From contig JAHDEE010000015.1 in NCBI GenBank assembly GCA_020629005.1, positions 1-32,478 on the forward strand: a stretch of 32,478 bases of DNA. Reading direction: 5' to 3'. How positions within the stretch are numbered: position 1 is the stretch's first letter; every line of letters begins with the position of its first letter. Below the pieces are notes generated by a model that searched no databases, was not told the origin of the DNA, and worked only from the letters and a program-made list of their open reading frames with translations. The position numbers and the translations under genes are program-made. Positions 1-32,478 of this stretch are shown piece after piece. Origin of the DNA: Chitinophagales bacterium (lineage in GTDB: Bacteria > Bacteroidota > Bacteroidia > Chitinophagales > UBA2359).

Positions 1-156
1 TAGCCTTAGCTACGCGACCGACGAGCAACGAAGTATGACAGAAATAGAAGCCCTGAAAGGTGGTGCGAATTTCGTTTGCGTAGCACTAGTGCTGCCTAAG
101 TATTGCATATAACATAAAATCCAAAAACCCGCGACAAAAGACTGATACACAATCAC
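1..156. other. Left-edge intergenic or gene-end remnant
   Basis: No gene can be supported here. One plus-strand frame is open from base 2 to a stop near 112 (about 36 codons) and could be the tail of a gene beginning outside the window, but its composition is not convincingly coding. The palindrome GCACTAGTGC lies near 86-95. A related GCGTAGCAC string occurs in reverse orientation near 14170, which hints at a shared intergenic repeat rather than coding sequence. Confidence 0.3.
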
Positions 157-164
157 TATCTTCG
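157..164 (+). promoter_or_regulatory. -7 promoter octamer TATCTTCG, possibly leaderless start
   Basis: The octamer fits the Bacteroidota -7 consensus TAnnTTTG with one change and is separated from the ATG of the SDR gene by only 4 nt (165-168). A transcript starting at the usual distance would begin at or next to the ATG. I see no TTG at the ideal -33 position, so the assignment rests on the octamer and on the identical 4-nt spacing at two other genes in this window (16963 and 17552). Confidence 0.5.
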
Positions 165-168
165 GGCT

Positions 169-942
169 ATGGACAGAATCAAACAGCAATTTAACCTGGA
201 AGGGAAAGTGGCCATCGTTACAGGAGCCAGCAAAGGAATCGGCGAATCGATAGCAAGAGGATTGGCGGAATATGGCGCCGCAGTCATGGTAAGTAGCCGA
301 AAACAAGAAGCTGTAGATGCAGTAGCAGACAGCTTTAAGGAAGACGGACTAAAAGCCGCCGCATTGGCCTGCCACGTAGGACATAAAGACCAATTGGAGG
401 CATTGGTGGCAAAAACCATCGAAACTTACGGTGGCGTGGATATTTTGGTAAATAATGCCGCCACAAATCCCACTTTCGGTCCCATCAATATGGCCGACGA
501 GGCTGTATTTGACAAAATTATGAATGTCAATGTAAAGGCTTGCTTTAGCTTGGCCAACCTATGTTTCAAAAGCATGAAAGAGCGCGGTGGCGGATCGGTG
601 ATCAACATTGCCTCTGTTGAAGGTATGAAACCCTCTTTTGGTCTAGGGCTGTATAGTGTGAGCAAAGCTGCTTTGATCATGCTGACCAAAAACCAGGCTA
701 AGGAATGGGGCCCAAACAAAATCCGAAGCAATGCCATTTGTCCGGGTCTCATCAAGACCAAATTTAGCTCTGCGATCTGGCAAAATGATGCAATACTCGA
801 ACAAGTACAATCACACCTGCCGGCGGGACGAATGGCAGAGCCGGACGAGATGGCCGGACTAGCGGTCTATCTGGCATCTGAAGCTTCAGCCTATTGCACA
901 GGTGGTATATTCACCGCGGATGGAGGTCATATGATCGCCTAA
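169..942 (+). CDS. SDR family NAD(P)-dependent oxidoreductase
   Basis: A 257-residue protein of the usual length for a classical short-chain dehydrogenase/reductase. The N-terminal Rossmann motif TGASKGIG (about residues 18-25), the NNAA motif (about 95-98), and a catalytic Ser in NIAS followed by YSVSK (the Tyr-Lys pair, about 163-167) are all present. The C-terminus ends in the typical FTADGGH pattern near the substrate lid. The family oxidises or reduces alcohol/ketone substrates in the cytoplasm. The overall pattern is closest to DHRS4-like or 3-oxoacyl-ACP-reductase-like members, but the substrate cannot be read from the sequence. The ATG at 169 lies 4 nt after a -7 octamer, supporting this start. 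It converges on the next gene, with 65 bp between their stops. A role in lipid metabolism beside the acyl-CoA dehydrogenase is possible but speculative. Confidence 0.93.
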   Translation: MDRIKQQFNLEGKVAIVTGASKGIGESIARGLAEYGAAVMVSSRKQEAVDAVADSFKEDGLKAAALACHVGHKDQLEALVAKTIETYGGVDILVNNAATNPTFGPINMADEAVFDKIMNVNVKACFSLANLCFKSMKERGGGSVINIASVEGMKPSFGLGLYSVSKAALIMLTKNQAKEWGPNKIRSNAICPGLIKTKFSSAIWQNDAILEQVQSHLPAGRMAEPDEMAGLAVYLASEASAYCTGGIFTADGGHMIA

Positions 943-1007
943 ATCTGTGTTGCGCTTTTGAAAGGTTTCGAGCCGTCTTCCACCGGCAATCGATAAGGAA
1001 TTGTAGC

Positions 1008-1769
1008 CTATTGACGTTCGAATAGCCAGCGTCGCAGCAGCCGCTCGTTGCCTAAAACATCACCAAGGGCAAAAATGCTGGATTGGAATATTGCTTCCGA
1101 ATCCTCCAGTCGCTCTTTGACAACGGTACGATCTCCCAAATAATTGGCGTGAATGAAATAGTATTGGCCATGCTCCTTGCTGATAAAGCCCACATGATGA
1201 TCGAGACCCACGATCAAGAGACTGCCATCCTCATATTGACTCAAATAATTTCTCAAGGCAGTACCCGACCGTACTGTAGCGATACTTGAAGGCTTGCACA
1301 ATTGTTTGATGATGTCACCCGCTCTTTGCTGGGCCAGATGGACTCTCCGCAATGGAATTCCGGCGTCTCGCAAGGTGGTCGTCACGAAGTATCCACAAGC
1401 AATCAGCCCATTTCTTGGCTCTTGAGTCGTGCCATTGAAATCCCAGGGAGTGCCGTACCAATAGGTAAAAATCGAATCATTAAGGGCGTGGTAAAGGAAG
1501 TCCTTTGTTTCGTCGAGACTACGGTTCTGGTCCCTCCGAAACAAGTCCTGAAAGGATCGCTTACTCCGGATAATGGTCTCCTTGAGCTTCACATATTGTT
1601 CCTGCATCGAAATTGCAGGTCCCGGACCCGGCTCTGCACTAAGCTCCGCTACCATCTCAGGAGCCCCAGGAAAAGTGTGTAAAGTGTTGCCGTGTTCTTC
1701 CGCCGTCTTGAAGCTAAAAAGTGCCAGTAAGCTCCAGGCAGATACAAGTGTCTTTAGTGTTTTCTTCAT
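1008..1769 (-). CDS. Secreted papain-fold (NlpC/P60-like) cysteine hydrolase, putative
   Basis: The frame extends upstream to a TTG at 1793, but the ATG at 1769 starts a proper signal peptide (MKKTLKTLVSAWSLLALFSF), so I use 1769, giving 253 residues. From about residue 106 the sequence reads YGTPWDFNGTT, then ACGYFV with Cys125, LDHHVGF with His191/His192, and FIHANY. That order (G-T-x-W/Y, Cys, His, then a polar third residue) matches NlpC/P60-type papain-fold peptidases or amidases acting on peptidoglycan or other periplasmic peptides. The surrounding sequence is divergent, so the exact family and substrate are uncertain. Cys125 and His191 or His192 are the predicted catalytic pair, an inference from motif order. 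It stands alone: the gene downstream is convergent and the ABC-F gene upstream ends at 1951. Confidence 0.7.
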   Translation of the reverse strand: MKKTLKTLVSAWSLLALFSFKTAEEHGNTLHTFPGAPEMVAELSAEPGPGPAISMQEQYVKLKETIIRSKRSFQDLFRRDQNRSLDETKDFLYHALNDSIFTYWYGTPWDFNGTTQEPRNGLIACGYFVTTTLRDAGIPLRRVHLAQQRAGDIIKQLCKPSSIATVRSGTALRNYLSQYEDGSLLIVGLDHHVGFISKEHGQYYFIHANYLGDRTVVKERLEDSEAIFQSSIFALGDVLGNERLLRRWLFERQ

Positions 1770-1950
1770 GCCGCGGTCACAATATACGAGCAAGATTCTT
1801 CCAAAATTGACGTAAAATGGCCAAATCCGACAAAAACTGGCGCTTCAAATACGCTTGTAAAGCATATGACACCAAATGCTCCTAAGCCTTCCAGTCATGT
1901 TTCGAAAGGCAATTCAATTGAATACAGTCACCAATCTGGGAAAAGGAAGA

Positions 1951-3588
1951 CTATACACCGACTGCGGAACCCCACAGTTCAATCCGCTGCTGATTGATTT
2001 TTTCTGATTTTAAATACTCATCAAAAGTAAGAAGACTGTCGATTATTCCATAGGGAGTAATTTCGATAATGCGATTTGCCACAGAATTCATCAACTCATG
2101 GTCATGAGTTGTGAAAATCATATTGCAGGTCGAATCAGCCATGCCTTTATTAAGTGCCGTAATCGATTCCAGATCCAGGTGGTTGGTAGGCTCATCCAGC
2201 AACAGAAAGTTGGGCTGGTTTAGCATGATTTTAGATAGCATGCATCGAACCTTCTCCCCTCCTGACAAGACGGAGGACTTTTTGTATACCTCTTCTCCCG
2301 AAAACAACATTCGACCTAAAAAACCTCGGATAAACTGCTCGTCTTTTTCTTCCGAGAACTGCCGCAACCAGTTGATTAGATCCAGGTCATTTTCGCCTTC
2401 GAAGTATTCACTGTTGTCATTTGGCAGATAATCAGTGGTGATCGTTTGTCCCCAGGATATCAGGCCGTTATCTGCTTTACGCTTATCTGATAGTACATCA
2501 AAAAAGGCTGAAAGCGCGTTGGCATTATCGCAGAGGATCCCGATCTTCTCATCTCGCTGAACTGTAAAGGAAACTTTGCCAAACAATTTGGTTCCTTCCG
2601 TATCCGATAGTTCCAAATCTTTGACATCCAGAATTTGCCCACCAGGGGCACGTTCCGGTTTGAAAGAGATGAAAGGATACTTGCGACTAGAGGGCTTTAT
2701 CTCTTCCAAATTTAGCTTGTCCAATGCCTTCTTTCTCGAAGTGGCCTGTTTGGATTTTGAGGCATTTGCGCTAAATCGCGCAATAAAGGCCATCAATTCC
2801 TGTCGTTTGGATTCTACTTTCTTGTTCTTTGCTGCTACCTGTCGAGACATAATCTGGCTGGTCTCATACCAAAAGGTGTAGTTTCCCGTGAAGATTCTGA
2901 TCTGGTTGAAATCAATATCGGCGACATGCGTACAGATCATGTCGAGAAAATAACGGTCGTGCGATACGACAATCACCGTATTCTTGAAATCCGCCAGAAA
3001 ATCTGCCAACCAAGTGATGGTCTTGGCATCAAGATCATTGGTAGGCTCATCTAACAACAGGATATCGGGATTGCCAAAAAGTGCCTGTGCCAGCAGCACC
3101 TTCACTTTCTCCCCCCCGGTCAAATCCTTCATCTTTTTGCTGTGAAGGGACTCTTTCACCCCCAAATTGCTAAGCAGCTCAGCAGCATCACTGTGGGCTG
3201 TCCAACCGCCCATTTCACCATATTCGTTTTCCAGCTCAGCAGCTTTCATACCCTCTTCATCCGTCGCATTCGGATTCATGTATATGGCATCCTTCTCGAT
3301 CATGATATCATACATCTTGCGATGCCCCATGATCACGGTATTCAGCACCTCTTCTTCCTCAAATTCGAAGTGATTCTGCTTCAATACTGCCATCCGATTG
3401 TTCGGCTCTAGCGATACATGGCCTCGGGTTGGTGCGATTTCATCGGACAGTATCTTTAAGAAAGTGGACTTTCCGGCTCCATTGGCGCCAATAACCCCAT
3501 AGCAGTTTCCTCGCGTGAATTTGATATTCACCTCATCGAAAAGAACGCGCTTTCCGTATTGAAGTCCAAGATTGGATGTACTTAGCAT
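1951..3588 (-). CDS. ABC-F family ATPase (YbiT-like)
   Basis: An ATG start at 3588 gives 545 residues. The frame continues to a TTG at 3621, but that TTG is the end of the -7 promoter octamer TATCTTTG, so the upstream start is unlikely to be translated. Two ABC ATPase domains with no membrane segments mark an ABC-F protein, a cytoplasmic ribosome-associated family. The N-terminus MLSTSNLGLQYGKRVLF resembles YbiT. Domain 1 has Walker A GANGAGKST, signature LTGGEK and Walker B LLLDEPTNDLD. A charged linker with RKKALDKL follows. Domain 2 keeps LSGGEK and LLLDEPTNHLD, but its Walker A region reads GILCDNANALSAFF and lacks the GK[ST] triplet, so the second ATP site may bind nucleotide poorly. Whether this degeneration is usual in Bacteroidota YbiT-like proteins needs an alignment. 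Confidence 0.93.
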   Translation of the reverse strand: MLSTSNLGLQYGKRVLFDEVNIKFTRGNCYGVIGANGAGKSTFLKILSDEIAPTRGHVSLEPNNRMAVLKQNHFEFEEEEVLNTVIMGHRKMYDIMIEKDAIYMNPNATDEEGMKAAELENEYGEMGGWTAHSDAAELLSNLGVKESLHSKKMKDLTGGEKVKVLLAQALFGNPDILLLDEPTNDLDAKTITWLADFLADFKNTVIVVSHDRYFLDMICTHVADIDFNQIRIFTGNYTFWYETSQIMSRQVAAKNKKVESKRQELMAFIARFSANASKSKQATSRKKALDKLNLEEIKPSSRKYPFISFKPERAPGGQILDVKDLELSDTEGTKLFGKVSFTVQRDEKIGILCDNANALSAFFDVLSDKRKADNGLISWGQTITTDYLPNDNSEYFEGENDLDLINWLRQFSEEKDEQFIRGFLGRMLFSGEEVYKKSSVLSGGEKVRCMLSKIMLNQPNFLLLDEPTNHLDLESITALNKGMADSTCNMIFTTHDHELMNSVANRIIEITPYGIIDSLLTFDEYLKSEKINQQRIELWGSAVGV

Positions 3589-3618
3589 TGCAGACCGGTT
3601 TAGGTTTATAGAAGGCTG

Positions 3619-3649
3619 CAAAGATAGGTAATAGCTCTGGCGTTTTTAA
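3619..3649 (-). promoter_or_regulatory. Bacteroidota-type promoter of the ABC-F gene
   Basis: On the minus strand a TTA (3647-3649) is followed by exactly 20 nt and then TATCTTTG (3619-3626), a full match to the -7 consensus TAnnTTTG. It lies about 30 nt upstream of the ATG at 3588 and decides the start codon, because the alternative TTG start overlaps the octamer. Confidence 0.65.
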
Positions 3650-3723
3650 CTTTGCTTCGTCTAGTTTTCGGATTGATTTTAACGCTGAATCCGGCTGCTA
3701 CTCCTATCTGTCTGATTGCTCGA

Positions 3724-5538
3724 CTAGAAGTCGAAGCCTTTCTTCTCGATAACATAATCCGCTATCGCCCTGCGATGACGCTTAGGATTGATATCGTACT
3801 CCGGCAATAGATTGTTTAACAGACGATTGAGTCCGGTTTTCTCCAGTCCGCTGGCATAACTGGCGATCGCATCCTTTCCGGCCTTGCGGGCACGATCCAG
3901 TGCTTCGTACAGATACAACTGCACCATCTTCTTCTGAATCTTGCGCCGTTTTTTATCTTCCAATTTAAGTTTCCGGAGCTTTTCGACTTTCAAAATTGCA
4001 GATTCGCAGATGAATGCTTCGGCAAGTATATCGGCCATATTCATCACAATCTCCTGCTCATCTACGAGCTTCTCTCTCAGTTTTTTGCCGGCTGAGCCAG
4101 AAATGAGCAGAAAAGCTTGCTTGATTCCGTTTACCAGTCTCTTTTCCAGCAAGAGATCCTTTTTCTTTTGGAAAGGCGAAAGGTTCTTCAACACCGAAGT
4201 AGGGATTTTCTTACCAGCCGTCATCAAGTCGATCTCCTTAGTTTTCAAGGCTCGTTTTGTCAACTCAGCAACTGACAGCAGTCGATTGATTTCATTAGTA
4301 CCTTCGTAAATTCGGGTGATTCGCGCATCGCGGTAGCCCATCTCGATGCCTGTTTCAACAGCGTAGCCCATGCCTCCGTGAATCTGTAGCACCTCATCAA
4401 TGCAATAGTCTGCATTTTCAGAACCCTTAATTTTGAGTATGCTGCATTCGATGGCAAACTCCCTCACGGCCTCCAGCTTTGCTTTCGAGGCCTTCATTCC
4501 ACCGTCCTGTAGCTCCCTGGTTTTCTGATCGATCAGATGGCCAGTTCGATATATGCCTGCATCAATGCAATAGGTCCGGGAAGCCATCTCCCCTATCTTA
4601 TACTTCATTGCCCCAAACTCGGCAATTGGCTTGTCAAACTGTTTACGCTCGATGGCATATTGGATTCCTTTGGTCAGACCAAACTTACAACCTCCATTGG
4701 TACTGGCACCCAGCTTGATTCTACCTGTATTGAGAATATTGAGTGCTATTTTAAATCCATCGCCTCTATGCGACAAAAGGTTATCCACCGGCACCGGACA
4801 ATTGTCAAAGAAAACCTGCACTGTTGAGGAACCCTTGATGCCCAGCTTGCGCTCCTCCACTCCCAGCGTTATTCCTCCAAATTCCTTTTCAACTATAAAA
4901 GCCGAGAGCTTTTTGTCATTATCTATTTTGGCGAACACGATAAACAAGTCCGCAAAGCCACCATTGGTGATCCACATCTTTTGTCCATTGAGCATATAGT
5001 GGGTACCTGCTTCATTGAGCACTGCACTGGCTTTACCGGAATTGGCATCTGATCCAGCAGAAGGCTCCGTAAGGCAATAGGCAGCCTTCAGTTTTGCGCT
5101 GGCAATTCCAGGCAGATAACGGGCTTTTTGCTCCTCAGTGCCATAGTACACAATGGGAAGCGAGCCAATGGAAGTCTGCGCTCCAATAGTAGTTGCAAAG
5201 GAAAATCCAAGCGCGATGGCTTCTGAAAACAAAAGACCCGTGTTGAAATCGAGATCGATTCCTCCGTATTCCTCTTCTATGCCTATTCCGCACAGCCCTA
5301 AGTCAGCAGCTTTCTCCAAAAGCGCTACGATCTTGTCCTGATCGGTTGCGGCATCCAGCTCCTTGCCGGATTTGAGCATGGGTTCCTGTATTTCCTGCAT
5401 ACAGAAGTCTTTGACCATCTGCAATATCATTTGCTGTTCCTCATTCCATTCCTGGGAAATGAAAACACTCATTGGATCTGTCTCAGAGACAAGAAATGAC
5501 CCTCCTTTCAATTTTGATCTTTCTGCAAATAGCGGCAT
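3724..5538 (-). CDS. Acyl-CoA dehydrogenase with C-terminal extension
   Basis: A 604-residue protein, about 200 residues longer than the short/medium-chain family and similar in length to VLCAD/ACAD9-type enzymes. The N-terminal KGGSFLV segment before the dehydrogenase fold is typical of the long Bacteroidota members and supports the ATG at 5538. Visible landmarks are AYCLTEPSAGSDA and MWITNGG (FAD-binding beta domain), QIHGGMGY, and RIYEGTNEINR with Glu412 at the position of the medium-chain catalytic base. The extra C-terminal domain is helical and rich in Lys/Arg. Expected role: flavin-dependent alpha,beta-dehydrogenation of acyl-CoA in beta-oxidation, passing electrons to ETF. Chain-length preference cannot be read. 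It is preceded by its own promoter and stops about 100 bp before the ABC-F promoter. Confidence 0.95.
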   Translation of the reverse strand: MPLFAERSKLKGGSFLVSETDPMSVFISQEWNEEQQMILQMVKDFCMQEIQEPMLKSGKELDAATDQDKIVALLEKAADLGLCGIGIEEEYGGIDLDFNTGLLFSEAIALGFSFATTIGAQTSIGSLPIVYYGTEEQKARYLPGIASAKLKAAYCLTEPSAGSDANSGKASAVLNEAGTHYMLNGQKMWITNGGFADLFIVFAKIDNDKKLSAFIVEKEFGGITLGVEERKLGIKGSSTVQVFFDNCPVPVDNLLSHRGDGFKIALNILNTGRIKLGASTNGGCKFGLTKGIQYAIERKQFDKPIAEFGAMKYKIGEMASRTYCIDAGIYRTGHLIDQKTRELQDGGMKASKAKLEAVREFAIECSILKIKGSENADYCIDEVLQIHGGMGYAVETGIEMGYRDARITRIYEGTNEINRLLSVAELTKRALKTKEIDLMTAGKKIPTSVLKNLSPFQKKKDLLLEKRLVNGIKQAFLLISGSAGKKLREKLVDEQEIVMNMADILAEAFICESAILKVEKLRKLKLEDKKRRKIQKKMVQLYLYEALDRARKAGKDAIASYASGLEKTGLNRLLNNLLPEYDINPKRHRRAIADYVIEKKGFDF

Positions 5539-5554
5539 TGTGGTTGTTTTTTTG

Positions 5555-5585
5555 CGAAGTTACAACTGTTGGCGTAAATTTTCAA
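5555..5585 (-). promoter_or_regulatory. Promoter of the acyl-CoA dehydrogenase gene
   Basis: Reading the minus strand, TTG (5583-5585), a 20-nt spacer and TAACTTCG (5555-5562) match the Bacteroidota -33/-7 arrangement with one change in the octamer. The leader to the ATG at 5538 is short and A-rich, usual for genes in this phylum without a Shine-Dalgarno site. Confidence 0.55.
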
Positions 5586-5705
5586 TGCATGCATTGCTTT
5601 TTCTTGTCCGAATTTTAACTAAGCACTCGCACTGATGACACAAAAAAATGAACACTCCCAAATGTACTCCCTTCTCATTGCTCATTGCTCCCTGCAAAAC
5701 AGATC

Positions 5706-5743
5706 GGGGCAATCGAAAATGACTTTCGATTGCCCCAATTTTT
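5706..5743 (-). terminator. Intrinsic terminator after the small lipoprotein gene
   Basis: A perfect 13-bp stem (GGGGCAATCGAAA with TTTCGATTGCCCC) closes a 5-nt loop 19 bp after the stop at 5755. AATTTTT flanks one side and TGTTTT the other, so it can act in both directions. The only gene that could use it directly is the minus-strand lipoprotein gene. Confidence 0.75.
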
Positions 5744-5754
5744 CTTCTGATTGC

Positions 5755-6129
5755 TTACTCATTTACCGATATGATGGTGTCTTTGATCGCTTCAGAAAAC
5801 GTAAGCTCCAGATCCATAATGCCAATTACATCTTCTTGCCAAAGTGAATCGTATCCGTAGGCTACAAAGAGGTGTTTGCCCAAAGGAAGATCCCTCATGC
5901 AAGCTAGTCCCTCCACATCAGCCTGCACCGAACGATCGTATACTGATACATCTTCCAGGCCCGGAAAAATAGAATCGTTGAGCTTTACATAGTATTGTAG
6001 TGAAGGAACTACATGCTCATGATGCATTGCAGTGAGGCATACTCTTGTATCCAGCACAAAAGCTTCCTCCTTTTTACACTGTAAGCTCAGTGCCACGAGT
6101 ACCAAGAGCAAAACTGATTTCTTCAACAT
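5755..6129 (-). CDS. Small secreted lipoprotein, function unknown
   Basis: A 124-residue protein with a lipoprotein-type leader MLKKSVLLLVLVALSLQC; the Cys at residue 18 is followed by KKEE, so the mature protein is probably a lipidated outer-membrane or periplasmic protein. The rest contains YYVKLNDSIFPGLEDVSVYD and MRDLPLGKHLFVAYGYDS, which looks like a small beta-sandwich of the kind found in Bacteroidota lipoproteins; I do not recognise a named family. It is transcribed alone: a strong terminator follows, and copy A of the 161-bp repeat begins about 54 bp upstream of its start, in the place where a promoter would be. No catalytic motif is visible. Confidence 0.75.
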   Translation of the reverse strand: MLKKSVLLLVLVALSLQCKKEEAFVLDTRVCLTAMHHEHVVPSLQYYVKLNDSIFPGLEDVSVYDRSVQADVEGLACMRDLPLGKHLFVAYGYDSLWQEDVIGIMDLELTFSEAIKDTIISVNE

Positions 6130-6183
6130 AAAGTGTTAGTTGTGTTCCACAACATAACTGATGTTTCTATACTAAAATTGCTT

Positions 6184-6344
6184 TGGGGATGGAGAAGCAA
6201 TAACTGTCCATCTTGACTTGCTTGAAATGATTTATCCTTCGTTATTTTTCTCCACCAGCCAGCAAGGATGCTGTCAAAAAATGCCTCGTCCAAATCATTT
6301 CTAGCAGCGTCACAATCAGACAGTTATTGATTCCCACTCCCTTA
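6184..6344. repeat. 161-bp near-palindromic element, copy A
   Basis: The ends (about 50 nt each) are imperfect inverted repeats of each other, GGGATGGAGAA...GAAATGATTT on the left and the mirrored AAATCATTTCTAGCAG...CACTCCCTTA on the right, around a core containing TTATTTTTCTCCACCAGCC and GTCAAAAAATGCCTCG. Two further copies of equal length are at 18195 (reversed) and 21860 (same orientation). The right end supplies or abuts the TAA stop (6342-6344) of the hydrolase gene; the left end lies 54 bp upstream of the lipoprotein ATG. No transposase and no clear target duplication is seen. Confidence 0.85.
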
Positions 6345-7784
6345 GTCGGTAATGATTAGTTTTTCTGTAAAGCTTCTGCCGCTCTCTCCGATTATGTTGC
6401 AGAAGTAGCTTCCCGGCGGTAAATGACTGAGATCGAAAGAAGTCGAATTGCTTTCCGCGTGCACTTCTTTTCCTTGCATATCAAAGAAGCTCAGGTGAAA
6501 GCGCTCGGTCATTCCGGAAATGTTAAAGATGCCCTGCCCAGGATTCGGGTAGATAGACGGTTCAAAGTCTGCCATATCGTCTGTAGATAACATGCCTCCA
6601 TCACAAGCAATGCGGAAGCTGTCGAAGTAGGTTTTGCCGTTCAAAAAGCAAAAGAGTGCGCAACCGTTGTGGTCTTTGTCGCCCAAATCGTACTTGGTGA
6701 TATTTGGCGCACCTCCTGCAGTCCAGGAATCATAGGCATTCTCCGAGTTGAGATAGGATACCTGATCATCACCCTTACAGTACAAGAGATAAACAGGCGC
6801 TTCAGGAATCCATTCAAGCAAATGATTGTCCCGAAGATTTTCGCGCAATGGGTGATCCGGCATTGTCAAAAATGCATTGAAGACCGAATCTACCACAATA
6901 TCATTTGGCACCGGAGGGCAAAAATCATTGATAAAGCCAATGGAGTTCTCTCCGGAGAAGAATAGATCGGGCACGGTTTCGTCGTAGGGTGGAATCAGAA
7001 ATTCAGACACATCGTCGTATAAGTTATTGTAAATGGACTGATAAGCCATTACCAGATAAGGCAGATATCCAGGAGTTGGATATACTTCTTCTGAAATAAT
7101 CAGGTCTACTTGAGCCTCTACAAGGTCGTATGGCCCGGACATGGGTGCAGAGGCGGTTACGGTAAACTCGTCAGCGTACAATTCTTCGATAGTCTTTTGA
7201 GTAGCCATGGTATCATATCCTCCCTGCGAATAGCCAAATAGGAACAATTGTCCATTGAGCTCAAAACCAAGTGAATCGGCCATCATTCTACAGCTACGCA
7301 GCATGTCAACACTTGTATGTCCAGCTGAAAACTCGTGAATATAGGGATGAATGGGCACTCTTGGATCCGCAAAACCTAATCCGAGGTTATCCACCATTGT
7401 GACAGTATAACCAGTAGAGGCAAATATCATCCCTACCTCCCATTGACCGCCATTTCTGGTGCTGGCTCCGCTCATTCTCTTTGCCTGGGTTCCATGATGG
7501 TAAGCTGCGATGGGAAATTCGCAGCCCGCACTTTGTGGAACGGCAATTGCTCCGCTTGCCTGCACCAGGCTATCCATATGAAGGTATGGTGTGTTATAGA
7601 ATACCCGATAGTAGTTAACGGTATATTCTGGAACGATCAGACCAGCAGGCACCCCTAGATCATCCATCATATTGACTATATCTTCGGGAGTGTAGGTTTC
7701 GAGTAGTTCGTAGGAGACCAATTGTGCCCGCAGAGATATTGTGAACAGAAGGAATGACAACGCGAAAAGTAGTTTCTTCAGCAT
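6342..7784 (-). CDS. T9SS-secreted alpha/beta hydrolase
   Basis: The frame opens upstream to 7889, but the ATG at 7784 begins a clean signal peptide (MLKKLLFALSFLLFTISLRAQ), giving 480 residues. The body is an alpha/beta hydrolase: an HHGT oxyanion-type motif, nucleophile elbow GYSQGG with Ser186, a likely acid in YCKGDDQVS and a His in GDKDHNG. This resembles secretory lipase or prolyl-oligopeptidase-like esterases. The last ~75 residues (YPNPGQGIFNISG to KLIITD) form a type A T9SS C-terminal sorting domain, so the protein should cross the outer membrane by T9SS and be released or attached at the surface. A near-consensus -7 TATCTTTA sits just upstream of 7784. It is divergent from the beta-propeller gene at 7954. 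Its stop codon coincides with the terminal TAA of repeat copy A. Substrate unknown; a lipid or ester is most likely. Confidence 0.9.
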   Translation of the reverse strand: MLKKLLFALSFLLFTISLRAQLVSYELLETYTPEDIVNMMDDLGVPAGLIVPEYTVNYYRVFYNTPYLHMDSLVQASGAIAVPQSAGCEFPIAAYHHGTQAKRMSGASTRNGGQWEVGMIFASTGYTVTMVDNLGLGFADPRVPIHPYIHEFSAGHTSVDMLRSCRMMADSLGFELNGQLFLFGYSQGGYDTMATQKTIEELYADEFTVTASAPMSGPYDLVEAQVDLIISEEVYPTPGYLPYLVMAYQSIYNNLYDDVSEFLIPPYDETVPDLFFSGENSIGFINDFCPPVPNDIVVDSVFNAFLTMPDHPLRENLRDNHLLEWIPEAPVYLLYCKGDDQVSYLNSENAYDSWTAGGAPNITKYDLGDKDHNGCALFCFLNGKTYFDSFRIACDGGMLSTDDMADFEPSIYPNPGQGIFNISGMTERFHLSFFDMQGKEVHAESNSTSFDLSHLPPGSYFCNIIGESGRSFTEKLIITD

Positions 7785-7953
7785 CTTTTTTGCCCTAAAG
7801 ATATCAATTCCGCTGGGTAAAGAAGGCCAAAGACTGTCTTCTGCCCTGCGGTGAAAACCTTTTTCGAATTTATAGAAATCATAGCTCAATACCGTGTTCT
7901 TTCGAATTGGAGCCTTAATTTGTGGTATTATTGATCACATTGATCTTTTGATT

Positions 7954-9753
7954 ATGAAGCCGATTAGTTTCTTCTTATTGCTGCTGCTTGGAATCTCACT
8001 TTCCGCTCAGGAGTCCTTGCATCAATACTATGGTGATGATAAGCCGGATTCACAACCTGCTGTCAGTATCAGTGGCGATGGTGGCTTTGTGATTGCGGGA
8101 AAAACAGAGACAGCCACCGACCCGGGACAAGCATCGATCAGCAAGTTTGACACTCAGGGAAAGATGCAATGGACAAAAATTTTCGGGACAGCTGCCGTTG
8201 ATGCAGCGCAGGCCGTTCTCTTGTGCTCTGACAAGAATATTCTTGTAGCAGGGGTTACAGATGATGAGCCCGAAAACAGCCGGGATATAACTCTGTGTAA
8301 GTTTTCGACAGGGGGCAATCTGATGTGGGCCCGGAGGTATTCAAATCCAGGCAGTGACAATATTGTTGGCTTGGTAGAAATGCCAGATGGGGGCTACGTA
8401 ATGAGCGGTAGTGTGGACAAGCTACAGGGACTGCTGGTGGTGAAAATTGACCCCCTGGGCGAGATATTATGGCAAACCGTATTCAAACACAAGAGTAGCA
8501 TCTGGGGCAATCAAGTACATGCCTTCGAAAATGACAAAGTATTGGTAACCGGAAGTTTCGATGAAGGTCCGTTTGGCAAGCATGATAGCTTCCTGACGGC
8601 AATCGATAAGAATGGCAAACAAGTTTGGACCAAAGTTTACGGTGAAGAAGGGAATGATGCTTTTCACTCCATCTCGCTCAACAACACAGGAGAAATTCTG
8701 CTCGCTGGCAATACCTGGAGCTGGGCAAACAACATAACGGAAAGCTTCCTGGTAAAGCTCTCTAAGACCTCAGAGCTACAATGGTCTAAAGTACTCAAAG
8801 CTCATCCGCAGGGAAACCGGACTTTTAGCGCTGTACCAGTGGGCAGTAAAGGGTTCATCGCAATAGCAAATCACAGCTTGAAAAACAGCAATGGAGCAGC
8901 CTATATTTTTGGCATCAACAATAATGGCAAACTCACATGGGAACACACATATGGAGGAAATGCAAGAACCAATCTCAAGGACCTATGTGTGTGGAATCAG
9001 CAATTTCTGGCAGTTGGAAACACAACGGACTTCGGTGCAGGCGACCAGGATTTCTACATGGTATCCGGCTCTCTGGACGGCAAAAAGACGGCCTGCAAGC
9101 TAAGTAGCAACGATATGCAGCTCCGAAACGTCAAGACCAAGGTGCTCAACTTCAACTTTGAAGCCTCTGAGGGCAAACTGCTGCGTTCTGATTGGAAGCC
9201 AACTGTTGAAGAGCAGACGGGGCAGCTAAAGGAGATTTGTGATCCGGAGCAAAAGAAGAAGCCTGCAAAAGCTGAAGATAAACAGGAGGAAAACAGCAAT
9301 CCGAAACTGGCTGACAAGGATCAGGATAAGAAACAAGAACCTGAAAAGTCGGGCAAGACCAATCTTGATCAGATTGATCTGACCTTTACGGATAATAAGA
9401 TTCCGGATAGACTTGGTGATCGAAAAGTGGAGACAAGTAAGACAATCATCGTGGAGCAGGAAACACTGGATATTCTGGTTTGGGATAACAACAAAGTGGA
9501 CGGCGATACCATCTCCCTGTACATCAATGGTACCTGGGTACTGAGAAATTATGCTTTGAAAAAACGAAAGAAAAGGGTGATCGTAAAACTCACAAAAGAC
9601 GCCAATAATTATCTCGTTTTGTTTGCGCATAATGAAGGCAAGCAACCACCAAATACAGCCGCATTAGAGGTAAAGTATGGTAAGAATTTTCGCCGACGCG
9701 TGGGACTTACTTCCAATATGAAAAAAAGTGGTGCCGTAAGATTTGTTTACTAA
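7954..9753 (+). CDS. Secreted beta-propeller protein with C-terminal carbohydrate-module-like domain
   Basis: I take the ATG at 7954, which starts the signal peptide MKPISFFLLLLLGISLSAQ; the longer frame from 7894 would place it internally. The protein is then 599 residues. From about residue 25 to 390 there are six or seven repeats with the pattern DGGFVIAGKT...W.K.FG, for example GGYVMSGS, EILLAGNTW and FLAVGNTTDFGAGDQD, indicating a beta-propeller related to those of other Bacteroidota secreted proteins. A Lys/Glu-rich linker (about 430-480) follows, then a ~110-residue domain containing LDILVWDNNKVDGDTISLYING, NNYLVLFAHNEG and PNTAALEVKYG, recurrent in Bacteroidota exported proteins. I see no T9SS sorting domain. 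Role unknown; binding or scaffolding in the envelope is the most I would infer. No catalytic residues are apparent. Confidence 0.82.
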   Translation: MKPISFFLLLLLGISLSAQESLHQYYGDDKPDSQPAVSISGDGGFVIAGKTETATDPGQASISKFDTQGKMQWTKIFGTAAVDAAQAVLLCSDKNILVAGVTDDEPENSRDITLCKFSTGGNLMWARRYSNPGSDNIVGLVEMPDGGYVMSGSVDKLQGLLVVKIDPLGEILWQTVFKHKSSIWGNQVHAFENDKVLVTGSFDEGPFGKHDSFLTAIDKNGKQVWTKVYGEEGNDAFHSISLNNTGEILLAGNTWSWANNITESFLVKLSKTSELQWSKVLKAHPQGNRTFSAVPVGSKGFIAIANHSLKNSNGAAYIFGINNNGKLTWEHTYGGNARTNLKDLCVWNQQFLAVGNTTDFGAGDQDFYMVSGSLDGKKTACKLSSNDMQLRNVKTKVLNFNFEASEGKLLRSDWKPTVEEQTGQLKEICDPEQKKKPAKAEDKQEENSNPKLADKDQDKKQEPEKSGKTNLDQIDLTFTDNKIPDRLGDRKVETSKTIIVEQETLDILVWDNNKVDGDTISLYINGTWVLRNYALKKRKKRVIVKLTKDANNYLVLFAHNEGKQPPNTAALEVKYGKNFRRRVGLTSNMKKSGAVRFVY

Positions 9754-9867
9754 AATAAGATGTAGATATACACCCGACATTCCCCCGTCTTAACAATGTA
9801 CATAATTGACAGGGAAGAGCATTAAACTTTCCGGCAGAGCTTCAAGCAGCTATATTCTGCTTACAAT

Positions 9868-11319
9868 ATGAAGCTCAACACCATTGTCCCTTTTCGTATC
9901 GGCACTGAGGCCGAATCTACCCAGACTACAAGTGGTAGAGAAAGGTTATATGGACTGTTGAAGGTCGCCTTCGACCGTCCTCGGTTGGTGATATTTGGCG
10001 TGAATATCCTCTTGCTTTCATTCCTTTTTAAGGACACACCAATCGTACTCTTTTCTACCCCATGGGACAGTCCCCTGGTGCTGCATCAATGCCTGAACAT
10101 TTTGCTCGATGCTGCGGTCATCACTGTTCTTTGTCTGGGAGTTTTTCGTTTTCTCAAACGCAGTCATATTCCCCTCCTGGGAGACCTCAACCACATCGAT
10201 GCCTCGATGCTTAGAATGGACATTGATTACCTGGTAGAACGATTGCAACGATACCCAAGAAAGAACTTGCAATGGGAAAGCTGTATCGCAAGCTTGCAAT
10301 ATTTGCAGTCACGCACCAAAGCCGGACTCAGTCAGCGGGAATTTGCTATACAAATTGCGGAAAAACTGAGCCAATTGAAGGATGGGCACAGCGGCCTGGA
10401 TTGGGACCAACAGGATTTCTTTCAGGACATGAGTCAGCGCGCATTATTCCCACTCGAACTCAGATCGGATCGAGGGCGGTACTTTTTGGTCAGCGAAGCC
10501 GCTGGACAATATAAAGATCGGGAAATCACCAGGATAAACGGCTACGACCTGGATCAGCTCGTCAGTCTGATGGCTCGCTTTTCCCGGGGCGATACGGAGG
10601 TAGATAGGAAGCGACAGGCACTTAGGAATTTTCCCGTGCTGCTGTTCATTCTATACGGTATGGACGATGACTTTAGCGTTGTACTCGATCGGGAGGAAAT
10701 CCAAATTGCAGGTATAGTTCGAAATCTCAGTACTACTGAAGCGCAGTACGATTGCCAGATCACGCAATCTGGCGCAGATCAGCTTCATATAAAGATCAAC
10801 AATTTCTCCATCAAGAGCCTGGGCCATTTTGGCGATTATTTGGCTACTGTAGATCTAACAGAACTTGATACTATATTGATCGATCTTAGCCATTGCTCAG
10901 GAGGAAAACTTCAAGCTGTGTGCGATTGGCTACACATCCTCAGCAAAGGCAATTGCCATTACTACTTTTCTACCAAACTAGATGGTAAACCCTTACATTT
11001 TGAAGGCTCAGACCTTTCTTCCAGGCTCTGGGAGCTAGACTATGAGTTGGTACTAAAAATTGGACCCAACACTTTTTCCGCTGCCGCTATTTTTGCACAT
11101 CTGTTCAAGCAGAATGCGATTGGCAAAATCTACGGATCCGCCACCGGAGGAAGCGCAAGTTGTACCGGCAATCCTCAGGCCTTTGATCTTCCCTATTCCC
11201 GCTTGCGGTGCCATTTGGCTACCACCCAAATCATTGCCTATACGGCGGGAGGAAGGGCCATTTCTCCCAATCAATCCATCACTCCCGACGTTTACATCGA
11301 TGTTGCAGAGGGCATCTAA
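9868..11319 (+). CDS. Membrane-anchored S41 family peptidase-like protein
   Basis: A 483-residue protein with two predicted transmembrane segments near the N-terminus (about 39-56 and 74-92), then a soluble domain. LKDGHSG (His174) matches the N-terminal conserved His region of S41 (C-terminal processing peptidase) proteins. The C-terminal third has the S41 core: DTILIDLSHCSGG, GPNTFSAAAIFAHLF with Ser404 as probable nucleophile, GSATGGSAS, then an LPYS-RLR segment and SITPDVYID. The PDZ domain of classical Tsp enzymes is missing. Two TM helices in front of an S41 core are unusual. Function could be regulated proteolysis or peptidoglycan-linked turnover; the orientation of the domain is unclear. 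It is followed after 42 bp by a second membrane protein gene, which has its own candidate -7 box, so they may or may not be cotranscribed. Confidence 0.75.
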   Translation: MKLNTIVPFRIGTEAESTQTTSGRERLYGLLKVAFDRPRLVIFGVNILLLSFLFKDTPIVLFSTPWDSPLVLHQCLNILLDAAVITVLCLGVFRFLKRSHIPLLGDLNHIDASMLRMDIDYLVERLQRYPRKNLQWESCIASLQYLQSRTKAGLSQREFAIQIAEKLSQLKDGHSGLDWDQQDFFQDMSQRALFPLELRSDRGRYFLVSEAAGQYKDREITRINGYDLDQLVSLMARFSRGDTEVDRKRQALRNFPVLLFILYGMDDDFSVVLDREEIQIAGIVRNLSTTEAQYDCQITQSGADQLHIKINNFSIKSLGHFGDYLATVDLTELDTILIDLSHCSGGKLQAVCDWLHILSKGNCHYYFSTKLDGKPLHFEGSDLSSRLWELDYELVLKIGPNTFSAAAIFAHLFKQNAIGKIYGSATGGSASCTGNPQAFDLPYSRLRCHLATTQIIAYTAGGRAISPNQSITPDVYIDVAEGI

Positions 11320-11329
11320 GGGGATTCAC

Positions 11330-11337
11330 TACCTTTG
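11330..11337 (+). promoter_or_regulatory. -7 promoter octamer TACCTTTG
   Basis: A full match to TAnnTTTG 24 nt upstream of the ATG at 11362. A TTG at 11303-11305 lies 24 nt upstream, slightly longer than the ~20-nt spacing seen at other promoters here. It may give the small membrane protein independent expression. Confidence 0.45.
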
Positions 11338-11361
11338 TAGCTCAACTGGAGCTATAGCAAG

Positions 11362-11985
11362 ATGAATTTTACGATTGAGAAGAAGGAGATTCCTAAACCC
11401 ACATATCCGTGGCTCAAGTACTTGTATATCGGCTGTCTGGCCTGTATCAGCCCAATGTTCTTGATCTCACCCTTTTGGTTTGTGATACTTTTGATTCCGA
11501 TTACGGTTTCTATCATTTGGTATATCAACTACCGATGGAGACAAGAAGGCGCGGCAAGTCGACCATTACGCGAGAATTTGCCCTTTATTTCGAGGCCAAA
11601 CCTGGAAATTAGGATTAGTGAGTTTTCCAAGAAAACCTATCGTAGTCTCCACAATTTTTGGGACAAACGAATCGACTACCACGAAGGCACCTACCTGTAC
11701 AAAGCGCAAAGCAATCCGGAGATACCAGAAATTCACAATGTAATGATCTCTTTGTTCAAGCATGAATTGGATGGAGGCGTGCTGCTGCAAAAATTGAGCT
11801 CTGAAGGCGGAAGCAGCAACTTTTCCAGCCATCTGCTCTGGCTCGACTATGAAACTCAATCGGTAACCCGCCTAATGGAGGTAGGCCCTTACTGCATTTC
11901 AGCTAAAAGAGATAATCCCTGGCTCATCACGGGATATAATGACAAAGGAAATATTGAGCTTCATATTAAGAAACTCATTCAATAG
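11362..11985 (+). CDS. Small membrane protein, function unknown
   Basis: A 207-residue protein with two closely spaced hydrophobic segments (about residues 18-36 and 38-55) followed by a basic turn YRWRQEG, so the ~150-residue remainder is probably cytoplasmic by the positive-inside rule. The soluble part contains LWLDYETQSVTRLMEVGPY and ends GNIELHIKKLIQ, suggesting a mixed alpha/beta or PH-like domain; I recognise no family. It lies 42 bp after the S41-like gene on the same strand, so a shared envelope role is possible. The coding quality is good: no internal stops, and codon use is like its neighbours. Confidence 0.72.
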   Translation: MNFTIEKKEIPKPTYPWLKYLYIGCLACISPMFLISPFWFVILLIPITVSIIWYINYRWRQEGAASRPLRENLPFISRPNLEIRISEFSKKTYRSLHNFWDKRIDYHEGTYLYKAQSNPEIPEIHNVMISLFKHELDGGVLLQKLSSEGGSSNFSSHLLWLDYETQSVTRLMEVGPYCISAKRDNPWLITGYNDKGNIELHIKKLIQ

Positions 11986-12298
11986 TAGACACTTACCTAA
12001 ACTTCCAGAGCGGAAGTCTGCATAGCATAGAAAGAGCAAGTCTACCTATGCCCTACCCCACGCACAATTCTACGCCGTAAAATGCAAATCGCTCACAAGT
12101 CTCCGGTCTTGGCACAGATGTTGTCTTACTATAGATATCTGAGCAATTAACCACTGCGAAGATGGAAGCGGGACAAACCCGCTATTCCTTTTGCTGACAC
12201 ACAATCACTTTCTTATATTCTTGTCCTGAGTTTTCAGGAGTGAGATACCAATTTCTACCGCACTGGTAATCCTCTCCGTGATGTTCAGCAAAGTATTC
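11986..12298. other. Gene-free stretch with small hairpins
   Basis: No credible coding sequence. It contains a hairpin AGCGGG-acaaa-CCCGCT (12167-12183) followed by ATTCCTTTT, a possible terminator for the gene ending at 11985, and a second hairpin TCCTGA-gttt-TCAGGA (12224-12239). Together with the following 240 bp this forms a 580-bp gap rich in secondary structure. Confidence 0.5.
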
Positions 12299-12541
12299 CG
12301 GGATAGGAAAATCCCGCTATCTACGACACCTTTCACAGTTGCCACTGGTGAAAGGCTAAAGTAGTGTATAGACCCTTTCCTGAGGTCGGAAAACACATAG
12401 ACAAGTCCCATAAATATTAAAGAGCAATTACGCAATCGCAATGTCAAATGCCTTTGCGCAATTAGTGTCGGTCTATAGAACTGGTGCTGATAGGTACTGA
12501 TCCATGGCCTCCTTTCCCCACGAGAGGAGGCCTTTTCTTTT
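12299..12541 (+). ncRNA. Candidate structured non-coding RNA ending in an intrinsic terminator
   Basis: On the plus strand the stretch packs several strong helices: CGGGAT/ATCCCG (12299-12316); CCTTTCACAGT-TGCC-ACTGGTGAAAGG with one bulge (12329-12355); an 8-bp long-range helix TATAGACC/GGTCTATA (12367-12374 with 12470-12477) enclosing TTTCC/GGAAA (12376-12392) and AATTACGCAA/TTGCGCAATT with one mismatch (12426-12463); and finally the terminator hairpin at 12506-12532 plus a U-tract. No frame is coding. Hallmarks of tmRNA, RNase P RNA and SRP RNA are absent. It could be a small RNA, or the leader of a transcript ending just before the acetyltransferase gene. The call rests on complementarity by eye only. 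Confidence 0.35.
12506..12541 (+). terminator. Strong intrinsic terminator in front of the acetyltransferase gene
   Basis: Stem GGCCTCCT/AGGAGGCC (12506-12513 with 12525-12532), extendable by a U-G and a U-A pair, followed by TTTTCTTTT. It lies more than 500 bp after the last plus-strand stop (11985), so it more likely ends a separate transcript from 11986-12505 than the upstream mRNA. The in-frame ATG at 12504 lies within it and is not a plausible start. Confidence 0.8.
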
Positions 12542-12552
12542 GGATTTTTATT

Positions 12553-12560
12553 TAGTTTTG
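12553..12560 (+). promoter_or_regulatory. -7 promoter octamer TAGTTTTG
   Basis: A full TAnnTTTG match located directly after the terminator and only 6 nt before the ATG at 12567, implying a nearly leaderless mRNA for the acetyltransferase gene. No ideally spaced -33 TTG is visible. Confidence 0.5.
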
Positions 12561-12566
12561 CCGCAT

Positions 12567-13520
12567 ATGAAGTACGACCTCAACAACAAAGAACATCTGT
12601 TGCAAATCGAGCGCTCACTGCTGCCCAAGCATTTTGTTGATCACTTCCCGGAACAAGTAATAGAGCTGCTTATTCAAAACTCGTTGAAACAGATTGAACC
12701 CTATTTCAAGGATTATGAGTTCGCCAAAAAACTGGTACCCTTTTCTAAGGCCGAAGGAGCGGTTCCGGAAGATTTCTTCTTTCGGGTGCTCGACCTTGAT
12801 GATCAGCGACAGGTGATGACCTCTTATCGAGCTATGGGCGGTGATCCAAATAAGGTTTACATTCAGATTGTCTATTCCAACTTCGAAATTAAATCTGCAG
12901 AACAAGCACTGAGTCTGGCTAAAGAAATAAAGCCGCACTATGCTAAATTCAATCCACAGCGTATTCGCTTTTTTGGCCCTACAGAGCTGGCATTTGCAGA
13001 TGGAGTCAACATTTGGGGTGATCAACATTTCCTGGCAGCGCATCATTCTCAATTGAAACAGTTAACCGCTCCGCAAGAGGTACAAATCCAACTCGAAAAA
13101 GCAAAAGACACAAGCTGGTATGAGCTGTACAGGGCAGCCGGTCAAAGCGCACTACTAGCACATCCGGAGCTGGAAGAGGTATTCCACATCAATTCCAAGC
13201 AAGAAATGCAGGATCTTGTAGACAAAAGTCCAATCTTCAACATAATGATCAATGGACACTGGGGCGGAGTAATTGCTGTAGCCCGAGATTCCGACCGCTT
13301 CTTTGATGGCTACTGCGTGCAGGAGATTATCATTGCAGAGCAGCATCGTGGAAACGGCTATGCCGCATATGCACAGTCTGAACTATTTAAATTACTGGAA
13401 TGGAAAGAGCATGATGTGATCTGGGGCACAATAGGAACCAGCAATCCCTGGTCTTTCAAAACAGCACAAAAGTGCGGCAGAAAGCAATCGGGAAGTTATT
13501 GGTTCGCCCGCATGATGTAA
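12567..13520 (+). CDS. GNAT family N-acetyltransferase domain protein
   Basis: The frame opens at 12504, but that ATG is inside the terminator hairpin; the ATG at 12567 (MKYDLNNKEHLL) follows a -7 box and is chosen, giving 317 residues. The N-terminal ~200 residues are a helical/mixed region I do not recognise. The C-terminal ~100 residues have the GNAT acetyl-CoA-binding signature: a beta strand GYCVQEIIIAEQHRGNGYAAYAQ (motif Q/R-x-x-G-x-A), then WGTIGTSNPWSFKTAQKCGR, where the N-P-x-S-x-x-x-A-x-x-x-G pattern is typical. Such enzymes transfer an acetyl group to a primary amine; the acceptor is unknown. It is monocistronic or loosely linked to the DUF1569 gene 102 bp downstream. Confidence 0.85.
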   Translation: MKYDLNNKEHLLQIERSLLPKHFVDHFPEQVIELLIQNSLKQIEPYFKDYEFAKKLVPFSKAEGAVPEDFFFRVLDLDDQRQVMTSYRAMGGDPNKVYIQIVYSNFEIKSAEQALSLAKEIKPHYAKFNPQRIRFFGPTELAFADGVNIWGDQHFLAAHHSQLKQLTAPQEVQIQLEKAKDTSWYELYRAAGQSALLAHPELEEVFHINSKQEMQDLVDKSPIFNIMINGHWGGVIAVARDSDRFFDGYCVQEIIIAEQHRGNGYAAYAQSELFKLLEWKEHDVIWGTIGTSNPWSFKTAQKCGRKQSGSYWFARMM

Positions 13521-13622
13521 GAATTCAACAAAAAATGATTGCCCCCCAGCCAAAGTCAGGAATAATGCGATTTCTCATTATCTTGTCTTCCGCTAACTGA
13601 ATAACTAAACGCAATTTTTCTC

Positions 13623-14081
13623 ATGGCAATTCCTAATATTTTTATTCCCGAGACCAACGAAAAAGTCTTAAGAAGATTGGAGCAACTGCGTCCTGACAGC
13701 CCTGCAGAATGGGGCACAATGGATGCTGCGCAGATGCTGGCACACCTAAATGTGGCCTATGATATGACCTATGGAAAGCTCCCTACCAATTACGGCTTTG
13801 TGACAAAACTGATGTTGAAGTGGTTTGTCAAGGGTGTTGTGGTCGGTGAAAAACCATATCCAAAAAATAACCGCACAGCGCCGCAATTTGTGATCAAGGA
13901 TGAACGCGATTTTCAACAGGAAAAGAAAAATCTCATCGCCAATATCGAGAAGACTGCATCACTCGGTGAAGCCCACTTTGAAGGACTTGAGAGCCCTTCG
14001 TTCGGAAAGTTAACTTCGAAGGAATGGAGTAATTTGTTTCAGAAACATATCGAACACCACTTCAAGCAATTCTCCATTTGA
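13623..14081 (+). CDS. DinB-like / DUF1569 family protein
   Basis: A 152-residue protein. The pattern WGTMDAAQMLAHLNVAYDM (about residues 30-48) and LTSKEWSNLFQKHIEHHFKQF at the C-terminus match the DUF1569 branch of the DinB/YfiT four-helix-bundle superfamily; the His residues in AHLN and KHIEHH correspond to the usual metal-ligand positions. Members act as metal-dependent thiol (for example bacillithiol) transferases or are of unknown function. The ATG follows an A/T-rich segment. It is the last plus-strand gene before a GC-rich non-coding stretch and a convergent operon, and no partner gene is evident. Confidence 0.85.
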   Translation: MAIPNIFIPETNEKVLRRLEQLRPDSPAEWGTMDAAQMLAHLNVAYDMTYGKLPTNYGFVTKLMLKWFVKGVVVGEKPYPKNNRTAPQFVIKDERDFQQEKKNLIANIEKTASLGEAHFEGLESPSFGKLTSKEWSNLFQKHIEHHFKQFSI

Positions 14082-14089
14082 TGTAACAA

Positions 14090-14373
14090 TCGAACAATTC
14101 TGAGTCTGCCTAAATTCGAATCTTCTTTTGATTTGGAGCGATGCGGCAAGACAGCGTGTAAGCGCTAGTCCCGTGCTACGCTTGTACTCAGCAGCCATCC
14201 AGCTGCTTCAGCTCGGCTGCTGCTGTCTCTCCTATCGTCGAGCCAGCATCAGCCGGCTTCGCCACGCTGGCTGGCCGCCTCGTACCGCTGCGCCCGGGGC
14301 TATTTTGCACTGACACTCCATCGCGCCACCAGAGCAAAACCAAAATGCGAGAGAGTCTTTGTCAATTTGAACC
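14090..14373. repeat. GC-rich palindromic intergenic region
   Basis: About 285 bp between two convergent genes, distinctly richer in G+C than its surroundings. It contains nested inverted repeats, e.g. CAGCAGCC with GGCTGCTG (about 14190-14224), CAGCTG flanking it, and CCAGC/GCTGG (about 14243-14273). No frame is convincingly coding. It may serve as a convergent terminator or be a REP-like repeat or remnant; the GCGTAGCAC string it shares (reversed) with the left window edge suggests a dispersed family. Confidence 0.5.
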
Positions 14374-14958
14374 TCAAAATTGTCGATCCAGCAATTCCTG
14401 GCTGGAGATGATTTCAGCACCCTTGCGTCTCATCTTTTTGATGAATTTCTTTTGCAGTTTATCGGTGTGAGCAGCTGTTGCATCTTCCAAAACGTATACA
14501 CGAAAGTTTCTCTTTAGGGCAGCCACAACGGTGCCATAGACTTGCTCGTTGGTCATGATGCCAGCGACATAAAGCACCCTCAGGTCCTGCTCCAGTAAAT
14601 CGTCGAGCAACAGCTGATTCTCCAAGGCATTGTTTTGCTTCTGCACAAAACGACGTTCGCCATCTATCAATAGATTCAAATCCAGGTCCGGGACTTTGAC
14701 TCCGGTTCTCTCGAAGGGAGCAGCCCCCTCCAACTGGGTATACAACACAGGAATTTTCTGAGTCTTCAAATGTTCGGTAAGTAAATTGATGTTTAGTAAT
14801 ACCGGATCAGAAAACTTGCCAGGGATAAAGGCATCGTTGCAGGTAAACTCCTCTTGCATACAAAGCACGATCATCGTTCTATGTAAGTGGTCACTTTGAG
14901 CATAAAGGCCAGCGTTCAAACAGCAAAATGCCAGGAGGATAAGCGCAATATTTTTCAT
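14374..14958 (-). CDS. Secreted isochorismatase-fold protein lacking the catalytic residues
   Basis: 194 residues with a signal peptide (MKNIALILLAFCCLNAGLYAQ). The rest follows the isochorismatase/cysteine-hydrolase fold: MIVLCMQEEF at strand 1, QKQNNALENQLLLDDLLEQ, then VLYVAGIMTNEQVYGTVVAAL and FRVYVLEDATAA. In active members strand 1 carries V-x-D-x-Q and the active-site loop reads T-x-x-C-V. Here Asp is replaced by Cys and Cys by Gln, while the Lys (in VQKQNN) remains. By this reading it is a probable pseudoenzyme with a binding role. Its ATG overlaps the stop of the GH2-like gene (TAATG), so the two are translationally coupled. Exported isochorismatase-fold proteins are unusual. Confidence 0.82.
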   Translation of the reverse strand: MKNIALILLAFCCLNAGLYAQSDHLHRTMIVLCMQEEFTCNDAFIPGKFSDPVLLNINLLTEHLKTQKIPVLYTQLEGAAPFERTGVKVPDLDLNLLIDGERRFVQKQNNALENQLLLDDLLEQDLRVLYVAGIMTNEQVYGTVVAALKRNFRVYVLEDATAAHTDKLQKKFIKKMRRKGAEIISSQELLDRQF

Positions 14959-16958
14959 TAATTGTTCTTCTTGGTAAAGACCACTTTCCGCTCCGGACTG
15001 GTCCTGTTCTTATAACGTGCTTCTAAGATCATCGTGCAGCTTTGGTCTAAGCTTATGGTACCCTCATACTTTTGAGCGCCCAATTCCTTACCCTGTTCAT
15101 CGATTATTTTAAGGAATATCTCCCCATCCTTTGGCAATGCATCGAAATCGATATCCAGCTTGTCTTCGAAACGGGTTCTGTCATGGCTCAATTGCGGACG
15201 CAGGAATCCTTTGTTGATCAACTTTGCATATTTCTGTGGCAAGACGACTCTTGCTCGATCCAGAGATATGATTCCGTTGTCGAGACCAGGATAGGCCACT
15301 AAGCTCTCATAAATGCCTGCTGATAAACCGGTATGATAGTTACTGTCATAGAGTTTGAATATTCTCTTTTCATACTGATTGAGATCCTGATCATCAAGTC
15401 TATTGGCGCTGCTGCTTTCCAATACTATCGGAGCACCTTCATGAAAGACAATTTGTGCACTCCTCTTATCTTCTAAAAGCCACTCTTCTCCAGCCAAAAT
15501 ATCCGGACTGTGACCACTGAATAGCAGTCTTTGATTCTGTTCCAAACCTTCTTCCCAATCCTGCACGATAAGCCGAGTGGAATCCCGCTTTATCACCAGG
15601 TTCCTGTATAATTCTGGTCTGTTAAGTCCACGACTCTGAAAGGGTCTGTAAGCAATGAGCGAAGGAGCATTACTCAGCGTCTTTAAATAGTTTGTGCTGA
15701 GACTAAAAACCGTAATTCCACCCTTGGCGAGCAATTCATCTGAATGGCTTTGCTCATTTAGGTCTGAAGCCGGAAAACCTTGAATGACGGCGATGCCTAA
15801 TCGATCACAGTGATGATAGAATCGCCTGCTTGCAATACTGCTATCAACATATATCAGATCGTATCCAAGATCTTTACAAAGGCTCAAATCCGCAAGCAGT
15901 GCAGAATCTGTTGGGGCAGTAAAATGCGATGCAGACCAGAAGTGATGGTAGGAAACTCCGTTTAAAAACAAGGCATCGGCATTGATCCGAACACGATCAA
16001 TTCCTAATGCGTCTGGCTGCACCGATACTTCGCGCATGCCGACATAGGAGCGTACAACATCAATGACCTCACTATTATCGATAAGCTGAATCTCCAGGTC
16101 GTAAAGATGCGGTGAATGTGGGGACCAGGTTCGAAGGTGAGCAATGTCCACAACTGCAATTTCGTCAGCCGGGACCACCACTTCGCCCTCAGTCCTCAGA
16201 CCATTTTTGACCGTAACCCGAAGATACTGATTGTCACCAAAACTGTTTCCTCGTGCTTTGAGGTAGACCTTACGTTCAAATATTCGTGGAACAATCTGTA
16301 GCTCAGTGATGAATGCCTTTGGGCTTACAGGCTCCATCCAGACGGATTGCCATATTCCGCTACTTGCAGGCAAACGCTTGCCACCAGGGCTGAGTGACTG
16401 AGCACCCGTCATAACAATGGGACTACTGTCTGTGGGATCTGTGACCTTCAGATAAATGTCCACCGCACCCATTGGCATTAGTTGATCGCCTAGCAAATAG
16501 GATTGTGGCTTTGGTCCGACATCGGAGCCTAGCAATTCATCATTGATCCATATCTCACATGCCCAATCTACGCCTTCAAAATTCAATAAGATTTGTCTGC
16601 CTGCCCAGGCATCCGGAAAGGCTATTTTCCTGTGATACCAGATAGCTTGCCCTGGCTCCAATGGCTTCGCGACACCAGACAATGGTGTCTCTACTGCAAA
16701 AGGCACCAGAATCTTAGCTTGCCACTCCGTGGGCCTGGAGGCGGTGTCGGGAAGAATAGCATAGTCCCAGAGTCCGTTCAAACTTTGCCATTCGGTTCTT
16801 TGCATCTGGGGCCTGGGGTATACCTGCTCCAACTTGTCTGCCATGATTTGCAGGGCATAATGGGAAGCTTGGTGGCAGGATTGCATCTGCCATTCCTGTC
16901 CATACATGCCAGAATTACACAGCAGGAGCAAGAGCAATAAAAGCGCAGCTCTTTTCAT
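14958..16958 (-). CDS. Secreted glycoside hydrolase family 2-like protein, possibly inactive
   Basis: 666 residues with a signal peptide (MKRAALLLLLLLLCNSGMYGQ). Domain order matches GH2 (beta-galactosidase/beta-glucuronidase-like): a sugar-binding jelly roll starting LNGLWDYAILPD and containing WYHRKIAF, LNFEGVDWACEIWIND; an Ig-like domain with WSPHSPHLYDLEIQL; and a TIM-barrel start NADALFLNGVSYHHF, then RRFYHHCDRLGIAVIQGFP. The usual R-x-x-HYP motif is missing, and the segment aligning with the acid/base loop (normally HPSxI-x-W-x-x-GNE) reads APSLIAYRPFQSRG, so the Glu is replaced by Ser. The C-terminal part is divergent. It is probably carbohydrate-binding rather than a hydrolase, an inference by eye. 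It is cotranscribed with the isochorismatase-like gene, the ATG of which overlaps its stop. Confidence 0.85.
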   Translation of the reverse strand: MKRAALLLLLLLLCNSGMYGQEWQMQSCHQASHYALQIMADKLEQVYPRPQMQRTEWQSLNGLWDYAILPDTASRPTEWQAKILVPFAVETPLSGVAKPLEPGQAIWYHRKIAFPDAWAGRQILLNFEGVDWACEIWINDELLGSDVGPKPQSYLLGDQLMPMGAVDIYLKVTDPTDSSPIVMTGAQSLSPGGKRLPASSGIWQSVWMEPVSPKAFITELQIVPRIFERKVYLKARGNSFGDNQYLRVTVKNGLRTEGEVVVPADEIAVVDIAHLRTWSPHSPHLYDLEIQLIDNSEVIDVVRSYVGMREVSVQPDALGIDRVRINADALFLNGVSYHHFWSASHFTAPTDSALLADLSLCKDLGYDLIYVDSSIASRRFYHHCDRLGIAVIQGFPASDLNEQSHSDELLAKGGITVFSLSTNYLKTLSNAPSLIAYRPFQSRGLNRPELYRNLVIKRDSTRLIVQDWEEGLEQNQRLLFSGHSPDILAGEEWLLEDKRSAQIVFHEGAPIVLESSSANRLDDQDLNQYEKRIFKLYDSNYHTGLSAGIYESLVAYPGLDNGIISLDRARVVLPQKYAKLINKGFLRPQLSHDRTRFEDKLDIDFDALPKDGEIFLKIIDEQGKELGAQKYEGTISLDQSCTMILEARYKNRTSPERKVVFTKKNN

Positions 16959-16962
16959 GGCG

Positions 16963-16993
16963 CGAAGATAGCCTCAGCAATTCTGGTTTCCAA
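16963..16993 (-). promoter_or_regulatory. Promoter of the GH2-like operon, leaderless arrangement
   Basis: On the minus strand TTG (16991-16993), exactly 20 nt, then TATCTTCG (16963-16970), then only 4 nt (CGCC) before the ATG at 16958. It is the clearest -33/-7 pair in the window, and its geometry places the transcription start at or beside the ATG. Confidence 0.65.
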
Positions 16994-17055
16994 GAGTGTG
17001 GAAGAACTGCAAGAGAAGAGCGTCCTCTATTGGTGCATGACATAGGTAATGACCA

Positions 17056-17547
17056 CTAAAATAGCTTTCCCTGACCACTGAATACATGGTATTCATGATC
17101 GAGCAACCAACGCTTCTTATTGATTCCGGAATTATAGCCGACAAGTTTGCCTCCTGAGCCAATCACGCGATGGCAGGGAACCATGATGGCAATTTGATTG
17201 CTGCCATTGGCAGATCCAACAGCTCTGACTTTCTTGGCATCGCCCATTTGCATAGCTATGTCCAGATAAGAGCAGGTCTTGCCAAAGGGTATGTCCAATA
17301 GGTGCTTCCAAACAGTCTGCTGGAAATCTGTCCCATCTTGTTGCAAGGGCACGGAGAATCTGGTGGATTTTCCCCACAGGTAGGCCTGCAATTCCTCTAC
17401 CGCGAGACTGAGCAGTGGGCAGCTCTCTTCCGTTTCCTCTGGACGTTTATCACAAAAATGCACTGCTGTTACATATTGCTCATTAGCTACCACATTGATC
17501 CAACCCATTTCACTACTAACTGCGGTATTGAAGCTGCCTTTGCTCAT
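17056..17547 (-). CDS. ogt: Methylated-DNA--protein-cysteine S-methyltransferase
   Basis: 163 residues, the usual length of Ogt-type proteins. The C-terminal domain has TDFQQTVWKHLLDIPFGKTCSYLDIA, VGSANGSNQIAIMVPCHRVIGSGG and GYNSGINKKRWLL; the PCHRV motif with Cys125 is the methyl-acceptor site of suicide O6-alkylguanine repair. The N-terminal half is the shorter beta-rich domain of the family. It acts in the cytoplasm on O6-methylguanine and O4-methylthymine, one turnover per molecule. It follows alkB by 9 bp, forming a two-gene direct-reversal repair unit. The -7 octamer TAAATTTG overlaps the alkB stop and lies 4 nt before this ATG, so it may also be transcribed on its own. Confidence 0.95.
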   Translation of the reverse strand: MSKGSFNTAVSSEMGWINVVANEQYVTAVHFCDKRPEETEESCPLLSLAVEELQAYLWGKSTRFSVPLQQDGTDFQQTVWKHLLDIPFGKTCSYLDIAMQMGDAKKVRAVGSANGSNQIAIMVPCHRVIGSGGKLVGYNSGINKKRWLLDHEYHVFSGQGKLF

Positions 17548-17551
17548 AGCG

Positions 17552-17559
17552 CAAATTTA
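17552..17559 (-). promoter_or_regulatory. -7 octamer TAAATTTG built on the alkB stop codon
   Basis: The TAA of the alkB stop (17557-17559) forms the first three bases of a perfect TAnnTTTG octamer, followed by 4 nt and the ogt ATG. This would let ogt be expressed as a leaderless transcript separately from alkB. There is no TTG at the ideal -33 distance, so it may instead be chance in an operon junction. Confidence 0.45.
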
Positions 17560-18156
17560 GCGATTTGCTTTTCCCAGTTCCGGGAAAATGTAACGAAATG
17601 TGAGATTAATCCGCTCAGACTGGAATCGACGAGTTTTGGGTAGCTGGTGCTGCCAATAACGTTGTGTTTGTCCAGCCATCACAAGGAGGCTTCCGTTTGC
17701 GAGTCGCATTCTGTGCTTTAGCTGCTTGTTCAGCTTGTGTCGGAAATGAAACATACGTTGTTCTCCCAAACTCACAGAGGCAATCGCGGGCTCGGGACCG
17801 AGTTCCGCCTCATCATCTGAATGCCAGGACATGGAATCCTGTCCATTCCGATAGAAATTGAGCAAAACGCTATTGTAACTAAAACCTGTGGCCATTTCTG
17901 CGCGCATCTTTAGGTCTAGCAGTGTAGCTGACCAGGGTTGGGCTTTCATCACAAGACCGGAATAGCAGTAGTCTTCGCTGCCATACCAGGCGGTTAGTCT
18001 GGGTTGAGGAATGCTTTTGCCGAAGAGAAAGATATCCTCCTGCTGCCAGAGCACCTCTGCCTTTAGCGACTGAAAGAATCGTGCTGCAAGCTGACTATCT
18101 AGAAAATTATCGTCGTACCTTATTGAAGCTTGTGGCAATCCGAGCTCTTTAAGCAT
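17557..18156 (-). CDS. alkB: AlkB-type alpha-ketoglutarate-dependent DNA dioxygenase
   Basis: 199 residues, similar to the AlkB/ALKBH2-3 catalytic core. Motifs in order: PRLTAWYGSEDYCYSG (nucleotide-recognition lid), NSVLLNFYRNGQDSMSWHSDDE with the HxD iron ligands, then WQHQLPKTRRFQSERINLTFR, holding the distal His ligand and the Arg residues that bind 2-oxoglutarate. The protein oxidatively demethylates 1-methyladenine and 3-methylcytosine in DNA or RNA. It is followed at once by ogt, so the two direct-reversal pathways for alkylation damage are linked. No ada regulator is present in the window. Copy B of the 161-bp repeat begins 38 bp upstream of its ATG and separates it from the divergent lipoprotein gene. 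Confidence 0.94.
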   Translation of the reverse strand: MLKELGLPQASIRYDDNFLDSQLAARFFQSLKAEVLWQQEDIFLFGKSIPQPRLTAWYGSEDYCYSGLVMKAQPWSATLLDLKMRAEMATGFSYNSVLLNFYRNGQDSMSWHSDDEAELGPEPAIASVSLGEQRMFHFRHKLNKQLKHRMRLANGSLLVMAGQTQRYWQHQLPKTRRFQSERINLTFRYIFPELGKANR

Positions 18157-18194
18157 AGAATGTTCATTTAATGCAGCTGATACTAAAATTGCCT

Positions 18195-18355
18195 TTGGGA
18201 TAGGGAATTAATAGCTGTCCGATTTTGATGCCGCTGGAAATGATTTAGACGAGGCATTTTTTGACAGCATCCTTGTTGGCTGGTGGAGAAAAATAACGAT
18301 GGATAAATCATTTCTAGCAAGTCAAAATGGACAATTATTGATTCTCTATTCATTA
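18195..18355. repeat. 161-bp near-palindromic element, copy B (inverted)
   Basis: Same element as at 6184 and 21860 but with the core in the opposite orientation (GACGAGGCATTTTTTGACAG followed by GGCTGGTGGAGAAAAATAACG). The left flank TACTAAAATTGC-TTTGGGAT is also shared with copy A on the same side even though the core is reversed. It fills the divergent promoter region between alkB and the SPATA20-like gene and may carry the latter's -7 region (TTAATTTG at 18353-18360). Confidence 0.85.
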
Positions 18356-18385
18356 ATTTGTGGCATCTTTTAACTAAACGCTACC

Positions 18386-20494
18386 ATGTACAGATACCTC
18401 ATACTTGTTCTCTTGCTTGTGACGCTAACTGCCTGCAAGGCCCAGAACGGAGCTAAAGATAAACATACTATGGGAGACCATAAATACACTAACGAGCTGA
18501 TCAAGGAAACAAGTCCGTATCTGTTGCAGCATGCGCATAACCCTGTAAACTGGACTGCCTGGAAGCCGGAGGTATTGGAAAAGGCAAAGCAGGAGGACAA
18601 ATTGCTGATTATCTCTGTGGGTTACGCTGCATGCCATTGGTGCCATGTGATGGAGCATGAGTCTTTTGAAGACAGTACCGTTGCAGCGGTGATGAATGAG
18701 CACTTTGTTCCGATTAAGGTAGATCGTGAGGAGCGTCCGGATGTGGATCAGATATACATGGACGCCTGTCATTTGATGAACAACCGAGGCGGCTGGCCGC
18801 TAAATGCCATTGCCTTGCCTGATGGAAGACCGATTTTTGCGGGCACCTATTTCAAGAAAGATCAGTGGTTGCAAATTCTGGAACATTATCGAAAGCAATA
18901 TGAGGAAGATAGAGAGATGGCTTTGGAAATGGCCGGACAGGTGGAGCAAGGCATTCGCAATATGGATAATGTTCCCAAGCTAGAACCAGTGGAGAAGTTC
19001 AGGATTGAGGATTTGGATCGCATCTTTCATGGCTGGGAAAGCAGTATTGATTTCCAAAAGGGCGGAAAGAAGGGCGCACCTAAGTTTCCCATGCCGAACA
19101 ACTATCTGTATCTACTGCGATATCAGCATATAGCGCCGAACGACGATGCCCTGAAAGCTGCCCTGATCACCATGGACCATATGGCTAATGGAGGCATCTA
19201 TGACCATGTGGGCGGAGGATTCGCGCGGTATTCGGTAGATGCTGAATGGCATGTACCACACTTTGAGAAAATGATGTATGACAACGGGCAACTCGTGTCT
19301 CTGTATTCAGAAGCTTATCAGCTGACTAAGAAGCAGCTTTATAAATCAGTGGTAGAAGAAACTCTGGATTGGGTAGCCAGAGAAATGACCTCTCCCGAAG
19401 GAGGCTTCTACTCTTCACTCGATGCGGATAGCGACGGTGAGGAAGGCAAGTACTACGTTTTTACCAAGGAAGAGTCAGATAGTCTTCTGGGCGAAAATGC
19501 CGCCTTGTTTTGCGAAACATATGACATCATTGGAAGGGGCAATTGGGAACATGAAAAAAATGTTCTAAGAAAGAAGAACACTTTTCAACAAGTGGCTGAT
19601 CGCAATGAGATTCATGTGAACGATTTGCAGGAGCTACTGGACGAGGGAAAACAAATCCTGTACAAGTTTCGGGAGACCCGCGTGCGCCCAGGATTGGACG
19701 ACAAGATTTTGACAGGCTGGAATGCGCTAATGCTCAAAGGCTATGTGGATGCCTACCGGGTCTTCGACAATCGGGAATACCTGGAAATTGCGGAGACGAA
19801 TGCAAAGTTCTTGCTCAAGAACATGATGCAGAGCGATGGCAGGCTAAATCGGAATTATAAAGAGGGCAAATCCAATATCAATGCATTTCTGGACGATTAT
19901 GGGCTGTTGATTGACGCATTAATTGCCTTGTATCAGGCCACCATGGAGGAGACGTATCTGAAAGAGGCCAGGAAACTGGCAGATTATGTGCTTGCACACT
20001 TTAGTGACGAGGAATCTGGTATGTTTTTCTACACCTCTGACCTTGATGCCCCCTTAATCACCAGAAAGCTGGAGCTTTCAGATAACGTGATTCCGGGCTC
20101 CAACAGCGTGATGGCCAAAGCACTATATGAATTGGGCATTTACTTTTATGATGAGAACTACATAGCGATATCTCGGCAGATGCTAAGCAATATGGAGCAG
20201 CAATTGTATCGTCAAGGTCGCTTTTTTACCAACTGGGCCTGGTTGATGACTTACTTCGTGAAGGAACCACATGAGGTGGCAATTATTGGAGACAATTTTG
20301 AAGGGCTGCGAAAGGAAATGGATCAAACCTATCTCCCTCATGTACTGTTGTCGGGAGGGAAGCAAGAGGGAAGTTTGCAGCTACTCAAAAACAAGCTAAT
20401 TGAAGGCCAAACGACTATATATGTCTGTCAGCAAAAGGTTTGCAAATTTCCTGTGACAGAGGTGGAAAAGGCGTTGAAATTGATGAAAGAATAA
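18386..20494 (+). CDS. SPATA20/YyaL-like thioredoxin-domain lipoprotein
   Basis: 702 residues. The leader [17 protein letters not shown] has a lipobox (LTAC), so the protein is predicted to be a lipoprotein, whereas most SPATA20/YyaL proteins are cytoplasmic. The N-terminal domain carries [20 protein letters not shown] with CHWC at residues 83-86 (thioredoxin fold, DUF255), then [15 protein letters not shown] and [22 protein letters not shown], all hallmarks of the family. The remaining ~450 residues form an (alpha/alpha)6-barrel like N-acylglucosamine 2-epimerases, with [29 protein letters not shown]. The molecular activity of the family is not firmly established. A small membrane-protein gene starts 11 bp after its stop and is probably cotranscribed. 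Confidence 0.92.
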
Positions 20495-20505
20495 GGGCTA
20501 TAACT

Positions 20506-21045
20506 ATGACATTACAACAATTATTTGACAGTGTGAGCCAGCATCCGGATTTGCTGCTGGGCTTTTTTGGCATCTTGCCTGTAACTGCTGCAATAGCCGG
20601 TGTGGGCGCAGGCGATGAGGCGGCAAAGAGTCCGTGGAAATACCTATACTCTACCTTGGTTTACCTTGCTTCTATTCCGGGCATGTTTGCTCTGGTTCTT
20701 GGATTGTATATGGTGATGGTCGAGCGACGTAGTATCATGCAATTTAATGTATTGACTTTTATTCTGCCATTTGCTTCTATGGTAGCTACATTGTTGCTGA
20801 TCAACCGCAAAGTGGCTTTGCGTCATGTACCAGGTTTCTCCAAGCTATCGGGGCTTTTAATGATGGTAGCAGCAACCTTTGTAGTGATGCTGGTGATGCA
20901 AAAGATGCGCATTTTTGTGGTCTTCTTCGGCAGCATGAAAACCCTTGTTGGTCTTTTCATCGTGTTGCTGGCACTGTTTATGTTCGGCTATGGTAAAATG
21001 TTTGGCGGGGAGAAAAAGCAAAGTCGCCCTTCGAGGAGATATTAG
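20506..21045 (+). CDS. Integral membrane protein, function unknown
   Basis: The frame opens at 20440 inside the previous gene, but the ATG at 20506 (MTLQQLFDSVSQHPD) fits an operon spacing of 11 bp and is chosen, giving 179 residues. It has four or five hydrophobic segments (about residues 17-33, 42-66, 74-95, 107-127 and 133-155), a GVGAGDEAAKSPWKYLYS loop, and a basic C-terminal tail (GGEKKQSRPSRRY), which should be cytoplasmic. I know no named family. Pairing with the SPATA20-like lipoprotein suggests an envelope function. Confidence 0.75.
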   Translation: MTLQQLFDSVSQHPDLLLGFFGILPVTAAIAGVGAGDEAAKSPWKYLYSTLVYLASIPGMFALVLGLYMVMVERRSIMQFNVLTFILPFASMVATLLLINRKVALRHVPGFSKLSGLLMMVAATFVVMLVMQKMRIFVVFFGSMKTLVGLFIVLLALFMFGYGKMFGGEKKQSRPSRRY

Positions 21046-21102
21046 CGATAGCGCTTCGACGAGGCTCCAGAATTCGTAAAATCTAATTCACCTTCCTGAA
21101 AA

Positions 21103-21166
21103 GGCGGACTACGGAGCTGGTAATGAGCGGCATATGCACCACAAACACTATTCTCCGTAGTCCGCC
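21103..21166. repeat. Inverted repeat with 14-bp perfect arms
   Basis: GGCGGACTACGGAG (21103-21116) and its exact complement CTCCGTAGTCCGCC (21153-21166) enclose 36 nt. The arms are GC-rich and perfect, and there is no U-tract, so it is not a classical terminator. It is a candidate REP-like element or a structured 3' end of the transcript from 18386. Confidence 0.7.
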
Positions 21167-21250
21167 AATAACGGGCCTTTCGACTCCGCTCAAGGACCGT
21201 CATTGGCTACTGCATTAGTATGAGCAAAGTCCTTTTTCTGGCAGGCGAAA

Positions 21251-21346
21251 TAGTTTTTACTCACTCTGGCTCTCAGCTACCGGCGAGGGCTCCGTCATTA
21301 CTTTTCACTCACTCTGGCTCAGCGACCAACGTAGGCTCCGTCGTCA
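21251..21346. repeat. Two imperfect ~48-bp direct repeats
   Basis: The blocks 21251-21298 and 21299-21346 share CACTCTGGCTC near the start and GGCTCCGTC near the end in the same order, with a more variable middle. They sit 40-140 bp beyond the stop of the lipoprotein gene at 21389. No coding interpretation is convincing. Confidence 0.6.
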
Positions 21347-21388
21347 ATGTGGCGGCTTCAAGAAAGCTTTCAGAAAATTTGCGATCTG

Positions 21389-21805
21389 CTATTCTCCGAT
21401 TTTCACACTTCCTCCTTTCGTTCCGGTTCCCGAGCTGGCACCGCTTTCTCCTGCCTCATTCAATGCTGAATAACTTGCGATACCTGGATGGTTGTCCAGT
21501 GCATCCTTGAACTTTGCCAATCGATCATCTTCAACATGAAAGGAAAATTTGTAAATCTCTTCGGACTTCGAAGCCTTTCCCAGGTTTCTGGCGTCATACA
21601 TTCCGAAGTCCTTCAGGATTAGCTTTGGATTGGTGCTTCGCTTTAGCTTGATTTCATAATACTGCATGTGATGATCATGATCTCCAGATGCAGAGTTGCC
21701 AGACTTTTTTGAGGGAGTGCAAGCCATGATGGCTGTAAGTGTCAAGGCCAGAAGGCCTAGCCATAACTTGATTCCAGAGCCTTTCTTTTTGCTATTAATT
21801 TTCAT
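21389..21805 (-). CDS. Small putative lipoprotein, function unknown
   Basis: 138 residues. After a basic start (MKINSKKKGSG) comes a hydrophobic stretch ending LTAIMACTPSKK, with Cys29 as probable lipidation site. A short His-rich segment (DHDHH) follows, then about 75 residues of alpha/beta character (YYEIKLKRSTNPKLILKDF, EEIYKFSFHVEDDRLAKFKDALDNHPGIASYSAL), which may form a small ferredoxin-like fold, and a Gly/Ser-rich tail. I do not recognise the family. It is a single gene; copy C of the 161-bp repeat begins 54 bp upstream of the ATG. Confidence 0.75.
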   Translation of the reverse strand: MKINSKKKGSGIKLWLGLLALTLTAIMACTPSKKSGNSASGDHDHHMQYYEIKLKRSTNPKLILKDFGMYDARNLGKASKSEEIYKFSFHVEDDRLAKFKDALDNHPGIASYSALNEAGESGASSGTGTKGGSVKIGE

Positions 21806-21859
21806 ATGGTTGTTTCGGTTTGTTTTCTCTTTCTATGACGTAAAAATACGCTAAAGTAT

Positions 21860-22020
21860 TAAGGGATGGAGAATCAATAATTGTCCATTTTGACTTGCTA
21901 GAAATGATTTATCCTTCGTTATTTTTCTCCACCAGCCAACAGGGATACTGTCAAAAAATGCCTCGGCTAAATCATTTCCAGCGGCGTCAAAATTAGATGG
22001 TTATTGATTCTGACTCCCTA
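21860..22020. repeat. 161-bp near-palindromic element, copy C
   Basis: Same orientation as copy A, with cleaner ends TAAGGGA...TCCCTA. The arms GGGATGGAGAATCAATAATTGTCCATTTTGAC and its mirror pair almost throughout; the core has CCTTCGTTATTTTTCTCCACCAGCC. It lies 54 bp upstream of the lipoprotein ATG at 21805, the same distance as copy A from its lipoprotein gene. Confidence 0.85.
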
Positions 22021-22029
22021 TGCCCAATT

Positions 22030-22184
22030 GCTGACAAAGGTTGATGCGTGAGGGATAGAAGCGGTATGAGCCGCCGGACGAGCCGTGTGAGGCATGCCTG
22101 ATGGGGGCTCGGAGCTTGCGGAGAGACCACAGCAGGCATAAGCCGAACCGGCTCGTACAAGGTGAATAATAGCGGATAGCCCGA
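22030..22184. repeat. Intergenic element with GAGGGATAGAAGCGG and AGCGGATAGCCCGACC boxes
   Basis: A GC-rich non-coding stretch framed by GAGGGATAGAAGCGG (about 22050) and AGCGGATAGCCCGACC (about 22171-22186). Between them are short inverted repeats around GAGCCG/CGGCTC. I have the impression that such box pairs recur in Bacteroidota intergenic DNA, but cannot verify this here. It lies between divergent genes and directly precedes the inverted repeat at 22185. Confidence 0.45.
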
Positions 22185-22307
22185 CCTTGGCCTGTCGAGG
22201 TGGGCAGCAGAAAAGCAGGAACAGGAGCAGGGAATTTCCTACCCTACTGCTGCTAACCCTACCGATTGCCCATTGCTGCAATTGCTGCCCACCACGGCAG
22301 GCCAAGG
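22185..22307. repeat. Long imperfect inverted repeat upstream of the EamA gene
   Basis: Arms 22185-22209 and 22283-22307 (each 25 nt, for example CCTTGGCCTG and CAGGCCAAGG at the outside, GGTGGGCAGCA and TGCTGCCCACC inside) pair with about three mismatches around 73 nt. Its right arm overlaps the upstream part of the EamA open frame, which argues that translation starts downstream of it. Confidence 0.65.
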
Positions 22308-22359
22308 GCACGCCCAAAAAAAGAATCGCACAATTGCCATAACTTGTGCAGAAAAAGTC

Positions 22360-23256
22360 TTGTCTGAGAAATTAAAAGTGCATTTGGCCCTGCTTGCGGT
22401 CACTTTGTTTTATGGTGGGAACTATGTGGTGGCCAAAATTGCGATGGGAGAGCACTTGGCTCCATTGGGTTTGATTTTCATTCGGGTCGCCTGTTCATTG
22501 CCATTCTTCTTTATTGTCCATCGGGCCTTGATTGGAGAGCGGGTGCAAAGGAGAGATTTGCCCTTGTTTGCGGCTTGTGGTTTGTTTGGTGTGGCGATCA
22601 ACCAGATATTTTTTTTGAAAGGGCTGGATTTGACGACAGAGATTAATGCCTCTCTGATCATGATTACTACTCCGATTGTGGTGGTTATTTTCTCTCGGCT
22701 ACTTTTGAAAAATCCCATTACTCCGCGCAAGATGATTGGTATACTGCTCGGTTGTGTGGGTGCCGGCTTGATTATTTCTAATGGTCGAAGCCTGCAGGTG
22801 GACAGTGGGACATTCTGGGGCGATCTGTTTATCTTTCTGAATGCTGCTTCGTATGCCCTTTACCTGGTGTTGGTGAAGCCGCTGACGAACCGCTATCACC
22901 CTTTGACGATTGTGAAATGGGTTTTCCTGTTTGGTAGTCTTCTAGCCTTGCCAATAGGATGGTCGGATTTTGCCTCCACTCAGTGGTCGGAATTTACTGG
23001 ACTGATATGGATGAGTGTTGCCTATGTGGTGCTGTTCGCCACTTTCTGTACTTATCTCTTGAATGCGATTGCTATAAAGGGAGCTAACCCATCTTTGGTT
23101 AGTGCTTATATATACGGGCAACCGCTTGTGGCTACCACTTTGGCGACTCTATTGGGTACAGATAGTTTGACATCCGTAAAGCTGCTAGCGGCAGGCTTGA
23201 TTTTTAGTGGGGTGTATTTGGTAAGTAGCAGTTCAAAAACAGTAAATGCGGGATGA
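22360..23256 (+). CDS. EamA family (DMT superfamily) transporter
   Basis: Two EamA halves of about five helices each give ten predicted transmembrane segments. Family landmarks: LFYGGNYVVAKIAM in the first helix, LIFIRVACSLPFFF, GLDLTTEINASLIMITTPIVVVIFSRLLL, then in the second half NAASYALYLVLVKPLTNRY, AIKGANPSLVSAYIYGQPLVATTLATLLG and AGLIFSGVYLVSSSS. Such inner-membrane carriers usually export small metabolites such as amino acids; the substrate is unknown. No ATG precedes residue 58 of the open frame. The frame extends back to a TTG at 22273, but that lies in an inverted repeat, so I prefer the TTG at 22360 (299 residues); a GTG at 22378 is also possible. The start is uncertain, the family is not. 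Confidence 0.9.
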   Translation: MSEKLKVHLALLAVTLFYGGNYVVAKIAMGEHLAPLGLIFIRVACSLPFFFIVHRALIGERVQRRDLPLFAACGLFGVAINQIFFLKGLDLTTEINASLIMITTPIVVVIFSRLLLKNPITPRKMIGILLGCVGAGLIISNGRSLQVDSGTFWGDLFIFLNAASYALYLVLVKPLTNRYHPLTIVKWVFLFGSLLALPIGWSDFASTQWSEFTGLIWMSVAYVVLFATFCTYLLNAIAIKGANPSLVSAYIYGQPLVATTLATLLGTDSLTSVKLLAAGLIFSGVYLVSSSSKTVNAG

Positions 23257-23284
23257 TCGGCATTGAGAGGGGGGATAAAAGAAA

Positions 23285-23335
23285 TTGAGTCGAATAAAAG
23301 AAAACAGGCGGCCTGTTTTCTTTCCTTCGACTCAA
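23285..23335. terminator. Long bidirectional terminator hairpin
   Basis: A 51-nt near-perfect palindrome between convergent genes: TTGAGTCGAA pairs with TTCGACTCAA (10 bp), a 3-nt internal loop, then AAGAAAACAGG with CCTGTTTTCTT (11 bp) and a 3-nt apex. Read on the minus strand it is followed by TTTCTTTTA, so it should end the small basic protein gene (stop 23388); on the plus strand it lies 28 bp after the EamA stop. Confidence 0.8.
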
Positions 23336-23387
23336 TCGACTCTTTGGTGCACCAGTTCAATTTGGTGCTATTAATAATATAGTTGAC

Positions 23388-23603
23388 TTATTTCTTCTTT
23401 TTCTTGGGGTCATTTACCCATTTTCCGCCTTTACATTCGCCTAGTACGTTCACCTCCTTGGTTCTCTCGTACTTTTTAATGGCTTGTGCAAGTTCTTCTG
23501 GCGTATCTCTACGAAGCTTAATTCCAGTCTTGTCACCCGTGTTTCTCACTTCGATGTAGTACCCGTCTTTAAGCTTGGCAGGCCTTGTTGAAGGTCTTCC
23601 CAT
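23388..23603 (-). CDS. Small basic protein, conserved-looking, function unknown
   Basis: 71 residues with a strongly basic C-terminus (WVNDPKKKKK) and start MGRPSTRPAKLKDGYYIEV. The central part KTGIKLRRDTPEELAQAIKKYERTKEVNVLGECKGGKW has a clear alternation of beta-strand and helix, so it looks like a genuine small folded protein, perhaps nucleic-acid binding because of charge; that is inference. It lies on its own between a strong terminator and a 600-bp gene-free stretch. No signal peptide or membrane segment. Confidence 0.7.
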   Translation of the reverse strand: MGRPSTRPAKLKDGYYIEVRNTGDKTGIKLRRDTPEELAQAIKKYERTKEVNVLGECKGGKWVNDPKKKKK

Positions 23604-24142
23604 TGTAATTGAATTTTAATGATAAAATGCGATGCTCACTTTAGTCAGAAATTTCAGCTTTTAGTGCCGGTTTCCCTACCAAATGATTGTGATTGCATCA
23701 GTGAATAGCGACATCTCGTCGCGCCTATTGTTAACGTTATGAGGGGGATTTGGTTCTGTTGAGCCCCGGTTTTACAAATAAGTGGGGCACAATTGGCAGT
23801 TGTAACATCATAGAAACGCCAGCTTTTGTACCGGTTCAAAATGTCACTTACCGACTGAACAGGCAGTCCCTAGCATGAATATAACGAAAAAAAGCGAGAC
23901 AATCGCATGATTCTTGCATAAACTTCGAGCATAGTTCATAAGCGCCTGATTGCTTGCTCTTTACGATCACTAACAATATGTGCTATGGTGGATGTGCGTG
24001 TTCTTGATCTTGAACGGGATGTGAAGAAGGGATGATGATTAGGGTAATTTCTGGCGTGTATTGGTTTGCTGAGCAGCTTGAGACCCTTGTTATGCAACAA
24101 GGGCTGTTTGGATTTATGAGACCGGAATGGAGTAGTTGAAGC
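23604..24142. other. Gene-free stretch, one hairpin
   Basis: About 540 bp with no supported gene. A perfect 8-bp hairpin CCCTTGTT-atgc-AACAAGGG lies at 24084-24103. A nine-codon plus-strand frame at 23978 (MCYGGCACS) is noted but not called. The right part adjoins the terminator of the P-domain gene. Confidence 0.5.
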
Positions 24143-24181
24143 AAAAGCCCGCGCCAGCAGAGATTGCTAGCGCGAGCTTTT
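24143..24181 (-). terminator. Terminator of the OmpA/coiled-coil gene cluster
   Basis: On the minus strand GCTCGCGCTAGCA pairs with TGCTGGCGCGGGC around a 5-nt loop, flanked by AAAA/TTTT. The two non-Watson-Crick positions become G-U pairs only in minus-strand RNA, while in plus-strand RNA they are A-C mismatches, so the hairpin works for minus-strand transcripts. A TTTTGCTTC tract follows. It lies 23 bp after the stop of the P-domain gene. Confidence 0.8.
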
Positions 24182-24204
24182 ATTTTGGTGGAAAACTTTC
24201 GGGA

Positions 24205-24915
24205 CTAGACTTTGATGTCCAGACTCCATGCTTTCAATCTTCCGGCATTCTTTCCATTGGCATCTGTGATAGAAAGGCTCCAAACTCCTTTGGCCTTTTC
24301 ACCCAGCAGGGCTTTCACGTCTGCTCCTTTGTAGGTCTTCTTGAGCGTCTTCTTGCCTGCACCGGCTTTCTTGTGCAAAACAACGGACTTGCCCGAAGGT
24401 GACTTCAAGCTCACCGTGAGCTTGCCGATATCTGTGTGGCTAATGTTTATTGCCGCTTTGAGGCTACTCACTTTACCTGCTTCCTGGCAGTTGTGTTTGC
24501 TCACCAGATCCGACTTGGCTTTTTCCGGAGTGTAGATTTCTGACTGTTTGGCATCCGCGAAAGTAAATCCGAGCGTCCAGCTGTTGAGGAAGCTCTTGCC
24601 TTTGGCGGCTGCATCTACTGCATTGATGGTCCAGTTGCCTTTACTCTTCTTACCCAGAAACTTCTTGAGTGCCTTGTTGTCGAATGCCAGGGAAAGGTGC
24701 TTTCCTTTCACTTTGGCTTTCTTGTGCAAGGTAAGGCTGGTACCATCTGGTCCTTCAAGCTTAAGGGTTAGGTTTTCTCCTTTGACATTGGAGAGTACTG
24801 CTCTCGCATGGATGTCTTCGATTACCGCGTCGCGAATAATCTTGATTTGATCAGAAGCACCTGCTTTGTCAGCTGGGATAGCTGTGTTGATACTTCGTTG
24901 CTTAGAATACTGCAT
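24205..24915 (-). CDS. Protein of two tandem P-domains (proprotein-convertase P/Homo B-like), no protease
   Basis: I use the ATG at 24915; the GTG three bases earlier is less likely. The 236-residue protein consists of two P/Homo B-like beta-sandwich domains (about 24-120 and 132-236). Each shows the pattern H-x-x(hydrophobic)-L-x-(V/L)-x-L-x-S/G-P-x-G-x-S-x-x-L-H-K-K, then G-K/E-x-S/A-K-G-x-W-x-(I/L)-x-x-x-D-A and S/A-W-(S/T)-L. Normally P-domains sit C-terminal to subtilisin-like or metallo-proteases; here no enzyme is attached. No signal peptide or sorting domain is visible, so it may be cytoplasmic or use another route. It is the last gene of the cluster, 41 bp after the KEV-repeat gene, and is followed by a terminator. 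Role unknown; a binding or capping subunit is plausible. Confidence 0.75.
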   Translation of the reverse strand: MQYSKQRSINTAIPADKAGASDQIKIIRDAVIEDIHARAVLSNVKGENLTLKLEGPDGTSLTLHKKAKVKGKHLSLAFDNKALKKFLGKKSKGNWTINAVDAAAKGKSFLNSWTLGFTFADAKQSEIYTPEKAKSDLVSKHNCQEAGKVSSLKAAINISHTDIGKLTVSLKSPSGKSVVLHKKAGAGKKTLKKTYKGADVKALLGEKAKGVWSLSITDANGKNAGRLKAWSLDIKV

Positions 24916-24956
24916 CACTATAATTTTTTACTTAATTCAAAGGTCGCTAGTTTGAT

Positions 24957-26990
24957 CTACTTCGCAAAACGCTCCAGTTTAGATGGGCTTTCGCCACCAT
25001 CGGCACTGGACTTGCCTGCATCCAAACCACGTTGCAGTTTGATCAGTTGATTCCACTTAGCATCTGCCGCGAGACCTGCCTGCTGTGCCCAGCTGGACGG
25101 ATCATGCATCTGGAATCGACTTCCGGCATCGGACAGCACCTTTTCCAGCTTTGCCGAAGAGGCCTGCGAAAGCTTACGAAGCGTCATATAACCTGCAGCA
25201 TGCAGTAATTGCTCAATCTTTGGTCCAATACCTTCCACCAACTGTAGAGTCTCAGGATTGAATCTTAGATCTCCGTATTTCGTACTTACTGTGATCTTGC
25301 CTCCTTTTGCTGACTTGGAGGATTTTGCTCCCTTAGCAGTCGATTTCATAGATGCGGCATCTTTGCCGCTGGCAGCCTTTGCAGACTTTTCCGACTTTGT
25401 GTTTGTAGCCGAGGTAGCGGATTTAGATGTTGTCATTGTTTTGGGGCTCGCTTTGCTCTTAGCGCCACTAGCTACAGCCTTACCTGACTTCCCGGACTTG
25501 ACAGTAGTTGTTTTGCCGATCAAATCGGCATTGGTGCCAGCTTCTACTTCTCTGCGCTCCACAACGGTGGCCTCCATAGTGGTCCGGGTTTCTCCTACCA
25601 CAGACTTGGAAACTTCAACCGCTTCCATTCCCTGCATCATTTGCATCAATGACTCCACATCAATCTGCTTCACCACTTCTACCTCACGAATGATTTCTAC
25701 AGGAACTTCCTTGATCACTTCGATTTCTTTGATGGTTTCCACCTCGTTAACGAGTGTGTACTCTTTAAGCTTTTCGATCGGAACTTCTTTGATGATCTCC
25801 ACTGGCTTAAGCACCTCTTTGATGACCTCTACAGGCACTTCGTGCTTAACCTTGACCTCTTTGACTTTCTCTTGACGGTTGACAACTGCAACAGCCTTCT
25901 CTTTGAGCAGCTCAACTTCTTTGATCTTCTCAACCGGCACTTCTCTCACAACCTCTACTTCCTTGATGACCTCTACAGGCTTGTTGACCACGACTTCTTT
26001 GACAAGCTCAACCTTTTCGATTTTCACCTTGTCAACATTCATTGGTACCACTTTTTCCTGAATGACTTCAACTGTCTTGATCTTCTCGACTGGTACCTCT
26101 TCGATCTGATGCACGATCTTCTGAACTTCCTTGATTACCTCAGTATTGATTGGCTGATTGCGTACAATTTCGATCTCCTTGATGATTTCGATATTGTTTT
26201 GCTCTACTACCGGCACAATTACTTCGGCATTGACCTGTACTTCTTTGATCACTTCAACTTCCTTGATCACTTCAACAGGAACTTCTTTGATCACTTCAAC
26301 TTCCTTGATCACTTCCTTCACAACTTCCTTGATCACCTCGACAGTGACCTCTTTTATCACTTCTACTTCCTTGATTACTTCTTTTGTTTCAACTACAGGA
26401 ACCAGCACTTCTTTGATCACTTCTACTTCGCTTAGTACTTCCACCGGCACTTCTACTTCTATGATGACTTCTTTGACCACTTCTACCGGCACCATCACTT
26501 CTTTGATTACCTCCACGGTCTTAATCACCTCTACAGGCACTTCAACCAATTTCACGACCTCTACTTCAACTTCTTTGGTAACCTCCTTGTTTTGAACAAC
26601 CGGTACTTCTTTGATCACTTCAATCTCCTTGATCACCTCTACTTCCTTGATTACAGGAACTTCCTTGACCACTTCGATTTCCTTGACTATTTCCACAGGC
26701 ACATGCTTGATTACCTCAACTGGTACCTCGCGGATCACTTCTACTTCCTTGATTACTTCTTTTTCATTGACGGTTGGCACTGCAATTTCTTTTACCAACT
26801 CAACACGCTTGATGCTGGGCTTGCCAGCAACCTTAACCGCAACTTCTTTCTTTATATCGACGGTTTTTATTTTCTGCTCACGGAATGATGGATCCTCCTT
26901 GAGGATACATTCGTATGCAATCAAAGCCTGCTTTTCATCAACTTTGGCTTTCTTGCATATCTGCTTAATGAGCTTACTCTTTTCGATCAT
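24957..26990 (-). CDS. KEV-repeat protein with HU-like N-terminus and helix-hairpin-helix C-terminus
   Basis: 677 residues, no signal peptide. Residues 1-35 (EKSKLIKQICKKAKVDEKQ...AYECILKE) resemble the first two helices of HU/IHF proteins. Residues ~40-460 are dozens of short units of the type EVIKEVEVIKEVPVE, a strictly alternating hydrophobic/charged pattern that may form beta-strands or a long fibre. A short unit VEVSKSVVGETRTT...VVERREVE (about 470-500) and a Ser/Lys/Ala-rich linker follow. The C-terminal ~80 residues (LVEGIGPKIEQLLHAAG ... HDPSSWAQQAGLA) are a helix-hairpin-helix domain of nucleic-acid-binding type. The VEVSK unit and the HHH are shared with the 1129-aa neighbour. Function unknown; a nucleoid-associated or structural protein is the best inference. 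Confidence 0.8.
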   Translation of the reverse strand: MIEKSKLIKQICKKAKVDEKQALIAYECILKEDPSFREQKIKTVDIKKEVAVKVAGKPSIKRVELVKEIAVPTVNEKEVIKEVEVIREVPVEVIKHVPVEIVKEIEVVKEVPVIKEVEVIKEIEVIKEVPVVQNKEVTKEVEVEVVKLVEVPVEVIKTVEVIKEVMVPVEVVKEVIIEVEVPVEVLSEVEVIKEVLVPVVETKEVIKEVEVIKEVTVEVIKEVVKEVIKEVEVIKEVPVEVIKEVEVIKEVQVNAEVIVPVVEQNNIEIIKEIEIVRNQPINTEVIKEVQKIVHQIEEVPVEKIKTVEVIQEKVVPMNVDKVKIEKVELVKEVVVNKPVEVIKEVEVVREVPVEKIKEVELLKEKAVAVVNRQEKVKEVKVKHEVPVEVIKEVLKPVEIIKEVPIEKLKEYTLVNEVETIKEIEVIKEVPVEIIREVEVVKQIDVESLMQMMQGMEAVEVSKSVVGETRTTMEATVVERREVEAGTNADLIGKTTTVKSGKSGKAVASGAKSKASPKTMTTSKSATSATNTKSEKSAKAASGKDAASMKSTAKGAKSSKSAKGGKITVSTKYGDLRFNPETLQLVEGIGPKIEQLLHAAGYMTLRKLSQASSAKLEKVLSDAGSRFQMHDPSSWAQQAGLAADAKWNQLIKLQRGLDAGKSSADGGESPSKLERFAK
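25630..26790 (-). repeat. KEV-coding degenerate tandem repeat DNA
   Basis: Inside the KEV-repeat gene the DNA is a long array of 18- to 24-bp degenerate units, on the plus strand of the form CTTCTTTGATCACTTCAA, encoding EVIKEV-type hexapeptides. Open frames on the opposite strand across this stretch are consequences of the repeat and are not genes. Confidence 0.85.
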
Positions 26991-27041
26991 GATTAGAATG
27001 GTTTATTTGGGGGTAATAAATTGTGTTTATCAAATTGTTGT

Positions 27042-27117
27042 GAACCTTTACAGAAAAGGTTCTTACGCACAGCAAGACGGAGTTACGAAAACAAAATTCC
27101 CATAACTCCGTTTGCTG
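27042..27117 (-). promoter_or_regulatory. Two hairpins in the gap between the 1129-aa and 677-aa genes
   Basis: The 144-bp spacer contains a stem CAGCAA-ACGGAGTTA / TAACTCCGT-c-TTGCTG (27070-27117, 15 bp with one bulge) and a second hairpin GAACCTTT/AAAGGTTC (27042-27062). The first lies 18 bp after the stop of the upstream gene. They could attenuate, terminate part of the transcripts, or protect a processed 3' end, adjusting the ratio of the two repeat proteins. Confidence 0.6.
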
Positions 27118-27134
27118 GTATCAATATCTATGTC

Positions 27135-30100
27135 TTACTTCTTTCGGCCTCCATCCAGTTCATCCTGCCACTTCTGGAGTTCTTCCCATTTTCCCTGGCT
27201 AGCTAGCTTAGCTTGCTTAGCCCAGGTGCTAGGATCGTGCATTTTATAGCGAGGGCCAGCATCGTCTAGTATCTTTTGCAAGCTAGTGGTCTTGGTCTTT
27301 GAGAGTTGCTCAAAAGTCATGATTTCCGCCGCGTTGAGATGCTCCTCAATCTTAGGTCCAATGCCTTCAATCTTCTTCAGATCATCTTTTTTCGCTTTTC
27401 CTGCTGGCTTCTCGGACTTCACAGACTTAGTCGACTTGGTCGATTTTGTTGTCTTTGCCTTGGCACCAGAATCATCTGTAATCTCCCTTCTTTCCACAAT
27501 ACGAGATTCTTTGGTTGTACGGGTTTCACCAACAACCTGCTTAGACACCTCGACTGTATTCATCTTGGAGATCATTCCTTTGAGTGTGGCATAATCGATT
27601 CCTTTTACCACTTCGACTTCGCGAATCACTTCTACAGGGACCTCTTTGATCACCTCGATTTCCCGAATGACTTCTACTTCGACAGGAACTTCTTTAACGA
27701 TTTCGATTTCTTTTACTACTTCAACCGGAACTTCCTTGATTACTTCGACCTCTTTTGGCTTCTTCGCCAGCTGCTCTTCGAGCTTAGTGATTTGCTTGGC
27801 AAGTTTGCCAGCCTCATTCTGGGCATCCTTTCCAATCTTGTTGGCATCTTTCCACTTCAATTCGAGCGAACCGTAGCGCTCCTTCCATTTTTCGGTTTCT
27901 GCTTCATGGTTTTGACCGAGAGCGCTTAGTTTCTGCTCAACGGAGGCAACAGCCTTCTGCAAGTCCTCAACAGACTTGGTGGCTATTTCGTGATCGCTTT
28001 GCAGTGCATTATATTTTTGCTTTAAATCACCAAATCCCTGCGCTGTTTTACTGGCTTGGTCAAACTGCTTTTGCAAACCCGCATATCGATCCTTCCATTG
28101 ATGCAGATCTGAAATTCTCTGGTTCGCAGTCTTGTATTCGCGGTCCAGGTTTTCAAATTTGCTTTTCCACTCTTTCATTCCCTGCTCGTCAACCTTGACC
28201 ACTTCCACTTCTTTGACCACCTCAACTTCTTTGATCACCTCCACTTCTTTCACTACTTCCACTTCTTTGATCACCTCCACCTCTTTCACTACTTCCACTT
28301 CTTTAATCACCTCAACTTCCGTCGGCTTCTTAGCCAGGCGCTCATTTAGGTCGGCATTGACTTTGTTGAATTCGGCGATTCGAGCTTCCAATTCCTTGCT
28401 ACGTCCGTCGAGTTGTTCGAACCTGGCCTTCCATTCGCGCATTCCAGCGTCATCGACCTTTATCAGTTCAACCTCTCGGATGACCTCTTTGATGACCTCT
28501 TTAGGCTTTTCCTGCAATTTGAGATTGAGCTGCTTGATATCCGTATTCAGCTTCTGGTTCGCCTGTTCGAGATTTGCAAACTTGTTCTTCTGTCTTCCGA
28601 AATCTCCTTCCAGATCGGCAAACTTCTTCTTCCATTGGCTAAGAGCAGTTTCGTCAATTTTGACTACTTCAACTTCTTTTACGACCTCCTTGATGACTTC
28701 CTTAGGCTTGGCATCAAACTGCAACTTAAGGCTGTTGAATCTGCTGTTCAGTTGTTTTTGCTGCTCTTCAAAGTCACCTGCTCGCTTTTTTGCTGCGTTC
28801 AGGTTTATTTCAAGGGTTTGATACTTTCGCTTCCACTCATTTACAGCTGCTTCGTCAACTTTGACCACTTCTTTGACCACCTCTTTCGGCTTGGCCTGAA
28901 GTTCCTGATTCATTTTGGCAATGCGAGCATTCAGCTGCTCCAGATTGCCTTCTAGCTCTTTGATTCTGCCACCTGCTTTTCCGTGATCCTTCTCAAGACC
29001 AGCATACATCTGCTTCCATTCGTTCAAAGCAGTTTCGTCTACTTTAACAACCTCTTTGGTTACCTCCTTGATCACTTCTTTCGGCTTGGCCTGAAGCTGA
29101 ATATTCAAGGTCGAAATCTTATTGTTTAGTTCCTGATTTCCTTTTGTGAGTTCCAGGGACTTCTTATTGGCAGCAGTAAGTTCGTTTTGTAGAGTTGTGT
29201 ACTTGGCTTTCCATTGGTTCACCGCCGTTTCATCGACCTTTACGACTTCCTTCACCACTTCCTTGGGTTTGGCAGCAAGCTTTACGTTCAATTCGGACAA
29301 GCTGGCATTTAGCTTTTGATACTCCGCATCTTTTTGCTTCAATTGAGCATTCAGCTTACCTATGTCTCCCTCAAGCGTTGCATACTTCTGCTTCCACTGA
29401 TTTAAGGCAGTGTCGTCTACCTTGACCACTTCCTTTACAATTTCCTTTGGTTTGGCCTGGAATTGCAAGTTAAGTGCAGCGTATTTCTTTTCCAGATCGC
29501 CGAAACTGGTTTTCCCTTGTTTTAATTCACCTTCGAGATCGGCATATTTCTTTTTCCAGGCATTGATTTCAGAGCTGTAGTCCTTTGGTTTAGCTGCCAA
29601 TTTTTCGGTGAGATTCTGGATTGACAAATTAAGATCCTTGATCTTTGTAGGAGATTTGTCGTCATAAGACTTGCGTAAACCGCCAAAAAGGCCTTGCCAC
29701 TTGGTGACTTTCTCTTTGTTTACACTTTCCTTTTGAATATCTATTCCTTCCTTTTCAGCCTCTACCTTTTTCACCGTATCATGAAGACTCTTTACTGATA
29801 GGTCCAGGGCCTCATACTTCTTTTTCCATAGGTCAACAGCGGCCTGATCAACCTTTACCACTTCTTTCACCACTTCAACTTCCTTTGGCTTCTTCTTGAG
29901 CTCTTCCTCTAGTTCACCAATTTTGGCCTTTGCCGAGTTATGCTGACCATCGAGATCGCCATATTTCTTTTTCCACTCTGCAATTGCGGCTTCGTCAATC
30001 TTCACGACTTCCTTGACCACTTCTTTGGGCTTCTTCTTGAGTTCTTCCTCAAGCTGGGCGATTTTCTTTGCCTGCGCTGCCTTGTCAGCTTTCAAAGTGT

Positions 30101-30524
30101 CCTGGGTTTTTAAAGCGGCCTTCAGATCTGCATAGATTTTGTCTTCCTTCTGCTTCGCATCTGTCTTGAACTTGCTGAAGGTTCCATCAAGGTCAGCAAA
30201 TTTGGTGTTGAGACCAACGTAGCTTTTGTCCTTTGCTTCGTACTTTGATTTCCAATCAGATAACTGACCTTCGAAAGCTTTACTGTCTTTGAGTAAGCCT
30301 TGATATTGCTTATCCAGCTTACCGTATTTACTTTCATAACCATCGTAATCAGACTTTAATCTATTATAGTTCGTCTTTTGAGCGTTTAGATCTCCTTCGA
30401 GTGAGCCTACTTGACCCTCCAAAAGGCTGATTCGCTTACCTCTTAGAAGCCATCCGATCAACCATCCGATCAGGCCTGCAACCAGAAGAAACAAGAATGG
30501 AAGAATGAAACACTTTAAAATCAT
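27135..30524 (-). CDS. Membrane-anchored giant repetitive coiled-coil protein with C-terminal HHH domain
   Basis: 1129 residues. One N-terminal transmembrane segment (about 4-27, ILPFLFLLVAGLIGWLIGWLL) is followed by RGKR, so by the positive-inside rule the long remainder should be cytoplasmic. Residues ~40-900 contain about ten repeats of 70-90 residues, each a heptad-like coiled coil closing with KPKEVVKEVVKVDE-x-A-x-x-x-WK-x-KY. A stretch of seven EVEV[IV]K units comes late (about 735-776). Then EVEVIKEVPVE-type strands, VEVSKQVVGETRTT...IVERREI, a KSTKS linker and a helix-hairpin-helix domain (KIEGIGPKIEEHLNAAE ... HDPSTWAKQAKLA). The same C-terminal module is on the 677-aa neighbour. It lies 35 bp after the OmpA-like gene. 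The layout suggests a membrane-to-DNA tether or filament; this is inference. The name and mechanism are unknown. Confidence 0.8.
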   Translation of the reverse strand: MILKCFILPFLFLLVAGLIGWLIGWLLRGKRISLLEGQVGSLEGDLNAQKTNYNRLKSDYDGYESKYGKLDKQYQGLLKDSKAFEGQLSDWKSKYEAKDKSYVGLNTKFADLDGTFSKFKTDAKQKEDKIYADLKAALKTQDTLKADKAAQAKKIAQLEEELKKKPKEVVKEVVKIDEAAIAEWKKKYGDLDGQHNSAKAKIGELEEELKKKPKEVEVVKEVVKVDQAAVDLWKKKYEALDLSVKSLHDTVKKVEAEKEGIDIQKESVNKEKVTKWQGLFGGLRKSYDDKSPTKIKDLNLSIQNLTEKLAAKPKDYSSEINAWKKKYADLEGELKQGKTSFGDLEKKYAALNLQFQAKPKEIVKEVVKVDDTALNQWKQKYATLEGDIGKLNAQLKQKDAEYQKLNASLSELNVKLAAKPKEVVKEVVKVDETAVNQWKAKYTTLQNELTAANKKSLELTKGNQELNNKISTLNIQLQAKPKEVIKEVTKEVVKVDETALNEWKQMYAGLEKDHGKAGGRIKELEGNLEQLNARIAKMNQELQAKPKEVVKEVVKVDEAAVNEWKRKYQTLEINLNAAKKRAGDFEEQQKQLNSRFNSLKLQFDAKPKEVIKEVVKEVEVVKIDETALSQWKKKFADLEGDFGRQKNKFANLEQANQKLNTDIKQLNLKLQEKPKEVIKEVIREVELIKVDDAGMREWKARFEQLDGRSKELEARIAEFNKVNADLNERLAKKPTEVEVIKEVEVVKEVEVIKEVEVVKEVEVIKEVEVVKEVEVVKVDEQGMKEWKSKFENLDREYKTANQRISDLHQWKDRYAGLQKQFDQASKTAQGFGDLKQKYNALQSDHEIATKSVEDLQKAVASVEQKLSALGQNHEAETEKWKERYGSLELKWKDANKIGKDAQNEAGKLAKQITKLEEQLAKKPKEVEVIKEVPVEVVKEIEIVKEVPVEVEVIREIEVIKEVPVEVIREVEVVKGIDYATLKGMISKMNTVEVSKQVVGETRTTKESRIVERREITDDSGAKAKTTKSTKSTKSVKSEKPAGKAKKDDLKKIEGIGPKIEEHLNAAEIMTFEQLSKTKTTSLQKILDDAGPRYKMHDPSTWAKQAKLASQGKWEELQKWQDELDGGRKK
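28198..28320 (-). repeat. 18-bp in-frame minisatellite (EVEV[IV]K)
   Basis: About seven near-identical 18-bp units encode EVEVIK and EVEVVK alternately, giving a 36-bp higher-order period. The units are much more alike at DNA level than the rest of the gene's repeats, so this is the place where length variation by slippage would be expected, always in steps of six residues. Confidence 0.75.
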
Positions 30525-30559
30525 GGTTTATTTTTTAGGTGGTATTAATTAATGAATGC

Positions 30560-31525
30560 CTACTGAAGTGTAATTTCTACTCTTCTATTCTTTGCTTTTC
30601 CATCTTCAGTGGTGTTAGGAGCAATAGGCTTGTCTGGCCCAAATCCATTTACGCTCATCTGCTTCATAGAGATTCCTCCATTCTTGCTAAGATAAGATTG
30701 CACAAATGCCGCCCGTTCCTTGGATAGGTTTACATTGTAGGCTCTGTTTCCTACGTTATCTGTGTGTCCTGCAACACCCAACTTTGCCCCTTTGACATTA
30801 TCGAGGTAGTAGATAATATCAGAGATATCTTTCCTTTGTTTTGGTGTTAGATTTATTGTGTTTTGATTGGTTCCAAAGTACACGGTTAAGGGTTTTCCAA
30901 CCAATCGTTTTTTGACTTCTGCGATCCGATCGTTGCCCTTTTCTTTCTGTTTGAAAGCAAATTGCACTCCCTGCACCAGTTTGTCGCCTTTAAATTTGTC
31001 TTTTCCCACTACTTGACTTGCCAATGCCATTTGTGCGGCTGGAACTCCCAGTTTCATCATCATCTTCTTCACATCATTGGCCCTTGCCAACCCAAGATCA
31101 GGGTGAATACTGTTGTTCTTTTCACTTTTTTCATAGTAGCCAGTAATTAAGAGAGATCTCTCGGGATTCTTCTTCAGGTATTCGGCTGTCTCTTTTGTGG
31201 CCCCTTTCAAGCTAACACTTTGCGGGGTGAGATAATTAAATCCTGAATTTTTGAAACTGATATAGTCTTCCGCTTTTGTTACAAAGGCTGACTTGTCTGC
31301 AATCGTCCAAGAGGTCTTTGCGACAACTGGTGCGGCTTTTGTCGCTGCCGGTGCAACTGTCTTAGCTGCTGCTGCGGCAGCACCTGTCGTTGTGACTGCG
31401 GCTGCAGTAGAAGCAGCGGCGGTTCCCCCGGTTAAGAGTGGACAGAGAAAGAGGTTGAATAGGAAGGCTCCGAGCAGACACCAGCCCAAAAGCATCATAA
31501 TCCAAAAGGGTACTGAATTTTTCAT
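30560..31525 (-). CDS. Membrane-anchored protein with two OmpA-like domains
   Basis: The frame opens at 31576, but the ATG at 31525 (MKNSVPFWIMMLLGWCLLGAF) begins a hydrophobic segment, giving 321 residues. After that anchor (about 5-31) comes an Ala/Thr-rich linker. A first domain (about 75-195; SLLITGYYEKSE, LGLARANDVKKMMMKLGVP) has OmpA/MotB topology but lacks the conserved ligand pattern. The second (about 210-321; YFGTNQNTINLTPKQRKDI, AGHTDNVGNRAYNVNLSKERA, NGFGPDKP, NRRVEI) keeps the TD-x-x-G...N-x-x-LS-x-x-RA signature that binds diaminopimelate in peptidoglycan. An uncleaved helix with a peptidoglycan-binding domain recalls MotB. It is first in the cluster, with a consensus -7 box 49 nt upstream; the coiled-coil gene follows after 35 bp. 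Confidence 0.88.
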   Translation of the reverse strand: MKNSVPFWIMMLLGWCLLGAFLFNLFLCPLLTGGTAAASTAAAVTTTGAAAAAAKTVAPAATKAAPVVAKTSWTIADKSAFVTKAEDYISFKNSGFNYLTPQSVSLKGATKETAEYLKKNPERSLLITGYYEKSEKNNSIHPDLGLARANDVKKMMMKLGVPAAQMALASQVVGKDKFKGDKLVQGVQFAFKQKEKGNDRIAEVKKRLVGKPLTVYFGTNQNTINLTPKQRKDISDIIYYLDNVKGAKLGVAGHTDNVGNRAYNVNLSKERAAFVQSYLSKNGGISMKQMSVNGFGPDKPIAPNTTEDGKAKNRRVEITLQ

Positions 31526-31573
31526 TTTGATTAACGGCGTTTTTATACTGTAATGAGCACAGATTTGAGACTG

Positions 31574-31581
31574 CAAATATA
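31574..31581 (-). promoter_or_regulatory. -7 octamer TATATTTG upstream of the OmpA-like gene
   Basis: A full TAnnTTTG match on the minus strand, 48 nt upstream of the ATG at 31525. Together with the terminator at 24143-24181 it defines a candidate transcription unit of four genes over about 7.4 kb. There is no good TTG at the -33 position, only a T-rich run. Confidence 0.5.
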
Positions 31582-31876
31582 GAGATAGTAACGCAGAGTT
31601 GGAAAAATCTAATACTTAGGGATTAAGACCAGAGCAATTTATCCCATAATTGACGAAATTAATATAAATAACCCTGACATCATTTATTACTTACCTTCAA
31701 TGTTAGATGTGCTGTGTTATGAAAAACAGCCGATTTTACGCGCAGCTATATGACACCTGAGGGCAATTTGACCGAAACAGCAAAAATTGCTTCAGTAAAC
31801 CCTTGGAAACAAATCTCCTAAACATTAAAGGATGGCGCTGCACTTTCGCAGTTTTTACGCCGGGTTAACAAACAAC
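31582..31876. other. Gene-free intergenic stretch
   Basis: About 295 bp holding the upstream region of the OmpA-like gene. A weak hairpin GGCG...CTGC/GCAG-CGCC near 31830-31860 could end the minus-strand gene that stops at 31877. I see no coding sequence. Confidence 0.45.
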
Positions 31877-32478
31877 TTAAGGAGCAGGTACAAGTTCTTC
31901 CAGCTTATCGAAGCTAAAAAAGAATGAGATGAATAGTATGCTAACACCTGCAATCAATGCGACAAAGACAGTTAACCAGGAGGTCCAATGTGCTATGCCA
32001 ACGCGATCCAGGACAAATATGAGCGAGACTCCCATGACCAGGATGCGCAGAATCTCCATAAGGATGGACCATGACCTGGCTTGCAGAATGCCTCCCCAAC
32101 TGATGATCATGAGAAAGATACCAGCCGAAAGCATCATTCGGTCCTGTGCTTCAAGGGGAAACTCCAGATTGATGGTGACAAATAGAAAGGCCAAGCCAAG
32201 CAAGACCTGAACTATGAGATAGGGTTTGGCGTACAGGAACTGCTTGCTATAGAATTTAGTTTGTTCAGATTTCGTATAGCCGATTCGGCCATTTTCAGCA
32301 GTATAGGGCTCAAGACCTCTTGGTCTCCAACCAAGAGGCATAAACCATAACCTAATTTTATCCCAAAGGAATGGCGCAGCAACGGCATCATCCCAAAGTT
32401 GCTTCCAGTATTGAAAATTGATGTAAATGGGATCCCAGGTTCGCGGCGGGTGGGTAATGCCGTAACAAACCTCCTCGA
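31877..32478 (-). CDS. Sterol desaturase/fatty acid hydroxylase family protein, C-terminal part (cut by window edge)
   Basis: An internal ATG at 32341 is not the start: the same frame stays open through 32476 to the window edge and encodes EEVCYGITHPPRTWDPIYINFQ and so on before MPLGWRPRG. The sequence THPPRTWDPIYINFQYWKQLWDDA...KIRLWFMPLGWRPRG is the C-terminal signature of membrane-bound sterol desaturase-family proteins (non-haem di-iron hydroxylases using His clusters; the His motifs would lie outside the window). Four predicted transmembrane segments follow (roughly residues 88-105, 115-131, 139-157 and 164-186 of the visible part), which is longer than the minimal family. Substrate unknown, possibly a membrane lipid. 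About 200 residues are visible and the N-terminal part is missing. Confidence 0.8.
   Translation of the reverse strand, partial: EEVCYGITHPPRTWDPIYINFQYWKQLWDDAVAAPFLWDKIRLWFMPLGWRPRGLEPYTAENGRIGYTKSEQTKFYSKQFLYAKPYLIVQVLLGLAFLFVTINLEFPLEAQDRMMLSAGIFLMIISWGGILQARSWSILMEILRILVMGVSLIFVLDRVGIAHWTSWLTVFVALIAGVSILFISFFFSFDKLEELVPAP

Follow-up and report, generated by a model that had tools for sequence, protein, structure and literature searches.

Organization of the Gene Cluster

The window, i.e., the whole stretch of DNA that was analyzed (32,478 nucleotides), is contig C94 of the Bacteroidota genome G000. It contains four genes, here called P1 to P4, which are all located on the minus strand, as had been stated in an earlier note on this DNA; their ORFs and, apart from a weak HU-like call in P3, their domains were confirmed. 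The features of the cluster, in the direction of transcription, are as follows:

31574-31581, minus strand: -7 box TATATTTG (TAnnTTTG) of the Bacteroidota type, 56 nt ahead of the P1 ATG
30560-31525, minus strand: P1, ATG start; N-terminal membrane helix and two OmpA-like domains
27135-30524, minus strand: P2, 1129 aa; membrane helix, coiled coil, KEV stretch, and C-terminal HHH module
27138-27417, minus strand: HHH module of P2, DDLKKIEGIGPKIEE...MHDPSTWAKQAKLASQGKWEELQKWQDELDGG; phmmer match to 8yy9_O at E 1.3e-7
about 27074-27117, minus strand: hairpin between P2 and P3, resembling a terminator or attenuator, without a U-tract in the window
24957-26990, minus strand: P3, 677 aa; KEV array and C-terminal HHH module
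24205-24915, minus strand: P4, 236 aa, ATG start; two P-domains
24143-24181, minus strand: intrinsic terminator behind P4, 18-bp stem, then UUUUGCUU

An alternative start codon of P1, TTG at 31576, overlaps the promoter box. Four relatives retrieved by a genome-contig search are uncultured Saprospiraceae. Elsewhere in the window, positions 6345-7880 (minus strand) encode a product that partially matches a secretory lipase and ends in a Por-type sorting tail (PF18962), i.e., ordinary type IX cargo.

Transcription Signals

The -7 box reported at 31574 is indeed present, and the same place is occupied by a box in the congener locus L055. Of 33 P1 loci, 8 have the TAnnTTTG pattern within the 120 nt ahead of the gene, compared to 2.7 expected, and no clear -33 element was found with the P1 upstream box. 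At the other end of the cluster, the terminator proposed behind P4 is reproduced by folding (-30 kcal/mol, z -8.1).

The assumption that the four genes form one transcription unit is doubtful, as a strong terminator-like hairpin, missed by the earlier note, is situated at the end of P2 in eight of nine P2-P3 gaps (z from -3.2 to -7.4). The position of this hairpin is kept, while its sequences are unrelated. In the window, the gap is 144 nt long and the hairpin has z of -5.6 and -5.7; the tested gaps between P1 and P2 and between P3 and P4 contain no such hairpin. The hairpin-bearing gaps are those of the window and of L010, L036, L037, and L054-L057. U-runs follow the hairpin in L056 and L036, and a TAnnTTTG box is located inside the gap in L056 and L057. 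The hairpin may thus be a terminator or attenuator that closes a P1-P2 unit; transcripts of P3-P4 would then arise by read-through or start at a promoter of their own.

Conservation of the P1-P2 Pair

With P1 as the lone query, we searched 41 relatives and 395 genomes of the phylum. At E 1e-40, P1 was detected in 23 of the 395 genomes, and hence is widespread but patchy in Bacteroidota. Far from being scattered, the first two genes stay together: in 51 of 52 loci picked by P1, which span at least five families but are not independent since many P1 matches come from one genus, the next gene on the same strand is P2-like (membrane helix plus coil), and it carries the HHH module in 47 of 52. Among the loci lacking the module in the next gene, L035 and L061 are cut by contig ends, the metagenome-assembled genomes being fragmented, and in L068 the module is encoded one gene further on. 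Two P1 loci have no HHH nearby, namely L062, where the neighbor is a 141-aa membrane/coil protein, and L122, where P2 itself is absent. Two more P1-P2 pairs, L130 and L139, were found by other routes; at L130 2223-4708 (G035:C16), rplU, rpmA, P1, and P2 follow each other in this order on one strand.

The genome G000 contains two full four-gene sets (contigs C94 and C279) and two P1-P2 pairs (C270 and C304). The flanking genes differ among these four loci, and therefore the pair constitutes a unit of its own. Since P2 outside the close relatives of the window is only 153-247 aa long, the core of the system is a double-OmpA protein and a small membrane HHH protein.

P1, a Double OmpA-Like Protein

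P1 matches the OmpA family (PF00691, 3.3e-28) in two stretches. The first domain (about residues 106-193) is degenerate, and the second (about 197-320) is canonical; both were predicted as alpha/beta by AlphaFold2, the first one at lower confidence. The DAP-binding residues Asp256 and Arg271 of the second domain, 15 residues apart, are conserved in 28 of 28 P1 proteins. This spacing is the same as in the DAP-binding OmpA of A. baumannii. Foldseek matched the P1 fold to the DAP-bound structures of that protein (3td3-3td5). The first domain lacks the wall-binding Asp and has invariant positions of its own, G-x-Y-x3-E-x-N and LGxxRA. Taken together, the Asp/Arg pair and the fold match make the claimed anchor between the wall and the inner membrane likely, with peptidoglycan binding predicted for the second domain. 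The balance of Lys and Arg around the P1 helix is undecided (15 proteins with more after it, 14 with more before), and the OmpA domains were placed in the periplasm because they need it to work.

Proteins of the Pal, YiaD, and OprF type have the same canonical DAP-binding OmpA domain as the second domain of P1. They differ in that P1 has a second, degenerate OmpA domain, an almost constant neighbor in P2, and no lipobox that we could see. P1 scores below all NCBIfam cut-offs shown. In the locus L073 4955-6571 (G018:C35), profile matches suggest a P1 with three OmpA-like domains.

The description of P1 as MotB-like holds for its OmpA domain and fails for its membrane helix, which contains no Asp or Glu in any of 28 P1 proteins and hence lacks the acidic proton-path residue of MotB-type stators. 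The same feature bears on the comparison with Zorya. ZorA and ZorB assemble in the inner membrane, where their complex combines an OmpA/MotB part that binds the wall with a long coiled-coil tail in the cytoplasm, and P1 matches the ZorB models at 1.7e-11, although through the OmpA domain only. P2, in contrast to the multi-helix stator partner ZorA, has a single helix and lacks a MotA/ExbB domain (no MotA_ExbB match in Pfam), and no ZorC or ZorD was seen beside P1-P2. A Zorya-like motor was therefore rejected as the identity of the pair, given the missing stator domain and acidic helix residue.

P2, a Membrane-Bound Coiled Coil of Variable Length

The coil of P2 in the window consists of about ten repeats of 61-67 aa, with KPKEVVKEVVKVDE linkers between them. 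One membrane helix was predicted in 26 of 28 P2 proteins, and in 52 of 53 P2 proteins Lys and Arg are more numerous after the helix than before it. Hence, the stalk is predicted to be cytoplasmic (N-out, C-in), in agreement with the proposal of a membrane-anchored cytoplasmic protein ending in HHH. The length of P2 across loci varies from 153 to 3045 aa, and in the minimal form of about 180 aa the coil is very short. The longest protein (L060 7957-17094, G004:C655) has seven HHH modules at its end. The assignment of P2 to SMC/Rad50, JetC, or LmuB was rejected, as these similarities are those of coiled coils and the NCBIfam matches are far below the cut-offs.

P3 and P4, Probable Additions in One Lineage

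P3 was found behind P2 in nine loci, all within a single clade of 11 P1 proteins (support 100/100), and P4 is the next gene in five of them. The KEV array of P3 is about 390 aa long with a period of 14, and a shared segment VEVSKxVVGETRTT was observed in P3. No signal peptide or membrane helix was predicted in P3, one reading with a spurious 5' extension having been set aside. A separate 936-aa KEV/HHH protein, with no adjoining P1 or P2, is encoded at L014 6986-9796 (G000:C151). AlphaFold2 modeled the KEV array of P3 with low confidence, as disordered and without a fold; the P3 model (mean pLDDT 40.5) is informative for the two ends of the protein only.

Of the features attributed earlier to this 677-aa protein, the KEV array and the HHH end were reproduced, whereas the HU-like end is weak. 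The N-terminus is a helical hairpin in the AlphaFold2 model, and PF00216 matches P3 homologues at E 0.013 and 0.078, both sub-threshold and in two of seven proteins only. The beta-arm region of HU was not found in P3, the KEV repeats starting where the arms would be expected; unlike HU and IHF, the P3 end thus has only the hairpin.

P4 consists of two P_proprotein stretches (PF01483, 3e-31), and Pfam confirmed that the two P-domains come without a protease. In the proprotein convertases, P-domains are located behind a secreted subtilisin-type protease, whereas P4 lacks such a domain, and none of five homologues is predicted to have a signal peptide or membrane helix. P4 thus seems to be a P-domain protein of the cytoplasm, an unusual case; no PDB relative was found by sequence at 0.01.

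The long repetitive coil, the KEV arrays common to P2 and P3, the range of lengths (153 to 3045 aa), and the several paralogous copies per genome are features that a structural filament might have. In that case, P2, P3, and P4 would polymerise into a membrane-linked cytoskeletal scaffold that gives cells their shape or filaments their stiffness, and P1 would serve as the wall foot only. This explanation is possible but unlikely: the very short coil of the minimal P2 makes polymerisation unlikely as the ancestral role, and the KEV array obtained no fold from AlphaFold2.

The HHH Module and Its Possible Partner

The claim that P2 and P3 share their C-terminal module was confirmed by sequence comparison; in both proteins HHH_5 scores below the Pfam cut-off. 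The closest solved relatives identified by phmmer are the photosynthetic reaction-centre protein-O (8yy9_O, E 1.3e-7) and a complex I subunit (9wqv_a, 6e-4), and the C-terminus of NuoE (NF009040) matches the module as well. Protein-O from the RC-LH1 complex of Dinoroseobacter shibae (8YY9; PMC12079452) resembles P2 in that an N-terminal membrane part is connected through a flexible linker with this HHH module at the C-terminus. It differs in its two membrane helices, in the absence of a coiled coil and of an OmpA partner, and in belonging to a photosynthetic complex.

The module also extends ribosomal proteins. A C-terminal copy is present on bL27, recognized by eye from the start MAHKKGxGSSKNGRxSxSKRLGVK, in five relatives' genomes (L128, L129, L131, L132, L133), and on bL20 in two genomes, G000 and G002 (L011 8346-9653 and L135 1536-2219); the bL20 of G000 itself, identified by Pfam, carries two copies. 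In yet another context, the module follows a CBM48-like glycogen-binding domain, named by eye, at L138 2359-3084 (G004:C52).

These extensions, together with the rplU-rpmA-P1-P2 order in one genome, might indicate that the HHH adaptor binds the large ribosomal subunit, or further complexes with an HHH tag, and keeps them close to the inner membrane and the wall. We consider such docking doubtful and give it a small chance. Among the five genomes with tagged bL27, P1 was detected only in G036; NuoE and protein-O are not ribosomal; and the function of the module was called obscure in the study of protein-O (PMC12079452).

Another candidate client is the chromosome. According to the earlier note, DNA binding by the HHH modules, and by the HU-like end in P3, would link the nucleoid to the membrane and the wall. 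The predicted cytoplasmic location of P2 and the match of one P3 homologue to PF00216 are consistent with this, and the HHH fold resembles the N-domains of RadA/Rad51 and the thumbs of polymerases (the fold list for P3 covers the HHH module only). However, NusA AR2, which is not a DNA-binding case, matches about equally well, and the closest relatives in sequence reside on protein-O, NuoE, bL27, and bL20. DNA-binding (HhH)2 domains are characterized by a pair of intact hairpins and a basic surface. The core of the module is near neutral (net charge -0.9 on average), its second hairpin (AGPRY) is degenerate, and the marginal HU part has no arms. The nucleoid link is thus unsupported, and we regard it as distinctly unlikely. 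DNA binding by the module itself is possible but not favored, because its relatives are found on other complexes, its core is near neutral, and its fold families have protein or nucleic-acid partners; a protein client is judged likelier than DNA.

Relation to Type VI Secretion

TagL of the type VI secretion system (T6SS) is, similarly to P1, an inner-membrane protein with an OmpA-like part for anchoring to the wall, whereas the DotU domain of the TagL/TssL pair is absent from P1-P2. The TssNQOPR paper (PMC10781749) makes no mention of an OmpA domain. As PF05943 misses the TssC of T6SSiii, another TssC search was used; it found TssC in 9 of 23 genomes with P1, compared to 1.4 expected. In G287, a P1-P2 pair lies within a T6SSiii cluster, where it immediately follows tssB, tssC, and two tssD genes (L126 12756-16930, G287:C1). 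One could suppose from these observations that the pair fastens a contractile T6SSiii machine to the wall. This is highly improbable, as the overlap follows two families, G287 is the only genome with a cluster link (1 of 54 P1-P2 loci), and P1-P2 occurs mostly without a T6SS. A general role in T6SS is refuted, as TssC is absent from G000, which has no T6SSiii TssC, and from 14 of the 23 P1 genomes.

A Proposed P1-P2 Complex and Its Possible Role

We favor, with moderate confidence, an inner-membrane complex of P1 and P2 through which peptidoglycan is linked to a client in the cytoplasm. P1 would cross the membrane once and extend its two OmpA-like domains into the periplasm; the second of these would grip the wall, while the first, having lost the wall-binding Asp, would keep an invariant site of its own. 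P2 would cross the membrane once in the opposite sense, sending a coiled-coil stalk into the cytoplasm with an HHH adaptor at its tip. In the lineage of the window, the stalk would have been lengthened by about ten repeats, and P3, soluble and P2-like with its KEV array and HHH module, would have been added together with P4, probably as extra parts of a cytoplasmic scaffold; for P4, this role is a guess.

We infer both the contact between P1 and P2 and their tether role from several observations, namely the linkage in 51 of 52 loci, the invariance of D256/R271 (28/28), the match to the OmpA fold, and the topology of P2 (52/53). The second full four-gene copy in G000 and the confinement of P3 loci to one clade with 100/100 support also argue for the tether. 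It is weakened by the undecided charge balance of P1, by the two loci without HHH nearby (L062, L122), and by the non-independence of loci from one genus.

A broader picture can be drawn as a long shot. P1-P2 might be a Bacteroidota-wide linker whose HHH adaptor reads a docking code on ribosomal proteins and membrane complexes, holding translation or respiration to the wall, with Saprospiraceae having built a long KEV/P-domain scaffold upon it.

In agreement with the earlier note, we found no described system with the composition of P1-P4 in the literature searched, the coverage of which is partial; within the same partial coverage, nothing to the point was found on COG3743 or on ribosomal HHH extensions. 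As far as this literature goes, P1-P2 is an undescribed gene pair present in several families of Bacteroidota. Being kept together across these families with no described function found, it makes a good target for study. If the link between the wall and the cytoplasm is true, a phylum in which many members can be cultivated would have a connection of the envelope distinct from both Tol-Pal and motors, and the obscure but widespread HHH module of ribosomal and energy-converting proteins would obtain a setting in which its partner can be searched for.
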